Positions 1 through 64,000 of a stretch of DNA of 64,000 nucleotides are shown here, in pieces. The stretch lies in IMG/VR virus record IMGVR_UViG_3300043811_000032, positions 1 to 64,000 of that record; one strand, given 5' to 3'. The DNA is from a virus. A program made the position numbers and the translations under genes. How positions within the stretch are numbered: position 1 is the first letter of the stretch; every line of letters starts with the position of its first letter. The notes under the pieces are model-generated. The model had not been told where the DNA came from. It worked only from the letters and a program-made list of their open reading frames with translations, and made no database searches.

Positions 1-1700
1 TCGCCGTTGACCTTGACCACGCGGGCGATTTTGCCTTCGACCGACTTGACGACGCACAGGTTGCCCCGCTTGGTGCGGACGAGTTTGCCGGCGGCGACGG
101 ACTTCTTCTTGTCCTTGTCGTCATCGTCGGCCTTGGACACGCTCTTGGAAAGTTGCTCTGGTTTGAACCACACGTGTCCTGTCCCCCTTGCCCCTTCAAT
201 AGCAACGCCGATCTTGCCGGGTTGGCCCATCGAACTTCCGTCTGCGTTGGTCACGGTTCCCTTTTCTCCTGCACTCGGACCGGAGACGACCTTGACTGAA
301 TCACCCTCGCTGAATGCAGCTTTGTTGACCATCTTGAGCAACGCCAGGTGCTTGATGCCCACGCGCATCGACTTGGGCAGGCCCCGCTCCTCCATCGCCA
401 TGTCCACGGCGGGCTCGTTGGCGATGCCGCTGCCGGTCAGATCGGTAGCACGCATGGCCACGTCGTCGGCGATGTCCTCGGCCTTGCCGCCGGGAGGCAT
501 CGCACCGGTGTCGCTACCAATCGGCGGGGCCATGTCCTCGGCCATCTGGACGTAGCCGTCGTCGGCCTTGGGCGGGGCGTCCTCTACCTGCACCTCGTCG
601 AGGCCGCGCATCTGCAAGTAATCTTTCATCTCGCCGTCGAGCATGCCGTTCCCGTCGGCGACGGGTCCGTCGCTCTTGAGCACCCACAGGGACTTGCCGT
701 AGTAGCTCGTCCCGTCCTGTCGCTTCATCAGCACTTTGGGGTTGACCCACGCCTTGCGCTTACGCATACTGTCTCCCTTCTTGTTAAGGCGATGGATCTC
801 ACCGCCGGATAGTGACTTGTAACCGGGATGCGACTGCCTGACGCCGATGCGCTCAGCACGGAAAGCAGCCGACCGCTTGTCGGAGAACGGTCCGATGTTC
901 AGCCGCTTCCCGCCTTCTTCGAGCCAGTAATGAGTGCCATCCCATACGATGTCGAACCCGTTGACCGTGTCCTGTACGCTGCCTGCCTTGTTCACGCTCT
1001 TGCTCCTTGACGCTGCCATGTAGCCCTCTTGCCACGCCTTCCACGCTGGTCCGCCCGGTGTGTATGGATTCGCCGACGGTTGGTAGCCACTGTCCGCTGC
1101 TGCCCAGCCTTCCTTGTAGGACGCCGAGCCCTCGTACATCTTGGGCAACGCGAGATGGTGTACCTTGCACTCGCACTTCGCCTTGCAGCGTAGGCACTTC
1201 TTGCTGGTGGCTACTGCGCTCGGGTTCGACCCCACGGAACACAGGGTGAACTCCAACAGCTTCCACTCGGGGTAGTGGTTGCCACCGCCGCTGTTGCGCT
1301 TGGTCTGGCCGGTCGGGACGAAGCTAATGCTGCCCCCCTTGACCGTGCCCTCCTGCACCTGTCCCCATATCTGTTCGGCCTTCGGGTTGGCCCGACTGAA
1401 TTGCACGCGACCGAGCAGGGCCATCCGCTTCGGGCCGAGGATCTCGGGGTAGTTGGTGCCCTCGCCCACGTAGTCGTTGAACGGCTGTCCGACGATCTGG
1501 CCGATAGGCTCGCTGTCCGTGTCGTGGTTCCACTGCACAGTTGGGTTGAGCGAGAACTCACTGAAGTTGCCGCCAGTCGGGTCTACCGTTTCTCCGTCGC
1601 GATCTGTGTCGCCCGTCGTCATGACCCAGACACGGGTCCGGGCCTGCTGGTCGACTTGATTGGTCGGCTGACCCTTCAGTTTCTTCAGTACTTTGTCCAC
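1..1700 (-). CDS. Prohead (capsid maturation) protease with long C-terminal extension, 3' end beyond left edge
   Basis: A GTG start at 1700 directly follows the TAA of the upstream gene, with an AGGAGG ribosome site about 12 bases before it. The frame stays open to the window edge (566 codons). Residues about 20-165 match the HK97/U35 prohead protease fold: the N-terminal 'after a stated position in the protein' block ending in NPTVQWNHD with the candidate catalytic His59, the IGQIVG strand, and GGSISFVPTG with the candidate Ser124 or Ser126, closing with SNPSAV. This enzyme trims scaffold and capsid during head maturation. After the protease come a Cys cluster (about 169-178, CLRCKAKCEC), a segment with the spacing of ribosome-modulation-factor-like repeats (EGW...NPY...AW..GY), a GlyMet-poor acidic stretch, and KOW-like sequence (GDSVKVVSGPSAGEKGTV). 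Such a long extension is unusual; it could act as fused scaffold. Confidence 0.85.
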   Translation of the reverse strand, partial: MDKVLKKLKGQPTNQVDQQARTRVWVMTTGDTDRDGETVDPTGGNFSEFSLNPTVQWNHDTDSEPIGQIVGQPFNDYVGEGTNYPEILGPKRMALLGRVQFSRANPKAEQIWGQVQEGTVKGGSISFVPTGQTKRNSGGGNHYPEWKLLEFTLCSVGSNPSAVATSKKCLRCKAKCECKVHHLALPKMYEGSASYKEGWAAADSGYQPSANPYTPGGPAWKAWQEGYMAASRSKSVNKAGSVQDTVNGFDIVWDGTHYWLEEGGKRLNIGPFSDKRSAAFRAERIGVRQSHPGYKSLSGGEIHRLNKKGDSMRKRKAWVNPKVLMKRQDGTSYYGKSLWVLKSDGPVADGNGMLDGEMKDYLQMRGLDEVQVEDAPPKADDGYVQMAEDMAPPIGSDTGAMPPGGKAEDIADDVAMRATDLTGSGIANEPAVDMAMEERGLPKSMRVGIKHLALLKMVNKAAFSEGDSVKVVSGPSAGEKGTVTNADGSSMGQPGKIGVAIEGARGTGHVWFKPEQLSKSVSKADDDDKDKKKSVAAGKLVRTKRGNLCVVKSVEGKIARVVKVNG

Positions 1701-4700
1701 TTACGCCACTCCTCCTACGTGTTCTATCCCGCTCGCCCCTATCGTCGCCGGCTTGCCGCTCGGATCGTTGGGGAAGATAGCCCCGCCACCACCCTTATCC
1801 TTCTCCCAGTCTCGCTTGACTCCCTCCGCATCCCACAGGGCACAGCAGTCGCGGTCGGTCACGGCAAACTGGACCCGAGGCTCGGTGCAGAATCCGTCCT
1901 TCACCCAGCGACAGTTGCCGCAGTTCGTACCCTTCACGCTGGGCGGCAGGTGCACGAAGTCGACCTTCTCTGCCCGCTGTACCTCGTCCGGTGACAGGGC
2001 CTTCCCCATCCGCCAGTCGTAGTTCTCACCTGAAGGATAATCATCGGTGTTCGCTTTGCTCAACGACTTCAACGCATAAAGGGTTCCGCCAGGTTTCTTT
2101 AGATCGTCGATGTCGTGAGCCATGCCCATGCGCAGCATTCGGGAGAGGATGACCTCCATCAGCTTTGGCTCGCTGAACTTGGTGCGCAGCTCCTGCAGGG
2201 ACCGAGGACGCTCACGGAGCATGTTAGTTAGCCAACGTTCGTACTTGTCGTAATCCTCGTGCTCGTCCCACTTGTCTTCCCACGAAGCCTTGTTCATCAG
2301 TCGGTCCGCAGCCGAGTCCGCCTGCTCGAACGAGTCGAACGGTCCGTGCTCGTTCCAGGTGCCGACCGGTCCCAGCGTCCACCAGCCGTCCTCGCGACGC
2401 TCGGTGGAGAAGGGTGAGGTCTTGAACTGTTCTGGGACAGCACTACTGGGGACTCCTCGACGAGACAATTCATCATCTACCGCGGTTCGCCAAGCTAACG
2501 CATAAGTTCCTGCTTCGTCACTCCACTCAGCGTAAGTCATTGCGTCTAAGCGTGCCCCGTTTGAACGTCGACTCTCTAACAATTTGCGAGTGCTCATTTG
2601 ATGAGCTATCTGCCTCTGCTTTGCGTCAGGCTCAACCCTACCTCCGGCCTTTCCCTTCCACCCGCCGATCCACGCTGCCGGCCACGGATGGTCGTCGGGT
2701 GCGGTTCCTGGAAAGTAGTCGACGCTGTCGGGCTCGGGCGGCGGCTGCTCCGGGTAAATCTCGCCGTCCTTGTCCTTGACCTGTGGAGCGGAGCCGCTGT
2801 TACCGTCTTGCCAGCCAGCGGTCCATCCACTTGCTTTGTATGGTTCACCAACTATGTAGGGGTTGTCCTCAGGACGTTCGCCTGACTCGGCGGCTCGGTA
2901 CCCTTCGGAGTACGCCACCTTGATGTCCCGCGTGATCGTAGGATCATCGCTGAACCGCATCAGCGCTGGACCCGGACCCTCAGGACCGTCGCCGACTTTC
3001 TCCTCAGCTCGCATGTCCGGCGTGCCAGGCACCATCACCAGATCACCCACAGCGAACCTGCCCATCCGATCCACGCTCGTCACCCGCACCTTGGCTGTGT
3101 CGCGGTCCGTGCCCTCGACGACGCCGGCCACGGTCTGGTCGGGCGTGGTGAACAGCACTGGCCAGCCATCGCCGCCCACCTTGCTGATCGACTGCGCCTG
3201 CACCGGTGCCTCGTCTAGTCCCGTGCCGCTCTCCGCGTGGCTCAGGTCGGACGGCTGCACACCCTCGGCGGTGCCGGCTGCCCGCACCTGCGGTCGCATG
3301 TCGTCGGCCAGATCGCCCGCTGCCGCCAGGTTCCACGGTGCGTTGCCGAAGCGATCCCCGAGGAGTTCTTCCGCGTTAGGAGCGACCTCACCCGACTTCT
3401 CCGGCGGCTTCCCCGTCGCCAGCGCCTGCCCGGTCTGCGCCTGAGCGATGCGTGCTGCCGACCCCTCGTCGTGCCCCTCGCGGAGCAGTGCCTGGTAGAC
3501 GTCATCGACCTTGGTGCCGGAGGGCTTCGTCACCACGTTGTCACCACTCGGCGTGGCGAACCCGTTGGCGTATAGCGGCGGCTTGGCGGTCTGTGGCGCA
3601 CGCTCCCCGAACTCCTCGGCCGGCGGCAGCGTCGGGTACGCCTGCACGGGGGCCTTGGTCTTGTCGTCCGCCACTTGCACCTTGCCACTGCCGAGGCAGG
3701 TCGGGCAGTTGCTGCCGCCGTCCGGTGCGACGCCCTTGCCGCCGCAGTCCTCGCACGTGACCTCCTTGGCCTCCTTGTCCTGCGGCTCGAAGTAGATCCT
3801 CGGCGTGGCGGTGCTGTTGCCGGGCGGCACATTGACGCCGAGCACGCCGCCTGCGGTCGCCTTCGTCTCTGGCTCCAGCAGCCGCAGCTTGTCGAGGATC
3901 TTGTCGTACTTGCCCTTGAAGCGCATGCCGCGGTCGTCGAGGTAGACCTTGACCTTGGGCTTGTGGTCCTCTATCGCATCGATGTGCCGGTCGAACTTCC
4001 ACTTGGTCAGCCACGCCTCGATCTGCTGCGGCGGGCGGCAGGAGAAGATGACCACCCGCCCGACCTTGGAGTAGAGTTTGGCCACGAACTCCTGAGCACC
4101 CTTCTGCGGGGGTGGCACGGCGTCGCCGAACTCGTCGTCGGTGCCGGCCATCCCGTAGGTGTTGAGCGTGGCATCGAAGTCTAGTGCCACGCTATCGATC
4201 TCGTACTTACCCTTGAACCACCACGGCTCGAAGTCGAGGATGGCGTCGAGGGCCTCGTCGTAGTCACCCTTATACCGCACCATCCGATCGTCGATGTACT
4301 TCTCCGCCCTCGGCTTCTCGGATATGACCTTCGGGTACGGTTGTCCGCCCATCGGGTCCGCTGTGCCGCCGCTGATGAGGTCATAGAGCTGGTATTTCTG
4401 GAGCCACTGGGTCACCTCGTCGACAGGGTGCGCGCTGTTGATCACCGTGCCGACCCGGTGCTCGCGGAGCGCCTCCAGGAACTCCTTGCATCCTTCCAGT
4501 GGCTCCAGGTGTGCGTAGTCCTCGCTCGTGTCCTTGTTCGCCAGCACGCCGCCCACGTCGAGGCACACGAGGCGGGAGACGCCGGGGAGCTTCTGCACTA
4601 TCAGGCTCTTATCCAACACAGAACCCTCTCGGCAAGTTATCGTTCCTGCACTGAATCGCCTGACAGTACCAGGGCGGGCATCTCTAAGCCACCTAGCCGC

Positions 4701-4979
4701 CGCTTCCTTCTCGCCCTCCGTCATCTGAGTCTTATCCAGTAGCTCGTCGGTCTCCCCCTCTGTATATTTCTCGCTCGGGTTGCCAAGCGAAGGAGAGACT
4801 ATAAAGTGTCTGTCGGCTGCTTTTTGCTCAGGCGGAGACTGCACCGTGTCCTCCGTCATCACGCTGCCCGGCATCTCCGTGCCGACCCGGTCCGCCACCG
4901 CCGCGTTATCGGTGTCGAGGACGAAGCGATCCGTGTACGGGAACTGGCTGCCGGGGTGCTCTACTCGGTAGGTCGGCAT
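1701..4979 (-). CDS. Tandem HAD-like domain protein with zinc-finger motifs, head operon
   Basis: The ATG at 4979 overlaps the previous stop (TGATG); a GTG one codon earlier is also possible. Numbering from that GTG, residues about 138-250 and 262-370 are two copies of a HAD phosphatase-like domain. Copy 1 has LDVGGVL (second Asp replaced by Gly), a Ser after INS, and YIDDR. Copy 2 has the canonical LDFDATL, IFSCRP and YLDDR. Both end in a similar RYKGDYD / RFKGKYD stretch, so they arose by duplication. Residues about 410-434 hold a DnaJ-type CxxCGGKG / CPTCLGSGK zinc motif. A later segment resembles a ribosome-modulation-factor repeat (EGYRAAESG..NPY..GWTAGW), and a CxxC...C...CC cluster lies near the C-terminus. 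It sits between prohead protease and other head genes. HAD copy 2 could hydrolyse a phosphate ester; the substrate is unknown. Confidence 0.7.
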   Translation of the reverse strand: MPTYRVEHPGSQFPYTDRFVLDTDNAAVADRVGTEMPGSVMTEDTVQSPPEQKAADRHFIVSPSLGNPSEKYTEGETDELLDKTQMTEGEKEAAARWLRDARPGTVRRFSAGTITCREGSVLDKSLIVQKLPGVSRLVCLDVGGVLANKDTSEDYAHLEPLEGCKEFLEALREHRVGTVINSAHPVDEVTQWLQKYQLYDLISGGTADPMGGQPYPKVISEKPRAEKYIDDRMVRYKGDYDEALDAILDFEPWWFKGKYEIDSVALDFDATLNTYGMAGTDDEFGDAVPPPQKGAQEFVAKLYSKVGRVVIFSCRPPQQIEAWLTKWKFDRHIDAIEDHKPKVKVYLDDRGMRFKGKYDKILDKLRLLEPETKATAGGVLGVNVPPGNSTATPRIYFEPQDKEAKEVTCEDCGGKGVAPDGGSNCPTCLGSGKVQVADDKTKAPVQAYPTLPPAEEFGERAPQTAKPPLYANGFATPSGDNVVTKPSGTKVDDVYQALLREGHDEGSAARIAQAQTGQALATGKPPEKSGEVAPNAEELLGDRFGNAPWNLAAAGDLADDMRPQVRAAGTAEGVQPSDLSHAESGTGLDEAPVQAQSISKVGGDGWPVLFTTPDQTVAGVVEGTDRDTAKVRVTSVDRMGRFAVGDLVMVPGTPDMRAEEKVGDGPEGPGPALMRFSDDPTITRDIKVAYSEGYRAAESGERPEDNPYIVGEPYKASGWTAGWQDGNSGSAPQVKDKDGEIYPEQPPPEPDSVDYFPGTAPDDHPWPAAWIGGWKGKAGGRVEPDAKQRQIAHQMSTRKLLESRRSNGARLDAMTYAEWSDEAGTYALAWRTAVDDELSRRGVPSSAVPEQFKTSPFSTERREDGWWTLGPVGTWNEHGPFDSFEQADSAADRLMNKASWEDKWDEHEDYDKYERWLTNMLRERPRSLQELRTKFSEPKLMEVILSRMLRMGMAHDIDDLKKPGGTLYALKSLSKANTDDYPSGENYDWRMGKALSPDEVQRAEKVDFVHLPPSVKGTNCGNCRWVKDGFCTEPRVQFAVTDRDCCALWDAEGVKRDWEKDKGGGGAIFPNDPSGKPATIGASGIEHVGGVA

Positions 4980-5233
4980 CACTCACCATCCTTGAAGTGC
5001 TTGAAAGCTTCTTCGACCGCCTTATCTTTCTCCTGCTCTGTCGACCCGTTGAATGCACAGGCGATTAACCTGTTCATCGCCTTTTTCTTGTCAGCGGGCA
5101 TCGCTTTCATCCAGCAGGAAGAGCATTGCCCTGCCTCGGCTTCTCGCAAGGAATGGAGAGTCCTGCCGCACCCGTCGGTTCGGCAAACGTCCCACACCGT
5201 CGTGGTTCGACTTTCTGGTATTCGATTCTTCAT
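4979..5233 (-). CDS. Small Cys-rich protein, unknown function
   Basis: This 84-residue protein starts at the ATG at 5233, which overlaps the preceding TGA as ATGA. The N-terminal half has a zinc-binding pattern, CRTDGC then CSSC, about 20 residues apart. The C-terminal half (DKKKAMNRLIAC...EQEKDKAVEEAFKHF) is helical and charged. It could be a small nucleic-acid or protein-binding zinc finger. No family was recognised. Confidence 0.6.
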   Translation of the reverse strand: MKNRIPESRTTTVWDVCRTDGCGRTLHSLREAEAGQCSSCWMKAMPADKKKAMNRLIACAFNGSTEQEKDKAVEEAFKHFKDGE

Positions 5234-5652
5234 GCCGCTCCCTCCGGTCCGTTGGCTGCTACCTCCCTGTACTTGTCCAGCACCGCCTGTGCGATGGCGT
5301 CGCGAGTCTCTCGATCCAGCGGGTGGCACACGTCTCGGTGCACGTCCAGCTTGCCGTTAGGCTTGCGATAGTCACGGGTACGTTCGTCGAACGACGGCAT
5401 TAACTCGCCGCAACGCCCGCAGAAATCGTCGGTCACCGCCGGCCCCGCGACGCCGTCCCAGCCGGTGGCGTGGCACTTGGGGCACTGCATCGTCACCTTG
5501 CGGTTCGGCATGCACACGGTCAGCCGGCCGGGCAGAGTCTCGATCACCTTGCAGCCGTGGACGGCAAAGCGGTCGTCGAGGACGAAGCTCGCGTATGCCC
5601 GCAGCTTGCCGCTCTGCTCGACCGGGTAGATCGTGACCTCGGTGACGTTCAC
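5230..5652 (-). CDS. SpoVG-like nucleic-acid-binding protein with inserted zinc ribbon
   Basis: A GTG start at 5652 lies inside the GTGA overlap with the preceding gene and has an AGAGGAAG ribosome site. Residues about 1-45 match the start of SpoVG (VTEVTIYPV...GKLRAYASFVLDDRFAVHGCKVIE...LTVCMPNRK). The C-terminus matches the end of SpoVG (HRDVCHPLDRETRDAIAQAVLDKYRE). Between them, about residues 48-72 add a CPKC...CGRC zinc ribbon absent from ordinary SpoVG. SpoVG binds DNA and RNA and regulates expression in Firmicutes and others. Here it lies among head genes, so it may regulate late expression. Assignment from both conserved halves is firm; the zinc role is inferred from the four cysteines. 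Confidence 0.8.
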   Translation of the reverse strand: MNVTEVTIYPVEQSGKLRAYASFVLDDRFAVHGCKVIETLPGRLTVCMPNRKVTMQCPKCHATGWDGVAGPAVTDDFCGRCGELMPSFDERTRDYRKPNGKLDVHRDVCHPLDRETRDAIAQAVLDKYREVAANGPEGAA

Positions 5653-6221
5653 CGTAACTTCCTCTTGGACGTCAGACTCACTTCGACCGTGGAGCACTTG
5701 CAGAACGGATGACTCGGGGCATGGTACACCACTTGTCCGTTGACGATACCGAACGCTTCGCCCGGCCTGACGATCTTCCTCGCCAGATTCTTGCACTCCT
5801 TGCACGGCTTGCTGTCCACATCCCAACGCAGTCCGTTGCCCTTCGCTTTCGCCGCTATGCCTAGACACCGTTGCCTTGCCACGTTGTCCTCCTGCACGCC
5901 CACCGCAGCGGCACGGTCGGGACCAAACACCTCACCCAGCGGCCGGTCGTTGGCGAGCATGTTGCCCGTGGCTTCGTTGAGCTGTGCCGCCAGCTCCTGA
6001 GCGTGGGCCTTGGCCTGTGCCAGCGCTTCGTCAGCTCGGTCCGCCGGGGCCTTGGCTGATTTCAGTCCGGCAAGGTAACTGTTCACGAGAGCGTCAGTCA
6101 GCTCGGTGGCGAACGCGGCCGTGGCCCCGTAGGCCCTGCGCGTGCCGGTCTCCTTGATCATTTGCCGCTGGCGGCGGAACCAAGAGGAACAGACTCGGGC
6201 CACCTGCTGGGCGGTTCTCAT
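5649..6221 (-). CDS. Phage head morphogenesis protein (Mu gpF / SPP1 gp7-like)
   Basis: 190 residues. The C-terminal signature is typical of the phage minor head protein family: KPCKECKNLARKIVRPGEAFGI, then a short loop and HPFCKCSTVEV, i.e. CxxC and HPxCxC. The N-terminal half is helical with an Ala-rich coiled stretch. Members of this family sit at the portal vertex or are injected with DNA and help head assembly. It is shorter than Mu gpF, so only the C-terminal domain is recognisable. It lies between the FN3-type protein and the SpoVG-like protein, overlapping both by 4 bases. Confidence 0.7.
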   Translation of the reverse strand: MRTAQQVARVCSSWFRRQRQMIKETGTRRAYGATAAFATELTDALVNSYLAGLKSAKAPADRADEALAQAKAHAQELAAQLNEATGNMLANDRPLGEVFGPDRAAAVGVQEDNVARQRCLGIAAKAKGNGLRWDVDSKPCKECKNLARKIVRPGEAFGIVNGQVVYHAPSHPFCKCSTVEVSLTSKRKLR

Positions 6222-6766
6222 GCTCCTGTATACCTGACCGGGACTTCAATAGCACCCATTAACGCAGTCTCCTGACCACCGATCACCGCCGTCACCTTGT
6301 AGAAGTAGATCGTGTTGTGAACCAAGCTGGTGTTGTCCGTGTAGGTCGTCGTGGTGTTGCCGGTGTGCAGCAGGGTCTCTCCGCCGCTGACCGTGCCTCG
6401 ATATATCTTGTAGCTCGCCGCCCCCTGCACCGCGTTCCACAGCAGGACCACGGTGTTGCCGACTGTGCTGCCAGTGAGTCCAGACACTCCCAAGAAGCCG
6501 CCGACGCTGTCCACCTCGCTATCCCGCATCATGATCAACCGCCGTAGGTGGGCGTCGATATGGTGGTGCCGGTGCGTGTGCCGCTGACCGACCGTGAAAT
6601 CCAGCGGTGGCATTTTCGGGCTGGGTTGCAGGTGCTCGGGACCGTCCCTCGGCAACGTCTGCGCTTCGGCGATGGTCTCCTGCATGTTGTAAGTGGAGAG
6701 GACCTGGTTCCTCGGCACCTCCTGCAACGTGTAGCGGTTGAACAGCTTGTCGATGGAGTTACGCAT
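6218..6766 (-). CDS. Virion-associated protein with fibronectin type III-like domain
   Basis: Start chosen at ATG 6766, just after the capsid gene's stop (TGAGATG), giving 182 residues. Residues about 95-180 have the fibronectin type III pattern: VVLLWNAVQGAASYKIYRG, TTTYTDNTS and YFYKVTAV. A His-rich patch (HTHRHHHIDAH) lies near residue 60. Such Ig-like or FN3 domains decorate phage capsids or tails and can bind carbohydrate on cell surfaces. Immediate position after the major capsid gene favours a head decoration or head completion role (inference). Confidence 0.6.
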   Translation of the reverse strand: MRNSIDKLFNRYTLQEVPRNQVLSTYNMQETIAEAQTLPRDGPEHLQPSPKMPPLDFTVGQRHTHRHHHIDAHLRRLIMMRDSEVDSVGGFLGVSGLTGSTVGNTVVLLWNAVQGAASYKIYRGTVSGGETLLHTGNTTTTYTDNTSLVHNTIYFYKVTAVIGGQETALMGAIEVPVRYTGA

Positions 6767-6767
6767 C

Positions 6768-8012
6768 TCAGTTGCCGCTCGCGTCGCCGAGCCCGACGTA
6801 CGCCGACACCGTAGTTGCACTCTGGTTGGCTAGCGTCATCGGCTTGGAGAGTGCCGGCAGACCATCGCCCCGCCATACTACTCGGAACGCCGCTTGGTTC
6901 TGCAGGAATGCCCACTGGTCGCTGTAGTCGATAAACAGCCCGCGATGGCCGATGATGTAGAGAGCCGGATCAAACAGCACCACGCAGCCGTCTTGCGGCG
7001 CGGCCACGCCGACATCCGGCAGCTTCTCGGTCTCGTAGAACGGCCGACCGTAGAGCAGGCCCTGGCTACCATCCTCACCGGGGATGTAGTAGAGAATGCC
7101 GCCGAGGCCGGTGAGGTTGGCGATGAACTGCATGGCGCCGGGGCTCATCGCCCACACTGCCCGCTTCTTGCTCTGTGGCAGAAGCCGCTGGTACATGTTA
7201 CTCAGGTCGGTCTGCGTCACGGTGCCGTTCACTTGCCGTGCCACCTTGAGCAGGCCGGGACATTGCAGGATGCCCTGCGGACCCGAGCTGTCGAACTGAC
7301 CGGTGAAGAAGTTCTGGTCCGTCCACCACGCCACGGCCCTCGTCGTGAACTGACGGATGAAGGCGTCGAGTCCGGGGTAGTCCTGCATCAACTGGTTGCT
7401 CGCCAGCAGATAGCCGTCGAGGTCGGTCGTGGTCAGTTCTACGGACCTGAACGATGGCTCGGTCTCGCTGATACCGCTGCCCTGCGTCTGGTTGAAGCTC
7501 ATCACCATGCCGGCGAACAGGTTGGTGATGCCGCTGGACGCGCTGGGTGTGGCAGCAGAGCCGGTCGGTGCCTTGTTGGGTGCCGTCACCGTCGGGTCGG
7601 GCAGCGGCATCATCAGCGTGTTGCTGGTCATCGGTTGGACGAAGGCGCGGGGCCAGAAGATGGAGTCCTCCGCCACGTCCTGCATCAGACCGTAGGCGTA
7701 CTCGTAGGGCACGAGGGCTCCGCCGGTGCCGAGGGTCAGCTCCGACAGGCTCGGGCTGGCCACCTTCTGCACGCCCCAGCCGGAGCGGTAGACCTTGTCG
7801 ATGCGCCGCACGGCCTCTTCGCGGACGATGCCCGGTCCCTTGTCGATCCCCTTGCCGCGGAGATCGTCGGAGATGGACTCGCACAGCTTGTAGCTCTTGG
7901 CCTTGACGACGCAGTGGAGCCACTCGCCGAATGACTTTTCCACGTTGCCAACCATCTCAGGTGGTGGAGCGTTGACTCCGGCCATTGTCTTGGTCTTCAT
8001 TTCGATCCTCAT
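6768..8012 (-). CDS. Major capsid protein, HK97 fold
   Basis: 414 residues from ATG 8012; a second ATG lies four codons in (8000), and neither has a strong ribosome site. The sequence follows the HK97-type pattern: a helical N-terminal delta-like region (1-90), then SELTLGTGGALVPYEYAYGLM, SIFWPRAFVQPMTSNTLMMPLPD, an E-loop-like strand set, a central DGYLLASNQLMQDYPGLDAFIRQ spine helix, NFFTGQFDSSGPQGIL, and a P-domain end including GCVVLFDPALYIIGHRGLFIDYS. It lies in the expected position between portal and protease genes on the same strand. It forms the icosahedral shell. Confidence 0.9.
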   Translation of the reverse strand: MRIEMKTKTMAGVNAPPPEMVGNVEKSFGEWLHCVVKAKSYKLCESISDDLRGKGIDKGPGIVREEAVRRIDKVYRSGWGVQKVASPSLSELTLGTGGALVPYEYAYGLMQDVAEDSIFWPRAFVQPMTSNTLMMPLPDPTVTAPNKAPTGSAATPSASSGITNLFAGMVMSFNQTQGSGISETEPSFRSVELTTTDLDGYLLASNQLMQDYPGLDAFIRQFTTRAVAWWTDQNFFTGQFDSSGPQGILQCPGLLKVARQVNGTVTQTDLSNMYQRLLPQSKKRAVWAMSPGAMQFIANLTGLGGILYYIPGEDGSQGLLYGRPFYETEKLPDVGVAAPQDGCVVLFDPALYIIGHRGLFIDYSDQWAFLQNQAAFRVVWRGDGLPALSKPMTLANQSATTVSAYVGLGDASGN

Positions 8013-8029
8013 GTTCTGTCGGCCGATTC

Positions 8030-8257
8030 TCAGACGTCCAATTTCGCAGTTGGGAAGTACAACACGAGATCATTACCGCTGCTGCTGGTGTTAACCGCGG
8101 TGACCAAGATAATGTTCGGCACTAAACTGGACGCCTCCGGCCCAGTTACCATGCCCCAGTAGAGGCTGGCGGTGTGCCAAAAGACGCCGCCGACAGGCAG
8201 GGTCGAGAGCGCAACCGGAACAGGAACGATCACGGGTAACTCCTTTGGAACGATCAT
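8030..8257 (-). CDS. Small protein upstream of capsid gene, unknown
   Basis: 75 residues from ATG 8257, which overlaps the preceding stop as ATGA. The sequence is beta-rich (VPVPVALSTLPVGGVFWHTASLYWGMV...GNDLVLYFPTAKLDV) with no clear motif. Position just before the major capsid gene suggests a capsid decoration or stabilisation protein, but this is only synteny. Confidence 0.6.
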   Translation of the reverse strand: MIVPKELPVIVPVPVALSTLPVGGVFWHTASLYWGMVTGPEASSLVPNIILVTAVNTSSSGNDLVLYFPTAKLDV

Positions 8258-9111
8258 GGATACGTAAGAGTCCAAGTGTTTTTCAGGTACGCCATTGCTT
8301 TGGTATCATCGATGGCATCAGTTGTTGGGGCGTCCGTGTTGGTCAGAAACTGCTCGCCGATGTATTGACCAGTGTCCGTGACGTTGCCACCCTGCACCCC
8401 GCCAACAATTGTGTTAATCGTGAAATTGCCGGACAGAGTGCCGAGAGAAGCCTCGCCCATACCAGTGGACGTGAAATGAATCACGTTCGAGGCGTCACGG
8501 CGCACCCGAATCAAGATCCAGCCCGTCGATCCGGTAAATGCCGTACTGACAAATGACGACGCGTCATTCTGGGAATACAGGTTGTTGTCGGAGAACATCA
8601 AGATCAAGATGCCGTTGGTCGTGGTGTTACCGGCCGGATTCATGATCTTGCTGGCGGCGCGCGACACTGCGGCATAGAGGGTGAACGTTCCGCTGAGGAC
8701 CACCGCACTTCCTTGGCTCATGAAACCGCTGCCGGACAACCCCTGCACAGCGGGCAAGTTGTTCTGCTGGTTCGTGTTGAAAGTCGGTCTGTTGCCGCCG
8801 GTGGTCTGCGTGGCGTTGTCCGCATTGGTGCTCTGGTCGTTCCATTGCTCGATCAGCTGACCGTTGGTAGCCGGGGTCGATCCAAGGTCGCTGTAGACGT
8901 TCTTGTACGCCGCGAACCACCACTGCAGAGCGGCGCCGAATGTCAGCGGGGACCATGCAGCAGGTGGGGAGGAAGGCTTGCTCCCACCCACCCCGTACAG
9001 CTGCATCATCCGCCGTCGATCCCGCTTCGCCCGCCTGCTGACGACGGGCTCCCGCTTCGGCTGCATCAGCTTCAGTGCAGTCTGGTAGTCCTCCCAATCA
9101 CTCGGTAGCAT
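8254..9111 (-). CDS. Concanavalin A-like lectin/LamG-type structural protein
   Basis: 285 residues from ATG 9111. After a basic N-terminus (RRAKRDRRRMMQLYGVGG), residues about 60-285 follow the LamG/ConA jelly-roll pattern seen in phage structural proteins: WWFAAYKNVYSDLGSTPATNG, WNDQSTNADNATQ, RPTFNTN..NNLPAVQGLSGSGF and repeated beta-strand blocks, ending in GEQFLTNTDAP. Such domains bind glycans or sit on virion surfaces. It lies between the coiled-coil protein and the capsid gene, so a virion location is likely; the ligand is unknown. Confidence 0.65.
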   Translation of the reverse strand: MLPSDWEDYQTALKLMQPKREPVVSRRAKRDRRRMMQLYGVGGSKPSSPPAAWSPLTFGAALQWWFAAYKNVYSDLGSTPATNGQLIEQWNDQSTNADNATQTTGGNRPTFNTNQQNNLPAVQGLSGSGFMSQGSAVVLSGTFTLYAAVSRAASKIMNPAGNTTTNGILILMFSDNNLYSQNDASSFVSTAFTGSTGWILIRVRRDASNVIHFTSTGMGEASLGTLSGNFTINTIVGGVQGGNVTDTGQYIGEQFLTNTDAPTTDAIDDTKAMAYLKNTWTLTYP

Positions 9112-10012
9112 CGACTTCCTCGCACACCACGGAGCCGTCGTACTGCTGCGTAAACGTCTTGGTCACCTTGCGCGCCGGTGGTGGTGCCGGCTGCTCGGAC
9201 AGCTTCTCCACGAGGGATTTCTGGATCGCCTGCTGCCGCTCCTCGTTCTTCTCCATCCGCTCCAGGGCCTTGCGGACCTGTCTGATCGCTTCGGTAGACT
9301 GCTCTGCTTGCACCCGCATATGCTCGGCCATCTCCGCCATCGCCTTGGCCACCGCGGCGTTGTCGTTGATGATCGGGTTCGGTAGTGGTTGCGGTCTCTC
9401 CAGCGACTTCTCGATCAGCCGTCCCTGCTCGCTGATGCTCTCTAGTACCGAGGTCAAGTCGACCGGTCCCGGCATCGCCTTGAAGATCGGGGCGAACGAC
9501 TCCGTCAGGGACTTGGCGATGCCCGTTGCCATCGTAGCGGTGTCTACGTAGACCACCGGCTTGACCACCACCGGCTCCACATTCTGTGCCAACCCCTCGC
9601 TGATCGACTTGGCCACCGGTGCCATGTCGATGTTGAGCTTGACGTTCTTGAGTGCCTTCTTGATCGCCAGCCCGGTCGCCCACGACATCGCCTTGCCGAT
9701 CTGGTCAGCGAGGTGGTCCGTGTCCATGTTCATCTGGACCGGCGGGTTCTTCTCCAGCCGCTCGACCGCCTTCTCTAGCAGTTGCACCTTGACCGTCAGT
9801 TGCCGGTTCTCGTCGGTCAGTCGGCGGTTGTCAGTGACCAGCTCATTGACTTTGGGAGGCAGGTCGAGCACCCCGGACTGCTCCAAGATATCCGCCGTGC
9901 CGTCTACCATTGCCTCGATGGCGGAACGGTCCACGGCGGGCAGCATCGAGTCACCGGAGGCTGCCGGGTCATAGTCGTCCCTGCTCAGCCACCTATCAGA
10001 AGTAGGTGTCAT
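9098..10012 (-). CDS. Long coiled-coil protein, scaffold candidate
   Basis: 304 residues from ATG 10012, overlapping the portal gene's stop (TGATG). Residues about 50-90 (VNELVTDNRRLTDENRQLTVKV...) and 225-280 (AEMAEHMRVQAEQ...ALERMEKNEERQQAIQKSL) predict coiled coils. The middle is amphipathic with repeated VEP/VDT strands. There is no zinc or catalytic motif. A helical protein between portal and capsid genes is where phages place an assembly scaffold, but the protein has no recognised family. Confidence 0.6.
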   Translation of the reverse strand: MTPTSDRWLSRDDYDPAASGDSMLPAVDRSAIEAMVDGTADILEQSGVLDLPPKVNELVTDNRRLTDENRQLTVKVQLLEKAVERLEKNPPVQMNMDTDHLADQIGKAMSWATGLAIKKALKNVKLNIDMAPVAKSISEGLAQNVEPVVVKPVVYVDTATMATGIAKSLTESFAPIFKAMPGPVDLTSVLESISEQGRLIEKSLERPQPLPNPIINDNAAVAKAMAEMAEHMRVQAEQSTEAIRQVRKALERMEKNEERQQAIQKSLVEKLSEQPAPPPARKVTKTFTQQYDGSVVCEEVDATE

Positions 10013-11994
10013 CAGTGTACCCTTCCGTTGCCGTTGGTAGATGGCCGCAGCAAGCCCTTGAACCGCTTGCTGAGCAGCTCTCGGACGTCCTGCTGTACCC
10101 GGCGCCTGTCCTCGATGCTCACACCAGTCGGTGGCAGCACGTCAGCTCCGTCGAGGGCCGAGTGCCCCGAGTGAGCAGTACTGTTTGGCACGTAACGCTG
10201 ACCAAAGTTGCGGGTCTCCAGTTGCTCGACCGGCACCGTGTAGCCCCCGGCCGCGCCGCTGCCCTCGCCCATCGCCTTGGGAGCGGATGGGGTTGGACTT
10301 GCAGTGCCGGTGCCGACCGACCCGCCGATGGCCTTATTCTCCTCGTCCTCGGCGAACTTCTTGAGCAGCCCGCACGCCTGCGATTCGTTGAAGTGGGTAC
10401 CGTCCTTGTGCAGTACGTAGCCCTCCGGCGTCCGCTCGATGAACCAGCGCCCGCTCTGGCCGTGGGCCTCTTGGTGACCATCGCGGGTCTTGAACCAGCG
10501 GAGCAGTGGACCGGCGTCCTGGTCCTCGTCCTTGTCCACGATCAGCGGGTCATCGTCCTCGGGGTTCGGGTTGAGCGCGATCTGACCGCCCGAGGCCCGC
10601 TGCATGGCCTGGTCCAGCTCGGCGTCGTCCTGCTGCTTCTCGCCGGTGACCCACGGCAGGATCTGGCCGTTGACGATGGGGTCATCACCGCCGAATGGAT
10701 AGGGCTCCTGGTTCTGCATCGTCCTTGCTTCGTTCGGGCTGCGCAGGCCGTTGGCCATCGCCAGCGCAATGTCAGCACGAGTATTCTCCTCGCTGTACAG
10801 CACCCGGTCGTCCCAGAAGCAGATGCCGGTCTCGCAGTTGGGCGTACGTCGAATCAACCCATGCGTGATGCGCTGGCTCAGGAAGCCGAGGAACGGGTTG
10901 ATATGGTAGCGGCAGAACGAGCGGAGCGGTGCGTAGTCCGAGACGTTGCCGCCTTGGTCGAGCCCCAGCAACTCAGGCGGCACCCCGAACGCGGCGAGGA
11001 TGTTCTCACGGAGCTGCTTCTCGTTCTCCACGTACTGCATGTCGACAGGGCTGAGACCGAGCGGCTTGACCTCCACGCCGGGACCGGTGATCAGCGGCTT
11101 GCCGGTGTTGTCCTCGCCCTGGAACCGACCGAACCACTTGCTGTAGTAGCGATTGAGCATCGACTCGTCGGGGTCGACGTAGTCCTCGCTCAGCGCCACG
11201 TGGAACGTCGGGATGGCTCCGTTCTTGTACTGGGCCAACCGGGCGCGAACGTGGGCGTTGTAGGTATCGATCCACTCGTTGATCATCAACGGCACACCCC
11301 AACCCTCGTAGCGGTTGAGGGGGCTGTGATCGTAGAACGACAGCACGTCATCGTAGGGGGCATACTGCAACGTGCCCCACGGACTCTGGATCGCGTACGC
11401 CTCGGGCATGCCATCCCGTCCGGTGACGAGCCGCATCCAGTGCGTGGGAATCACCCACACCTCGACCGGCACCCCGAAGGCGTTCCGCATCACCCACCAG
11501 TGAGCCTCACCGGTAAGCTTGAAGAACATTGTGGTGAACGCCCACAGGTCGTAGCTGCAGTCGAGCAGGTTCGGCAGGTTGAACAACCGCACGATGGGGT
11601 GGTCGTCGTCCCACGCCTCGAACTCCTCGTGCTCGCGTGGTCCGCCCAGCGCCTTCTTGCGCAGGCCGCGATACTGCTGCTGCTGGTTGCGGTGCCTGTG
11701 CAGCTCGGCGTAGGACTTGCGGTTGTCCATGCCGAGCGACTTGCACTTGCGGAGAACCTTCTGCTCACCCTCGTCCTTAGGAGTCAGGTTGCCAAGCTTC
11801 GGTCCCTCGCCGCCGGCCACCTCGGCCATCCAGGCCTTGATCGCCACGCCGACCCAGAAGTACATGCTGATGGCTTCTTGCCACTTGTACGCCTGGCCGA
11901 AGTAGGTCGCTCCACCGTATGGCGCATTGAAGACGCGGGGCACGAGCTGGCGACTGCTCGTAATGCGGGCTCGGGCTTTCTGTAGTATCTTCAC
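10012..11994 (-). CDS. Phage portal protein
   Basis: 660 residues from GTG 11994, which overlaps the previous stop (GTGA). The portal signature is clear: TYFGQAYKWQEAISMYFWVGVAIKAWMAEVA at the N-terminus, the central WVIPTHWMRLVTG...EAYAIQSPWGTLQYAPYDDVLSFYDHSPLNRYEGWGVP block, VEVKPLGLSPVDMQYVENEKQLRENILAAFGVPPELLG, and the NRYY and LNEART-like (SPNEARTMQNQEPYPFGGDD) segment. The last 150 residues are a low-complexity extension. The portal forms the dodecameric DNA channel at one capsid vertex. The terminase genes, usually adjacent, are here 35 kb upstream. Confidence 0.9.
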   Translation of the reverse strand: MKILQKARARITSSRQLVPRVFNAPYGGATYFGQAYKWQEAISMYFWVGVAIKAWMAEVAGGEGPKLGNLTPKDEGEQKVLRKCKSLGMDNRKSYAELHRHRNQQQQYRGLRKKALGGPREHEEFEAWDDDHPIVRLFNLPNLLDCSYDLWAFTTMFFKLTGEAHWWVMRNAFGVPVEVWVIPTHWMRLVTGRDGMPEAYAIQSPWGTLQYAPYDDVLSFYDHSPLNRYEGWGVPLMINEWIDTYNAHVRARLAQYKNGAIPTFHVALSEDYVDPDESMLNRYYSKWFGRFQGEDNTGKPLITGPGVEVKPLGLSPVDMQYVENEKQLRENILAAFGVPPELLGLDQGGNVSDYAPLRSFCRYHINPFLGFLSQRITHGLIRRTPNCETGICFWDDRVLYSEENTRADIALAMANGLRSPNEARTMQNQEPYPFGGDDPIVNGQILPWVTGEKQQDDAELDQAMQRASGGQIALNPNPEDDDPLIVDKDEDQDAGPLLRWFKTRDGHQEAHGQSGRWFIERTPEGYVLHKDGTHFNESQACGLLKKFAEDEENKAIGGSVGTGTASPTPSAPKAMGEGSGAAGGYTVPVEQLETRNFGQRYVPNSTAHSGHSALDGADVLPPTGVSIEDRRRVQQDVRELLSKRFKGLLRPSTNGNGRVH

Positions 11995-12314
11995 TTGCCC
12001 AGCACCTCCCACCCCAAGAACCTGTCCCCGTCCCACCGCGGCTCTACCGTAGGCAACTGATGCATCGTCAACGTAGCAGGTAGGTCGCGGTGCTCGATCA
12101 TGAACTCCAGCGCGTCGCCCTTAGGGTACGGTACCACGATCACCACGCGGGCGTCCTCGGGTATACCGAGCCCACGCTGGTCGAAGTCCTCGGTGACCTC
12201 GCAGCACTGCTGCTTGTAACCGTTCTGCCCGACGGTGCGCTGAAACATCCGCACCTTCTGGCACTGCGGGTGGTCGATAGGTGCCAGCATCAGTCCCATG
12301 CGGACGGTTGTCAC
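11991..12314 (-). CDS. Small protein upstream of portal, unknown
   Basis: About 107 residues. The start is uncertain: GTG 12314 has a GAGG site 4-5 bases upstream, and ATG 12299 is in frame. It contains three Cys (PQCQKVRMF...QQCCEV) and a beta-rich centre (ARVVIVVPYPKGDALEFMIEHR). It begins just after the terminator at 12331-12385. No family recognised. Confidence 0.5.
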   Translation of the reverse strand: MTTVRMGLMLAPIDHPQCQKVRMFQRTVGQNGYKQQCCEVTEDFDQRGLGIPEDARVVIVVPYPKGDALEFMIEHRDLPATLTMHQLPTVEPRWDGDRFLGWEVLGK

Positions 12315-12330
12315 ATTACCTCGATGCAAA

Positions 12331-12385
12331 AAGAAAGGGACCGCAAGCAGCCACGGGAGTGTGTCCCATGTCCGCCCGCGGTCCC
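12331..12385 (-). terminator. Rho-independent terminator upstream of portal operon
   Basis: On the minus strand GGGACCGC (12385-12378) pairs with GCGGTCCC (12345-12338), and the enclosed loop contains a second 7-bp stem (CATGGGA with TCCCGTG). The stem is followed by TTTCTTTTTG. Length, stability and T-tract fit an intrinsic terminator after the gene at 12479-12925, so portal and downstream head genes need a promoter after this point or antitermination. Confidence 0.7.
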
Positions 12386-12478
12386 TGACTGGACCTACGA
12401 GTCGTCAGCCTCTTCCCGATGATCAGTCGAGTTCAGGCCCTAATCAGATTGTCGAGCGGATCTCGCCGCCCCGGTCCC
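12386..12478 (-). other. Intergenic stretch before terminator
   Basis: Between the stop of the coiled-coil gene and the terminator stem I see no open frame, promoter or repeat that I can support. Confidence 0.4.
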
Positions 12479-12925
12479 CTATCCCCTCCTAAATGGTTTC
12501 ACCTTACCGTTGCCGTTCGGTTCCTCGGTCGCCTCCAGCATCTTCTCCGAGCGTTCGTCCAGTGGCATCTGGTAGCCGAACTGCCGCAACTGCATCTCCA
12601 GCGCCTTTGTGCTCATCACGTTCTGGAACGTCCGCTTCTCTGATGTCGTGATCATCTCGGCCACCAGCTGGTTCAGGAACCGCCACTTCTCGGTCAGCAG
12701 CTCCACGGTCTCGTTGGCGACCTCCAGCTTGCGGTTGGCCCGGCCGAGCTTGCGATAGAGCTTGTCGACCAGCCGCTGGTGCCGCTTGTGCCTCTTCGCG
12801 GCCAGCTCGGCTACCTCGACTGCCTCCTTGGTCGTCCGATGGCACTCAGTGTTAGTCTCACGCTCCTTGGCGAGTAGCCGCTCCAGACGCTTACACCGCT
12901 CGCGGAGGCGCTTCTTCTTGGTCAC
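12479..12925 (-). CDS. Coiled-coil protein, unknown function
   Basis: 148 residues from GTG 12925 in a GTGA overlap. Residues 1-100 are highly charged heptad-type helix (KKKRLRERCKRLERLLAKERE, KRHKRHQRLVDKLYRKLGRANRKLEVANETVELLTEKW). The C-terminal third has a short conserved-looking domain (NVMSTKALEMQLRQFGYQM). It resembles small phage coiled-coil proteins that bind structural partners; no family is assigned. Confidence 0.6.
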   Translation of the reverse strand: MTKKKRLRERCKRLERLLAKERETNTECHRTTKEAVEVAELAAKRHKRHQRLVDKLYRKLGRANRKLEVANETVELLTEKWRFLNQLVAEMITTSEKRTFQNVMSTKALEMQLRQFGYQMPLDERSEKMLEATEEPNGNGKVKPFRRG

Positions 12926-13122
12926 TCGATCACCCCGTACCGTTCCTTACAAGCCCTACACCATCCCAAATAATCCCGCCGCTCAGGAGAGTGGGGCAGC
13001 ACAGCCATCTTCGGGTAGACGATCCAGCTCTCGGCCTGCGCCGACTTGAGACTGATGATCGTGCGGCAACCGGGACCGACGCACTCGACCCTAGCCGGCT
13101 TTGGTTTGACTACGAGTACCAT
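12922..13122 (-). CDS. Small zinc-ribbon-like protein
   Basis: 66 residues from ATG 13122, preferred because GGAGAG lies 8 bases upstream; ATG 13158 would add 12 residues and overlap more of the neighbour. The pairs CVGPGC and CRAC about 35 residues apart look like a zinc ribbon. It overlaps the preceding gene by about 30 bases. Function unknown. Confidence 0.55.
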   Translation of the reverse strand: MVLVVKPKPARVECVGPGCRTIISLKSAQAESWIVYPKMAVLPHSPERRDYLGWCRACKERYGVIE

Positions 13123-13426
13123 CTGGCCGCTCTCCGTTGGGGAGTACGAGGTGGTCATAGTGCTCTAGCGGGTAGTGGGTTTCTAAGTTCGTCAGCATCT
13201 CGGTCGGATCATCGCCGCCCGCTGTCGCGTGCCATTCGGTCGGCTTGCCTAGAGTATCGCAGCGGCTCCAGGCGATGAACATGAACGTGCTTGGGCCGAC
13301 CGGTGGTGGTTGCTCCATCTCGCAGTGGAACAACTTGCGGATGACAGCGATGGCGCTTGCCGCCCAGCACACCACGAACGTCAAGGCTATCAGGGCAGCG
13401 AGGATGCCGATCACATCGTCGCTCAT
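13091..13426 (-). CDS. Small membrane-anchored protein, unknown
   Basis: 111 residues. Residues about 4-29 (VIGILAALIALTFVVCWAAS) form one hydrophobic helix, followed by a soluble domain (STFMFIAWSRCDTLGKPTEWHA, ETHYPLEHYDHLVLPNGE). The soluble part probably faces the cytoplasm or periplasm; topology is not certain. It overlaps both neighbours. Confidence 0.6.
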   Translation of the reverse strand: MSDDVIGILAALIALTFVVCWAASAIAVIRKLFHCEMEQPPPVGPSTFMFIAWSRCDTLGKPTEWHATAGGDDPTEMLTNLETHYPLEHYDHLVLPNGERPDGTRSQTKAG

Positions 13427-13701
13427 GAGCCACTCGTCACCGGATTCTGGCCGATGTTGCCGAGGAGCTGGAGCAGGACGGGTAGCAGCGTGGTGAGAAG
13501 CTGGCCCCAGTTGATGTTCGGCGCGGCTTTCGGGCTCAGGCGAGCAGCGGGCGCAGCTGGTCCGAGGCTGGCGACGTAGCCAACCACGATCCAGGCTGCT
13601 TTGATCGAGCTGGGGGTGTTCAGCTGGCCCGTCGTCAGCGCCGTCACCTCGGCGGCCACCGCGGCTTCAGCTTCGGTCAGTGTCGGGTAGTTAGGTGTCA
13701 T
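13423..13701 (-). CDS. Small hydrophobic C-terminus protein, unknown
   Basis: 92 residues from ATG 13701 with AAGGAGA 6 bases upstream. It is Ala-rich with a helical N-half (TEAEAAVAAEVTAL) and an amphipathic or membrane-active C-terminal segment (WGQLLTTLLPVLLQLLGNIG). It directly follows the sedolisin gene, so a partner role is possible but unproven. Confidence 0.6.
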   Translation of the reverse strand: MTPNYPTLTEAEAAVAAEVTALTTGQLNTPSSIKAAWIVVGYVASLGPAAPAARLSPKAAPNINWGQLLTTLLPVLLQLLGNIGQNPVTSGS

Positions 13702-13712
13702 GACTGTCTCCT

Positions 13713-15095
13713 TTAATGTGGCCACACGGCCGAGATCGCGTTGAACAGATCCTGCCCGACCGCGGCGATGAACGACGGTCGGTGCACGATGCCGATGCCT
13801 GGGTTGTTCGCCTCCAACCGTTGGCACTCCTTGACCATCACCGCTCCCACCTGAGCTAGGCTAAGTCCAGTCGGCAACGGCGTCGGAGGTGGAGCGGGGG
13901 GCGAGGTGGGCACCGGTGGAGTTGGTGGTGGAGCCGGTGCCGTCCCGCCCAGTGCCACACTGGCGAACGCTTGACCCTTGATCGAGCCAAGCCCGCTCGC
14001 AGTGTCCCATCCCGTGGTCGCTGGGAATCCGTTGCCAATCGAACCCGTCACAACATCAGTGAAACACGTCGCTTCGTTGGCGTACATCAAGGCATTGGGC
14101 AGGCCGAGCGGCGGCTTGCCGGCGGCGAGCAGCAGGGCGTTGACCCCGGCGAAGTACGCCGCCATGAACGGGGCCACTGCGCTTGTGCCACCGACGACTC
14201 CGAACGGCGTGTCCCAGCCCGTGGCCGGATCGCCGTTGGCACAGCAGTCAGGCTCTCCGCGATACCCGTTGGCTACCCCTACACTACTCTGCCAATTCGG
14301 TCGGGCGATGATCTTGCTGTACCCGCCGCCGCTTGCACCGCCGCCGGAGTTCCACGGCACCTGGTTGGCGATGCTGCCGTCGCTGTTGAGTGTGATCGTC
14401 GTCGCCCCGCAGTCCACACCCCAGGCACTGCAACCTGGATAGTCCGTCACCGGGATGCTCGTGCCGTCGTCGGGACCGTTGTCTCCGCTGGCGAAGGTAC
14501 AGGTGATGCCCTTGACCGCGAGTTGCTGGAGCAAGGACTCCATCGTCTGGATGTCGCTGCTGCTGTAACTGCTCTCCGGTCCACCCCAGCTCAGGCTGCA
14601 CGTGTCACCCGGCTTGGCATTGGCAAGCACGTACTGGTACGCCTCGGGCATGCCGCTCTCGGTATTCGGGGCGAAGACCACAGTGATATTGGCCGGTCGC
14701 GTGCTGCCGAACATGTAAGCGAGCGTGCCGATGACGTTGACGATGTCCAGCTCGACCTCGACGTCTGCGCTCTGCGGGTCGCCGGTGTAACTGTTGGTGG
14801 CGCCACCCACGCCAACTGCCATCAGGTTCGGCATCGGGAAGCTATGGGACTTGCACCAGTTGGCGATCTCCGTGCTGTCGAAACCGCCGCCCAGCTCTGG
14901 AATCCATACTGTAGGCATCGGGGCTGTGGTAGGCACGGACGGGAATCCGTACGCCTTGGCCATGTTGGCACCGGTGTAGCCGTTGCTGGGCACGGTCGCC
15001 AACTTGCCAAGACTGAGTCGATGGTAGTGATGGAAAACCCCGGTCGGCTTGGCCAGCACTCGCGGCATCACTCGCTTCGGTCTCACGGTGTACAT
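13713..15095 (-). CDS. Sedolisin-family (S53) serine-carboxyl peptidase
   Basis: 460 residues from ATG 15095 (AGGAGA upstream). The full sedolisin catalytic set is visible. EVELD holds Glu113 and Asp117 (kumamolisin Glu78/Asp82). Asp205 in ASGDNG is the oxyanion Asp, and Ser305 lies in GGTSAVAP. The calcium site appears as DVVTG...NGF...GWD..SGLG. The core starts at WIPELGGGFDSTEI (about 64). The usual propeptide of about 180 residues and a signal peptide are absent. Residues about 383-405 are a Pro-rich linker to a 55-residue C-terminal domain (LSLAQVGAVMVKECQRLEANN). Sedolisins are acid-active endopeptidases, normally secreted. Here the gene lies in a phage accessory region near virion genes, suggesting a virion-borne or lysis-related protease. 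Confidence 0.88.
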   Translation of the reverse strand: MYTVRPKRVMPRVLAKPTGVFHHYHRLSLGKLATVPSNGYTGANMAKAYGFPSVPTTAPMPTVWIPELGGGFDSTEIANWCKSHSFPMPNLMAVGVGGATNSYTGDPQSADVEVELDIVNVIGTLAYMFGSTRPANITVVFAPNTESGMPEAYQYVLANAKPGDTCSLSWGGPESSYSSSDIQTMESLLQQLAVKGITCTFASGDNGPDDGTSIPVTDYPGCSAWGVDCGATTITLNSDGSIANQVPWNSGGGASGGGYSKIIARPNWQSSVGVANGYRGEPDCCANGDPATGWDTPFGVVGGTSAVAPFMAAYFAGVNALLLAAGKPPLGLPNALMYANEATCFTDVVTGSIGNGFPATTGWDTASGLGSIKGQAFASVALGGTAPAPPPTPPVPTSPPAPPPTPLPTGLSLAQVGAVMVKECQRLEANNPGIGIVHRPSFIAAVGQDLFNAISAVWPH

Positions 15096-15233
15096 CGTCG
15101 TCTCCTGTAAGCGGGCGCTGAGCAAGGAGTCGCACCTTGCCGCCCAACCTATACCCTCAAGCCTAGTTGCGTTACGCCGTAGGCCGGGAATTAACCGTGG
15201 TCAGGGTAAAGGGAGCGTCAACTCGAACGCCCG

Positions 15234-15440
15234 TCAAAATGTCCCCACCCGTTGCCCGTTCCGCCACAGCTCCGTCCACTGCTTGCCGTTCGCTTCGATC
15301 ACTATCAACTTGTCACCAGCCTGGAACTGCTGCTCGGCAGCGGCGGCTAATACGCCCTGTCCCGCCCGATATGCCGCCACGCTGTCGTACTCGGCCACCT
15401 TGCGGGGTGGGCTGGCGCCAGACAGTGGTTGACTGCTCAT
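15234..15440 (-). CDS. Small protein, unknown
   Basis: 68 residues from ATG 15440. The C-terminal half (GDKLIVIEANGKQWTELWRNGQRVGTF) resembles an SH3-like or beta-barrel strand set; the N-terminal half is AE-rich helix. A strong inverted repeat lies 8 bases upstream of the start and no good ribosome site is seen, so expression may depend on that structure. Confidence 0.5.
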   Translation of the reverse strand: MSSQPLSGASPPRKVAEYDSVAAYRAGQGVLAAAAEQQFQAGDKLIVIEANGKQWTELWRNGQRVGTF

Positions 15441-15447
15441 GTTAAGA

Positions 15448-15489
15448 CCCCGGCGGCGAAGAGACGCCCTATTCCCGACACCGCCGGGG
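15448..15489 (-). promoter_or_regulatory. 9-bp inverted repeat before small gene (hairpin; weak terminator or leader control)
   Basis: CCCCGGCGG at 15448-15456 and CCGCCGGGG at 15481-15489 are perfect inverted repeats. On the minus strand the hairpin ends 8 bases before ATG 15440 and is followed by TCTTAAC rather than a T-tract. It could be a weak terminator of the secreted-protein gene or a structure controlling translation of the next gene. Confidence 0.5.
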
Positions 15490-15538
15490 GCTCTCCCTCT
15501 GATCGGCATGCGCCGACCCTACACGCAACGAGCGTGGA

Positions 15539-16183
15539 TCAACGACGTCCTCGACGGACGTTGACGTTCACGGCGTTAGCTCCCGCGGTACTAACGGCCT
15601 GCACGTTCACGTTGCTGCGACGCAGACCGAACAGTCCACGACGCTCGTTCACGTTCACGCTGACCGCATTGCCGCCGAGCCCTCCTACCAATCCGCTCCT
15701 GAACCCGAGTCCGTTAAACCCAAGCCCATTGAACCGGTTGAACCCGAATCGATTGTAGTTCACGCCGAGGATGCCTCGGTCGAAGAACAGCGGTGCCCCG
15801 TAGCCGGCTCCCGTCGCGTAGGACGTCGCCCCGTAGAAGAGCGGCGAGCTGTAGGTCACCTGCGGCGCGAGGTATGCCGCCTGCACCTGCACCGGCTGCT
15901 GCACCAGGTACTCGGTGGAGAACTCGGCCGGCGCACCGACGCTGGCAGCGATCTGCGGCTGGGTCACGGTCCAGGTCGACTGCACCACCCCGGTCGGAAT
16001 GGCGCTGGCGTAGCTGTAGGTCACGGGAACGGAGTAGGCACCGAACGACGGAGCCAGCACGCCACCACCGTAGAACGCGCGGTTGAAGAAGTTCCGGTGG
16101 AAGGCGTTGAATCCAAAGTGCGATGCCTGCGACGGGCTTGCCATCGCGAGCAATGCGACGACTGCGAGAATGATGCGGTACAT
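15539..16183 (-). CDS. Secreted repeat protein, Tyr/Gly/Asn-rich
   Basis: 214 residues. The N-terminus is a signal peptide (MYRIILAVVALLAMASPSQA, cleavage about 20/21). The mature part is low in charge, with Tyr/Phe-rich and Asn/Gly-Phe repeats (NRFGFNRFNGLGFNGLGF) and Asn-Val repeats (SVNVNERRG, NVNVQAV, VNVNVRRG). Together with 16553-16978 and 17667-18404 it forms a set of secreted Tyr/Gly-rich proteins typical of planctomycete exoproteins. Function unknown; outside-cell location inferred. Confidence 0.6.
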   Translation of the reverse strand: MYRIILAVVALLAMASPSQASHFGFNAFHRNFFNRAFYGGGVLAPSFGAYSVPVTYSYASAIPTGVVQSTWTVTQPQIAASVGAPAEFSTEYLVQQPVQVQAAYLAPQVTYSSPLFYGATSYATGAGYGAPLFFDRGILGVNYNRFGFNRFNGLGFNGLGFRSGLVGGLGGNAVSVNVNERRGLFGLRRSNVNVQAVSTAGANAVNVNVRRGRR

Positions 16184-16239
16184 GTCAAGTCTCCTCTGTT
16201 TGGAATAGAGCGGTCGCCTAATCCGAGGTTGCCGCTAAA

Positions 16240-16253
16240 CGTGTCGGAACACG
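16240..16253 (-). terminator. Possible weak hairpin terminator
   Basis: CGTGT-TCCG-ACACG forms a 5-bp stem followed by TTTAG on the minus strand, 13 bases after the stop of the gene at 16266-16556. It is short; terminator function is doubtful. Confidence 0.25.
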
Positions 16254-16265
16254 CTACGTAGTCGT

Positions 16266-16556
16266 TCAGGGCTTATTGGCCAACGGCGGAGTCGCAGCCG
16301 GGTCAACCGGCGTGGCGATGGTGGTCTCGATGCTGGTCAGTGCCGCCTCCAGCGCTGTCGTATCGATGGGTGCTGGGTTGGCAATGATCTGCCGCAGCTG
16401 GGCGATGTCCGCCGCGATGGCGGTCAGCTTGTTGGTCAACGTGGTGTTGTCCGCCGTCAAGCGGGCGACGTCCTGTGCTAGTGTGGCCATGTTAGTCTCC
16501 AATGTGGTCAGACGATCTAGTATGTCGTCCAGACCGGGTAAATGGTGGGGACTCAT
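16266..16556 (-). CDS. Coiled-coil protein, unknown
   Basis: 96 residues from ATG 16556 in an ATGA overlap. A heptad-rich helix spans most of the protein (LPGLDDILDRLTTLETNMATLAQDVARLTADNTTLTNKLTAIAADIAQLRQII), followed by a Pro-rich tail. The pattern resembles trimeric coiled coils of phage fibres or small membrane-associated structural proteins. No family assigned. Confidence 0.6.
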   Translation of the reverse strand: MSPHHLPGLDDILDRLTTLETNMATLAQDVARLTADNTTLTNKLTAIAADIAQLRQIIANPAPIDTTALEAALTSIETTIATPVDPAATPPLANKP

Positions 16557-16978
16557 TTCGCTACCGGTGGTTGAGGCTTGCGCAGTTCCTTGAGCAGTTC
16601 TTTGAGGTCGGCGATGTCCTGAGCGGACAGTCCATTCTTCGGTGCGACGGTCTGGGCGGGTGGTGCCGGTTGCAGAGTCGTCATCTGCGGGAGTCCTGCT
16701 GGTAACGTGAGCACCTGCGTGGTCAGCGGGGCGGTCGGCAGGATGATGCCGTAGTCGTATCCGTAGCCCTGCCGGTAGTAGCCGTTCCAGTAGCCGGCGG
16801 CGAACCAACGACCTCCGTAGATGCCAGCGGCGTAGTAGGTAAATTGCGGCGCATAGTATCCACCACTGTAGTAAGGTTGGGCATATCCATAGCTGTAGTT
16901 TGCAAAGTAGCCATACCCACCTGCCAAAGAGACCGCAGGGGATATTGCCAGCACCAGCATCGCAACTAGCTTGAACAC
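16553..16978 (-). CDS. Secreted Tyr/Gly-rich protein with C-terminal helix
   Basis: 141 residues with a signal peptide (MFKLVAMLVLAISPAVSLAG). Mature residues about 20-80 are Tyr/Gly-rich (GYGYFANYSYGYAQPYYSGGYY); the C-terminal helix (LSAQDIADLKELLKELRKP) resembles the helix before haem motifs in planctomycete cytochrome-like proteins, but no CxxCH is present. Function unknown. Confidence 0.6.
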   Translation of the reverse strand: MFKLVAMLVLAISPAVSLAGGYGYFANYSYGYAQPYYSGGYYAPQFTYYAAGIYGGRWFAAGYWNGYYRQGYGYDYGIILPTAPLTTQVLTLPAGLPQMTTLQPAPPAQTVAPKNGLSAQDIADLKELLKELRKPQPPVAK

Positions 16979-17583
16979 AGAGACCTCCTCTTTCTTCGCT
17001 TAACCAGAGAAGCCATCAACTGCAACTCCTCCGGCGAGAACAAGTGCCGCCAAAGAATCCCCCGCTTGATCCCAGAGATGGGGCACGTCGATACAGAAAA
17101 GTGTCTGGCTATATCCTCTAGATTTCTACCAGCGACGATCATCACAAATGCTTCTCTGACTTGTTCCTCGGTCAGTTTAGCACTGGCGTTTTCTACTCCT
17201 ACCTTGATTGGAGGGTCTTTAGGAGTCCCATGACGCAGGGCGTCTTCCCTGTTTTGTAACTGAGTACCCCAAGCCAGATTGTCTTTCGTATTGTCTAACT
17301 TGTCGCCATTTAGATGCCTGCACTCTTGCCCATCTGGGCACGGTCCGTGAAAAGCCAACGCTACTAACCTGTGGACGGTGATCGAACGCCTTCTGCCGTC
17401 TGCTGTAGTAAGTCCGACGTGTAGATACTGCTTTCCTTTAGTTCCTTGCAGACCCGGCTTAAGTCGTTTCCACCAGTCTCTAAATCCGTGCCTAGCGTTC
17501 TTACAGGTCCATACTGACCCGTCCGCACCAACCCTGTAACCCGGAAATCCTAATGACTCCAAGTGTCTGTAGACTACTGGCAT
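16966..17583 (-). CDS. HNH homing endonuclease, free-standing
   Basis: 205 residues from ATG 17583 (AGGAGA 7 bases upstream). Residues about 70-115 carry the phage HNH pattern TVHRLVALAFHGPCPDGQECRHLNGDKLDNTKDNLAWGTQ (split: TVHRLVALAF, then CRHLNGDKLDN and NLAWGT). A NUMOD4-like N-terminus and a C-terminal helix-turn-helix-like region (LTEEQVREAFVMI...DIARHFSVS) complete it. It would nick or cut DNA and spread itself between related phages. It lies between two secreted-protein genes with its own -10 box and an RBS-occluding hairpin. Confidence 0.8.
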   Translation of the reverse strand: MPVVYRHLESLGFPGYRVGADGSVWTCKNARHGFRDWWKRLKPGLQGTKGKQYLHVGLTTADGRRRSITVHRLVALAFHGPCPDGQECRHLNGDKLDNTKDNLAWGTQLQNREDALRHGTPKDPPIKVGVENASAKLTEEQVREAFVMIVAGRNLEDIARHFSVSTCPISGIKRGILWRHLFSPEELQLMASLVKRRKRRSLCSS

Positions 17584-17591
17584 CGTCTTCT

Positions 17592-17629
17592 CCTGGAAAG
17601 TTGCCGTGGATGCCGTACCGCTTTCCAGG
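17592..17629 (-). promoter_or_regulatory. Hairpin overlapping the ribosome-binding site of the homing endonuclease
   Basis: CCTGGAAAG (17629-17621 on minus) and CTTTCCAGG (17600-17592) form a perfect 9-bp stem with a 20-base loop. The last CCAGG of the stem runs directly into AGGAGAAGACG and the ATG at 17583. Pairing would mask part of the ribosome site, so translation would be low unless transcription starts inside the hairpin. Confidence 0.6.
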
Positions 17630-17660
17630 GACAGCACAGCACCACACGGCGTAGAAGGTT

Positions 17661-17666
17661 ATTATA
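17661..17666 (-). promoter_or_regulatory. Possible -10 box (TATAAT) for homing endonuclease
   Basis: TATAAT on the minus strand immediately after the stop of 17667-18404, with TTGAGG 15 bases upstream as a poor -35. An almost identical TAGTATAATA string precedes the plus-strand gene at 49880. Confidence 0.4.
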
Positions 17667-18404
17667 CTATTTCGTACCCCTCCTCAACTCATCCCAGATC
17701 ACCTTACGCTGAGCCGCCGGCACCTTCTTCGTCACGTCCGTGCCCGAGCCTGGCGGCATTGGCGTCACACAGCCGGGACACTTGGCGTCGCCCTCGACCG
17801 CCTGCAGCACGTCGAGCATCGTGAGCCGACCCTTCTTGCTGACCAACTGCACCTGTCCCTGATCGTTGAGCAACGTCACCCCGCCCGAACCGTTCGCCCC
17901 CTGGTGGCACTTGGCACAGTTCTGCTTGAGCACCTGGACCAGTTGCCCGCTGCCACCACCGACTGACGTGCCCCTAAAGCTCGTGTCGGCAGTCTCGGCT
18001 GATGCCACTGGCAACCCGTCGCCGATCTGCTGCGGCTGACCGGGCGTCACGGTAGTCACCCCGCCCACACCGATCTGTGCTCCCGCGTTGCCGTTGATCG
18101 TCTGCGTCTGCACTGTGCCGTTGCTCACTGCGCTGGTCGTGGTGGTAGTCACCGTCGAGCTGGTGATCTGCGGCACGCCGTAGACCTGGAGCAGTGCCTG
18201 TGGGGGCACATACTGGAACGAGAATGGCTGATAGAGCTGGACCGAGTTCACGTACGTCAGCTCGACCTGCGGCGGATAGTAATACTGCTGCGGAGCGTAG
18301 TAGGTCGGTGTATAGTAGCAGCTCCCGCAACTGCCGTAGTAGTGGGCGGCACCGGCGAAGGTCGGCATCAGCAGGAGCAGTGCAACCAGCAACGTCTTCA
18401 TCAT
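17667..18404 (-). CDS. Secreted protein with c-type cytochrome motif
   Basis: 245 residues with a signal peptide (MMKTLLVALLLLMPTFAGAA). The mature N-half is Tyr/Pro-rich (YYGSCGSCYYTPTYYAPQQYYY). Residues about 160-230 hold one haem-binding motif, QNCAKCHQG, followed by GVTLLNDQGQVQLV and MPPGSGTDVTKKVPAAQRKVIWDEL, the Met-Pro-Pro-Gly segment that supplies the axial Met in planctomycete cytochromes. A mono-haem c-type cytochrome in the cell envelope is the straightforward reading. The planctomycete host must supply haem and cytochrome maturation. An envelope cytochrome on a phage is unusual. Confidence 0.75.
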   Translation of the reverse strand: MMKTLLVALLLLMPTFAGAAHYYGSCGSCYYTPTYYAPQQYYYPPQVELTYVNSVQLYQPFSFQYVPPQALLQVYGVPQITSSTVTTTTTSAVSNGTVQTQTINGNAGAQIGVGGVTTVTPGQPQQIGDGLPVASAETADTSFRGTSVGGGSGQLVQVLKQNCAKCHQGANGSGGVTLLNDQGQVQLVSKKGRLTMLDVLQAVEGDAKCPGCVTPMPPGSGTDVTKKVPAAQRKVIWDELRRGTK

Positions 18405-18775
18405 GGCGCCTCCACGCAGTCCATCAGACCGTCTTCAATGTACTCGTATCCAGTCCCCTTGACAGCTTCTATAATCGCTTCAGCTTCCAGACGACCTATC
18501 CTTACCTGCCGCTTCTCGTGCGGGCTCGGCTCATTGCCCCTGATCGCGACTACACCGGCAGCCATTGGATACTCGTGATCGCCGTTAGCGACATACTCTC
18601 GTATATGGTTGGCCCAGGCACTACCCTGCTCTTCGAGCCAATCTGCAAACGCAAGATAGAGCATCACATCACCCGGTGGAGACAGATGCGACCACGACCC
18701 ATCCTTTTTCCACTTGGCCCAACGCTTGTCTCTGTCAACTCGCAGCGCCCGTATCCAGTCAGCAGGTCCAATCAC
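18401..18775 (-). CDS. TIGR02996-like (planctomycete repeat-companion) protein
   Basis: 124 residues from GTG 18775 (GTGA overlap). The segment DVMLYLAFADWLEEQGSAWANHIREYV fits the TIGR02996 signature (LVYADWLEE.GD...AEFIRLQ), a domain expanded almost only in Gemmata-type planctomycetes. Function of the domain is unknown. Its presence is one of the clearest host hints in the window. Confidence 0.65.
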   Translation of the reverse strand: MIGPADWIRALRVDRDKRWAKWKKDGSWSHLSPPGDVMLYLAFADWLEEQGSAWANHIREYVANGDHEYPMAAGVVAIRGNEPSPHEKRQVRIGRLEAEAIIEAVKGTGYEYIEDGLMDCVEAP

Positions 18776-20406
18776 CGTTGCCTCCCTCCGTCGCGTGCCT
18801 TTATTTTATCCTCACGAGCCCTCATCAGCTCCTCCCACGTGCGGCCTTTCTTTTGCTCTTGGTCGAGGAGTTGGCACAATTGCAGCGCGTGGTGATGGGC
18901 AGTTGCCTCGTAGTTATCCCTTCGGATGCCGCGACCCGAACCAATAGCGTTGCTGAGGCGAGGATCGATTCCAACTCCGAGAGCAAGAGCCTTCCGCGTG
19001 TGCTCTGGGCTGTAGCAACAGTTGATCGCGATCTCGTTGATCGTGAGCTGGTCTTGATGGTAGCCATAGACGATCCTCGCGATGTTGGCCGCGTTGTCCT
19101 GCGGGCTCATGCCGTTGCAGGAGAACAGTGCCTTGGCGTAGAGTGCTTGGTCGTCCTTGAGTGCTGCGTCAAAGTCCTGCTGGAAGAGCTGCTGCACCAG
19201 GTAGGAGTCGTCCTCATCCAGCACCAGTAGCCGCACGTTCTTCCGTATGTCCGTGACTAACCGCACCTCGTCGGCCACCTCCTTGAGTCCCTTGTCGTGG
19301 CAGATGATGCAACTCGCCCCCGGATAGATGCCCTTGTACTTGAAGTGCGTCTTCCGGTCCACGACGATGTTGGTGTCGCCAACATTGACCAGCTTGTCGT
19401 TCGCATCCGTGATCGCGTAGTACTGGAGCCGGTTGGGCAGACTCGCTATGAACTCCCCGGCGTCCCGCACCTTTTTCTTGCCATCGACCTTCTTTCCCTT
19501 GATGAACAGCAGCACGTTCAGCAGCAAGTCGTTCTCGTCCACTGAGGTCAGGTAATCGAAGCTGCTGTGCCGGTAGCCGAGGTTGGTGGTCTCTCGCACC
19601 AGTGCCCGGTTGTTGAGGCTCACCTCCGTGCTGTCGATCACCGTGCCGGCTGCCTTGATGTCCTCGTTGTCCTCGGGATGGTAGCGACCTATCTTGTCCC
19701 AGCTCTTCAGGTCCTTGCCGGCGCCGAGCAGCTCGTAGTAGATCGGCGCGAACAGGGCGTTGGCCACGAACCAGTCGGCCCGCACTATCGGGAAGTCGGT
19801 GCCCGTCAGCTTCGCCAGCTTGGCCACGCTCTGCTGGTTTAGTTCCGGTGCATGCTTCGTGACGAGAGTAAGCTTCTTCTCCCAGCACCAGTTGTACGTG
19901 TAGCCGTTGTGGACGTATGGCTCGCACTTCGTCTTGCACCATCCAAGGGCTTGTTCTTGCTGATGAAAGTACGGTTCGGGGAAGTCTTTGTCCGGCCTCG
20001 CCACCCGCAGCGGTCCGCCGCCATGCAGCCCCAGATTCTCCCACGCCTCGGGACTGATGCAGGCGTCCTTGAGGTTGAACCGCATCAGCCGGCCCTTGTC
20101 GACCGGCACAAACCCAAGCATCAGGACGTTGCGGCTCAGCGAGTTCCACGTGAACAGCACCGCCTGCACGAGTGCGAAGTACTCGTCGGGATGGATACCA
20201 GAGAGCGCAACGTACCGAGAGCAGTAGGCTTCGTTGGAATCAAGCGTGCCAGCGTCTGCGAGTGCCGATTCCACCGCCGCATCGTACCTGTAGACCTCCT
20301 TGTACGGGTCGAGCGGTTGGGCCGTGGGCGGCTCGCTCCGCAGCGGCGTCGAGAGCAGCGACCCGATCCCAGCTGCCAGCGTCTTGAGTGCTTCTCGGCG
20401 GTTCAT
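18772..20406 (-). CDS. Tat-exported cytochrome c-like protein
   Basis: 544 residues from ATG 20406. The N-terminus has a twin-arginine signal (NRREALKTLAAGIGSLLS). A single haem motif CIICH lies at about residue 365, after FKYKGIYPGAS. Residues 80-350 have a planctomycete-specific helical domain (TWNSLSRNVLMLGFVPVDKGRLMRF, WFVANALFAPIYYELLGAG). It is predicted to be exported folded to the periplasm or paryphoplasm and to bind one haem. It lies directly upstream of the other haem-motif gene, so the two may form an envelope electron-transfer or oxidoreductase pair. Function not proven. Confidence 0.7.
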   Translation of the reverse strand: MNRREALKTLAAGIGSLLSTPLRSEPPTAQPLDPYKEVYRYDAAVESALADAGTLDSNEAYCSRYVALSGIHPDEYFALVQAVLFTWNSLSRNVLMLGFVPVDKGRLMRFNLKDACISPEAWENLGLHGGGPLRVARPDKDFPEPYFHQQEQALGWCKTKCEPYVHNGYTYNWCWEKKLTLVTKHAPELNQQSVAKLAKLTGTDFPIVRADWFVANALFAPIYYELLGAGKDLKSWDKIGRYHPEDNEDIKAAGTVIDSTEVSLNNRALVRETTNLGYRHSSFDYLTSVDENDLLLNVLLFIKGKKVDGKKKVRDAGEFIASLPNRLQYYAITDANDKLVNVGDTNIVVDRKTHFKYKGIYPGASCIICHDKGLKEVADEVRLVTDIRKNVRLLVLDEDDSYLVQQLFQQDFDAALKDDQALYAKALFSCNGMSPQDNAANIARIVYGYHQDQLTINEIAINCCYSPEHTRKALALGVGIDPRLSNAIGSGRGIRRDNYEATAHHHALQLCQLLDQEQKKGRTWEELMRAREDKIKARDGGRQR

Positions 20407-20431
20407 CGTTGCTCGTCTACGGTTGCTTAAA

Positions 20432-20609
20432 GGCTGAGGATGGAATCGAACCACCGCCCTCCGGTTTATCAGACCGGTGCTCTTGCGACGGGGCCTACGG
20501 GGTAGCAGACGACCCGGTACCAGGCCCGCCCTTTCAACTTCCGCCGCCCCAAGACCCTACCGAAGCGTCCTCCGGTAAACGGCTCCTTGGCCTGCTGAGC
20601 TACTCAGCC
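20432..20609 (-). tRNA. tRNA-Ile(GAT)-like gene interrupted by about 105 nt in the D-loop
   Basis: On the minus strand the 5' part reads GGCTGAG-TA-GCTC-AGCAGG (20609-20591). The 3' part reads GAGC-A-CCGGT-CTGATAA-ACCGG-AGGGC-GGTGG-TTCGATT-CCATC-CTCAGCC (20482-20432). Both acceptor strands pair perfectly (7 bp), the anticodon stem is perfect, the anticodon is GAT (Ile), and both promoter-like boxes (TAGCTCAG and GGTTCGATTCC) are canonical. The D-stem halves GCTC and GAGC are 106 bases apart instead of about 9. The insert is structured (TCTTGGGGC with GCCCC...CAAGA; GGGCCT with AGGCCC) and contains a second GAGC and ACCGGAGG. It could be an unusual intron, a tandem tRNA remnant or a disrupted gene. 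The stop codon of 20600-21373 overlaps its first bases. Confidence 0.55.
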
Positions 20610-21373
20610 ACCTTCCTCACCAGCGCCGCCAGCCCGTCGGCCGTGGTCGGCACCTTCAGGGCACGACCCTCCGGCAGCACATGGCCGGCGGAGTCGAGGA
20701 TGATCAGGGCCGGCACGCCGCCACCGCCCGGCTTGGTAGCTATCTCGGTCAGCTTCCGTCGCACCGCCGCCTCGCTGCGGAAGTCGTAGGCGTGGAAGGC
20801 ATGACCCTCGGACTGAAGCCGCTTGGCCACGTCGCTGTTCAGGATCGCGTCCAGCTCGGGCGTCTTCTTGTCGACGTCGTAGACCAGGTTCACGTCCACC
20901 CGCTGGCTCGGTGCCTTGGTCGTCGGCTCCTTGGCCGTAGATGCCTCGCCGCCCTTGGCCCGCACCCGCACTTGAGCGCTGAACGGCTCGTCCTTCACCG
21001 CGCTGATCGCCGTCACCAGCACGAACCCTTGCCGCGGCACCGCCACGATGAGGATCGGTGCACCTGGGTATGCGAAGGTCTTGATCGGCTTGTCGTAGCC
21101 GTCGACGTGCACCAGCCACTTGACCTTACCCTGCGTCTTGGCCGGGATCACCACGAACGGGTCCGTGTCTGGATCCACCTCGATGTCGCCGAGTGGCTTG
21201 CCACTCGGGTCCACCAGTTGGATCGGTGGCTCGCTCGTCGGCGCCGGTGCGTCTGCCACCTTGGCGTCGGGCTCCTTCTGGCTGCGAGCGGCGAGCAGGC
21301 CACCGAGCATCAGGAGCAGGATGGCGACCGACACTACCGACAGCCGAAAGCCTCTAACCACGTTGATTGCCAT
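20600..21373 (-). CDS. Membrane-anchored protein with thioredoxin-like C-terminal domain
   Basis: 257 residues from ATG 21373. One signal-anchor helix (SVVSVAILLLMLGGLLAA, about 12-30), then a Pro-rich linker, a beta-rich domain (GKVKWLVHVDGYDKPIKTF, PILIVAVPRQGFVLVTAIS) and a C-terminal alpha/beta domain with GVPALIILDSAGHVLPEGRA, which resembles a thioredoxin fold without a CxxC. Probably extracytoplasmic. Function unknown. The stop codon lies inside the interrupted tRNA. Confidence 0.6.
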   Translation of the reverse strand: MAINVVRGFRLSVVSVAILLLMLGGLLAARSQKEPDAKVADAPAPTSEPPIQLVDPSGKPLGDIEVDPDTDPFVVIPAKTQGKVKWLVHVDGYDKPIKTFAYPGAPILIVAVPRQGFVLVTAISAVKDEPFSAQVRVRAKGGEASTAKEPTTKAPSQRVDVNLVYDVDKKTPELDAILNSDVAKRLQSEGHAFHAYDFRSEAAVRRKLTEIATKPGGGGVPALIILDSAGHVLPEGRALKVPTTADGLAALVRKVAE

Positions 21374-21434
21374 TGTTGCCTCTCTGCCAGGAGCAGATTT
21401 CCACCAGTAGCACGTAAGCGATAACGAACAGCAC
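21354..21434 (-). CDS. Possible 26-residue single-pass membrane peptide
   Basis: From GTG 21434 the frame encodes VLFVIAYVLLVEICSW followed by a Gly/Asn-rich tail. Upstream codons CTG and GTA leave the true start open. It fills the gap between two genes on the same strand. Weak support. Confidence 0.3.
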   Translation of the reverse strand: MLFVIAYVLLVEICSWQRGNNGNQRG

Positions 21435-21457
21435 GCCAACCGTGAACAGTTGCAGGG

Positions 21458-21724
21458 TTACCCAGGTCGATGGACGTCCGGGTCGAGCTTCACTTGGGCC
21501 ATGAAGTGGACAGCTAGCCCAATGACACCGAACTGAATGATCGTCAGCAGCACCCACGCCAGCCACGGATTCGCTCGGCAGTAGTCGGTGATCGTGCCCT
21601 CGTTCCCGTACTCGCGGTACAAGTACAGATCGAAGGCAAGCACCAGCAGGATGCCAACCGCCGTGGTCACGAAACTGGTCAGGCCGAGTACTTGCCACGT
21701 CAGGTTATTCCACCATTGAATCAT
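21458..21724 (-). CDS. Small two-pass membrane protein
   Basis: 88 residues from ATG 21724. Two hydrophobic helices: about 12-32 (GLTSFVTTAVGILLVLAFDLYL) and 53-73 (LAWVLLTIIQFGVIGLAVHF), with Trp/Tyr-rich flanks (MIQWWNNLTW). Possible holin-like or envelope protein; no family recognised. Confidence 0.6.
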   Translation of the reverse strand: MIQWWNNLTWQVLGLTSFVTTAVGILLVLAFDLYLYREYGNEGTITDYCRANPWLAWVLLTIIQFGVIGLAVHFMAQVKLDPDVHRPG

Positions 21725-21915
21725 TCCTTGACCTCACGCACCCTGCCACGAACCATACGGTACTTCTTCTGCGGCTTCTCCGTCCTGACGACGTTCAACC
21801 CGGCTAGCGTCTTTGGATCGTAATCAGTAACGAACTTGCGGAACCCTTCCTCTGTACCAGTCCACCACCACTCGCCAAAACCCTTTGGGTCGCCCATGTC
21901 GCTTATCTGGATCAT
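21721..21915 (-). CDS. Small charged protein, unknown
   Basis: 64 residues (GFGEWWWTGTEEGFRKFVTDYD...KPQKKYRMVRGRVREVKE). ATG 21915 and ATG 21897 are both possible. Trp-rich centre and basic tail. No family. Confidence 0.5.
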   Translation of the reverse strand: MIQISDMGDPKGFGEWWWTGTEEGFRKFVTDYDPKTLAGLNVVRTEKPQKKYRMVRGRVREVKE

Positions 21916-22136
21916 TCGTCCCTCGCCTTCAGCCCGAACTTCTCTTCATTTACCACGCTCCGGTGCCCCTTGTATGCGTATGGGTCCGTGACGCCGACGT
22001 GGTCCAGCCGCTTCTGCCGGTCACAGCGCTTGTGCCCGGCGTCGATGCACTTGGTGCAAAGGTGACCCTTGTTGGCCGTCTCCTTGGTGCACATGCAGGT
22101 CACGCACTGACAGGACGGATGGCGTTCGTGGCTCAC
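21912..22136 (-). CDS. Small Cys-rich protein, unknown
   Basis: 74 residues from GTG 22136 (GTGA overlap). CQCVTCMC then CTKC (about residues 7-28) form a compact zinc-finger-like cluster; the tail is basic. No family recognised. Confidence 0.55.
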   Translation of the reverse strand: MSHERHPSCQCVTCMCTKETANKGHLCTKCIDAGHKRCDRQKRLDHVGVTDPYAYKGHRSVVNEEKFGLKARDE

Positions 22137-22564
22137 TTCTTGCTTGCCTCCACCTCGGCTCGGTATCGCAGCGCATCTTTGCGCACGTTCGGGTTGATTC
22201 GCTTGTAGTCGCCGAGGTGCCCGAACAATAGATGACAGTTGTGACTGTCCGGTGCCGGTCCGCAGAGGGTTATAAGATTGTTCGGGTCTAGCTCCAGCTC
22301 GGGGTGCTCGTGGAAGTCCTCCACATGGTGCACCTGCAGGTTGTGCGTATGGCCGCAGAACGCACAGGCGGGCTCCTTCTCCAAGTGAGCCTTCTGCACC
22401 GCCGGCCACTTGCCGCTGCGTGCCTCCTCATGTCCAACCAGCATCGGCACGGCAGGCGGCTCAGCCTTCTCCAACCAAGCCGTCAACGCCACGCTACCGA
22501 TGGCGGCGAGCACCACGCACACGATGCCGATTGCCGCGAGGGCGTCGAGGGTTCGTTGCTTCAC
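22133..22564 (-). CDS. Membrane-anchored HNH endonuclease, planctomycete type
   Basis: 143 residues from GTG 22564. An N-terminal membrane helix (LAAIGIVCVVLAAIGSVALTAW) precedes an HNH domain: KWPAVQKAHLEKEPACAFCGH, LQVHHVEDFHEHPELELDP, NNLITLCG and NCHLLFGH. Proteins with this KWP...VHHV...NCH..FGHL pattern are common in planctomycetes. Tethering a nuclease to the membrane suggests action on incoming DNA or in superinfection, but this is inference. Confidence 0.7.
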   Translation of the reverse strand: MKQRTLDALAAIGIVCVVLAAIGSVALTAWLEKAEPPAVPMLVGHEEARSGKWPAVQKAHLEKEPACAFCGHTHNLQVHHVEDFHEHPELELDPNNLITLCGPAPDSHNCHLLFGHLGDYKRINPNVRKDALRYRAEVEASKK

Positions 22565-22800
22565 TTCTCGATCCTCTGTTGCGCCAATCGGCTTTTGGCT
22601 GCTGCTAACCGGATCTCCGCCACCCGTACCGCGCTCTTGGCCTGCTGAACGGACAGCAGCACCTTGCTGATCTCTTCGGGAGACTCGGGCACGCTGCGGA
22701 CCCGGTCCAGCTCGTCCCGCCAGTACGCCATCGTGGTCTGGGCCAGCTGTAACTCGACCTCCTTGACGGCGACGTCCTCTTCCTGCTCGGTCACGTTCAT
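22561..22800 (-). CDS. Coiled-coil protein, unknown
   Basis: 79 residues from ATG 22800. Nearly the whole protein is charged helix (DVAVKEVELQLAQTTMAYWRDELDRVRSV, VRVAEIRLAAAKSRLAQQRIEK). No family. Confidence 0.55.
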   Translation of the reverse strand: MNVTEQEEDVAVKEVELQLAQTTMAYWRDELDRVRSVPESPEEISKVLLSVQQAKSAVRVAEIRLAAAKSRLAQQRIEK

Positions 22801-22994
22801 TCCTCGTCGAACTCGCGGCACCCGCAGAGACTGCAAGGAGCCGTGGTACCGCAATGATGCAGCCGTTCATGCCCGCAGGAGCAGATGGCTCGATTCAACA
22901 ACCGCCATCTCTCGATGCCTCCATCCGCCTTAATCTGATCTTCGGTGGGCTTAACAGCAGCCAGAATATCTGCTTTAGTAATGATAACGGTCAT
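22797..22994 (-). CDS. Small zinc-binding protein, unknown
   Basis: 65 residues. N-terminal helix (IITKADILAAVKPTEDQIKADGG) and a C-terminal CSCGHERLHHCG...CSLCGC cluster that may bind one or two zinc ions. Similar short Cys/His proteins are common in phages. Function unknown. Confidence 0.55.
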   Translation of the reverse strand: MTVIITKADILAAVKPTEDQIKADGGIERWRLLNRAICSCGHERLHHCGTTAPCSLCGCREFDEE

Positions 22995-23350
22995 CGTACC
23001 GTCGCTCCTCTAGCTATCGCATCGATCCGTTGCAGCAGGGCGTCGGGGTCCACCGGCTTGTGCATAACGTAGGCGGCGTCGCTGACCCTCGCACCCTCGG
23101 GGTAGTAGGCACTGATCACCATGAGCGGGCAGTTGAGCAACTTGGCATCCTTGGCCTTGGCGATGAACGCGATACCGTCCATGTGTGGCATCAACAGATC
23201 GGTAATCAGCAGGTCCGGCTTGAACTCGGCCAGCATCTTCAGTGCTATATCGCCGTCCGCCGCGTCACTCACCAGGTGCCCGTGCCTGGCGAACAGCTTG
23301 ATCAACGATTCGCGCGATCCCTTGTCGTCATCCACTAGCAGTATGTGCAT
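22991..23350 (-). CDS. Stand-alone response regulator receiver domain
   Basis: 119 residues from ATG 23350. All receiver features are present: acidic pocket LLVDDD (7-9), phosphorylation Asp51 in LLITDLLMPHMDG, Ser in MVISAY and Lys in VMHKP. There is no output domain, so it resembles CheY-type or host-signalling decoys. Such genes are rare in phages; it could be phosphorylated by a host histidine kinase and redirect a host pathway. Confidence 0.85.
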   Translation of the reverse strand: MHILLVDDDKGSRESLIKLFARHGHLVSDAADGDIALKMLAEFKPDLLITDLLMPHMDGIAFIAKAKDAKLLNCPLMVISAYYPEGARVSDAAYVMHKPVDPDALLQRIDAIARGATVR

Positions 23351-23888
23351 CGTCGACCCTCCCGTTCTTGGCCACCGCCAACGCGATGAGCAGGCACTCA
23401 CCGTGGGTCATGTTGTACGGCTCGCACAGGTGCTCCACGAGGTAGTCGTCGAAGTTGCGGACGATGGCCAGCGTCATTACTCGGTCTCGTTCCGGCTGTG
23501 CTATGCCGGAGATGCTGGCGTAGAGGTCCGCTAGCTGGTTGCGTATCGGCGCCAGCGCGTCCCTCGCCTCGACCAGCACATCAGCGATGGCGGTGCCGTT
23601 CTGTTCCAGCCGCTTGTACTCTGTCTTGGCTCGGTTCATCTGGAATTTCCACATAGCCGCTTTGTCCTGACGCTCCCGCTCCAGTTCCCCGCGGATGCCG
23701 CTGAGCAACAATCCGTACTCGCGCATGACCTGGTCACGGTCGGAGAGTTTGGCATCGGCGTCCGCTTTGGCTATCGTCACCTTGGCCTCCGTCTTGCCGC
23801 GGATGATGCGGACATAGGCGATGGAGAGTGCCGCGGTCAGGATGGCCGCTCCCGACAAGGCGGTGTTGATCCAGGAATGCAGGTCCAC
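23328..23888 (-). CDS. Membrane-anchored coiled-coil protein
   Basis: 186 residues. N-terminal membrane helix (ALSGAAILTAALSIAYVRII), then a long charged helix (about 32-110, TIAKADADAKLSDRDQVMREYGLLL, ELERERQDKAAMWKFQMNRAKTEYKRLEQ) and a short C-terminal domain. Topology of an i-spanin or membrane scaffold; no family recognised. Confidence 0.55.
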   Translation of the reverse strand: MDLHSWINTALSGAAILTAALSIAYVRIIRGKTEAKVTIAKADADAKLSDRDQVMREYGLLLSGIRGELERERQDKAAMWKFQMNRAKTEYKRLEQNGTAIADVLVEARDALAPIRNQLADLYASISGIAQPERDRVMTLAIVRNFDDYLVEHLCEPYNMTHGECLLIALAVAKNGRVDDAHTASG

Positions 23889-24110
23889 TCATTTGGTCTC
23901 CGGCTTTTCCTTTTCCTTGCTGACTGCTAAGGCATCACGCAGACCGTCGATCTTGGCTTCCATAGCCGTGCGTTGGCTGTTGACGATCTCATGGGTGAGT
24001 TCAGTGGTCTTGCCAATGCTGCGGAGCTTTAGCGTCATCCACACCTGCATGCCGCCAAGGATGATGGACACCACTCCACCGACGATGGCGGTGATTACCG
24101 AGTCGCTCAT
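23889..24110 (-). CDS. Small membrane protein, holin-like
   Basis: 73 residues from ATG 24110 (TGATG junction). One N-terminal membrane helix (VITAIVGGVVSIILGGMQVWM) and an amphipathic C-terminal helix with TTELTHEIVNSQRTAMEAKI, a pattern common in small phage membrane proteins annotated near lysis genes. Holin role is possible but not shown. Confidence 0.5.
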   Translation of the reverse strand: MSDSVITAIVGGVVSIILGGMQVWMTLKLRSIGKTTELTHEIVNSQRTAMEAKIDGLRDALAVSKEKEKPETK

Positions 24111-24361
24111 CAACGGAACTCGATGAGCGGGTGCCCGATGAGAGACATCAGGATCGCTATGCACAGAAGCACGATGAGCACGACGAAAATAACGCGGATG
24201 ACCTTGAACGCTTGCGGCGGTCCCCAGCCCTGGGCCTCGACGTAACCGATCAGCCACCAAAGCAGGCCAAGCACCACCACCGCAATGAGCAGGTAGACGA
24301 TAAAAGTCACGATGCCTTCGAGCGACACCACCAGTCCGAGAGTAGCGAGCGCGGGTAACAT
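24110..24361 (-). CDS. Two-pass membrane protein, holin-like
   Basis: 83 residues with GAGGAGG upstream of ATG 24361. Two hydrophobic segments (about 15-40 IVTFIVYLLIAVVVLGLLWWLIG and 57-77 IFVVLIVLLCIAILMSLIG). Size and topology fit a class II holin. It is paired with the gene at 23889-24110. Confidence 0.5.
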   Translation of the reverse strand: MLPALATLGLVVSLEGIVTFIVYLLIAVVVLGLLWWLIGYVEAQGWGPPQAFKVIRVIFVVLIVLLCIAILMSLIGHPLIEFR

Positions 24362-24461
24362 GACAAGCCTCCTCTCTGTTCCAACCCCGAGTAACCGGAA
24401 GTGCGGCCGTGCTGTCTACGCCGTTGTCCGGCAGGGCAGCCGCAGCGACCGGCAAGAAACA

Positions 24462-24899
24462 CTACTTCTTCGTCTCTGGAGGCGTATCAACGATACACCG
24501 CGCGACCATCCCGGTCCGGCCGTCCACAAACAACTCGACCTCGTCGTCGGTCTTCAGGGCGGTCAGGTCCGAGGAGACCCCACCCTTCTCAACGTAGCAA
24601 CCACCGATGCCCGTGGTGAGCGTACCCGAGTCCAGCGGCATTGACCACGTACCGTCGGCGTTCTTGCCCGGTGCCGCGAGCATCTTGCCGGACACCGCGT
24701 AAAAGCCCTTGTGCAGCTCTTCCTTCGCCGCGTTGGCGTTCGCCGCCATCGTCGATCCTTCGAGGATCTTGTCGTCGTGATCCTTCATCTGCTTGTCGTA
24801 GTCTTCCTTCGTGACCACCTTGTGCCCGTCTACGATGCGGTCCTTGGGTTTCTCGGGCGTCTTGTGCATTGGCTGCGGATGAGCGTGTGAGTGCGACAT
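24462..24899 (-). CDS. Unknown protein
   Basis: 145 residues. His-rich N-terminus (MSHSHAHPQPMHK), helical centre (KEDYDKQMKDHDDKILEGSTMAANANAAKEEL) and a beta-rich C-half (GTLTTGIGGCYVEKG, DEVELFVDGRTGMVARCIV). No family recognised. Confidence 0.55.
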   Translation of the reverse strand: MSHSHAHPQPMHKTPEKPKDRIVDGHKVVTKEDYDKQMKDHDDKILEGSTMAANANAAKEELHKGFYAVSGKMLAAPGKNADGTWSMPLDSGTLTTGIGGCYVEKGGVSSDLTALKTDDEVELFVDGRTGMVARCIVDTPPETKK

Positions 24900-24985
24900 A
24901 GGTCAACTCCTTCACAGGGCGATTCTAGACCTACCGCTCAACCATCGCTCGGGCAACACTGGCCGCTTCGAGGGTCGCTCAGTAA

Positions 24986-25693
24986 CTAACGACGCTTCTT
25001 GCCCGTGTAGGGCTGTTTCGGTTGTTCGACCGGCTTGTTTACTAGTCTCTCGCCGTCTGCGTCTTCCACGACATACTTGCCGGGCGGCTCACCGTCACTC
25101 TTCTCCAGCGGACCGATCAGCCCCGGCGGCAGTGACCGCTCCGCCTCAGCAGCCATCTCGAACGTCGGTCCCCACTTCTCGACAAACTCCTGAATGACCT
25201 GAGGGGTCGTGTTGCACATCGTTCGGCCGTGAGCCTCGCTGTGCGGGCGCGTGGCATTAAGGCAGTAAGCGAACAGCTTGGGCTCCATCGTCGGGTCCTT
25301 GAACAGCTCCGGTGTGCCGTCACGTCCTTGCAGGATCAGACCAAAGATGTCCTCAGGCAGTGGGTTCGGCGTGGGCAACGTCTCCTCGGCCTTGACGTCC
25401 ACGCGGGGATCGCCCCACATCGCCACGAAGTCACCGATGATGTCGGGCAGGCTGCGGTAGAAGCTCCACGGGTCGATGAAGATGTGCGGGTTGGTAGTGC
25501 CGAACACGTGCCCCCAGAGCCTCGCCTCCATGCCCAACTGCTTGAGAGTCTGCGGGTGATCGCGGACGGCCGCAGTCACCATCTCGCATATCTCGGTCAT
25601 GTGATTGTCGCTGCTCACTGTTCGCTCCTTGCTTCTCGGTGCGGATTGGTCAGCCCACGCTTCCATCAGGCGACCGGCTAGTAACTCGTTCAT
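24986..25693 (-). CDS. Unknown protein at downstream end of glycan cassette
   Basis: 235 residues. It contains an aromatic-rich segment (ARLWGHVFGTTNPHIFIDPWSFYRSLPDIIGDFVAMWGDP) and a Pro/Lys tail. It overlaps the glycosyltransferase-like gene by ATGA. No family recognised. Confidence 0.5.
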   Translation of the reverse strand: MNELLAGRLMEAWADQSAPRSKERTVSSDNHMTEICEMVTAAVRDHPQTLKQLGMEARLWGHVFGTTNPHIFIDPWSFYRSLPDIIGDFVAMWGDPRVDVKAEETLPTPNPLPEDIFGLILQGRDGTPELFKDPTMEPKLFAYCLNATRPHSEAHGRTMCNTTPQVIQEFVEKWGPTFEMAAEAERSLPPGLIGPLEKSDGEPPGKYVVEDADGERLVNKPVEQPKQPYTGKKRR

Positions 25694-26466
25694 CGTTGGT
25701 GGCTAGCGGGGAAGCCCCACTGCTCCGGCCGCAGGGCGTTGGTGTAGAGCAGGCAAGAGAAGCATGGTGTCATCCCGTGCTTGCGGCACAGTCGCTCGAC
25801 CATGAATCCATCGGCGCACCACAGTGGTCCGAATCGCTCCTCGCGCAGCAGGTCTGCCCGCACGGTCAACACCTCGAACTTGGTCACGAACGTCCGGCAC
25901 GAGTTGAACTTCCAGTCGTCCCACCCCTCCACCTTCTTGTACGTCGGCGGGCACATGTTGCTGCCGGCGATGTAGCCGTTGATGATGACCTTGGGCGACT
26001 CGCCCTTTAGCTGCGGTGCCTGCTGCCAACCGTGCTCCTGCGGTGCGATCGCCTCGAACGTCTTGCGGATCTCCAGCAGCCCCTGATCGTTCCAGAGGCA
26101 GTCATCGGTGGCGAAGGTGACGTAATGCTTCGGCGAGAAGAATCCCGGATCGACGCTGGCCATCTTTCGGTCTTCAACAAGCATCGCGTCGAGGAACCGG
26201 TCGCACACCCAATGACCGACGTTGTACTCCGCCTTGCTCTCACAGCGCCACGGCTTGATCCACTCGGCGTCCTTCAGATCACTAGAGAAGTCGGCCTGCT
26301 CAAATCGGCATCCGGCTCGTTTCTCCGTGCCTTTGTCATCCTCCACTCGCAGTATGTTATCGTCACAGAGCGGTCGCCACTCGACCTTCTGCCCGCGCAT
26401 GTGTTCACGGAGTATACCGGCGAACCGCAGACGGGCGAAGGGCATAAGGACAGTATGACGTATCAT
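25690..26466 (-). CDS. Glycosyltransferase-like protein (GT-A type)
   Basis: 258 residues. The start (VLMPFARLRFAGILREHM) and a central acidic segment (HYVTFATDDCLWNDQG, with a DDC in place of DxD), plus SNMCPPTYKK and LWCADGFMVERLCRKHG, resemble GT-A sugar transferases. Metal-binding and catalytic residues cannot be fixed by eye. Context supports a glycan role. Confidence 0.5.
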   Translation of the reverse strand: MIRHTVLMPFARLRFAGILREHMRGQKVEWRPLCDDNILRVEDDKGTEKRAGCRFEQADFSSDLKDAEWIKPWRCESKAEYNVGHWVCDRFLDAMLVEDRKMASVDPGFFSPKHYVTFATDDCLWNDQGLLEIRKTFEAIAPQEHGWQQAPQLKGESPKVIINGYIAGSNMCPPTYKKVEGWDDWKFNSCRTFVTKFEVLTVRADLLREERFGPLWCADGFMVERLCRKHGMTPCFSCLLYTNALRPEQWGFPASHQR

Positions 26467-26471
26467 AGATG

Positions 26472-26762
26472 CTACTCCTTCTGTTGCGTTGCCACTTCGG
26501 TCAACCTCTCGAACGCCTCAGTCATCCGCTCTTGGGTACTCGGTTTATCCTCCGGGATGTACATGCCTATGATGTACCGATTCAGCACGGCGTAGTCTAA
26601 ACCAGCCAACAACTGAATGTTCCCATCGACGTCCTCGCCACGCTCTAGCCGTTCCTTGTGCCCCTGCACCCAGGCATTGACGAAGTCACGTGCCATCTGA
26701 TGCTTGGCGAAGTAAGCCGTGGCAAAGTTGCCGCCATGAGTCAGGATTATCACGCGGGTCAC
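26472..26762 (-). CDS. Small protein, unknown
   Basis: 96 residues from GTG 26762. An N-terminal strand (TRVIILTHGGNFATAYFAK) resembles the start of a nucleotide-binding domain, then a helical charged remainder. No family recognised. Confidence 0.5.
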   Translation of the reverse strand: MTRVIILTHGGNFATAYFAKHQMARDFVNAWVQGHKERLERGEDVDGNIQLLAGLDYAVLNRYIIGMYIPEDKPSTQERMTEAFERLTEVATQQKE

Positions 26763-26767
26763 CGGAG

Positions 26768-27778
26768 TTACTCCTCGAATGTATGTTTCACAGACTCGTA
26801 AGAGAACTCCTCGGGCCGCAGGAACATGTTATCTCGGATGAACGCTCGCAGCGGTCCAGCAGTCAGGCAGTTACCCTCGGAGTCATACAGCGACGGATCG
26901 TGCGGCAGCACTTGCTGACATAGCTCATAGCCGAAACCTACCCGTTTGCCCTCGTCGAAGATCCGCCGCCGGAACTCGTCCATTTCGATCTTGAACGTCA
27001 ACGGCTTGCCGCGGAAGCCGACGCTGGCGCCGTCCATGCTGTGCTCGTGCCTGACCGTCGGCTTGCCCATCAGCAGGAACCGGCGACCGATGGCGGCGGT
27101 CATGAACGTGAAGATGCTCTCGCCCGTGTCGCTGGCGAACACGTCCGGCAGGATGCGGCCGTAAGCCTGCCGCAGATCCTCGCTGAACGCCTGGCTGTGC
27201 AGGTTGATGGTCCGACCGACCGGGATCACGAAGTCCTCACCCCGTGGTGGTCGCAGGCCCCACCACTCGTAGCCGGTGTCCTCGTCGACGCCGACGGCAA
27301 CCATCGCGTTCTGCGAGTGCAGCATCCCTTCACACGGCACGTCGTGTAAGAACCCTCCATCACTAATCTCGACGTTGGACATCGCCACGACTTCGGAACG
27401 GATACGTTGGTGCAAGTTACGGAAGACTCCAACACGCTCGTCCTCCTCGTGCGGCCACGGCCCGGCGCCGATGTCCACGCCACTGTCGAGGTAGACATAG
27501 CCGTCGAAGGCTCCCCACCGCTGCACGCACTGGTCCACCGTGTGATTACAGGTCGTGAAGACGGGCAGCACCTGATCGATCCAGTTGAAGCTGACCCGGT
27601 TGCCCAGCTTCTGCCGCAACACGCTCTTGCAGGTCCGCGTCGAACAGCAGCCACTGACCACCACCCGCCAGCCGTCACCCTCTTGACGCAGGCACGACTC
27701 GATGTGACGGACGTAGCGATCGAGTCGTTCCAATCCGCGCACGCCACATACGTTGAAGATACAGAGAAGTTTATTCAC
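26768..27778 (-). CDS. Glycosyltransferase-like protein (GT-A type)
   Basis: 336 residues from GTG 27778. The N-half follows a GT-A layout: LLCIFNVCGVRGLERLDRYVRHIE, WRVVVSGCCSTRTC, then FDGYVYLDSGVDIGAG, where DSGVD replaces DxD. The C-half has EWWGLRPPRGEDFVIPVGRTINLHSQ and TVRHEHSMDG. Probably transfers a sugar to a glycan built by this cassette; donor and acceptor unknown. Confidence 0.55.
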   Translation of the reverse strand: MNKLLCIFNVCGVRGLERLDRYVRHIESCLRQEGDGWRVVVSGCCSTRTCKSVLRQKLGNRVSFNWIDQVLPVFTTCNHTVDQCVQRWGAFDGYVYLDSGVDIGAGPWPHEEDERVGVFRNLHQRIRSEVVAMSNVEISDGGFLHDVPCEGMLHSQNAMVAVGVDEDTGYEWWGLRPPRGEDFVIPVGRTINLHSQAFSEDLRQAYGRILPDVFASDTGESIFTFMTAAIGRRFLLMGKPTVRHEHSMDGASVGFRGKPLTFKIEMDEFRRRIFDEGKRVGFGYELCQQVLPHDPSLYDSEGNCLTAGPLRAFIRDNMFLRPEEFSYESVKHTFEE

Positions 27779-27957
27779 TTGGCCGGCTCCCATGGTGAGA
27801 CGTTCTCTGGCACAGTCAACACCACAGTCCCCTTCTTGTCCGTGTCCAGCGCTATGGCTTTAGCGTTAGGGCGATACTCCTCGCCCCAGTCTGCCAGCTC
27901 CACCTTGGCGGTAGGATCACATTGCATTAACCGACTGATCAGTTCCATGACAGTCAC
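27775..27957 (-). CDS. Small conserved-type protein, unknown
   Basis: 60 residues from GTG 27957 with GGAGAG 5 bases upstream. The opening VTVMELISRLMQCDPTAKVELADW matches a widespread short family in phages and bacteria that begins xTVxELIxxLxxxPxDAxV. It overlaps the end of the interrupted radical SAM gene by 41 bases. Confidence 0.55.
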   Translation of the reverse strand: MTVMELISRLMQCDPTAKVELADWGEEYRPNAKAIALDTDKKGTVVLTVPENVSPWEPAK

Positions 27958-29718
27958 TGGTGCTCTCCTTCGGTTTGACTCTGTATCGCTGTGACCGCCG
28001 CCCGTGCCACATCGTCTCGATGCCCCACTGAATCGGGTCGCCCTCAGGCTTGGAAATCCGGCTCATCTGCTCAGTAACGTGGGGGAGCAAGTACGGGTAC
28101 TCTTCCTTAATGAACCCCTTGATCTCTTGCCGCAACTTGCTCGGGTCGCGAGCTAACCGCAGCCAGCTCGCTTCCTCCATCGGCCAAGTTACATCACCTA
28201 GCTCAGGATCGTAGTGGTCCCAGCCCTTGCCGTCGTACCCCTTCTGAGCGTGTTCCCAAGCCTTGCTGTACTCCTCACCGAAGAGGCTATGCTTGCACAA
28301 CCCGTCGCTCCTCCAGCAGTAGTTAGCTAGCGACTCGTAGAAGTCTGTGAACGTCTCACCGCTCTGTCTTGCCAGCAGGTTGGTCAGCCCGAACGCATGG
28401 AACGTCAGCATCAGCCAGTTCCACACGTAGACCTCGATGATGTCGTCGCCCGGCAGCGTCCTGGTCCGCCTGACCATCCGCTCGTACTCGCCCGTCGTTT
28501 CGCCCGGCTTGCTGTGGGCCACGAACATCGGGCTGTCGAACGTCTCGATGCCATGCTCGGTCAGGTACGCCGGATCGTTCATCGGGGCGTTGACGAACAC
28601 CGAGCAGTTCCACGTCATGATCGCCGGTGCCGGGTCCAGTGCCGCCAGCGTCTCCCACGTCCGCTTGAAGCTCTCGGCCGTCTCGCCGGGCAGGCCGAGG
28701 ATCAGCTCCGTGTAGCTCCGCAGGCCCTCGGCGTCGAAGCGGTCGATCAGTCCCTTGAAGCTGTCAAACTTCACGTTGCTCCTCTTGACGATCCGCAAGA
28801 CATCGGAGTCGAGGCTCTGCACAGATAAACTCACACCCCGTAGGAGTCCAGATGAGGCGAGTACCCTGGCTATCGGGATGATCCTCTCTGAAGAGGATTT
28901 CACCCATGTCAGCCCCAGTGCCTCGGGATATCCGGTTCGCTGCTTCGTCTCCGCGAGCTTCGTCGCTATCCACTGGTCACGCTCCTGGAACATCCCGAAG
29001 TTGGCGTCACAGCAGTCCACGTACGCGATCTCGTTGTCGCCGAACCACTCGATCTCCGCCTCAAGCCGCTCCTCGGAGAACTTCCGCACCTTGCTCTTCG
29101 TGGCCGATCCCCAGTCGCAGAAGGCTTCCTTCAGGTACAGGCGAACGGACATCCCCGGTTGGATTCCCAGGATGCCACCCACCTGTACCTACTCCTTTCT
29201 GCTAGCTTCCACATCAAGCCTGTTGTGAACGGCGACGGGATGCTTTCGAGGTCTTTGATACGTTCGCGCGGCAGTCCTTTACCTTCTCTCGTTTCGATAC
29301 CAAGGACCAGTCCACCACCTCGCCTGTAATAACTATCGGCTTGGAGAACTTCCGATAATGAAACCTCGCCTTCCCCGTGGACGAGTACATCAACATAGCT
29401 ATGCCGTTCAAAGAAACCTTCGGCATGGTCGGGCACCTCCGGGCCGCCGAACACCACTTTGAGCCGCGGGTTCAGTTCCTTGGCCCGCCTCGCCAGTCGG
29501 TTCGTCGCCCGCCAGTTCCAGCAGTAGCACGAGCACAGCAGCCAGTCGGAGTCGCGGCACGCCTCGGCGTCGGCGTCGATGTTCCGCTTGTCCACGAACG
29601 TCGGCTGCAGGTCCATGTCCACGAACTGCAGCGCGTAGCCGACCACCGTGGCGATGCTGCAGGGCAAGTGCAGCTGGTCGCCGAAGAAGACGCCGTACTG
29701 GGAGGAGGAGACTTTCAT
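27917..29718 (-). pseudogene. B12-binding radical SAM enzyme, interrupted inside the CxxxCxxC motif
   Basis: Two frames together make one B12-binding radical SAM protein. Frame 1 (29718-29131) holds the Rossmann-type B12 domain (VVGYALQFVDMDLQPTFVDKRN, LKVVFGGPEVPDHAEGF) and ends SNRGCPFACT-stop. Frame 2 (to 27917) resumes FCDWGSATKSKVRKF...CCDANFG, the usual continuation of this family, and ends with a helical tail. Removing 11 bases (29123-29133, TGAAGGAAGCC on minus) would restore CPFACTFCDWG exactly. Enzymes of this class methylate or rearrange sugars or unactivated carbons. As written it cannot make an iron-sulfur cluster unless ribosomes skip the insert; it may be a recent pseudogene. 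Confidence 0.8.
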
Positions 29719-29721
29719 GCC

Positions 29722-29949
29722 TCACCTTGCAGGTTCAACGATTGGCGTCTGTCCGCGAGATACGATTCGTCTTGCCTGTTGCATTGCCTCTTCCTTGGTC
29801 TCCGCATAAACGGATTGAAGGAAGGTTTTCATATCACCGCGGTTCGGGTTGAAGACCATCTCAAAAACGTTCCACTTCATCAACTTCGACCGGTCACCAT
29901 CAGCCTTTCGCCACACCTCCGGCGACTTGCTCACTTGTACCCAGCTCAT
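29722..29949 (-). CDS. Small protein, unknown
   Basis: 75 residues from ATG 29949. Trp/Lys-rich (MSWVQVSKSPEVWRKADGDRSKLMKWNVFEMVFNP) with a C-terminal helix (YAETKEEAMQQARRIV). No family. Confidence 0.5.
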   Translation of the reverse strand: MSWVQVSKSPEVWRKADGDRSKLMKWNVFEMVFNPNRGDMKTFLQSVYAETKEEAMQQARRIVSRGQTPIVEPAR

Positions 29950-30881
29950 AGTCCTAGCTCCTTGAACACCTTGGCCCACCGTTCCGGGTAACTCTCGCAG
30001 TCGTGATCCCGCCGCTGCCGTTCCAATGCACCTCGGGACAATGCCGGCAACTGCTCGGGCAGCCGGCTGCACCGCTCCACCAGATCGTCGAAGTCCCTGG
30101 CGATGATGCCGTTCACGCCGTCCTCGATCAGCTCCCGCAGTGCCCAGTGCTCCAGGCCGACAGTCGGGATGCCGAAGCTGGCCGCGTAGGGCACGCTGAT
30201 GAAGTGGGCCTTTGAACTCGGCAGGAGCAGCACGTCGGAGCGGCGGTGGATGTCGTCAAGTTCGGCGTCAGACAGATAGTCGTGGTGCATTTCAACGTCG
30301 TCCGGCCACACCGCCTTGCTGATCAGGTCCGCATCCTTCGGTGCTCGCAAAATCAGCTTGCAATGGAACTTTGTATGAAGCCGGATGAAGAGATCGCAGA
30401 CCAGTTGTCCGCCCCGGTCCTTCCACGCCTTCTGCTCCCTGTCGTTGTGCGAGCCCCAGAAGAGGAACGTGATTAGAAATGCCGGTCCAGTCTTGTATAA
30501 GAAGTCCTGCCTCGGCACCCCCACCGGCACGTGGAACCTCGGCTTGCTCGGCAGCAGCGTGGCGAACTCGTCTAGGGTCTTCTTCGTGTGGCTGCACACG
30601 CCGAGGCATGCCGGCTGGCGGTCGATGTTACTAACGAACTTGGCATCGCAGTAGTCAGTCAGCCAAAACGTGCTCTCCATGTAGAGAAGAAACGGACGAC
30701 CTGCCATAACGTAGTTGGCGATCCGCTCTTGGCTCCTGCTGTTCTCCAGTGCCAGTATGGTTACGTCCGCATGCCCATCGTCATGCTTCGGCAGCCACTC
30801 GAACTTCTTCGGCTGACCGCTCCGCATGTAGCGATACAGCGTGTGCTCCGGCAGTTGCGCGTCGATGGTGACCTTCAACAT
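29946..30881 (-). CDS. GT-B type glycosyltransferase (family 4-like)
   Basis: 311 residues. The C-half has the retaining GT-B nucleotide-sugar signature: LRAPKDADLISKAVWPDDVEMHHDYLSDAELDDIHRRSDVLLLPSSKAHFISVPYAASFGIPTVG, then a Glu-rich GVNGIIARD. The N-half is a shortened Rossmann domain. It probably adds one sugar to a lipid- or protein-linked acceptor. The N-terminal domain is divergent. Confidence 0.7.
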   Translation of the reverse strand: MLKVTIDAQLPEHTLYRYMRSGQPKKFEWLPKHDDGHADVTILALENSRSQERIANYVMAGRPFLLYMESTFWLTDYCDAKFVSNIDRQPACLGVCSHTKKTLDEFATLLPSKPRFHVPVGVPRQDFLYKTGPAFLITFLFWGSHNDREQKAWKDRGGQLVCDLFIRLHTKFHCKLILRAPKDADLISKAVWPDDVEMHHDYLSDAELDDIHRRSDVLLLPSSKAHFISVPYAASFGIPTVGLEHWALRELIEDGVNGIIARDFDDLVERCSRLPEQLPALSRGALERQRRDHDCESYPERWAKVFKELGL

Positions 30882-30885
30882 GATG

Positions 30886-30978
30886 CTACTTCCTGTTGTT
30901 CCGTATGATGCTTACTGCTATCAAGATTCCAAACAAGCACGCGCCGAGCCAGATTACTTGCTGATAGATTACTGGCAT
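30886..30978 (-). CDS. 30-residue single-pass membrane peptide
   Basis: ATG 30978 has TAGGAC 6 bases upstream and the stop is at 30888-30886. The product MPVIYQQVIWLGACLFGILIAV...RNNRK has one hydrophobic helix and a basic tail. It overlaps the preceding gene by 10 bases and its stop lies 5 bases before the next start. A real coupled microprotein is likely, though untested. Confidence 0.5.
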   Translation of the reverse strand: MPVIYQQVIWLGACLFGILIAVSIIRNNRK

Positions 30979-31901
30979 TTGAGTCCTACCAACCCCAGCA
31001 CCTTCGTCCAGAAGACCACCGGAGCGTGATTCCTTCGTACCTTGTCGCGGAGGCGGTCCGCCATTGCCTGTGCACGCGGCAGATCCGCCAGCAGGGCCTG
31101 CGCCTTAACGGCAGCGTCCGCAGCATCCGCATACTCTTCGTAGTCCTCTCCGGACATGAACCAGTGCCGTGAAGCCGAGTTCTGCGTCTCCAGCAGGCAG
31201 CAGCTAGCAGCACCGGCGTCGAGTACCCGACCCTTGACCTGCCTGGCGCCCGGCATATGGGCTACATTCAAGGCCACCTTATAGGTCGTCATCCGCTCGT
31301 AGTAGTCGCTGTAGTCCACCGTCGCGTCAACCCCCGGATGCTTGTCAGGGAAGTGCGGCCGGTGCGTGAAGGCCAGCCCAGCGGTGCGCCGCAACTCCTC
31401 GATGATCTCGTGCCGCGGGTGTCCCGGCCCTCCCGTGCCGCCGCTGAATCCGAAGTCCGTGGGTCGGTCCACCATCCGCTTGGTCTGCATGTCGGGGTAG
31501 CGGTTCGGAATCAGTTCGGACATGCAGTTGGGTCGGTTGGCTAGCGGCCAGTCCAAGCAGCCGTCGGTGTTCACCTGAGCCGAGAAGCAGCCGAGTCGGT
31601 CGTAGTGCCACAGGGTCTGCTCCCATCCTGGAATACCGCCGTCGAGCACCACGTGGACCAGTGGGGCTTGGTTTCGGAGCCTACGCAAGGTGGCGTCATC
31701 CAGTGCCCACTCTCGTGGTTCCAGATTCGGTCCAAGCGGTATGCCAAGGTAGACGATCACGTCGGCTTGGAAATCCGGCAACATCGCCCGGCCACCACCG
31801 ACGTGACTCCTCTGGTACCGGAACAGCCCCTTCTCCCACGGCCAGCTGTCGCTGACCAGATCCGCCAGACCGGGCATCGGGTTAAGGAACAGGACCTTCA
31901 C
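30969..31901 (-). CDS. Glycosyltransferase, tandem paralogue 1
   Basis: 310 residues from GTG 31901. This is one of four related genes (see 32512, 33703 and 35818). Shared blocks: VKVLFLNPMPG start, PWEKGLFRYQ, a VVLDGGIPGWEQTLWHYD segment, DFGFSGGTGG...HEIIEELRRTAGL and a C-terminal QVKGRVLDAGAASCCLLET...WFMSGEDYEEY that fits a glycosyltransferase family 4/1_2-type domain. It should transfer a sugar in a glycan path. Confidence 0.65.
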   Translation of the reverse strand: MKVLFLNPMPGLADLVSDSWPWEKGLFRYQRSHVGGGRAMLPDFQADVIVYLGIPLGPNLEPREWALDDATLRRLRNQAPLVHVVLDGGIPGWEQTLWHYDRLGCFSAQVNTDGCLDWPLANRPNCMSELIPNRYPDMQTKRMVDRPTDFGFSGGTGGPGHPRHEIIEELRRTAGLAFTHRPHFPDKHPGVDATVDYSDYYERMTTYKVALNVAHMPGARQVKGRVLDAGAASCCLLETQNSASRHWFMSGEDYEEYADAADAAVKAQALLADLPRAQAMADRLRDKVRRNHAPVVFWTKVLGLVGLKCQ

Positions 31902-32515
31902 TTGGTACATTCCACGTTGAGCGAGAGCAGTCGTCCTTTGCGATACTCCACCATGTCCTTGCAGTCACGGATGTGGGGTAGGTAGCAGGCACTGGCGTCA
32001 TCCACATCCGCGTGCTCGGTCTTGTCGCGGTCGTAGCGGCGGATGTCCTTGAAGCCGGCCTCCAGCAAGTCGCAGGTCAGGCTCGCCTCGTCCCAGCCCA
32101 TCTTGTGGTAATCTAGCGGCGTCCGCTGCCCGCCGTACAAGAATCCAAGGAACTCGTCCAACTTATGCGCCGGCCTTATCTGAAGCTCTCCGGTCTCCGA
32201 CTCACCCCAGGACAATCGCATGTGCGTCGCAAACACCCATCCTAGGTCCGGCACCGACAGCCGCAGCGTACCGCCCAGCTTAAGCACCTCGTGCCAGCGC
32301 CTGAGCACCGCCCGGTACTCGTGTCGCCCGGCATGCTCCAGCACGTGACAGGCATAGATGACGTCGACCGATTCTTCTACCCAGCCACTGACCCGACCGT
32401 GACCCTCCAATGTGAAGGCGTCTGCTACCACGTCCGGCTCGCAACGCGAGTCAGCGTCTACGTTGATCCATGGCGGCGGCAGTCTACGTTTCCCGCAGCC
32501 CAAATGAAGCTTCAC
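31898..32515 (-). CDS. SAM-dependent methyltransferase (class I)
   Basis: 205 residues from GTG 32515. KLHLGCGKRRLPPPWINVDAD is the SAM-binding motif of the small methyltransferase family, followed by VDVIYACHVLEHAGRHEY and LKLGGTLRLSVPDLG. Similar enzymes in polysaccharide clusters O-methylate sugars. Lies between two paralogous glycosyltransferases. Confidence 0.8.
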   Translation of the reverse strand: MKLHLGCGKRRLPPPWINVDADSRCEPDVVADAFTLEGHGRVSGWVEESVDVIYACHVLEHAGRHEYRAVLRRWHEVLKLGGTLRLSVPDLGWVFATHMRLSWGESETGELQIRPAHKLDEFLGFLYGGQRTPLDYHKMGWDEASLTCDLLEAGFKDIRRYDRDKTEHADVDDASACYLPHIRDCKDMVEYRKGRLLSLNVECTK

Positions 32516-33462
32516 TTGATGCCTGCCTTGCCCAGTACGCTGGTCCAGAATCGCTCGGCGTTGTACTGCTCGTTGACCTTCTTGCGGAGGTTGTCGGCGA
32601 ACACCTGACTACGATGCAAGTCGGCGAGTAACTCCTGTGCCAGCCCTGCCGCGTGTCCTGCGTCTTCGTATTCGATATAATCAACCCCCGGCGTAAACCA
32701 CTCCTTGGCCCAACTGCCCCGGTTCTCCAACAAGCAACAGCCGGCGAACCCGTACTCCAACACCCGTCCCTTGACGTGCAGGCAGGTCTCCATCCCGCTC
32801 CACGCCATGTTCAGGGCGATCTTGAACTCGCTGATCCGTCGGGCGTACTCGTTGTACGGCATGGTACAAGGATCACTGACGCAGCCGCGCGCATGAACGC
32901 TGAGTCCTGCCGTTCGCTTCAGCTCCTCGCACATCTGCCAGCGCCGGGAGCCCAGCCCTAAGGCACCGTGGAAGCCGAAGTCTACTGATCTCCGACTCAG
33001 AGCCTTGATCGGCAAGTCTGCCGGCCACGGCCACGGGTTCAGTCCCACGAAGCAGCCGGGCTTGTCCTTCAGCGGCCAGTCGAGCACACCATCGATGTCC
33101 ACCATCAGGTCGAAGCAGTTGCCGTCGTGGTAGCGGTGCAGCAGCCGCTCCCAGCCCACGTCACCACCGTCGCAGCAGATCATCACACTCGGGCAGGTAT
33201 CACGGACCTTGCGGAACGTGGAGTCGTAGGGCACGCCTTTATGGGGCTCGCTGCCGTCGAACTGCTTGGGGCTCAGGCACACCGCGATGTAGATGCAGAC
33301 GTCCGGCGCTTCCTCCTCGACGCGGCGGATCAGCTCGTCGTCCTTCTGCCGCGTGTCACCGTTAGCCTCATCCTCGAAGCGGAAGAATGTCTTCTCCCAC
33401 GAATAGCTGTTCATGATGACCGTCGAGTGCCCCGGACGGCCGACGAGGAAGAGTGCTTTCAC
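32512..33462 (-). CDS. Glycosyltransferase, tandem paralogue 2
   Basis: 316 residues from GTG 33462. N-terminal VKALFLVGRPGHSTVIMNSYSWEK, VMICCDGGDVGWERLLHRY, DFGFHGALG and the C-terminal HVKGRVLEYGFAGCCLLENRG...WFTPGVDYIEYED. The acceptor- and nucleotide-binding halves correspond throughout to the other three paralogues, with the closest match to 33703. Confidence 0.65.
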   Translation of the reverse strand: MKALFLVGRPGHSTVIMNSYSWEKTFFRFEDEANGDTRQKDDELIRRVEEEAPDVCIYIAVCLSPKQFDGSEPHKGVPYDSTFRKVRDTCPSVMICCDGGDVGWERLLHRYHDGNCFDLMVDIDGVLDWPLKDKPGCFVGLNPWPWPADLPIKALSRRSVDFGFHGALGLGSRRWQMCEELKRTAGLSVHARGCVSDPCTMPYNEYARRISEFKIALNMAWSGMETCLHVKGRVLEYGFAGCCLLENRGSWAKEWFTPGVDYIEYEDAGHAAGLAQELLADLHRSQVFADNLRKKVNEQYNAERFWTSVLGKAGIK

Positions 33463-33752
33463 AGTTGCTCTCCCTTCGCCGGCACTCCCGCTTCGGTGTA
33501 GTACCGGTTAGCGTCATCCAGCTTCTTCATCGCCTCTTGATACAGCTCCTGTCCCCGCCGCAGAGCTAGGTCCCTCCTATCGGTCGAGCAATCCTTAACG
33601 TTACAGAGTACAAACTGCTCTGAATGGCCACCATAGTCTATGACCACCGCGTTCTCTTTGATAGTCACCACCTTGCCGGAACAGATACTCTCGCTATAGT
33701 TCCTAATGAAGTAGATTAGCGTACCCGGCGCCGTGTCTGCTGCTATCATCGT
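33459..33752 (-). CDS. Small protein, unknown
   Basis: 97 residues from ATG 33752 (AAGGAGA upstream). N-half beta-rich (GTLIYFIRNYSESICSGKVVTIKENAVVIDYGGHSEQ), C-half helical (RRGQELYQEAMKKLDDANRYY). It overlaps the 3' end of the preceding gene by about 50 bases. Function unknown. Confidence 0.5.
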   Translation of the reverse strand, partial: TMIAADTAPGTLIYFIRNYSESICSGKVVTIKENAVVIDYGGHSEQFVLCNVKDCSTDRRDLALRRGQELYQEAMKKLDDANRYYTEAGVPAKGEQL

Positions 33753-34704
33753 TGCTCTCCTTGATGCTGACTCCCACCAACTCGCACGCCTGTTGCCAGA
33801 ACTTCCTCGGGTTGTGATTCTCCATTGCCTTCCGTCGCAAGTTGTCGGCCAAATGCTGCGAGATATCGGTAGCAAGAAGCTCCTTAACCATCTTCGCCGC
33901 TTCAGCAGCATCTTCATACTCCCAGTAGTCAACCTCGGGAGTGAACCAATCTCGCGTCTTGCTGCCAGCGGTCTCCAGCAAGCAGCAACCCATCCAGCCG
34001 CTCTCAACCACCCGGCCCTTGACGTGGGTGTGCTGCTCGTCGCCGCTCCAGGCCGTGTTGAAGCTGATGCGGAAGCACCGCAGATGAGCACAGTAGTCTT
34101 CGTAGGAGTCCGCTGCCGCAGACGACAGGCACTTCCTGACCCAGACCTTGAGCCCTGCGGTCCGCTTCAACTCCTCGCACAGGGCATGTCGCTTGGTGCC
34201 GACCCCCATCGAACCGAAGTAACCGAAGTCGACCTGACGGTAGCTGAGTGGCAGCACCTGCACCTCTACCGGCGGGCATGGAGTCAAAGCCACCATCGCG
34301 TTCTTCTTGCCCGCCAGCGGCCAGTCCTTCACCCCATCGATGTTCACGTGAGCGGAGAAGGTGTCGACGTAATGCGCCAACCCATTGATCCAGCCAGGAT
34401 CGCCGCCATCGCTGCACACGTGAACCGTCGGAGCTATCTCCCGCAAGTGCCTCAGCGTCGAGGTTCGCGGTATGCCTTCCAAGTTCTCGTGCCCGATGAT
34501 CTGCCCGTCTCGTGGGCATACGCTCATGTAGAAGATGACGTCCGGCTTGTACTGCTTGGCGTGCTCCAGCAGATCGGCGTCCTTCTGCCTGACATCGCCC
34601 GCCGGTGCGTCCTCATAAACGAACACGTCCTTATCCCACAGCCAGCTCGGAATCATCACGGTAGAGCTGCCGGGTCGGCCGCGGAGGAAGAGTGCTTTGG
34701 TCAC
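33703..34704 (-). CDS. Glycosyltransferase, tandem paralogue 3
   Basis: 333 residues from GTG 34704. Shared blocks: TKALFLRGRPGSSTVMIPSWLWDK, VHVCSDGGDPGWINGLAHY, DFGYFGSMGVGTKRHALCEELKRTAGL and HVKGRVVESGWMGCCLLETAG...WFTPEVDYWEYED. A C-terminal Asn/Asp tail extends past the next gene's start. Confidence 0.65.
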   Translation of the reverse strand: MTKALFLRGRPGSSTVMIPSWLWDKDVFVYEDAPAGDVRQKDADLLEHAKQYKPDVIFYMSVCPRDGQIIGHENLEGIPRTSTLRHLREIAPTVHVCSDGGDPGWINGLAHYVDTFSAHVNIDGVKDWPLAGKKNAMVALTPCPPVEVQVLPLSYRQVDFGYFGSMGVGTKRHALCEELKRTAGLKVWVRKCLSSAAADSYEDYCAHLRCFRISFNTAWSGDEQHTHVKGRVVESGWMGCCLLETAGSKTRDWFTPEVDYWEYEDAAEAAKMVKELLATDISQHLADNLRRKAMENHNPRKFWQQACELVGVSIKESNDDSSRHGAGYANLLH

Positions 34705-35516
34705 TTCACCCTCCTCGCCCACTGCTGCGGCTTGTCGGCATCGGGGCTGATCGGTAACACAGCTTGCCTCGGTTCTCGCCACAGGTGCTTGTACCGCTTC
34801 TCGTCTTCCTCGTAGGCACCTTGCAACGGCCCTCTCTCGGCCTTGGGTTCGTAGCCGAGGGCCTGCACGATGTGCTGCCAGACCATGAACTTGGTCCCGT
34901 TAGCCTGGAGCCGTAGCCCGAGGTCGATCTGTGCCTGCGCCGCCGTCTCGTACCCTTCGTCGAAACCACCCACGCTCAGCACCAAGTCCCGCTTGAGGAT
35001 GCCAAGGAGGAGCAGATTCGCGTTGGGAGTCACACCGGAGACCCGAGCACCCTTGTGGTAGCCGATGGTCCAGAAGTCATCCGACGCCACCATGTCTGGG
35101 TTCAGACCGACGTCACCCCGAGCAAACGCGATGACGTCCATCCGCGTGACCGGATCGACACCCTGCCATCGCTGGTCACGCAGGTCCGGTCTGCCCTCCA
35201 TGTACTTGCACAGGATCGCGTCGTCGTCCCAGTCGCGGTCGAGGCTACCGGGGAGCCACACCCCGTCGTCCGCCGCCCAGGTGACGTACTCGCCTCGACA
35301 GTGGAGCAGTGCCCGCTGCTGGCAGTGGCACGGGCTGCCATCGTCGGCGATGAATCGCCATCGGCCTCCCACCCACTCTGCCCCGCTCTCGACGTCTCGT
35401 GGACCTATCGCCGCCATCTCCCACGGGTAGCGGCCGTTGACTGCCTTCTCAGTGCTGGTCCACAGTTCGCGCAGGTTGTGGGGGCGGATGGTCGGTACGA
35501 TGATGCTGAGCTTCAC
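34701..35516 (-). CDS. Family 2-like glycosyltransferase
   Basis: 271 residues. KLSIIVPTIRPHNLRELWTSTEKAV and the DDG segments (FIADDGSP, TWAADDGVWL) fit GT2 with a metal-binding Asp pair. The C-half keeps GGFDEGYETAAQAQIDLGLRLQANG, the usual acceptor-site block. It likely adds a sugar from a nucleotide donor by inversion. Confidence 0.75.
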   Translation of the reverse strand: MKLSIIVPTIRPHNLRELWTSTEKAVNGRYPWEMAAIGPRDVESGAEWVGGRWRFIADDGSPCHCQQRALLHCRGEYVTWAADDGVWLPGSLDRDWDDDAILCKYMEGRPDLRDQRWQGVDPVTRMDVIAFARGDVGLNPDMVASDDFWTIGYHKGARVSGVTPNANLLLLGILKRDLVLSVGGFDEGYETAAQAQIDLGLRLQANGTKFMVWQHIVQALGYEPKAERGPLQGAYEEDEKRYKHLWREPRQAVLPISPDADKPQQWARRVK

Positions 35517-35821
35517 GATGGATCGAATCTCCGGTATGGCGCCATCAACTGCTCGTATGCCGCTCGGTCGCTAGCACGTAAAAAAGCGTAGATAGAACTT
35601 TCCGAGGCACCTACCAACTCCTTCGGGATCCCGAACGCCTTTAGAATCATGTTCCGCATTCGCCGCACAAAAGCATCAGGCGTATCGTCTACAAGCAACG
35701 GCACCCGGTACAGTTCCGCCAACTCCGTCTCGCCGTCCTCCATCAAGGCGTCGACCAGAGCGAACCGACAATCGGCACCGGCGTCGAGGGCGTCACGGAG
35801 AGCGGTGCAAGTCGCGTTCAT
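35513..35821 (-). CDS. Small protein, weakly TIGR02996-like
   Basis: 102 residues. RFALVDALMEDGETELAELYRVP weakly resembles the planctomycete TIGR02996 block. No other motif. Function unknown. Confidence 0.45.
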   Translation of the reverse strand: MNATCTALRDALDAGADCRFALVDALMEDGETELAELYRVPLLVDDTPDAFVRRMRNMILKAFGIPKELVGASESSIYAFLRASDRAAYEQLMAPYRRFDPS

Positions 35822-36696
35822 TCGCCCATCACCGTTGCCCAGAACTTCTGAGGCGGGTACTTGTCCCTGACCTTCTGCAGCATCCGCTTGGCGTACAGCG
35901 TACAGATGTCGTGGTAGCCACGGGACTGCACCACGTCAAGGATGTCCCGTGGCCGCTCCTCGTCGAACTCGAAGTAGTCCACGTTCGGCTCAAACCAGTG
36001 GGCCAGCGGGCTGCCCTTCGCCTCGAACAGGGCACTGCCGCCGAGCGCCGCCTCGATGCACCGGCCCTTCACGTGTCTAGCCATCGCCCGTCGCGGGTCG
36101 CCGATCCAGGCCGAGTTGAGCGTGGCCCAGCACCGCTTGACGAACCGAACGTACTCGGCGTCCGGTCCCGGTGGATTGCCTTTGTCACGCACGGTCACGA
36201 AGTCGGCTAGCTGCCGGAAGAGCCTCGCACGCGGATGGTCGTCGCTGATGCCGCCGCCGAAGCCCAGCTCGATATTCTTAGCTTCCGATGGACCTACCCA
36301 CCTGTCCGGGTCATTAGGGCTCGGGAACACGAAGTCCACGTCCACTCCAGGTGTACCATCCACCGCCGTCGTCAGGTCGAACACCTGCTGCTCACGGTAC
36401 GCTTTCAGGTGCGACCACCAATCGGGGCAGGCCGCGTCCCAGCAGATGAACACCGAGCGACACTGGGTGCGTACCCACTTGAGCGAGTTGAGCAGTGGCT
36501 GTCCCACTCCCAACGAACCGCTGAACACCGCCACGTCCGGCTTGTGCTTGGTTACCGCTTGGTGGATGCGTAGATCAGAGCAACCGGGCAGGAAGCCGTA
36601 GTGCTCGACGATGGCTCCTAGATGCCGCTCCGCCCAGCGCAGACACACGTCCCTTATCTGTGAGTCTTCTTGGATCAGCAGGAGCAGTTTCTTCAT
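35818..36696 (-). CDS. Glycosyltransferase, tandem paralogue 4
   Basis: 292 residues. More divergent N-terminus (KKLLLLIQEDSQIRDVCLRWAERH), then VFICWDAACPDWWSHLKAYREQ, ELGFGGGIS, and the conserved HVKGRCIEAALGGSALFEAKGSPLAHWFEPNVDYFEFD. It lacks part of the first domain seen in the other copies but keeps the C-terminal domain. Confidence 0.6.
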   Translation of the reverse strand: MKKLLLLIQEDSQIRDVCLRWAERHLGAIVEHYGFLPGCSDLRIHQAVTKHKPDVAVFSGSLGVGQPLLNSLKWVRTQCRSVFICWDAACPDWWSHLKAYREQQVFDLTTAVDGTPGVDVDFVFPSPNDPDRWVGPSEAKNIELGFGGGISDDHPRARLFRQLADFVTVRDKGNPPGPDAEYVRFVKRCWATLNSAWIGDPRRAMARHVKGRCIEAALGGSALFEAKGSPLAHWFEPNVDYFEFDEERPRDILDVVQSRGYHDICTLYAKRMLQKVRDKYPPQKFWATVMGE

Positions 36697-37562
36697 CGCG
36701 GTGTATGCTCAGGGCAACGCCAACCATTCGCAAACTGGGGATACTCACAGTGCCCAACCATCCAAGGTTCGGGTCTGCCTCCCTCTTGCCACGGCTTCAT
36801 TTCTCGCGGGCATACTCGACAATTACGACCGCCCACACCAACGAAGTTTCCTTTCACCTGGCAGCTCCAAGGCAACGCTTCTTGCCCTACCTTGAGACCG
36901 ACCCCAAACCACGACTTGTCTTGATCATACTGCTCAACGAACTCCAACCACTCCTGATCCTTTGCAGTGATTTCGTTCCAGTGCCGGCCTACGTCTGGAT
37001 CAAGACACGAGCAAATATCATGGAACGCCACGTGCTTGCAATGTGGAGATACCAGCCGATGGTCTCGTCGCACGCTCGCGAGGTCGTGGCTGGCATCGAT
37101 GAAGCACAGGTCCCATTTGGTATCCCGCAACTCGGCTCGCACTTCGTCGCTATCCGTATCGGCTTCGATGTAACTAAACCGTCGCATCGAGCCATACTCC
37201 TTCACGTTAGGATATGGCGGTCGGCGGTCGACCCCGCAGGCTCGCTTCACCTCCCAGAACTTGCCGAGGAACTCCACCGTCGCCACGAAGCTGCCGCCCG
37301 GCCCAACGCCCAGCTCCATGTAACTCTCGATGGGTCCGAGGTCCAGCAAGGCGAGCAAGTAGCGGGCAAACTGGTTCGGGTACTGGCACAGGTGCAGTCC
37401 ACAGTCGGTCGGCATCCAGCGCGGGTAGACCCGGTCACTGTAGCCCTTGACCCACGTCCGCACGCCGCAGTGGCATAGCAACCCGTGCAGGTAGTCGTAG
37501 CAACGTAGTTCCCGCTGACTGCTGGCACGGAACAGCGACACGCACTCGGAGAAGCTGATCAC
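36693..37562 (-). CDS. SAM-dependent methyltransferase (class I)
   Basis: 289 residues from GTG 37562. YMELGVGPGGSFVATVEFL is the SAM-binding motif, with WDLCFIDASHDLASVRRDH as the acidic motif typical of Methyltransf_24-type enzymes in surface glycan clusters. The last 80 residues add a Cys/Trp-rich segment (CQVKGNFVG..NCRVC...GHC...WRC) of unknown role. Confidence 0.75.
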   Translation of the reverse strand: MISFSECVSLFRASSQRELRCYDYLHGLLCHCGVRTWVKGYSDRVYPRWMPTDCGLHLCQYPNQFARYLLALLDLGPIESYMELGVGPGGSFVATVEFLGKFWEVKRACGVDRRPPYPNVKEYGSMRRFSYIEADTDSDEVRAELRDTKWDLCFIDASHDLASVRRDHRLVSPHCKHVAFHDICSCLDPDVGRHWNEITAKDQEWLEFVEQYDQDKSWFGVGLKVGQEALPWSCQVKGNFVGVGGRNCRVCPREMKPWQEGGRPEPWMVGHCEYPQFANGWRCPEHTPR

Positions 37563-38494
37563 AGCAGCTGCACCGCCTTCGCCACTTCTTTGATCCCGTC
37601 CTCCAACGACCGCTTGGCCTCGAAGCCGGTGGCACGGAGCCGAGCACTGCTCACCTCGTAGTCACGCTTATCGGGGTCATTACTGTGTATCGCTTCGTGA
37701 ATGACGAACGGCTCGCCAACTATGTGGTACACTTTCCTAGCCATCTCCAGCTTCGTGCAATTCGCTGAGTCATTGCCGAGGTTCCACGGCTTGCCGACCA
37801 TCTTCATGGTCACATCACACCAATTCATCTCACTGCTCCGAACCGCCCACGCAAAGCAGTCCGCCACGTCCTGCACGTGGACGTAGTTGCGGCGGGCGTG
37901 GCCCTCGAACAGCACTATGGCTCGGTCCTGGACGGCCCGACGGGTGAAGTCGTTCACCAGCAGGTCCCAGCGCATCGCCGGGCTGACGCCGAACACCGTG
38001 GCGAGCCGGAAGCTGACCGTGTTGGGTGAGTCGAGCACCATCTCCTCGGCCATCTTCTTGCTCTTGCCGTAGACGCTCACCGGTTCCAGTGGCGTGTCCT
38101 CGTCACAGACCTTACCCGGCGCCGTCCTACCGTAACCCGAGTTGGTCATCGGGAACAAGAGCAACTGACCCGTGCGGCGACGTGCCAGCAGCATGCGGAT
38201 CGCCTGGCTGTTGACCTTCCAAGCGTTGTCAGGGTCACGGTCGCAGGCGGTCAGGCCAACCACACCGGCCAGCGGGATCACCGCATCAGCCTTGTCGAGC
38301 AACGGCTGCAAGACATCCTCATCGAAGCACTGGCCGCGAACGAACTCGAAGTTGGGATGCCCGCATACCGGCAGCAGACCGGCACCGCCCCGACTCAGGT
38401 TGTCGAGCACCGTCACCTCGTGCCCATCGGCCAGCAGCCGCGGCACCATGACGCTCCCGAGGAATCCGCAACCCCCGGTAATGAGGATCTTCAC
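37559..38494 (-). CDS. NAD-dependent epimerase/dehydratase (extended SDR)
   Basis: 311 residues from GTG 38494. The Rossmann motif TGGCGFLGS lies near the N-terminus. NSGYGR and YGKSK place the catalytic Tyr/Lys, and RLATVFG and RNYVHVQDVADCF are typical SDR strands. Acts on a nucleotide sugar in this cassette. Epimerase versus reductase cannot be told. Confidence 0.85.
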   Translation of the reverse strand: MKILITGGCGFLGSVMVPRLLADGHEVTVLDNLSRGGAGLLPVCGHPNFEFVRGQCFDEDVLQPLLDKADAVIPLAGVVGLTACDRDPDNAWKVNSQAIRMLLARRRTGQLLLFPMTNSGYGRTAPGKVCDEDTPLEPVSVYGKSKKMAEEMVLDSPNTVSFRLATVFGVSPAMRWDLLVNDFTRRAVQDRAIVLFEGHARRNYVHVQDVADCFAWAVRSSEMNWCDVTMKMVGKPWNLGNDSANCTKLEMARKVYHIVGEPFVIHEAIHSNDPDKRDYEVSSARLRATGFEAKRSLEDGIKEVAKAVQLL

Positions 38495-38661
38495 TTGCAA
38501 GCCCTCGCAAGAAGGACTTGCAAAGCCGTCATGATGATTACTTGATTTGACATCACAAAGCTAAAGCATTCACCCGAGTTAGTATACTTATCAGAGTTCG
38601 CGAACTTCTCCGTTAGTTTAATGGCCTCAGCTAGGATTCTGATCGCTTCTTCAATCTCCAT
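38491..38661 (-). CDS. 56-residue helical protein, unknown
   Basis: From ATG 38661 to TGA 38493-38491, overlapping the next gene's GTG start (GTGA). The sequence is one amphipathic helix (MEIEEAIRILAEAIKLTEKF) followed by a hydrophobic segment (VMSNQVIIMTALQVLLA). It ends exactly at the coupled junction, which supports that it is real. Confidence 0.55.
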   Translation of the reverse strand: MEIEEAIRILAEAIKLTEKFANSDKYTNSGECFSFVMSNQVIIMTALQVLLARACK

Positions 38662-38674
38662 GTTTCATGCTCTC

Positions 38675-39598
38675 CTACAGTTGCTGCTCCACCGTTGCAC
38701 CTTCGTCGTCGAACTCTACCGCCTCGGGCCTGCAGTCCAGTCTCTCCATCGCCAGCATCACGTCCAGCCGCCGCTCCTCGGGAACGCACAGCAGCAGGTA
38801 GCCGCCGAGTCCCGCCCCGCACAGCTTGCCGCCCCAAGCACCAGTATCCATCGCGGCGGCGTACAGTATGTCCGCTCGCTCCGTCGTGCAGTTGCTAGAG
38901 CGCTTCTTCGCGTTCCAAGCATAGTGCAGATGCCTGCCGAACTTCTCAAGGTCGTCGTTGAGCAGTGCCGAAGTCATCACGAACGCTTGCCCCTTGAGGA
39001 TCATCATCGTCTCGAACTGACTGCCAACGTTCTCCGCCAACCGCTTCTGTATCCCAGCATGCGTGCGGGCGGCACCGGTGTGGACCAGCACCAGGCTACG
39101 TTGTAACGCCTCCCTGGTCTGGTCCGGCAGCACCACCGGCGAGACTTGGATCACCTCCTTAGTAAGAGAAGAGTCAGCTGCATTTGCATGCGGTGCCTCC
39201 TTCTTGCTAGGGAACTCGATCAGGTTCAGGCCGCCGAACGCCGCTGCATACTGGTCCTGCTTGCCGCCCGCTATCCGCAAGTGCTTCCGTTCCATCACAT
39301 ACGCGGCCTCAGCAAGATCGTGCTTGCTCCGCTCGATGCCGAGGCGGGCATCCATCGCCCTTATGATCGCCACGCACACACTGGAGCTGCCGCCAAGACC
39401 GCTGCCGGGAGGGGCGTCACACTTGACGTTGACGCTCAGCTCGCCGTTGTACGTCAGCTCGCAATGAGCATAGCGTTTGATGGTTGCGCTCAGCACCGCG
39501 CCGCCGTGGACGTCGCTGAACTCTGGCAGGTCCGTACCACCGCCGGCGAAGCTGACCCGCAACGGGGCTCGGGTACGGACGGTCGAGTGGTGAATCAC
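38675..39598 (-). CDS. GHMP kinase, D-glycero-D-manno-heptose 7-phosphate kinase-like
   Basis: 307 residues from GTG 39598. GHMP motif 1 RTRAPLRVSFAGGGTDLPEF, motif 2 PPGSGLGGSSSVCVA (ATP loop) and motif 3 WGGKLCGAGLGGYLLL match HddA/LmbP-type sugar 1-kinases. It phosphorylates a heptose 7-phosphate or related sugar, supplying a nucleotide-sugar path. A heptose substrate is family inference only. Confidence 0.85.
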   Translation of the reverse strand: MIHHSTVRTRAPLRVSFAGGGTDLPEFSDVHGGAVLSATIKRYAHCELTYNGELSVNVKCDAPPGSGLGGSSSVCVAIIRAMDARLGIERSKHDLAEAAYVMERKHLRIAGGKQDQYAAAFGGLNLIEFPSKKEAPHANAADSSLTKEVIQVSPVVLPDQTREALQRSLVLVHTGAARTHAGIQKRLAENVGSQFETMMILKGQAFVMTSALLNDDLEKFGRHLHYAWNAKKRSSNCTTERADILYAAAMDTGAWGGKLCGAGLGGYLLLCVPEERRLDVMLAMERLDCRPEAVEFDDEGATVEQQL

Positions 39599-39819
39599 TT
39601 CTTCCGCACCCTCGTAACCTTGTACTTTTTACCGATATCTACGCCTGCTTCCAAGTCGTCCGCAAACTGTCGCAACCGACTGGCTATCTTCTCTACCACG
39701 GATGGCTTTGCCTTCTCTAAGCAGTCGCAGGGCATCATGTCAGCGAACCTGTTGCAGCATCCAATCGTGGCGTGGCTCCTCGCTTCCATCACTTCTGCCC
39801 GCGTTCGTTGCTTCGCCAT
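39595..39819 (-). CDS. Small protein, unknown
   Basis: 74 residues (MAKQRTRAEVMEARSH...CCNRFADMMPCDC, ADDLEAGVDIGKKYKVTRVRKK). Basic with four Cys. No family. Confidence 0.5.
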   Translation of the reverse strand: MAKQRTRAEVMEARSHATIGCCNRFADMMPCDCLEKAKPSVVEKIASRLRQFADDLEAGVDIGKKYKVTRVRKK

Positions 39820-39820
39820 G

Positions 39821-40786
39821 CTATATCCTCACGTTGGGGTACTCGGATGCGAACCAATCGTACGCACGATTGAGCGCCTCGCCCAGCGGCTCGAACCGGA
39901 AGTCGGGCAGCAGGGACCGCAGCAGGCTCGTGTCGGTCGGGCGGCGGCGCTGGCCGTTGGGCTTGTCGGTCTCGTACGTTGGAAACGGCTCGCGTCGTCC
40001 AACCGCCTTGTGGAGCTGGTCCACCAACTCACGGATCGTCACCGATTCACCGCTGCTCACGATCAGCCGCGGTGGTAGCTCGGGTAGGTCGACCAGCCGC
40101 ATCACGATCCTCGCCACGTCATCACTGCTCAAGAACTCTCGCTCGCTGCTGCCGTCGCCCCACACCCGCAGGGGCTCGCCGTTCTTGCGTGCCTGGTAGA
40201 GCTTATGGATCAAGGCGGGTACCACGTGGCAGGTGCCGAGGCGGTAGTTGTCGTGCGTACCGAAGATGTTGGCCGGGATGAGCGTGCATCCCTGGAGCCC
40301 GTGCTGCTTAGCCGCTCCGTCGATCAGCACGTCAATCATCCGCTTGGCGTGACCGTAGTGCCAGTTCTGGACCGGAGGCATTCCTCGGTGCAGATCGCCT
40401 TCCTCCAAGCCTCGTATGTTTGCACGTTCTGCGTCCAGAGCGACATAAGCAGGCATCGCACACACGCTGCTGAACGCGATCAACCGTGCCTTGTGACGGA
40501 CGCAGGCATCGACCACGTTGCAGGCCATCAACAGGTTCTTGTGGCACAGGTCGTAGGGCGCCTCCGTCTGCTGGCCGATGCCGCCCACGAAGGCCGCGGC
40601 GTGGATGACAACGTCGGGCTTGACTGCATCAAAGGCTTCATCAATATGTGACGGATAGCACAGGTCACCGAACTTGCCAGCATAAGCACCCTTGACACGA
40701 ACCGAGAACACCATCTCGTGCTTCGTCTCGACCCGCCGCAGGGCCTGTCCTACAAGTCCGTCGCTGCCCGTACAAAGTATCCTCAT
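39821..40786 (-). CDS. GDP-L-fucose synthase-like enzyme (extended SDR)
   Basis: 321 residues from ATG 40786. RILCTGSDGLVGQALRRV is the NADP-binding motif; the catalytic FSSVCAMP Ser and WHYGHAKRM Tyr/Lys follow; ANIFGTHDNY...HVVPALIHKLYQA is typical of the Fcl/WcaG family. It epimerises and reduces a 4-keto-6-deoxy nucleotide sugar. It could act after the 3-dehydrase in this cassette. Confidence 0.85.
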   Translation of the reverse strand: MRILCTGSDGLVGQALRRVETKHEMVFSVRVKGAYAGKFGDLCYPSHIDEAFDAVKPDVVIHAAAFVGGIGQQTEAPYDLCHKNLLMACNVVDACVRHKARLIAFSSVCAMPAYVALDAERANIRGLEEGDLHRGMPPVQNWHYGHAKRMIDVLIDGAAKQHGLQGCTLIPANIFGTHDNYRLGTCHVVPALIHKLYQARKNGEPLRVWGDGSSEREFLSSDDVARIVMRLVDLPELPPRLIVSSGESVTIRELVDQLHKAVGRREPFPTYETDKPNGQRRRPTDTSLLRSLLPDFRFEPLGEALNRAYDWFASEYPNVRI

Positions 40787-40959
40787 GGCTGCTCTTCCGT
40801 AGAGATGGCGAACACTGTTCCAGACAACTTGGCCGTCTTGAAGTTCTCGATGAGCACTTGCTTCACTGCCTCTGTCTGCTTCAAGTCGCTGATCTTAAAC
40901 GGCCCCACCGACTGCAGACCGTGTTCCTGTGTCAGGATGCAGTACGTCACTAGTACCAT
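40783..40959 (-). CDS. 58-residue protein overlapping two genes
   Basis: ATG 40959 has AGGG 8 bases upstream, and the stop at 40785-40783 overlaps the next ATG (ATGA). It overlaps the last 65 bases of the upstream radical SAM gene in another frame. The product (MVLVTYCILTQEHGLQSVGPFKI...TVFAISTEEQP) has no motif. The coupled junction supports it. Confidence 0.45.
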   Translation of the reverse strand: MVLVTYCILTQEHGLQSVGPFKISDLKQTEAVKQVLIENFKTAKLSGTVFAISTEEQP

Positions 40960-42583
40960 CACCGTTGCCCTCCAGCAGGTTGCGTTGCAGTCGCTTGCCG
41001 TTCATCGCCTCGACCTGTGCCTTCGCGTCGGTGCCGAACTCCCGCTCGACGAGTGCCAGGTACTCGGGACGGGAGAAGTAGAAATTGTGAGCGTAGTCCC
41101 GGAATCGCAGCACTTGTCCGCTGGTTAGATGCTTCGTGGCCATCGGAGTGCAGTCGCGGCTGTGCTGGCTGAACGCGCTCCACTCCAGACCATGGTGGCT
41201 GGGTGTCTGCTTCCACAGGGCACTGCCTGGATATGGCATAGCGCTGTAGAAGTTGGCCCACGGCGTGTTCAACATCGTCGCCAACTTCAACGTCTGATCC
41301 ATCGACGTGTGGTCGTCCTCGGGTAGACCAAAGATGTAGTTGGCGAGCACGTGAATGCCAGCCGCTTGGATGCGGTCAACGCACTGACGGATCTGATCAT
41401 CGCCACCCTTGTAGTCTTTGTCCACGCCTGCTCGCACGTTGGTCGCTGCCGACTCGATGCCCAGCGCCAGCCAGCGGAAGCCGGCACGACGCATCCGTTC
41501 CAGCAGCCCACGGTCGTTGGCCGTATCCACCCGTGCGTACGCCCATACATTCAAAACTTCAGCTGGATCCTTGATCCGCTGCATGATGGCGTCGCACACG
41601 CCCTCGACGTGGCGCTTGTTCAGGACGAACATCTCGTCGGCGATCTTGATGTTGCCGACACCGTGATCGTAGTGGAGCTTGGCGATCTGCTGGCCAACGT
41701 GCTCGGGGCTCCAGGTGCGGTAGCTGTTGGGCACCTCAGCACCCGGCTTGAACTTGCCGGCCAGCTTCAGTGCGACCTTCTCGCCCTCCTTGAACGGCGA
41801 TTGTATACAGCAGAAGCTGCAGGCGAACGGACAACCAAGACTGGTGTAGATGGCGGCGTAGGGCGAGCGGGTTCTTGTTGCCTTGTTGCCTTTGTACGTT
41901 ATCCCACCAGCATCTTGAGCAAAGTACTCCAATCTATGAGCGACATCCCAAGTAGGTGAGGTCCAGCCGTGCCAATTGTGACAGCGATACTTACCGTAGC
42001 TCTCGATGCCGTGCATCGCCGGCATGTCCGCGTTCACGTCCGTCACGTTCGGGGCGCTGGTCGTCTCGAAGTAGGTCCGTGCGGCGAACGGGCTGGGACC
42101 GTAGAAGCCGATGCCACGGACGTCGTGATGGTTACGCCCTTGGAGCAACTCCGCGATGCTGGTGCAGCCCTCGCCCGTGCACACGTAGTCAGCACCTGAC
42201 TCCCGCAGCGTGCGGTCGGGCAACGCGGCGACGTGTCCGCCTACCATCACCACCTTGGTCGCCTCGTCCCACGCCTTGGCTGAGTAGCTGATCCGGTACG
42301 CCTCGGGCATCGTCTGCGTGCTGGCCGATGGGTTCTGGCCGTAGCACACAACGGCTGTGAGTCGGGGCTTGCGGTCCGCCGCCACCTTGCCGGCGTCACC
42401 AGCGTCCAGCCCCTCGGCGTTGGCATCGAGGATCTCCACGCTGAAGCCCTTGCGACGGACGTACTCGGCGATCAGACCGGCCCACACAGGCGGCTCTATC
42501 GCGGTCAGGTCTTCGGCGAGGTCTTGATAAACTTCTCGCCTGCCTCCCGGTGAGACTAACAACAAGTCGATTTGCTTGGTCAT
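40895..42583 (-). CDS. B12-binding radical SAM enzyme
   Basis: 562 residues from ATG 42583 (ATGA overlap). The B12 domain spans about 1-180 (LLLVSPGGRREVYQDLAEDLTAIEPPVWAGLIAEYVRRKGF, VMVGGHVAALPDRTLRES, GEGCTSIAELL). The radical SAM core has TSLGCPFACSFCCIQ, supplying the CxxxCxxC cluster. The C-half keeps RRAGFRWLALGIESA and GIHVLANYIFGLPEDDHTS. Such enzymes add or shift carbon groups on sugars or lipids. It is intact, unlike the copy at 27917-29718. Confidence 0.9.
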   Translation of the reverse strand: MTKQIDLLLVSPGGRREVYQDLAEDLTAIEPPVWAGLIAEYVRRKGFSVEILDANAEGLDAGDAGKVAADRKPRLTAVVCYGQNPSASTQTMPEAYRISYSAKAWDEATKVVMVGGHVAALPDRTLRESGADYVCTGEGCTSIAELLQGRNHHDVRGIGFYGPSPFAARTYFETTSAPNVTDVNADMPAMHGIESYGKYRCHNWHGWTSPTWDVAHRLEYFAQDAGGITYKGNKATRTRSPYAAIYTSLGCPFACSFCCIQSPFKEGEKVALKLAGKFKPGAEVPNSYRTWSPEHVGQQIAKLHYDHGVGNIKIADEMFVLNKRHVEGVCDAIMQRIKDPAEVLNVWAYARVDTANDRGLLERMRRAGFRWLALGIESAATNVRAGVDKDYKGGDDQIRQCVDRIQAAGIHVLANYIFGLPEDDHTSMDQTLKLATMLNTPWANFYSAMPYPGSALWKQTPSHHGLEWSAFSQHSRDCTPMATKHLTSGQVLRFRDYAHNFYFSRPEYLALVEREFGTDAKAQVEAMNGKRLQRNLLEGNGDGTSDVLHPDTGTRSAVGGAV

Positions 42584-42828
42584 TCTGATGCTGGCCCGCC
42601 GCAAGAGTAGCGATGCACTTCTACGTCAACACCCAAAGCCTTCAACTCATCGGCTTGTTCCGTCGCCTGTTTCTCGTCGGTATAGGCATAATCTTCCATC
42701 TTGATCGGGTTCTTCACCGTTGGCTGCATTGGTAGAAAAGCCAGTGCCTCACGACTCCACACCAAACTACCATAGCCGATGACGTAGATATCTGGAGGTA
42801 GTTCCTCGCCAATCTTCTCCTCGCTCAC
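42580..42828 (-). CDS. Small protein, unknown
   Basis: 82 residues. IYVIGYGSLVWSREA resembles only the opening of gamma-glutamyl cyclotransferases; the rest is too short for that fold. No family. Confidence 0.5.
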   Translation of the reverse strand: MSEEKIGEELPPDIYVIGYGSLVWSREALAFLPMQPTVKNPIKMEDYAYTDEKQATEQADELKALGVDVEVHRYSCGGPASE

Positions 42829-43316
42829 GTTACTACCCTCATAGACTTCTCGCCGGCCACCAGTTGCTCCGCCAGTCTGCGGGTCTCCTCCTTCACCTCT
42901 TCGGCGGTCCAGTAGTATTGCTGTCGACCGAACAGCCCACCTAGCCTCAATGAGTAAGACGGAGACATGTCATCGCAGTGGGCGCAGTCAAAACCGAACC
43001 ACCAGACGTCGTCCGGCTCCCCTGGATTCGGCACATGACAAACGCAACCGGCACACTGGTGAGCGTAGGTGATACCACCGTGTGCTTCTAGGTGCTCAGT
43101 CTCCGGCTCGCTATATCCTTTGCCGTGTAGCGGATGCTCTGGCGGTATCCCAACGTAACCGCACCACGAACCTCCACCACCGCGATGGATGATGCACGGG
43201 AAACCGGCGTGCTCGAACTGTTGTCGGTCCGGTCCCTCGTCCTGCCAAGGCCCGGGACCCCAGCTCGTCTTATCCGCATACTGTTCGCAAGAAGGACAAG
43301 AATGCTGCTCGCTCAT
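42825..43316 (-). CDS. Widespread phage/bacterial Cys-rich protein, unknown function
   Basis: 163 residues from ATG 43316. The blocks WCGYVGIPPEHPLHGKGYSE, HGGITYAHQCAGC and DVWWFGFDCAHCDD follow a pattern found in many phages and bacteria but without assigned function. Cys and His could bind metal. Role in this cassette unknown. Confidence 0.65.
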   Translation of the reverse strand: MSEQHSCPSCEQYADKTSWGPGPWQDEGPDRQQFEHAGFPCIIHRGGGGSWCGYVGIPPEHPLHGKGYSEPETEHLEAHGGITYAHQCAGCVCHVPNPGEPDDVWWFGFDCAHCDDMSPSYSLRLGGLFGRQQYYWTAEEVKEETRRLAEQLVAGEKSMRVVT

Positions 43317-44542
43317 GATGCTACCCTCGCTGGTGCTAGTTCGTTCAACTCCTCGCACAGTCGCAATATCGCCTCTCGTTCCAGCCCCGGATGATTGCCG
43401 ACGTACCATCCGTAGTGGTGGATGTGCTCGGCGACCGGGAACCGCTCGTGGTAGTGCTCGCCGTAGATCCGCTTCAGGTACGGCTGCCTAAGTTGATTGC
43501 CACCACCGGCAACACCTCGCCTAAACTCAACACCGTGACGTCGCAGTAGTCCCTCCACCGCATCCCGCAGGGTTGTATCAGGGCGCTGGAGGACGAGGGT
43601 GAAGGCGTAACTAGAGCACCCTTCGATGGCAAAGTCCGTTTGGTAGACTTCCGGGTCGAGGTGCTGCAGGAACGTCTTGAGATTCTCGTTGCGTTTCGCA
43701 TTGTTCTCGTCCAGTCGCTTGAGCTGCTCGATGCCCAGCACCGCGCCGATCTCAGTGTTGCGGCAGTTGAAGCCAGGCAGGGCGAACACAAACTCGGGGT
43801 TGAGGTCGGGATGCTTGTGGTGCACGTGCCGCTTGTAGCCATCGCCGCCGCACTCGCGGGTCATGCCGTGGCCCCGCAGCATCCGCACCGTGCGGGCAAA
43901 CTCGTCGTCGTCAGTCGCTACGATCCCACCCTCTATCGTCGTCATGTGATGGGCGTAGTACGTCGAGAAGTTCGATGCGAGTCCGAACGAGCCAACCTTC
44001 TTGCCCCAATATAGGGTCTCGGTGTTGATTGCACCGACAGCCTCACAGCAATCCTCAATGACCACCGGCCCCCAATCTTCCGGCGACTTGTTACAGACCA
44101 CGTCCAGCGCCGCGTTGTTGAAGGCATTGTATCCCATGCAATGCGTTGGGAAAATTGCGAGCGGTCGCTCATCCTTGAGCGACTTCGCTACCGACGATCC
44201 ATCCATCCCCAGCGTCCGTCTGTCCACGTCCACGAACACCGGCTCCAGCCCGGCGTGCAACACGCTCGTGATGTCGCTACTCCACGTCAGCGTTGGCACC
44301 ACCACCTTGCCCGGTCCGCGTAGCTCCTTGAGGGCGTGCATAGTCAGGAGGTTAGCGCTGCTGCCCGAGTTGACGAACACCGAGTGCTTGACTCCCAGCC
44401 ACTCGCTGAACTTGGCCTCGAACTCGCGGACCTTCGTGCCCTGCGTCAATCGCGGATCGTCCTGCGAGAGCAGCGCCTTCACCGCGTCGAGGTCCGAGCG
44501 GTGGAAGTTCTGTTGCATCAGGGGCCAGTTGAACTTGGTCAC
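43313..44542 (-). CDS. DegT/DnrJ-family sugar 3-dehydrase-like (PMP-dependent E1/ColD type)
   Basis: 409 residues from GTG 44542. The fold is the DegT/DnrJ/EryC1 aminotransferase: SVFVNSGSSANLLTMHAL, PTLTWSSDITSVLHAGLEPVFVDVD and VVIEDCCEAVGA. In the PLP-lysine motif the lysine is replaced by His (FSTYYAHHMTTIEGG), as in CDP-4-keto-6-deoxyglucose 3-dehydrase and ColD. Those enzymes use PMP to remove a 3-OH rather than transaminate. So the product may be a 3,6-dideoxy nucleotide sugar. Substrate nucleotide (CDP or GDP) cannot be set. Confidence 0.85.
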   Translation of the reverse strand: MTKFNWPLMQQNFHRSDLDAVKALLSQDDPRLTQGTKVREFEAKFSEWLGVKHSVFVNSGSSANLLTMHALKELRGPGKVVVPTLTWSSDITSVLHAGLEPVFVDVDRRTLGMDGSSVAKSLKDERPLAIFPTHCMGYNAFNNAALDVVCNKSPEDWGPVVIEDCCEAVGAINTETLYWGKKVGSFGLASNFSTYYAHHMTTIEGGIVATDDDEFARTVRMLRGHGMTRECGGDGYKRHVHHKHPDLNPEFVFALPGFNCRNTEIGAVLGIEQLKRLDENNAKRNENLKTFLQHLDPEVYQTDFAIEGCSSYAFTLVLQRPDTTLRDAVEGLLRRHGVEFRRGVAGGGNQLRQPYLKRIYGEHYHERFPVAEHIHHYGWYVGNHPGLEREAILRLCEELNELAPARVAS

Positions 44543-44805
44543 TTGCTCAGCTTTCTCTTGAGTCGAGTGTCTGGTCCACCAGTTGGATAGCAACGATACC
44601 CACCGCCACACGCCTCCCGTCCCTGTTCCGGCTTGTCGATGCGGTTGTCACGTCGCACAGTAGCATTCTTCGGCAACCGAAAGTGCTTCTTCCTCACAGT
44701 GGTATCTCCGTTCAGCCAGTCGGGATCGTTGCGTGCATAGTAAGCATCCAACGACGACCACCGCTTCCAGGTCCCATCCTGCCAAACCGTGATGCACTCA
44801 TCCAT
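44539..44805 (-). CDS. Small protein, unknown
   Basis: 88 residues from ATG 44805. Trp-rich N-half (ITVWQDGTWKRWSSLDAYYARNDPDW) and basic C-half. No family. Confidence 0.5.
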   Translation of the reverse strand: MDECITVWQDGTWKRWSSLDAYYARNDPDWLNGDTTVRKKHFRLPKNATVRRDNRIDKPEQGREACGGGYRCYPTGGPDTRLKRKLSK

Positions 44806-45136
44806 AAGTGATCGGACTCCTGATCTCACCCTTGCGCTTGGCGTCGCGGTGCCAGTCTTCGAGGATCACGTTCTCGCCGCTGCTGATGTCGGCCGTCGCC
44901 AGCCAGGCGCTGAACGCCTTGAGCTTGGCCTTGTTCGCAGGGTCACTGCTCTGCAGCACCTTGGCCACCGCCTCCTGCAACAGCCGCTTATTCTCCTGCT
45001 CCTCGTCCGTTAGCTGCCGCTTCTGCTCCACTCGGAACCATCGGTGCAGAGCGATCAGGTTGCGGAAGGTCTGACTCATCAGCTCTCCGAAGAGCTTCTG
45101 GACGTGTGCCTTCTCGGCCCGTTGCTCCTGGTTCAC
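44798..45136 (-). CDS. Helical protein, unknown
   Basis: 112 residues, mostly helix (QRAEKAHVQKLFGELMSQTFRNLIALHRWF, EEQENKRLLQEAVAKVL). No motif. Confidence 0.5.
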   Translation of the reverse strand: MNQEQRAEKAHVQKLFGELMSQTFRNLIALHRWFRVEQKRQLTDEEQENKRLLQEAVAKVLQSSDPANKAKLKAFSAWLATADISSGENVILEDWHRDAKRKGEIRSPITYG

Positions 45137-45765
45137 AACAGATCCCCCTGCTGCACCAGCACGGTCGAGCCATCGGACTCCACTGCGTCCACAAACTCCT
45201 CGTAGACGGCGCCGTCACGACCCGGGCCACCGCACAAGTCGACGACCGGAATGTTGGTAAGCATCTGGTCCAAGGCATGACAGTAGTTGCCGCTGTGCTG
45301 CGGTCCCGGATCGAGCGGCTCGGTAGCACCGGTCTGCGTGACGATGATGACCTTGATCGGCTTGCCCGTCATCTGCTCGTACTTGTCGAGATGGTTGACG
45401 AGCTGGTCGGTCGCACAGAGCAGGAAGTTGATCCGCGGCACCACGCAGATCGGCAGCATCCCCGCCATCGCCATGCCCATCGCCATGCCGAGCTGCGTGT
45501 TCTCGAACACCGGCAGCTCTAACTTGCGGTCGTCGGGCAGGCCCAGCTCCGCGATCTGCTTGCTGATGGCATGAGCAGGATAGCGAACGCCTTGGCCAAG
45601 AAAGATTGCGTTGGACTGCTCGGCCAGCAGCTTCATCCCGCGCATGATCTCGGTGCGGTAGTTCATCTTTGGTAGCTGAACTAGAGTCTCCCCGTGGGAC
45701 ATAGCCTCTTGCAGCCGCTTGATGCGACCGGCATCTTTCGACCGAGGGTCAGTACAGTCGTGCAT
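45133..45765 (-). CDS. TPP-dependent E1 beta-like subunit (transketolase pyrimidine-binding)
   Basis: 210 residues with AGGAG before ATG 45765. The pyrimidine-binding domain is visible: AIFLGQGVRYP...LPVFENTQLGMAMGMAMAGMLPICVVPRINFLLCATDQLVNH with the conserved Glu of FENTQLG, plus HSGNYCHALDQML. The transketolase C-terminal domain is missing. It pairs with the alpha-like subunit at 46060-46743, separated by a small unknown gene. Together they would transfer an activated aldehyde (for instance acetaldehyde or glycolaldehyde) to a sugar. Confidence 0.75.
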   Translation of the reverse strand: MHDCTDPRSKDAGRIKRLQEAMSHGETLVQLPKMNYRTEIMRGMKLLAEQSNAIFLGQGVRYPAHAISKQIAELGLPDDRKLELPVFENTQLGMAMGMAMAGMLPICVVPRINFLLCATDQLVNHLDKYEQMTGKPIKVIIVTQTGATEPLDPGPQHSGNYCHALDQMLTNIPVVDLCGGPGRDGAVYEEFVDAVESDGSTVLVQQGDLL

Positions 45766-45774
45766 CGTTGCTCC

Positions 45775-46041
45775 TCACTGTTGCTCTTCTCGCTGTATGA
45801 GTTGGTCCAGCGGGCTCAGCTCCTCGCTCGCCAGCCAGTGCATCGTCATCCGTCGGAAGTTCCGCTGTCGCAACGTCGGTCGTCGCTCTGGCTCGTGCGG
45901 CCCCTCGTAAGTATCCCGCCTCAGTACCACCGGCTTGCCCATCACAAAGTTGGGCGGTCCTAGCAGATCATCGATTTCCCTGAGCGTCAGGCCCTGCATC
46001 CGCAACTGGAACCGGCTGCGGTCGCGTGCGTAGGCTGGCAT
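45775..46041 (-). CDS. Small protein, unknown
   Basis: 88 residues. SRFQLRMQGLTLREIDDLLGPPNFVMGKPVVLRRDTYEGP resembles a small helix-turn-helix, but no family is recognised. It lies between the two TPP-enzyme subunits. Confidence 0.5.
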   Translation of the reverse strand: MPAYARDRSRFQLRMQGLTLREIDDLLGPPNFVMGKPVVLRRDTYEGPHEPERRPTLRQRNFRRMTMHWLASEELSPLDQLIQREEQQ

Positions 46042-46059
46042 TCCGTTGCCCTCGTTAGT

Positions 46060-46743
46060 TTACATCCCGCCTGTAGGTTGAAGTTGCTTGGCGCCAAAGT
46101 CGATAAAGCGACCAGCACCCATGTGCGGCCAGCCGAGTTCGTAGCGGTAGCGCACGCTAGTCAGTCTTCTGCTGCCGTACATCGCCTCGATGCCGGGGTC
46201 AGAAGACCTGGTCTTACCCCATACCTCCGCCGTCGGCGTGTTCACGCACTTGCCGTTATCCTCGACCACGTAGGTGATCGGCAGATCGTGGTTGGCGGCA
46301 TAACGGGTGCACTCGGCGAACGCTCCCATCTCCGCGGCCATGTCGCCGACGAAACACCAAACGTGTCCTAGCTTGTAGACTCCGTCATTATCTCGGCTCA
46401 GCAACTTCTCGTGTTTGATCGACCACGCCACACCTAGTGCGATGGGCAGGTTGCCGCCGCAGATGGCACTGCTGTAGAACCGCCGCTCGGGCACGCAGAT
46501 CGTGATGGACTCGCCCTTGAGGATCTTCGCCATCAGCTCGTCGCGGGGGATGCCGTGGAGTAACGCATGGTAGTGACTTCTCCACGTTGAAAATACGTAG
46601 TCATGCGGCTTGACTCGCTTGAAGACCTCGATGAGCTGATCTTCGTTGCCAGCGCTCAGGTGCACTGGTGCGCGGATCTTACCGGCGTTGTAGGCCGTGG
46701 CGACCTCTTGCTCGAAGTCGATCAGTTCCTGCTTGGTGACCAC
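46060..46743 (-). CDS. TPP-dependent E1 alpha-like subunit
   Basis: 227 residues from GTG 46743. The TPP/Mg motif is GDMAAEMGAFAECTRYAANHDLPITYVVEDNGK, the counterpart of GDG...N in pyruvate dehydrogenase E1 alpha. Other blocks are THR-like RSHYHALLHGIPRDEL, SAICGGNLPIALGVAWSIKH. It is shorter than E1 alpha (about 360 aa). No E2 or E3 gene is near, so it is more likely a sugar-path transketolase or acetaldehyde transferase than an oxidative dehydrogenase. Confidence 0.75.
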   Translation of the reverse strand: MVTKQELIDFEQEVATAYNAGKIRAPVHLSAGNEDQLIEVFKRVKPHDYVFSTWRSHYHALLHGIPRDELMAKILKGESITICVPERRFYSSAICGGNLPIALGVAWSIKHEKLLSRDNDGVYKLGHVWCFVGDMAAEMGAFAECTRYAANHDLPITYVVEDNGKCVNTPTAEVWGKTRSSDPGIEAMYGSRRLTSVRYRYELGWPHMGAGRFIDFGAKQLQPTGGM

Positions 46744-46748
46744 TGGTG

Positions 46749-47120
46749 CTAGTCCTCTTCGGGGATGCTGCGAAGCCTCGACATATCCATCACGGGCACT
46801 GGTGCATGGGGCACAGCCAAGTCTGCTCGCTTGCGGGCTTCCCGTTCCCGCGTCTCGCGAGTCAACCGCTCCTCCGCCAGCTCCTGCAACAACTCAGGGG
46901 GACCCGACAGCGTGCCGGTGTCGTCGAACTCCGCCACCCGGTCACCGATCTGCACCGAAATACTGCTGGTACCGCCGACGTGAATGCCTTGGCTACGACG
47001 GTCGAGTGGACGTGCCTGGCAAGCCATAATACCTTGCAGCAAGTCGCACTCCAAACCGGCGAACGCCTCGTTGAAGCCCTTGATGAAGTTGCGGACCCAA
47101 CGCTCGGTAATCTGGCTCAT
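46749..47120 (-). CDS. Unknown protein
   Basis: 123 residues from ATG 47120. N-terminal helix (ITERWVRNFIKGFNEAFAGLECDLLQGIMAC), a beta turn (GGTSSISVQIGDRVAEFD) and a charged tail. No family. Confidence 0.5.
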   Translation of the reverse strand: MSQITERWVRNFIKGFNEAFAGLECDLLQGIMACQARPLDRRSQGIHVGGTSSISVQIGDRVAEFDDTGTLSGPPELLQELAEERLTRETREREARKRADLAVPHAPVPVMDMSRLRSIPEED

Positions 47121-47305
47121 CGATGCCTCCTCCGCTGTTGCTGCCGCCACTTGGTAACGGCGCAGGCGTTCTGGTGCTGGTCGTCGTCGAGTCCTTGCAG
47201 GCGGAACGTGCAAGTGCAGGCCGGCTCTTTGCCTAGATAGCGAGAACAGTCTTTGTCATGCTCTCCTCGCAGATCTCGTTCGCACTCGCTGCACTCAACA
47301 CTCAT
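47117..47305 (-). CDS. Small Cys-rich protein, unknown
   Basis: 62 residues from ATG 47305. CSECERDLRGEHDKDCSRY and CTCTF suggest a zinc ribbon; the rest is basic. Its start overlaps the stop of the terminase nuclease gene (TGATG). Confidence 0.5.
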   Translation of the reverse strand: MSVECSECERDLRGEHDKDCSRYLGKEPACTCTFRLQGLDDDQHQNACAVTKWRQQQRRRHR

Positions 47306-48387
47306 CACTTGCCTCCCACGTGCATCACCAGTCGCCTGTTGCCGATGCCAACATCGTACAGGGCGTTGGCACACGCCATCGTCAGGTCGCCGTGGTGCCG
47401 CACCCCACCGGCCGTGCCGCGGTGCTCCAAGTGAGTGTTGACCGCGTCGACCCCGCCCTTACGGATGTCCTGGAAGCTCTTCAGCTCCGCCATGAAGTGC
47501 TGGTACTCGCCCTTGAAGTACCGCTGCTCATATTCGTCGTCTCCCTCGTAGCGGAACCGCAGCTTGCGGCAGGCGGTACAACCGAAAGCATGCTGGCCGC
47601 TGACTCGGGTTAGCTCCGCTGCATCGTACTCCAGCCCCTCACCGTCGCTGAACTGCACACCCACACCATCGCTGCCAACGTAGACTACCGTGCCCGTCTC
47701 GCCCTCACGCTCGCCCTTCCACACCTTGGCCAGGTCCTTGATCTTCCAGTCCCGCAGGCCGACAGGGAAGTCGCAGTTGCGGCATGGGCTGGCGATGCGT
47801 GCCTGCTGGTACAGGTTGAGGATGTTAACCAGCTCCAGCTTCGGCACCGTCCTGCGCTGACGTCCCTTGCGGTCCGTGTGCATCATCGGGTTGGCGTTGC
47901 TCGTGATGCTGGTGATGGGGCTGACCCTACCGTGGAACCCCATCTGCTGGAGGAGCAGCCTGAGTTCGGCGCACCAACTCACCCCGCTGCCGTCGGGGAC
48001 AACCGACACGTCGCCCGTGTTCTGCAATCCGACAGCGAGTGCCGCCACGTCGTTCTTGATATCGAGGTAGAAGTCCGGGTCACCGGTCGGCCAGCGCTGC
48101 AGCCAGATCACGTCCACGTGCGGATCGCGCGGCCCCATGAACCGCTCGTCGTAGATCCGGGTCCGCACCACCGCCATCGCCGCCGGATCGACCATCGCCC
48201 CCAGGTCGACACCGATCACGAACAGCTGCCGCACTAGGTCGCCGCTGTCCTCGGCCCGCAGCCGCAGCTCGTGGCGATGCTGCCCGAGCCGGTAGTCACC
48301 ATCGATAGGCCGGTCGCGCTGCTGCTGACCGGAGCGACCAAGTACTCCGGGGCGGCGCTGCGGCATCATGTGGCTGGGGAAGATCAT
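47305..48387 (-). CDS. Terminase large subunit, nuclease part (separate gene)
   Basis: 360 residues from ATG 48387. It has the RNase-H-like nuclease of phage terminases: FVIGVDLGAMVDPAAMAVVR (motif with Asp) and HHGDLTMACANALYDVG near the end (motif III Asp). A CxxC pair (SPCRNCDF..) and CTACRK suggest a zinc insertion. The ATPase domain lies in the separate upstream gene 48496-49311, with only a 36-residue membrane peptide gene between. It cuts concatemers during packaging. Confidence 0.8.
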   Translation of the reverse strand: MIFPSHMMPQRRPGVLGRSGQQQRDRPIDGDYRLGQHRHELRLRAEDSGDLVRQLFVIGVDLGAMVDPAAMAVVRTRIYDERFMGPRDPHVDVIWLQRWPTGDPDFYLDIKNDVAALAVGLQNTGDVSVVPDGSGVSWCAELRLLLQQMGFHGRVSPITSITSNANPMMHTDRKGRQRRTVPKLELVNILNLYQQARIASPCRNCDFPVGLRDWKIKDLAKVWKGEREGETGTVVYVGSDGVGVQFSDGEGLEYDAAELTRVSGQHAFGCTACRKLRFRYEGDDEYEQRYFKGEYQHFMAELKSFQDIRKGGVDAVNTHLEHRGTAGGVRHHGDLTMACANALYDVGIGNRRLVMHVGGK

Positions 48388-48494
48388 CGATCCAACCCAT
48401 AGAACCAACGACCAAGCGGGGACCACGATGGATCAAACAAAATACCCCATACAACCAACCCCATCGCTGCCCAGAAGAACCAAGGAGCATCCAT
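48384..48494 (-). CDS. 36-residue membrane peptide between terminase halves
   Basis: ATG 48494 lies just after the ATPase stop and its TGA overlaps the nuclease ATG (ATGA). The product MDAPWFFWAAMGLVVWGILF...GRWFYGLDR is a single Trp-rich membrane helix. Its exact fit between the coupled genes supports translation. Role unknown; it may anchor nothing and simply be a microprotein, or it may link packaging to the membrane. Confidence 0.6.
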   Translation of the reverse strand: MDAPWFFWAAMGLVVWGILFDPSWSPLGRWFYGLDR

Positions 48495-48495
48495 C

Positions 48496-49311
48496 TCAGT
48501 TGCTCTCGTACAGTCCACCCCAGCCGCGGTCCACGTCGCCGAAGAAGCTGTGGACCTCTGCCAGGAACTCGGTCTCGTACTCTTGCTTGATCCACCAGTC
48601 ACCATGCGACTGCCGCTCCGTCTCGATGAACTGCGGTGTGATACGTGGGCAGTCGCGCCACGTATACCTGTGCCGCATCCAGTCCTTGCGGCGATTACCT
48701 TGCCACTCCTCGTAGAAGAACCCCCGCTGCCCATATGGTGTGGATAGCAGTGCCAGCCTCGACTTGATGCCTGTAGTAGCCTCGCTCACTGCCAGCATGG
48801 GCGTCACCACCGCGTAGAACTCGTCCTTGATGCGGGCTGCCTCGTCGATGCCCAGCAGCGTCACGCCGTGCTCGCCGATGATCGTATCGCCCGAGCAGGG
48901 CAGCGCTACCATCCTGCCACCGTTGGCTAGCTCCAACTCGTGCATCGTGTCCCGTGCGATATCTACCAAGTTAAGCCGCTGTGCGTACCCCTTAGCTCGA
49001 GCGATCAACCGCATCGCTTGTCGATCCGAGCGGCTCAGAATCATGGCGAAGCCGCCCAGTGCCGCTTCCAAGTACGCCGCACACGCAAACGTCTCTGTCT
49101 TGCCTCCTCCACGAGTAGTGCACATAAGTACGTTGTCTTGGCGCGTGACCAGTTCAACCAGAGCCTTCCGCTGCCACGGGTCTGGAGTCGGCATCGCCCG
49201 CCACGGTTGCAACCACAACCGAGCGGCGGAATCTCCTCGCAACGCCCGGCTCAACAGTTGCTGCTGCCGGCTGCTCAAACGGGACAGTTGGCTTGTCCAA
49301 TCCGCTGACAC
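48496..49311 (-). CDS. Terminase large subunit, ATPase part (separate gene)
   Basis: 271 residues from GTG 49311 (ATG 49194 is a shorter alternative). Walker A is CTTRGGGKTETF, Walker B VTLLGIDEAAR, and motif III LALLSTPYG; a DPWQ adenine-binding motif precedes Walker A. The frame ends right after the Trp/Arg arm (WWIKQEYETEFLAEVHSFFG) where the nuclease normally starts. It powers DNA packaging. The first 158 bases overlap the preceding gene in another frame. Confidence 0.85.
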   Translation of the reverse strand: MSADWTSQLSRLSSRQQQLLSRALRGDSAARLWLQPWRAMPTPDPWQRKALVELVTRQDNVLMCTTRGGGKTETFACAAYLEAALGGFAMILSRSDRQAMRLIARAKGYAQRLNLVDIARDTMHELELANGGRMVALPCSGDTIIGEHGVTLLGIDEAARIKDEFYAVVTPMLAVSEATTGIKSRLALLSTPYGQRGFFYEEWQGNRRKDWMRHRYTWRDCPRITPQFIETERQSHGDWWIKQEYETEFLAEVHSFFGDVDRGWGGLYESN

Positions 49312-49840
49312 CGTTCACCTCTGGAGGAAGGGAGCCGAGCAAGCCGGCGACTGCCGTGGCCAAGTCCGCTCGGTCATCCTCGGCCTCAACCTTCTGTTCC
49401 GACCCCGATCCCAGTTGCACCGCCACCGCCGCTTTGAGGAAGTTCGCCTTGCGGTCCGACGCCCGCTTGTCCCACTCGCCCAGTGCCATCCGAGATAACC
49501 CACACAGCGGGCTCTCTGGGTCTAGCGCGTCTTCCAGCTCAGCCTCGATGATCGCTCGGCGTTCACTGGGAGTCAACCCATCATCAGGGTCGCTCAGCGT
49601 TACCAGCGTCTGCCGCAACCGCTCCTGCAAGTCTACCTGTGCCAGCGGGATAGCCTCAGCCAACAACCTCTCCGTCGTCGCTGCCCGTCGCTTACGTCGA
49701 GCTGCGTTCTTCTTGCTCCTCTTGGCCTGCTGCTCGGCCTTGGTGTGGGTCTTGAGAGGCTTCATCTGTGATCGGGTCCGTTTAGTCCCGTTACTACCCC
49801 GCCCGCTCGTTTTTCTGGTCCGTTTCTTACCTAAGCCCAT
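49154..49840 (-). CDS. Basic protein, small-terminase candidate
   Basis: 228 residues from ATG 49840. The first 55 residues are strongly basic (KKRTRKTSGRGSNGTKRTRSQ, KRSKKNAARRKRRA). Then comes a helical region (TPSERRAIIEAELEDALDP...LSRMALGEWDKRASDRKANFLKAAVAV). It sits where the small terminase usually is, directly upstream of the ATPase. No helix-turn-helix is proven. The last 50 residues overlap the ATPase gene in another frame. Confidence 0.5.
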   Translation of the reverse strand: MGLGKKRTRKTSGRGSNGTKRTRSQMKPLKTHTKAEQQAKRSKKNAARRKRRAATTERLLAEAIPLAQVDLQERLRQTLVTLSDPDDGLTPSERRAIIEAELEDALDPESPLCGLSRMALGEWDKRASDRKANFLKAAVAVQLGSGSEQKVEAEDDRADLATAVAGLLGSLPPEVNGVSGLDKPTVPFEQPAAATVEPGVARRFRRSVVVATVAGDADSRPVAAEGSG

Positions 49841-49844
49841 GCGA

Positions 49845-49868
49845 TGTATAGTATAATAGCCGAAAACA
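49845..49868 (+). promoter_or_regulatory. Bidirectional -10 region between divergent genes
   Basis: The 39-base gap between divergent ATGs at 49840 and 49880 holds TATAGTATAATAG. Read plus, TATAAT lies about 20 bases before ATG 49880; read minus, TATACT lies about 12 bases before ATG 49840. -35 boxes are poor. Likely a shared, divergent promoter. Confidence 0.5.
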
Positions 49869-49879
49869 AGGGGCCGCTC

Positions 49880-50365
49880 ATGACCACCGCATACGCCGCC
49901 GATGCCGCCCACCTCATCCGCGTAGCCCGCAAGGTATGCCGCCGTGCCGGCTTCCCCGTAGACGCCGACCCCGAGTACGATAGCGCCATCAACTACGCCG
50001 TATGCCTCGCTGTGGCCAAGTACAAGCCAGGCAAGAAGTCCCTGTGCACCACTGCCTGCGACTACGCCATCCACAAGTGCATCCAGGCGAGGAAGACCAT
50101 AGCCCGTTGGCGTCGTCAGGACGCTGCTGGGGCTAGCCGTCCGCAAGCCCTGGACCGTGGCCGTGCCCTGCTACCCGACCCCTTCCCCATCGCCATCCCG
50201 CTCCTCGACCGGCAAGTGCTGGACTTCGTTGCCGCCCAGATCGGCACCGGCTGTCCCAACCGCGGGCGGAGCCGTGCTGCTCGGCTGCTCCAAATGACCC
50301 GCCCCTCCCTCGACCGGTTGCTGGACGACATCTTCCTGCGCAACCCGAGCCTGCTCAGCCTTTGA
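49880..50365 (+). CDS. Sigma-factor-like small transcription regulator
   Basis: 161 residues from ATG 49880 (AAGGGG upstream). Residues about 30-85 (DSAINYAVCLAVAKYKPGKKSLCTTACDYAIHKCIQARKTIARWRRQD) have the spacing of sigma-70 region 2, and a C-terminal helix-turn-helix (LDRQVLDFVAAQIG...RAARLLQMTRPSLDRLLDDIF) the spacing of region 4. This is one of three plus-strand genes in the window and has its own promoter. It may turn on phage genes. The match is by pattern only. Confidence 0.5.
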   Translation: MTTAYAADAAHLIRVARKVCRRAGFPVDADPEYDSAINYAVCLAVAKYKPGKKSLCTTACDYAIHKCIQARKTIARWRRQDAAGASRPQALDRGRALLPDPFPIAIPLLDRQVLDFVAAQIGTGCPNRGRSRAARLLQMTRPSLDRLLDDIFLRNPSLLSL

Positions 50366-50872
50366 CCTGTTTCGCCCGCTGCCCGATGGCGTGGTCGGCT
50401 TCACCACCACCCCTACGCCGTGCCCGTTCTTCTCCGCCTCGATCTTCGCCGCTCGGCCATTGCGGTACTCCTCGATCTGTGCCGCCCGCAGCTCCGCCGC
50501 CTTCGCCTTCGCCGCCTTGCGCAGCTCACGCCGGATCTCTTTCGCCTCCAGCTTGGCTCGTGCCTCGTCCTGCCGAGCCCGCCGCTTCTCCGCGATGCTG
50601 CGCAGGCGCTTGTCCTGCAGGTTCTGCGGCTCCTCCCAGTAGGCTGTCGCCGAGACCTGCGCGACGATCTCCCGCACCCGCAGGGCATCGTCGTTGAAGT
50701 ACTCCACCACCTTGTCGCAGTGGGCGATCAGCCGATGCCCCGGTTGGTAGCAGCCGAGCAGGTAAGCCAGCAGCTCCGCCTCGTCCTCGGTCACCTGCAG
50801 CGGGCGCCACTGTGGCTGGAGGACGTAGCCCGTGGTCTGCTTCTTCTGGTGCTTGCGCTTCTTGCGTGGCAT
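50171..50872 (-). CDS. Basic helical protein overlapping convergent gene
   Basis: 233 residues from ATG 50872 (TGATG). Residues 1-20 are very basic (RKKRKHQKKQ), the middle has EAELLAYLLGCYQPGHR and a long charged helix (AEKRRARQDEARAKLEAKEIRRELRKAAKAKAAEL). The last 65 residues overlap the plus-strand sigma-like gene. Function unknown; a nucleic-acid role is possible. Confidence 0.5.
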   Translation of the reverse strand: MPRKKRKHQKKQTTGYVLQPQWRPLQVTEDEAELLAYLLGCYQPGHRLIAHCDKVVEYFNDDALRVREIVAQVSATAYWEEPQNLQDKRLRSIAEKRRARQDEARAKLEAKEIRRELRKAAKAKAAELRAAQIEEYRNGRAAKIEAEKNGHGVGVVVKPTTPSGSGRNRSKAEQARVAQEDVVQQPVEGGAGHLEQPSSTAPPAVGTAGADLGGNEVQHLPVEERDGDGEGVG

Positions 50873-53112
50873 CACTTCCTCTTGGGTATGAGGTGGCGAT
50901 ACGCAGGATACTTGTACAGGGCTCCCTCTATCCGTGGCACAGCGTTACAGCGCAGATATCGCTCCGATAGGTCGATCCCTACCGAATGTCGGCCGTGGTC
51001 GATACTGACCTCGCACGTAGTACCGCTCCCACAGAAGGGGTCCATAACTACGCACGGCACCACGTCGTAGTCGTAGCCGCAATGGCAACCCGGCTTCCAG
51101 CCCACCGTCTTCACCTCGACGCCGGCCACCGAGTTGGCGCAGCTGTTGCCCGTGCCCTCCTCGCCGGTCCGCTTGACGTAGTCGTTGGGTCGCTCCCGCT
51201 TCAGCTTCTTCTCCTCTGTCACCCGCTGCCACGGTGTGCCGCAGAAGCCGCAGGCGCCCTTCGCACTAGTGCCGGCGAGGATGCACGGCTCGATCAGTTT
51301 AGGTGGAAACGTGGCGAAGTGGGCACCAGGGTATCCGCCTGCACTAATAAGCCATACTGACCTCTTGTTCCGATTTGGTACACGGCCTAATACCGCTGAG
51401 GCGTGGTCTTCGTTGTGCGACACCTTCCCGTCGAACTCAGTGGACGCTTGCTTCGGAGCAAGCGTTCGAGGAGGTAAGTTAGCTGTGTCTGCCGGCTCCT
51501 TGATCGCCTCCGCGTCATAGAAGTAGTCCATCCCCTTCGTCAGCAGGAACACGTACTCATGCGCCTTGGTGCAACGGTTCCGCACGCTCTCGGGCATCGG
51601 CGACGGCTTGCTGTTATGGGTCAACACACCCGAAGCCAGTGCGAGCAGGTGTGGCTCGTCCTCAACGCCCAGTTCGTACACGTATCGCGACTTCGCCTTG
51701 CGGACCTCCACAACCTCCAGCCGGTCCTTCTCGTTCCAGTGCCCGCTTCGTGCCTTCCTGATCTCCCCCTTGTATCCTTTCCGCGGTTTGCCTTTGTATA
51801 TCCCGACACACGGATTCAATGTCAAGCAGTAGCCAAGCCGAGCGCAGACTGTCCGCAGATCCCTTTCCAAGTTAGCGTTCCTTGTGAACCCGAGTCGCCA
51901 GCGAACACCACCGTCGCTACCGTCTCCACTCAGGTAGCCGTCCAGCATCGCCTCCAAAAAGTCGTTGCCATACCGCCACACTACCGGCGAGAAGCCCTTG
52001 TCGTAAGCATCGACACCACTTACCAACTCCCTGATGACAGCACAGATTAACTTGCCATATACTCGGATGGTCTGATTGTTGCCGTCTACAGTCAACGTGG
52101 CAGAACCGCCGTAGTCCTCAGCAATCTTCTTTACAAACTCCCACCTGCTTACTTCGTTGACATGGCCCGACAGGCTGAACTTGTCCTTCCTATCTCGCGT
52201 AACACCGCTGCCTTCGGCGATGTAGAGCCCTGCCAACCATGCCGCATCAAGCCCTACGTGTGACGGATCTCTTGGTTCCTTTGGTGCCGGCAGGCGACAG
52301 CCTTCCAGTACATCGCCAACCCTAATGTCTTTGGATTCAACAAGACCACGATCCTTTACTGGGAACCTATGCGTTGGCGTGCAAGAAATGCGCTCACCAC
52401 TTCTAAGCACTAGCGTCCTCTCATCTCCGCACCGTGGCGACTTGCTCATCCCCTTGAGCTGTGTCCACTTATTGCCGTTCCATAGTTTGACCGTGCTCGG
52501 TTTGAGCCGGTACAGATCCTTGAGTGTCATTGGCATGTCGCCCTTCTGCGTGCGAGCGTAGACCCACGTGCCACCACTCAGGCACCAAATTATGTCCTGT
52601 CGCAGCACCCATCCATCAGCTTGCAACGCGAGGGCGACGCGCCACGGGACGCCGACGAGGTTGCCTGATCTTAAGCCGCTGGTGCCTCCGTCTTTTGGCC
52701 ACGAGCCGGCCGATTCCGACTGCTTATCGTTCTCGAACTTCTTGCCAAAGTAGCGTTCGTTGAACCCGCTTTTCACGTCTCCACCACCTCCCGCTCCGCC
52801 GTAACTGTCACCTAAATTAAGCCATAGCACCCCGTCGTCCCGCAGCACCCGCCGCACCTCGCGAAACACCTCGACCATCGTGGCGACAAACTCCTGCGGT
52901 GTCTTCTCACTGCCGATTTCCTGATGCTTGCTATCGTGCCCGTCCTCTAAGTACGAGCGGAGGCCCCAATAAGGCGGACTAGTCACGACACAGTGAACGC
53001 TCTGGGTCTTGAGCCCGCGCAGGACGTCTGTGACGTTGCCGTGATATATCTTCACGGTCTCTTGGTCCGAGGTCATCCAGTAGGGCGGCACTGCCCTGAC
53101 GTGTATCGGCAT
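50872..53112 (-). CDS. DNA methyltransferase (N4/N6 class beta) containing an intein
   Basis: 746 residues from ATG 53112. Extein motifs are in class-beta order: motif IV TSPPYWGLRSY early, motif I DPFCGSGTT at the end. SPPY fits N4-cytosine or N6-adenine methylation. The intein follows DIIW; after splicing DIIW joins SKPSPMPESV, the usual methyltransferase sequence. A CGFCG zinc pair lies in the C-half. It would protect phage DNA from restriction or mark it. It may act on the same DNA as the hypermodification block downstream in the opposite direction of transcription order. Confidence 0.88.
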   Translation of the reverse strand: MPIHVRAVPPYWMTSDQETVKIYHGNVTDVLRGLKTQSVHCVVTSPPYWGLRSYLEDGHDSKHQEIGSEKTPQEFVATMVEVFREVRRVLRDDGVLWLNLGDSYGGAGGGGDVKSGFNERYFGKKFENDKQSESAGSWPKDGGTSGLRSGNLVGVPWRVALALQADGWVLRQDIIWCLSGGTWVYARTQKGDMPMTLKDLYRLKPSTVKLWNGNKWTQLKGMSKSPRCGDERTLVLRSGERISCTPTHRFPVKDRGLVESKDIRVGDVLEGCRLPAPKEPRDPSHVGLDAAWLAGLYIAEGSGVTRDRKDKFSLSGHVNEVSRWEFVKKIAEDYGGSATLTVDGNNQTIRVYGKLICAVIRELVSGVDAYDKGFSPVVWRYGNDFLEAMLDGYLSGDGSDGGVRWRLGFTRNANLERDLRTVCARLGYCLTLNPCVGIYKGKPRKGYKGEIRKARSGHWNEKDRLEVVEVRKAKSRYVYELGVEDEPHLLALASGVLTHNSKPSPMPESVRNRCTKAHEYVFLLTKGMDYFYDAEAIKEPADTANLPPRTLAPKQASTEFDGKVSHNEDHASAVLGRVPNRNKRSVWLISAGGYPGAHFATFPPKLIEPCILAGTSAKGACGFCGTPWQRVTEEKKLKRERPNDYVKRTGEEGTGNSCANSVAGVEVKTVGWKPGCHCGYDYDVVPCVVMDPFCGSGTTCEVSIDHGRHSVGIDLSERYLRCNAVPRIEGALYKYPAYRHLIPKRK
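51613..52584 (-). mobile_element. Intein with DOD (LAGLIDADG) homing endonuclease, in methyltransferase
   Basis: 324 residues from Cys1 (CLSGGTWVY) to the final VLTHN, with Ser as the +1 residue. Block B is TPTHRFPV, and the two DOD helices are WLAGLYIAEGSG and MLDGYLSGDGSDGG, with intact acidic residues. So both splicing and homing look functional. Insertion is between IW and SKP in the active-site region, a typical conserved site. Confidence 0.9.
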
Positions 53113-56100
53113 TAGCCTTCTCCCATTACTTCGCGGTACAACCCCGCCATCCTTCGGGTAAGTCTCCACCGAGTCCTCAGATTGACTCCGTTCTTCAGCG
53201 GCTGATGCGGCTCGCAGGCACCGATCCGCTTGAGGAACTTGAGCAGCCCGCGTTCCTTGTCCTCTCCTTCGTGAGTTAGGTGGATGAGTGCAGCCACCTC
53301 CAGTCCCATGTCCCCCGCCGCTGCCAAATGCCGGATGATCTCGTACGTGCGGCCCCGAGCCGTATCCATCGCCACCCGTCGCACGCGGACCATCACCTCG
53401 CCGTCAATGGCGGTGCGGTTGAGTACGATGGCGAGGCAGTACGCCAGCTTGCCGATCTGGGACGTGAGCCGAGCACTCATCTCTCGGCTTGTCTCCTCGT
53501 CCTGCTTCTTGCTAGGGCGGGCACGCAGGTACGCCACGAACTTGGCGTAGGCCATGCAGAGCCTTGCCGCCTCGTCGGTCATCGTGATGTGGGGTAGTAA
53601 CCTACCCACGTTCTGCCGCAGCCACTCGACGTAGCCGCCGGTGATGCGCTTGGCGGCGATCATTTCCGGCGTGTCGGTGGTCTCGACCTTGCCATCCACC
53701 TCGTATAGGTTCATGCGCACCTGGTTGATCTTCCGCCAGCTGATCTCGTCCTCCAGCGAGTCGTCGATCACGTCCATGATGCGGCAGCACAGGAACCGCT
53801 CGCCCAGCTCACTGGTGTCCAGCGCACGCAGCGCCCCCGTACCGCAGAGTATCCAGGCGAAGCGGATACCCTCGTAGTCGCGGGACATCTTGTTGTTGAA
53901 AGCCGACCTACCCACCGTGTCGTACAGGTCGCGGGCCTGCCCCAGCACCTGATCGCGGTTAGGTAATGTCAACACCGTGTCGCCATCTTTGACAACGAAC
54001 GCCTTGTCGCGGAGCTTGTTCACCAATCCGAGGTCCTCCGTGCCCTCCTTGTCCGTCTGGTAGCCGCTGTAGAAGCCGCGGAACGTGCTCTGGGCCTTGA
54101 CGTACTCGCGAGCCACGCTAATCGCCTCGCACAGGATACTCTTGCCGGTAGACGGAGGCGACACCGCCATGATCCAGATCTGGTCCCCCACCACCTTCAC
54201 CGAGGCGACCGCCGCCATGATGATGCTGAAGCCGTAGTCCAGCCCGTCCGTCCACTTCATCGCCTTGCGCCACGCCTGCACGCAGTCCCGCCAGTTGTCG
54301 CAGGGCTGGGTCGTGAGTAGGTCGCGGTGTGGCCCGGCCTCGCTCTTGACCAGCCACTCGGCAGGCACCGGCTCGATCCGGTCGTTGAGCCTCTCCTGTA
54401 GTTCGATGCGCTCCTCCGCCGTCGAGCCCTGCGTGAGCCAGTCCCGCACGTCGTAGCCGCTCGGCAGCTCGGGGTCGTAGCCGTCCGCGCCCCAGCGAAT
54501 GTACCTGATCTCCTTGGGTGGTGCCTCCTGGCTCGCCAACAGCCGGGCGACGCGCTCCATGCCGTCTAGTCCGGCCTTGGTGACTCGTCCCTGATGCTCG
54601 CGAGGATGGTCGTTGTCGAACAGTAGTACCACCGTCTTGCCTGCCAGCAGCGAGGCCCAGCTCGGGTTGAACACGCTACAGCCCGGCACCGCCAGCACGT
54701 TCGCCCGCTGGCCGAGTCCCGCACTGCGAGCCGCCTGTAGCGTCTCCCACCACGCCATCCCGTCCCACGGCCCTTCACAATTTCCAGACACCACCGCCTT
54801 GCCGTTCCGGCGGACCACCACAAACCCAGTGGAGACAGTCACGCAGTAGACCTTACCTTTGTAGTGCTCTCTAGTCGGTTTATTGACAATCACTCTCCAA
54901 GGTTTCTTGATCATACAGAGGACGTACTGGTCGTTGCAGTTCTCCTCCTCGGACGGTATGCGGTTGGTACCGCTGGAATAGCCGGAGATCACAGCCATCC
55001 TTGAGATGACGTCTGCGTTGGCAGCGTTGGAGGTAAAATACCGGATACAGTTCTGGCCCTTGTCGCCGTCCCAATGAGGAATCTCCTCAATGATAGTCTG
55101 GCGGGTCTTGAGCGGCCAAGCTAGCTCCTTGCCTGTCCATATCTTCTTAGGGCAGCATTCCAATAAGAATTGAGCCTCCGGCTGTCGCTTGTCTATGAGG
55201 ATAGACTCAGACTCGTCCACGCTCCCCCAGTGGTGAGTCTTGAACTTTATGCCAAGTTCGTTGAGCAGGCTCTTTAGCCGCTCTTTCTTGCGATCCTTGT
55301 AGAAGCTGAACTCGATCTGGAATCCGCCTCGGATACAACCGTCGGCTACGAAAGCCGTCAACAACTTGGCTTGCGTTTCTGATGGACCTGCTTCTTCCCC
55401 CACCATAGTACCGCTGACTGGCAACTGGAAGCCGGCACCAACGTCTTGGGCCTTTCTGACTTGGCTCTTGGTAGCCTGCTGCCTTTTGCACAGCATCCTG
55501 TGGTCTGGCGTAACCAACAGGTCACACCAGCGGCTGGCGAAGTTGACCATCTCTCCGTGGAAATCTAGGACCTGCTTGGCTCTAGGCCGCTCGAACCTTA
55601 TGCTCTCGTTCTCTGGTTTGTAGGAGGCCACTCTGTCCTCCTCTCCCAATTCCTTGAACAACATCCATCCACGGTTAGTAAGGATCTCTGTGTCGTCCGA
55701 GTAGCAGACGTAACACATCTCCTTGCTCGCGTCGAACAGCGGCACGCCATGAAGCCCGTGTCCAACGTGCTCTCCGCCTGATAGAGTCGTAGGAAGCAAC
55801 TTCATTCTCTTACTTGTATAGTCTCGCACGTAGCGGTACAGCTGGACGAGGTTGCCCTCGCGGTTGTACCCCGGCAGCGCGTAGTCAAGAGTGAGCGGAT
55901 GCCGAATAGCTCCCCACTTGACGAGCGTGTCGACACTGAGCAGCTTGCGATCCTCGGCCAGCTCCTCCAGATCCGTCGGCGGTTGTGCCGCAGCCCACAG
56001 CTCGCGTAGGAACGTAACCTGGTTACCAGCACGTCCGCAGACCTTACAGTCCCAGAGCCCGCTCGCTGTTGCCACTCGCCATTTGAGCTTACCGCAGAAC

Positions 56101-56201
56101 GGACACTCTGCCTCCGACTGGTCCTGCCCCTCCCACGACAGGTCCATCCCGTGTTGGACGTATGCTTTCAATACCGCAGGAACGGTCTTGACGACAGGCA
56201 T
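53112..56201 (-). CDS. Primase-helicase with TOPRIM domain and intein
   Basis: 1029 residues from ATG 56201 (TGATG). N-terminal zinc ribbon (CPFCGKLKWRV...WDCKVCGRAGNQ), then primase TOPRIM sequence with YVCEGPWDGMAWWE (interrupted by the intein before Cys) and VVLLFDNDHP (the acidic metal site). The C-half is a P-loop helicase, VSPPSTGKSIL as Walker A, with a CGTGALR sensor-like loop. It primes and unwinds DNA for the family A polymerase nearby. Closest by layout to phage bifunctional primase-helicases; the helicase subclass is uncertain. Confidence 0.85.
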   Translation of the reverse strand: MPVVKTVPAVLKAYVQHGMDLSWEGQDQSEAECPFCGKLKWRVATASGLWDCKVCGRAGNQVTFLRELWAAAQPPTDLEELAEDRKLLSVDTLVKWGAIRHPLTLDYALPGYNREGNLVQLYRYVRDYTSKRMKLLPTTLSGGEHVGHGLHGVPLFDASKEMCYVCYSDDTEILTNRGWMLFKELGEEDRVASYKPENESIRFERPRAKQVLDFHGEMVNFASRWCDLLVTPDHRMLCKRQQATKSQVRKAQDVGAGFQLPVSGTMVGEEAGPSETQAKLLTAFVADGCIRGGFQIEFSFYKDRKKERLKSLLNELGIKFKTHHWGSVDESESILIDKRQPEAQFLLECCPKKIWTGKELAWPLKTRQTIIEEIPHWDGDKGQNCIRYFTSNAANADVISRMAVISGYSSGTNRIPSEEENCNDQYVLCMIKKPWRVIVNKPTREHYKGKVYCVTVSTGFVVVRRNGKAVVSGNCEGPWDGMAWWETLQAARSAGLGQRANVLAVPGCSVFNPSWASLLAGKTVVLLFDNDHPREHQGRVTKAGLDGMERVARLLASQEAPPKEIRYIRWGADGYDPELPSGYDVRDWLTQGSTAEERIELQERLNDRIEPVPAEWLVKSEAGPHRDLLTTQPCDNWRDCVQAWRKAMKWTDGLDYGFSIIMAAVASVKVVGDQIWIMAVSPPSTGKSILCEAISVAREYVKAQSTFRGFYSGYQTDKEGTEDLGLVNKLRDKAFVVKDGDTVLTLPNRDQVLGQARDLYDTVGRSAFNNKMSRDYEGIRFAWILCGTGALRALDTSELGERFLCCRIMDVIDDSLEDEISWRKINQVRMNLYEVDGKVETTDTPEMIAAKRITGGYVEWLRQNVGRLLPHITMTDEAARLCMAYAKFVAYLRARPSKKQDEETSREMSARLTSQIGKLAYCLAIVLNRTAIDGEVMVRVRRVAMDTARGRTYEIIRHLAAAGDMGLEVAALIHLTHEGEDKERGLLKFLKRIGACEPHQPLKNGVNLRTRWRLTRRMAGLYREVMGEG
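54780..55706 (-). mobile_element. Intein in primase-helicase
   Basis: 309 residues from CYSDDTEILTNRGW (classic block A) to GKAVVSGN followed by Cys as +1. Block B is LVTPDHRM. The endonuclease region (LLTAFVADGCIRGG, IEFSFYKDRKKERL) has a degenerate LAGLIDADG helix (AFVADG), and the second is unclear. Splicing residues look intact. The insertion interrupts the TOPRIM EG motif, so activity needs splicing. Confidence 0.88.
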
Positions 56202-56749
56202 CAATAGCTCCTTACTTCCCACACGATCATCCGACGTTGGAGTACGCCACAGTGCACGCGATAGTGCGAGAACTCGACCACGTGGTCCTCGTAGGTATCC
56301 AGCAGCTCCATCAGCCAGTCGTAGTCGCCGGGGTCGAGCGTTGTCCGCAGTAACGAGGTAGCAATTATACCGTAAACCTCGGCCGAGCGGGTGGCTAAAG
56401 CGGGCCGCATCGGCATCGGCAACGTGCTGTAGAGCAAATAGAGCCCGCGATTGCTCTGCATCACCTCCCCTTGCAGCACCGTCGTCGCCGTGGGCGCCAT
56501 CTCGCTGCAGTACCAGTCCTGCGGATCACTCATCCGTAGCCACAGTCCTCGCACCGCGGAGTAGCTCTGGTCATAGTACGTCGCCCCAGCCGCCACCCGA
56601 TTGCGCAGGTGGTAGCTGCCCATCTGGTTAGCCCCACTCTCAAACGCAACGCGGTCGTGCCACGTGTTGGTGCGGTTGCCGAACTCCAGCGCTTGGTATC
56701 GCTGGGTGAAGTCCGTTTTACTTAGCACCGGCGGTCTGCTTGGCCACAT
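56201..56749 (-). CDS. Unknown protein in DNA-modification block
   Basis: 182 residues from ATG 56749, chosen for GGGAGG 7 bases upstream. It overlaps the thymidylate synthase homologue by 32 bases. Motifs include RYQALEFGNRTNTWHDRVAFESGANQMG, WLRMSDPQDWYCSEMAP and YDWLMELLDTYEDHVVEF. No family recognised. Neighbours suggest a nucleotide or DNA role. Confidence 0.55.
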   Translation of the reverse strand: MWPSRPPVLSKTDFTQRYQALEFGNRTNTWHDRVAFESGANQMGSYHLRNRVAAGATYYDQSYSAVRGLWLRMSDPQDWYCSEMAPTATTVLQGEVMQSNRGLYLLYSTLPMPMRPALATRSAEVYGIIATSLLRTTLDPGDYDWLMELLDTYEDHVVEFSHYRVHCGVLQRRMIVWEVRSY

Positions 56750-57821
56750 AGTTCGCCTCCCGTCTACAGAGCCACTCTACCGCCGCCAGACGCCAGTCAT
56801 CTCCCCAACACATCTGCGCCGCCTTGAGTGCGTGGGTGTAGTTCCTGCTCTTGCGGTGATGGAACGCCATCATCAGCGGCTGGGCGACGTTCCGCAGGAA
56901 GCTGCAGTGGTACGAGCCTGCCAGTGCGTCCTTGCTGTGCCGCTCGACAAATTCACTACACTCCTTGTCGAAGATTTCCAGCTCGTTGGGCGAGAGCAGC
57001 GGCCACTTGAGGTCGCGGTCGGTGTAGAAGTCGTCGTGCTTGGTGTCGGCGAGCCAGACCTCCGGTTTCCAATTGCTTTCGTACACGTGGCCATTCGTCG
57101 TGATCTGGTGGTACTGCCCTACGGCGACGCCGAGGTGCGCGGCGACGTATTCAAGCAAGACGCTGAAGTGTACCGCATTCGCTCCCAGCAGCCCCCAAAT
57201 CAAATCGTTAGAGCGATTGAACACCGTAAGGTTCAGCTGCCGCGGCTCGCCGTGCGTCCAACCCCCCGACATCTGGAACGTCGCGGCGAGGTTGCAGCAG
57301 ACATCGCGGCTACGGTCGATAGCCAATAGGTCCTGATCCACCGTCCACATCTGGAGCACTGCCCGCCGGCTCTCCGGCTTCTCCTTCAAGTGTCGTATGA
57401 TCTGGGCTATCTGGTCCCAAGGCTCTAGGGCGTACCTATCGCCGGCGCTGTCGATCTGGTCATCGGTCAAGGCGTAGCTCTTGCTGTGCCGCCATCGCTT
57501 TCCGTAGCCGCCATTGAACGTCTCGCCGTCGTCCGTGTACTCCTTGAACTGCTTAGCGTAGTAGACGAGCGGGCTTACATCGTTCCGCCCCGCCAACATG
57601 TATAACGCTTCGTAGAGCATCATGAATGGATTCGCGTCCCGAGCCCCATTCATCAAGACTCTTTCACATGGCCGCTCGTACGTCACCGTCAACGGCTCCT
57701 CGATGACCAACACCGACCCGTTGCGGCTAGGGCTGGGTGTAGTTGGAATCGATCCGTCGTGTATGCCCTGCACTATCGTCCTGAAGGCGGTTCCGACGTT
57801 GCGTGTCTTGATCTGTGGCAC
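56718..57821 (-). CDS. Thymidylate synthase-family enzyme (ThyA fold), dUMP-type
   Basis: 367 residues from GTG 57821 (AAAGGAGAG upstream). ESRRAVLQMW carries the phosphate-binding Arg pair, the nucleophile is Cys175 or Cys176 in SRDVCCNLAATF, and FNRSNDLIWGLLGANAVHFSVLLEYVA is the conserved dUMP block. Asn215 in GAN corresponds to the Asn that selects dUMP; dCMP hydroxymethylases have Asp there. So it uses dUMP, either as thymidylate synthase or as a dUMP hydroxymethylase making 5-hydroxymethyl-dUMP. The PCH-type catalytic context is altered (VCCN). Length is 100 residues above E. coli ThyA. Confidence 0.8.
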   Translation of the reverse strand: MPQIKTRNVGTAFRTIVQGIHDGSIPTTPSPSRNGSVLVIEEPLTVTYERPCERVLMNGARDANPFMMLYEALYMLAGRNDVSPLVYYAKQFKEYTDDGETFNGGYGKRWRHSKSYALTDDQIDSAGDRYALEPWDQIAQIIRHLKEKPESRRAVLQMWTVDQDLLAIDRSRDVCCNLAATFQMSGGWTHGEPRQLNLTVFNRSNDLIWGLLGANAVHFSVLLEYVAAHLGVAVGQYHQITTNGHVYESNWKPEVWLADTKHDDFYTDRDLKWPLLSPNELEIFDKECSEFVERHSKDALAGSYHCSFLRNVAQPLMMAFHHRKSRNYTHALKAAQMCWGDDWRLAAVEWLCRREANYVAKQTAGAK

Positions 57822-58392
57822 GGTGCTCTCCTTTGTAAAGTTGCTCGAACGCGGCCAAGAACTCTACCTCGCTCTTCTGCCACGTCCACGGTATCCAATA
57901 CTTGACGCTGGCGATCTCCTCTGCCGTCAGCGGCGGGTAGTTCCGCTCCTGGTCTGGCTGCATCAGGGCGACGGTGCAGCCCGGTAGTAACTTGCTCATC
58001 TCGTAGCGGACCAGCACCCGGTCGGCGCGTTCCACTACCTCCGCCGTCTCCTCCGCGCAACCATACTTGCGGTAGATCGTCCTCTGCAGCCGGTCCTCCG
58101 CCGCTCGGTAGCCAGCCATCTCGGGCGTCTTCTTCAGCCACTTCGTCACATCCCCGAGATAGGTCTCACTGGCGTCGTGGAGCAGAGCTTGGAGCGCGTG
58201 GGGCGTGTCCCAGCAGATCCGAGCCGCGTAGACGCTGTGCTGGGCGACGCTGAGCGGCACCTTGGTTGCGCCTGCGAAGCGGTTGCATAGGGCAAGATGG
58301 TGGGCGATGTCCTCGATGACGATGTCCGCCGGCTGGACGTCGAGGGGGTTGATCTTGCGGCCGGTGAACGAGTACATAAAGGGCTGAGTCAT
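57727..58392 (-). CDS. HD-domain phosphohydrolase (YfbR-like)
   Basis: 221 residues from ATG 58392. HSVYAARICWDTPHALQALLHDASETYLGDV supplies the H...HD...D metal ligands, as in YfbR-type 5'-nucleotidases acting on deoxynucleoside monophosphates. The 3' 95 bases overlap the thymidylate synthase homologue. It may remove unwanted dNMPs so that a modified nucleotide dominates. Substrate is inferred from family only. Confidence 0.75.
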   Translation of the reverse strand: MTQPFMYSFTGRKINPLDVQPADIVIEDIAHHLALCNRFAGATKVPLSVAQHSVYAARICWDTPHALQALLHDASETYLGDVTKWLKKTPEMAGYRAAEDRLQRTIYRKYGCAEETAEVVERADRVLVRYEMSKLLPGCTVALMQPDQERNYPPLTAEEIASVKYWIPWTWQKSEVEFLAAFEQLYKGEHRATDQDTQRRNRLQDDSAGHTRRIDSNYTQP

Positions 58393-58451
58393 CCTGAACT
58401 CCTTATGGATCAACGGGATCGGAAAACTTGGTTCAATCTAGATATTTCGCC

Positions 58452-58479
58452 TTGCTTCAGGCTACAGTCGGCGTATACT
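58452..58479 (+). promoter_or_regulatory. Sigma-70-like promoter for winged-helix gene
   Basis: TTGCTT at 58452-58457 and TATACT at 58474-58479 are separated by 16 bases, about 55 bases before ATG 58534. It is the best sigma-70-type promoter in the window. Confidence 0.6.
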
Positions 58480-58533
58480 TTACCAAGGCGACAGGGGGCA
58501 CACCGCCACCCGGCCACCATCTGGAGAACCGCA

Positions 58534-58944
58534 ATGACCGCTACCATGACCGAAGCCCCCGTCAGCACCAATGGCCACACCAGCAGCACCAAGCCGGTTG
58601 CCAAGAAGACTCGCAAGGCCAAGCCTGCCGCCACCAAGACCGAGGCCCAGTACGGCATCGACCGCAGCCACGACCTGCCGTGGCACGACAAGAAGGTTGC
58701 CATCTTCAAGGCACTGAAGGCGCTGGGTGCCACCAAGAGCGGTGACGCCGTGTCGGCCGTGCAGGTTGCTGCCAAGGCCAAGGTGACCGCCCGCGACGTC
58801 CGCCACTACTGCTACCACGCCAAGGCGGCTGGGCTGGTTGACTTGGCCACCATCGAGGACGTTCGCGGCCACGCCTTCTACCTGACCGCCAAGGGCCGCA
58901 ACATCGACCCCGTGCAGGCACAGAAGGCTGAACAGGCCGAGTAA
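58534..58944 (+). CDS. Winged-helix-like DNA-binding protein
   Basis: 136 residues from ATG 58534. Lys/Thr-rich N-tail (1-35), then a winged-helix domain: KKVAIFKALKALGATKSGDAVSAVQVAAKAKVTARDVRHYCYHAKAAGLVDLATIEDVRGHAFYLTAKG. It is expressed alone on the plus strand and ends at a clear terminator. It probably regulates the divergent modification block or another phage operon. Confidence 0.65.
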   Translation: MTATMTEAPVSTNGHTSSTKPVAKKTRKAKPAATKTEAQYGIDRSHDLPWHDKKVAIFKALKALGATKSGDAVSAVQVAAKAKVTARDVRHYCYHAKAAGLVDLATIEDVRGHAFYLTAKGRNIDPVQAQKAEQAE

Positions 58945-58971
58945 CGCTGCCACCATTACCAACCCCCTTAC

Positions 58972-59005
58972 AGGCCCGTACAATGGTGTGCGGGCCTTTA
59001 TTGTT
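58972..59005 (+). terminator. Rho-independent terminator after winged-helix gene
   Basis: AGGCCCG (58972-58978) pairs with CGGGCCT (58991-58997) plus inner pairs, followed by TTATTGTT. It lies 27 bases after the stop of the gene at 58534-58944 on the same strand. Confidence 0.75.
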
Positions 59006-59015
59006 GGAGCCACTT

Positions 59016-59249
59016 ATGGAACTCAACCGCGCTCAGCTCTGCCTGCTCCGCAGTATCAAGTCCACCGGCTTCCCTGCCGAGTTACTGCAGATCTTCCTCG
59101 GTCGCTGCGGTGCCACCGTTGCCGAGTGGCAAGCCCTGCTGGATGCCGACTTGGTTACTGCCGGCAAACGTGCCGAACGTGGTCGCTACGTGATTACCAA
59201 GGCTGGCACCACCGCTTACAACCACCGCCCGAAGCACATCTACTTCTAG
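59016..59249 (+). CDS. Small winged-helix-like protein
   Basis: 77 residues from ATG 59016. RAQLCLLRSIKSTGFPAELLQIFLGRCGATVAEWQALLDADLVTAGKRAERGRYVITKAGTTAY has the helix-wing pattern. It lies 11 bases after the terminator and ends 4 bases into the convergent radical SAM gene. No promoter of its own is clear; read-through of the terminator could express it. Confidence 0.55.
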   Translation: MELNRAQLCLLRSIKSTGFPAELLQIFLGRCGATVAEWQALLDADLVTAGKRAERGRYVITKAGTTAYNHRPKHIYF

Positions 59250-60211
59250 CCCATCTCCCACGGCTGCAGTACCGGCAAAGTATAACAACCTTTGCCGAGT
59301 GCTGTGGCTATCGCCCGCTCATCCTCTGCTGTTGGCAGCGGCAGGCTCTTCTTACCCTTCTTGTCCGGTAGCAGCCCCGGTCGATAGCTCAGTGCATCGC
59401 AGCCGGCACACGGACCGAAGTCACGCAGCCCGTGGTACAGCTTGCGCCGTGCCGCTCGCATTGCCGGCCCCTGCCAGATCTGCTCTAGTGTCTGTTGCAC
59501 CACGTTGCCACACTGGTACTCACCGCGCCAGTCGTTGCAGCATACTGCCACGCTACCATCCCAGCGTATGCTCAGCTCCCTGAACGGTTTGGCACACCGC
59601 TTGCCCATCGCGTTGTCGTTCTTGGGGCTGCCGCAGCCCGCGTGGTTGTTCAGACTGGCGTGGGTGCCCTTGGTCGCCTCGGCGATGTCCTGCACGATGA
59701 CCAGGTCGTGCTCGTCTGGCTTGCGGCGCCGGTGCGGGTTGCCCGACTTGTCTGCTGGGTACATCGTCGGCTCGTGCTTGCCGCTGTACCGCTGCAGGAT
59801 CTTGGGCACGATTTGCACCCCTTCGTAGGCATCCAAGGCCAGCACGTTCAGGCTCTGCAGGGCAGTGTCGATTGTCTCCGTCGGTGTCCTCAGGAACCCC
59901 GCCCCGTTGCTGGTCATCATCAGGTGAGCACGCTTGGGCAGTCGTCGCCGGAACGTGCCAAGTATCTCCAGCATCTGTGGGTTAGCACTAGGCTCACCGT
60001 GCATAGCAAACTCGATGCGTGGCAGCCAATTGTCCTGCTTGAGCAAGTACACAATCCGCTCCGCTAGCAACACAGTCATGAACTTGTAGTCGTTGTCCTT
60101 ACCGCGGATGCCGTTTAACCCACAGAACTGACAGCGTAGCTGACACCCTTCAGTGAGTTCTACTTGTAGGGCGAACGGCGGTTCCTGTCGCTCAGGATTG
60201 TGAAGAGGCAT
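59246..60211 (-). CDS. SPASM-domain radical SAM enzyme
   Basis: 321 residues from ATG 60211 (GGAG upstream). Radical SAM cluster CQLRCQFCGLNG (CxxxCxxC); FAMHGEPSANPQM is the SAM-binding GE motif; SPASM Cys are in RCAKPFRELSIRWDGSVAVCCNDW and FGPCAGCDAL. Such enzymes alter peptides or unusual carbon centres. Here it is coupled to a TET-associated-type glycosyltransferase and HMUDK-family proteins, which suggests a step in base hypermodification. Confidence 0.85.
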   Translation of the reverse strand: MPLHNPERQEPPFALQVELTEGCQLRCQFCGLNGIRGKDNDYKFMTVLLAERIVYLLKQDNWLPRIEFAMHGEPSANPQMLEILGTFRRRLPKRAHLMMTSNGAGFLRTPTETIDTALQSLNVLALDAYEGVQIVPKILQRYSGKHEPTMYPADKSGNPHRRRKPDEHDLVIVQDIAEATKGTHASLNNHAGCGSPKNDNAMGKRCAKPFRELSIRWDGSVAVCCNDWRGEYQCGNVVQQTLEQIWQGPAMRAARRKLYHGLRDFGPCAGCDALSYRPGLLPDKKGKKSLPLPTAEDERAIATALGKGCYTLPVLQPWEMG

Positions 60212-60983
60212 ATGCTTTGCTCCAGTAGACAACCACGTCGGTACGCTCCTCCATCCCCTGCCAGTTCTTCGTCTGCTTCTTGACCACCTTGACGAACCCG
60301 GGATGTAGCTCGGCCAGCCGCTCGGCTGCTTGGCTCTGCATCGCTGTTGTCCGGTACTGACTGCATCCGCCTGGCAGATTGCTGCCGCCTTGGTTCCAGC
60401 ACCATCGGTAGATCATCGCGTTGGGCAAGCCCTTGCGCAGCATCTGCAGGGTCAGATCGAAGTCCTCCATAACCGGCAACCGCCCTGCCTCCACACCGGC
60501 TTGCCGCACCTGCTCCAAGTCATACATGTAGGTATTGAACATGCGACGACACTCGGCCACGTCTTCGGTCTCTCGGTTGTTCCCCTGCCGTGCCGACAGT
60601 CCCACATGAGCGTACTTGTCTAGCAACAATCGCCAGTACTCAAACAGCTCGGTGATCATCTTGCTCTGCGGTTCCAGACTTACCAGCTTGGGAGACGCCA
60701 TATCCGGTCGGTACGCGAACGTCATGTCGTCGTCGATCATCGCTAGGTAGCGAGTCTGACACGTCTCCATCAAGTACTTCCTAGTGCCGCTGATGCCCTT
60801 GACGGTGCTTGGGACATACCACAACGGTGCCAGCGCTCCCCATGACCTGTACGACGGCGTCTCGTTGTTGGGAATAGCCAGCTTGGTGACCCTGAGCAGC
60901 TCATTGGGCAACTGCTCCAAGGTTGTCTGCTTGGACGATCTGCCCGAGCTGGGGATCACAATGGTAACGTCTTCAAGCCCCAT
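60192..60983 (-). CDS. TET-associated-type (DNA base) glycosyltransferase, GT-A
   Basis: 263 residues from ATG 60983. TIVIPSSGRSSKQTTLEQLP opens the domain; LAMIDDDMTFAYR holds the DDD metal site; VMEDFDLTLQMLRKGLPNAMIY and NQGGSNLPGGCSQYRTTAMQ match the TET-associated glycosyltransferase family of phages. That family adds sugars to hydroxymethylated bases in DNA. No TET oxygenase is in this window, so the substrate may be 5-hydroxymethyluracil or a further modified base. Confidence 0.7.
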   Translation of the reverse strand: MGLEDVTIVIPSSGRSSKQTTLEQLPNELLRVTKLAIPNNETPSYRSWGALAPLWYVPSTVKGISGTRKYLMETCQTRYLAMIDDDMTFAYRPDMASPKLVSLEPQSKMITELFEYWRLLLDKYAHVGLSARQGNNRETEDVAECRRMFNTYMYDLEQVRQAGVEAGRLPVMEDFDLTLQMLRKGLPNAMIYRWCWNQGGSNLPGGCSQYRTTAMQSQAAERLAELHPGFVKVVKKQTKNWQGMEERTDVVVYWSKAYASSQS

Positions 60984-61836
60984 TGTACTTCCTCTTCAGG
61001 TGCCCATCCCTACTTAGTGCCCGCTCCATCTTATCGTACTCACATAATGAATGTTCAACCTCGCGGGCCTCGAACGGCGGCATCTTGGGCAGTTGCTTGG
61101 TCAACACGCGCAGCAACCGCTGGCTCTCCTCTTGCCACAGATCACGGGACACCGGTTCATTCAGCCCACGCCCTAGCAATCGGTTCAGCCCACGCTTGGC
61201 ACCTGGCCCTGGATTGGACCACGTCAGCTTGTCTGTGGCGTGCTCCAGCAGTGTCGTGTACCGCAGGTCGCACACCACTTCGTACGCCATGAAGCCGCTG
61301 CCGCCCAGCCCTAGATACTGTTTGAGTCGGCTGTGTGCCTGCTGCATCGTCCGCCACTTGGCAGCATCCGCCAGCAGGCTTGGCAGGTCATCCCACACTG
61401 GCTGGATGTAGTCGTCACACACACGGTCGATCTTGGGCTTGGTGCTGCCGCTGTTGCTGATGTTGAACGCCCCCGTGAACACACGGTCCAACTTGCGCAG
61501 GTGTTGCTTGGCGTAGCCGAGCCGCCAATTGGTCAGCAGATCGTGCTCCAGCAGCAGCTCGCCGGTCGGTATCCAGTTAAACCACCGGAAGCACACGGTA
61601 GCGAACAGCACCGCAGGGTCGTCCCGCATCGGCTCACGCACATGCTCTCTGAACCATGCCGTCACCTTGTCGTTCTCGCGGTATGGATTGGTGAAGAATG
61701 TCAAACGCAACACGGCATCATCTGTCCACGGCTTGGGCTTGCCGGCTCGCCGCTTAAGATAGATCTGGTGGCGTTCACGCACCCAGTAGATGAACCGGTC
61801 GAGCGGGCTCAGCTTGATTACTTCTGACGTTATCAT
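60973..61836 (-). CDS. HMUDK-helical/base pyrophosphorylase-family protein, copy 1
   Basis: 287 residues from ATG 61836. Shares with copy 2 the blocks SPLDRFIYWVRERHQIYLKRRAGKPKPWTDD, FFTNPYRENDKVTAWFREH, FRWFNWIPTGELLLEHDL, FMAYEVVCDLRYTTLLEHATD and WSNPGPGAKRGLNRLLG. The TNPYREND...FNR and GPG.RGL pattern is that of the helical domain linked to 5-hydroxymethyl-dU kinases and of pyrophosphorylases that replace a base phosphate in thymidine hypermodification. The exact reaction is unknown; no P-loop is present. Confidence 0.65.
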   Translation of the reverse strand: MITSEVIKLSPLDRFIYWVRERHQIYLKRRAGKPKPWTDDAVLRLTFFTNPYRENDKVTAWFREHVREPMRDDPAVLFATVCFRWFNWIPTGELLLEHDLLTNWRLGYAKQHLRKLDRVFTGAFNISNSGSTKPKIDRVCDDYIQPVWDDLPSLLADAAKWRTMQQAHSRLKQYLGLGGSGFMAYEVVCDLRYTTLLEHATDKLTWSNPGPGAKRGLNRLLGRGLNEPVSRDLWQEESQRLLRVLTKQLPKMPPFEAREVEHSLCEYDKMERALSRDGHLKRKYNGA

Positions 61837-62705
61837 CTTTTGCCGCCATACTTCTTAGTAGTGCCTTGCTCCAAGCTGGCTCGTTCGTATTTGTCGAACT
61901 CACAGAGGCTGTGTTCTATGTCTCGCATCTCAAACCGCATCCGTAGCCGTTTGGTAGCTACACTGAGCAGACCCTCTATCTTGTCCAATGCATTTGGAAC
62001 GTCGTCTTGCTTTGCGTACATCCAACCGACCTTTCCAGTGCGATGGTCTACGCCTGCCACTACCGGCATACCAAGCACTCTGCGCAGCCCGCGAAGACAT
62101 CCTGGTCCTACGTTGCACCATGTCATGGTGTCGTGTGCCTTATCTAGCAACGACGTGTGTCTGAGGTCACTCACAACTTCATAAGCCATGAAGTCCCCCA
62201 AGTATTTCTGCTGTCGTAGCTCCTTCCAAGCTCCTTGCAGGCTGTTAGATCTCAGAGTGACTGTCTTGAGCCATTCAATAGCTGTACATACGCCCTCTAT
62301 CTTAGACATCCCTGTCGGTGCTGCTATGACGAAGGCGCCAGTAAATACCGGACCATTTACAGTAGACAGCACGTGGATGGCCTTATTCTTGTCCCACGCA
62401 TGTAGCAGCCCATTATCAAGTAGTATCTGTCCAGTGTCGATACGGTTGAACCAACGGAAAACTATAGTTCCTAAGAGCACCCGCACATCACTCCTCATCG
62501 GCTCCCTGAACTGCGTTCTGAACCATGCTGTGGTTTTATCGTTCTCCCTATACGGGTTGGTAAACCAGAACTTTTGCATGACCGTATCGTCAGTCCAAGG
62601 TGGTAGCTTGCCTACCTTGCGCCTGCGGTATATCTGGTCTCTCTCTCTAATCCAGTAGAGAAACCTATCAACAGGGGATAGATTTCGCACGTCCTCGATC
62701 AGCAC
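61833..62705 (-). CDS. HMUDK-helical/base pyrophosphorylase-family protein, copy 2
   Basis: 290 residues from GTG 62705, overlapping the polymerase stop. It has the same blocks as copy 1 (SPVDRFLYWIRERDQIYRRRK, FTNPYRENDKTTAWFRTQFREPM, FRWFNRIDTGQILLDNGL, GPGCLRGLRRVLG) plus a short insert with a Cys. Two related copies side by side suggest sequential steps or two substrates. Confidence 0.65.
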   Translation of the reverse strand: MLIEDVRNLSPVDRFLYWIRERDQIYRRRKVGKLPPWTDDTVMQKFWFTNPYRENDKTTAWFRTQFREPMRSDVRVLLGTIVFRWFNRIDTGQILLDNGLLHAWDKNKAIHVLSTVNGPVFTGAFVIAAPTGMSKIEGVCTAIEWLKTVTLRSNSLQGAWKELRQQKYLGDFMAYEVVSDLRHTSLLDKAHDTMTWCNVGPGCLRGLRRVLGMPVVAGVDHRTGKVGWMYAKQDDVPNALDKIEGLLSVATKRLRMRFEMRDIEHSLCEFDKYERASLEQGTTKKYGGKR

Positions 62706-64000
62706 GCCTCCGCCTCCCCCCAGTTGCTCGGATGATAGTTAATCGCCACGCGGAGGGGCACGCCAATATCCACCCCCGACTCCTCCATCAGCTTTGCCAG
62801 CTTGCGCACCTTGGGCAGGTTCCGCTTGCCGCCGGCTGGGAAGTCGAAGTCGATCTCGTCGTGTACTTGCAGCACCATCCGCCCGTCGAAGCCGTCCTCG
62901 CGGCGCCACTTGTCCAGTTGCTCTCGGCAGCGGATCATAGCCTTGAGTGTGCACCACATCGCCCCGCCCTGCGTCCGGTAGTTCAGCGGGATCGTCGGAC
63001 TGATCTTACCCCACTCGGTCCGAGTGCACATCAGCGGATAACCGTGGTGCGGGTCCACCGTCTTGTCGGGCGGTGTCTCAATGTAGCCGTGCTTGTTGGC
63101 GAAGTCTATGCAGTGCTGGTTCCATCGCGTCAGTTCTTTGAGCTTGTCGCTTACCGCCTTGCGGGCACCCTGCTTGTGGGCAGCTCGGTCCGCCGTCTCG
63201 TCGCCGGCCCCGTATTCATAACTGAACCCGAAGTTCTTGCACCACTGGTACCAGGTCGTGCTATACTTCTTCTTGAACGCCCCCTTGGTATCGGCTAGCG
63301 GCCAGAACAGGTCAGGGTAGATGATACTGGCATTCATCAAGTGGTAGCTGCCATAATACGGCGGCTCGTCTGGCTTCTCGAACAGGTCTATCATTAGCCG
63401 CTCGCCAGATTCCCAGGCCGGGATTCTGAGTTCTATGTTTTCATAGTCCAGTGCCCACCATTCGCGCCCTTCGGCTGGACCGAACGCATACCGCAGGCTC
63501 TGCGTCTCCAAGCCAGTTCCACAACACGCTGAGCAGCCTTCGCCCTCGCACTCGCTGCATTCAGCCTCCTGCTTCGACACGTTCTGGCTGTTAGGGTTGG
63601 ATGACGACCAGCGGAGCGTATCCGTGCCAGTCGGTGAGAGCGATGGGTGGATATGATACCAGTCCTCCTTGATTGGTATCCAGAACCGGCGATACGCCTC
63701 CATGTACGCGACCGACGTATCCCGCTTGCGCTTGCGTTGTATCGCCTTGACGAAGTCTAGTTGCTTACCTTCCAAGGTTAGTTCGTACTTATCCATCGCC
63801 ACCTTGTTCAGCGACGGGTTGCCAGTGTCCGTCCACTCCACCACCGGTAGCTTGAGGTATTGCTGCTTGGGACTACCCTCCTGCGGCTTACCGAAGCAGA
63901 AGTTCAGCAGCGAGTTGTTGTTCCCGCTCTTGGGCAGTTTCAGGTCGTAGTCCAGCCCTTTGGCTATCGCCACGCACTTGGCCCCTGCCTCGGCACTCTC
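62699..64000 (-). CDS. Family A DNA polymerase, C-terminal part (5' end beyond right edge)
   Basis: The frame is open past 64000, so the N-terminus is missing. Motif A is WWALDYENIELRIPAWESG, motif B region has CKNFGFSYEYGAGDETAD, and motif C VLQVHDEIDFDF. After PNSQNVSKQE an extra CSECEGEGCSACC zinc-type insertion separates it from SLRYAFGPAEG. It is the phage replicative polymerase. Whether a proofreading exonuclease domain is fused lies outside the window. Confidence 0.9.
   Translation of the reverse strand, partial: ESAEAGAKCVAIAKGLDYDLKLPKSGNNNSLLNFCFGKPQEGSPKQQYLKLPVVEWTDTGNPSLNKVAMDKYELTLEGKQLDFVKAIQRKRKRDTSVAYMEAYRRFWIPIKEDWYHIHPSLSPTGTDTLRWSSSNPNSQNVSKQEAECSECEGEGCSACCGTGLETQSLRYAFGPAEGREWWALDYENIELRIPAWESGERLMIDLFEKPDEPPYYGSYHLMNASIIYPDLFWPLADTKGAFKKKYSTTWYQWCKNFGFSYEYGAGDETADRAAHKQGARKAVSDKLKELTRWNQHCIDFANKHGYIETPPDKTVDPHHGYPLMCTRTEWGKISPTIPLNYRTQGGAMWCTLKAMIRCREQLDKWRREDGFDGRMVLQVHDEIDFDFPAGGKRNLPKVRKLAKLMEESGVDIGVPLRVAINYHPSNWGEAEAC

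Follow-up and report, generated by a model that had tools for sequence, protein, structure and literature searches.

The window analysed here spans the opening 64 kb of a virus record that is 98,691 bases long. It carries a KedN5-like radical SAM gene whose reading frame is broken by 11 extra bases within the CxxxCxxC motif. We consider it quite likely that a recent frameshifting insertion of these 11 nt inactivates what is an accessory phage gene. The frame break in the sequence is beyond doubt: the minus strand reads TGT CCG TTC GCC TGT ACC TGA AGG AAG CCT TCT GCG ACT GGG, so that the insertion puts a TGA in frame directly after ACC, inside the motif.

The interrupted gene

The following features describe the gene and the site of the break.

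29131..29718, minus strand: upstream fragment, 195 aa, ATG at 29718, stop TGA at 29133-29131
27917..29122, minus strand: downstream fragment, 401 aa, one open frame with no stop across 401 codons
29123..29133, minus strand: the 11 extra bases TGAAGGAAGCC, missing from homologues
29120..29132, minus strand: 5-bp hairpin GAAGG-AAG-CCTTC, part of it beyond the insert; a pattern that occurs nowhere else in the window

The upstream fragment holds a B12-binding domain (PF02310, E 3.5e-10) and the first two cysteines of CxxxCxxC, its frame ending in NRGCPFACT before the stop (full reading SWESNRGCPFACT-TGA). The downstream open frame (29182-27917), which is offset from the upstream one and carries FCDWGSATK, encodes the remainder of the radical SAM domain with the third cysteine (PF04055, E 1.6e-7), followed by a C-terminal domain. 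Both Pfam matches are above the gathering score, and the layout of a B12-binding domain followed by a radical SAM domain is thus present, one domain per fragment, while an intact CxxxCxxC in a single open frame is absent from the window gene, a TGA following CPFACT. Against the NCBIfam model NF033712 (KedN5), the upstream fragment corresponds to profile positions 63-209 (E 2.2e-27, 95.6 bits) and the downstream fragment to positions 210-369 (E 1.5e-42, 145.7 bits). Since these two segments abut, the extra bases fall exactly between the adjacent family positions 209 and 210, which, together with the frames, confirms what had been read from the sequence alone, namely an 11-nt insertion with a stop inside CxxxCxxC.

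Neither fragment comes near the curated cut-off of NF033712, which is 700 bits, and the gene is a relative of that family that falls short of membership by this cut-off. It resembles the KedN5-family methylcobalamin-dependent radical SAM C-methyltransferases in its B12-binding and radical SAM layout and is unlike them in scoring far under 700 bits and in having an interrupted cluster motif. The gene product is probably a KedN5-like, B12-dependent radical SAM methyltransferase, and the gene is part of a glycan/nucleotide-sugar cassette. Two other radical SAM genes lie on the minus strand of the window: one at 40895-42604, which is HpnJ/BchE-like with a B12 domain and has a homologue near the KedN5-like gene of another phage (L002, see below), and a third, shorter one at 59246-60232.

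By a codon-usage model, the switch of frame would lie at 29190, not at 29133. We rejected this position because homology shows that the upstream frame codes between 29190 and 29133; the placement is a limit of the model.

As the sequence-only reading had noted, the insert is flanked by CCT repeats, and because CCT is found on both sides the insertion has four equivalent placements (29135-29125, 29134-29124, 29133-29123 and 29132-29122); microhomology of at least 3 nt is expected for about 4% of random 11-mers. The hairpin that had been proposed does exist, but it is within chance expectation: about 10% of random 11-nt sequences inserted here would form a perfect 5-bp stem, and the folding energy around it is average (z of +0.69 and +0.10 against shuffles). 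An intein or intron reading of the insert was also rejected, the insert being only 11 nt long and no intein match being present here in the record.

Homologues at the motif

Comparison with related phages, which had been suggested as a check, revealed intact homologues without the insertion. The closest is a 598-aa phage homologue (L002), which is 57-58% identical to the downstream part and reads NRGCPFQCTFCDWGS uninterrupted across the motif. A further 78 loci came from two wider scans (76 from viruses, including one on the contig of L002 itself, and two from genome contigs). Nearly all of these cross the motif in one frame, the exceptions being loci with in-frame inteins (described below), and an 11-nt gap at the motif was found neither in L002 nor in any of the 78. 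The exact 21-mer adjoining the site has no matches in any other viral contig of the set searched, from which near-identical records may be missing. Searches with the upstream fragment alone yielded no homologues, nor did those with the neighbouring glycosyltransferase (29949-30881). Among annotated phages the downstream fragment had no match and positions 20001-42000 no near DNA match, and L002 had distant matches only, at about 22% identity.

Across 13 intact homologues 66 columns never vary, and the two fragments match 65 of these, the single exception being a change of T to S upstream of the break. Since these columns are kept and the downstream frame has no stop, the insertion is the only visible damage, and the lesion is therefore either recent or the product is still made. 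The lack of decay in the downstream part accordingly counts against inactivation to some degree, as it is expected also if a full product is still made.

A related phage without the gene

A related phage, G001 (records L090, L102 and L103), has an exact 127-nt repeat at its ends, though it is classed as linear; the genome therefore looks complete, and probably is. Its identity to the window phage is 53% for the portal, 63% for the epimerase and 53% for the second radical SAM protein. The two cassettes have in common this second radical SAM gene, the epimerase, paired transketolase-like genes, a methyltransferase and glycosyltransferases. G001 has one radical SAM gene only, of the other kind, and the KedN5-like gene is absent. 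At the equivalent locus, beside the homologue of the glycosyltransferase-like gene at 26768-27793, the place of the broken gene is taken by a gene for a homing endonuclease:

L102:9182-9928: GIY-YIG/NUMOD3 homing endonuclease gene

Because G001, which looks complete, does without it, the KedN5-like gene is dispensable, and it is accessory in this phage lineage. No frame breaks appear in the alignments of the genes compared between the window and G001, so the contig as a whole is not riddled with errors.

The gene thus has two of the marks of a pseudogene, namely intact homologues that do not have the lesion and a related complete phage that does not have the gene. Together with the single lesion and the 65 invariant residues of 66, this supports the original suggestion that the gene has just died.

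How the insertion may have arisen

A single 11-nt insertion would have recently entered the KedN5-like gene inside CxxxCxxC, so that translation would stop at the TGA after CPFACT and yield a truncated product of 195 aa that lacks the full cluster-binding motif. Judging from the frame break, the intact relatives and the single lesion, the gene would no longer be active in the genome that was sequenced. Microhomology or fold-back templated repair is the probable origin of the insert, because CCT flanks it on both sides and GAAGG reverse-complements the CCTTC beside it. One further copy of nine of the insert bases, TGAAGGAAG, lies inverted at 29816-29824, about 690 bases off. We rejected this copy as the donor of the insert: 0.5 copies are expected in the window by chance, and it is an anecdote.

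The break itself might have been cut by a homing endonuclease, because related genes hold inteins 1-7 nt away and the phage has HNH genes and an intein. In one homologue (L056:41-940) an in-frame intein with an HNH_3 domain precedes the second cysteine of CxxxCxxC, and in another (L075, about 3560-4660) an in-frame intein with a LAGLIDADG_3 domain is located just past that cysteine. Their positions, transferred to the window, are as follows.

29136..29140, minus strand: equivalents of the homologue intein sites (L056, 29140/29139; L075, 29137/29136)

The insertion is thus 1-4 nt from the L075 site and 4-7 nt from the L056 site. Inteins related to that of L056 are also found in L086 and L087, which belong to another radical SAM family, again at this position of the motif. 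These phage inteins lie in the CxxxCxxC motif, as the insert does, at 1-7 nt from it, and differ from the out-of-frame 11 nt in being in frame, about 0.8 to 1.1 kb long, and equipped with a splicing domain and an HNH or LAGLIDADG domain. Among the papers searched on inteins in radical SAM genes, none deals with this motif site. Another in-frame intein, in the KedN5-like gene at L047:2983-6132, lies downstream of the radical SAM domain, and Pfam recognises no endonuclease in it.

The phage has three HNH_3 endonuclease genes:

16966-17637 of the window, minus strand: HNH_3 endonuclease gene
G000:65128-65253: HNH_3 endonuclease gene, outside the window
G000:71212-71343: HNH_3 endonuclease gene, outside the window

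Its DNA methyltransferase ORF (50872-53169, minus strand) contains an intein, CLSGGTW...VLTHN/S, with a Pfam match under the curated cut-off and borders set by eye. A second probable intein, CYSDDTEIL...VVSGN/C, was seen by eye, from sequence only, in a primase/helicase-like ORF (53112-56222, minus strand). By a rough and post hoc estimate, about 1% of insertions placed at random in this 1.8-kb gene would land no more than 7 nt from either intein site. It is conceivable, though rather doubtful, that the insertion is a scar left by the repair of a homing endonuclease cut.

Alternative explanations

One may also consider an assembly or population artefact, with the gene intact in the phage itself and the 11 bases stemming from a chimeric join or from a minority variant that the assembler picked. 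This would fit a metagenomic virus record seen only once, with its adjoining 21-mer in no other viral contig, and the fact that neither fragment has further lesions; we nevertheless regard it as unlikely, since the 11 bases lie outside any homopolymer, unlike the usual read error, and since other genes of the contig align to the relative without frame breaks. Far less probable is a split gene that keeps some function, its downstream frame being translated alone from GTG 29182, or a -1 shift that would give CPFACTLKEAFCDWG (C-x3-C-x6-C). Both frames are open across 50 nt, and the GTG is preceded by a good and well-placed Shine-Dalgarno-like site:

29180..29198, minus strand: putative Shine-Dalgarno-like AAAGGAG, 9 nt before GTG 29182, the start of the downstream frame

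Such sites were observed four times against 1.1 expected by chance; this one can nevertheless be due to chance, because the upstream frame codes for a conserved stretch here. Moreover, the third cysteine would either be on a separate chain from the first two or be wrongly spaced, the C-x3-C-x6-C spacing occurs in no relative, and no slippery heptamer is visible.

The sequence-only reading had also offered ribosomal skipping of the insert, in the manner of T4 gene 60. In such a bypass the ribosome would take off at the ACC before the TGA, pass over 11 nt and resume at TTC, with the cluster motif restored. In T4 gene 60, bypass relies on a 5' stem-loop and on a signal in the nascent peptide as well as on matched codons (PMC5009743). 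In both cases a stop in frame immediately precedes a short extra block and a hairpin is close by, and here the flanking sequence is conserved on either side as well. Of the features of gene 60 bypass, however, only the stop beside the take-off codon is clearly present, and it says little, as frameshifting inserts soon meet stops anyway. The motif would survive with one landing only, from ACC to GCC, which is unmatched and whose first position would be a G-U pair, so the mismatch already cited as weakening bypass holds; with each of the matched pairs (GCC/GCC, TTC/TTC, GGA/GGA, TCC/TCC, GAA/GAA and TGG/TGG), residues in the region of the motif would be lost or gained. Whereas the gene 60 gap is 50 nt, that observed here is 11 nt, with no matched codon pair that restores the motif and with no relative that shares it. 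The hairpin, ordinary in energy, would hold the landing codon while the take-off codon ACC is outside the GAAGG/CCTTC stem. Upstream of the site no KKYK-like stretch was seen, and a basic RSRYR lies where gap-free homologues are also partly basic. With no usable matched codons, an ordinary hairpin and no gapped relative, we find bypass the least credible of the explanations and extremely improbable. If true, it would be a bypass of 11 nt with unmatched ACC/GCC, far shorter than the 50 nt of gene 60, that restores an iron-sulphur motif.

Implications

Taken as a frameshifted accessory phage gene, this is an ordinary case. It serves mainly as a warning that short repeats, a small hairpin and a stop where a frame breaks are no evidence of bypass. 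Of more interest than the broken gene is that inteins occur repeatedly in the CxxxCxxC motif of phage radical SAM genes, in at least two families, at two adjacent positions, and with both HNH and LAGLIDADG endonucleases. This recurrent intein site offers a testable reason why damage might gather at the motif.
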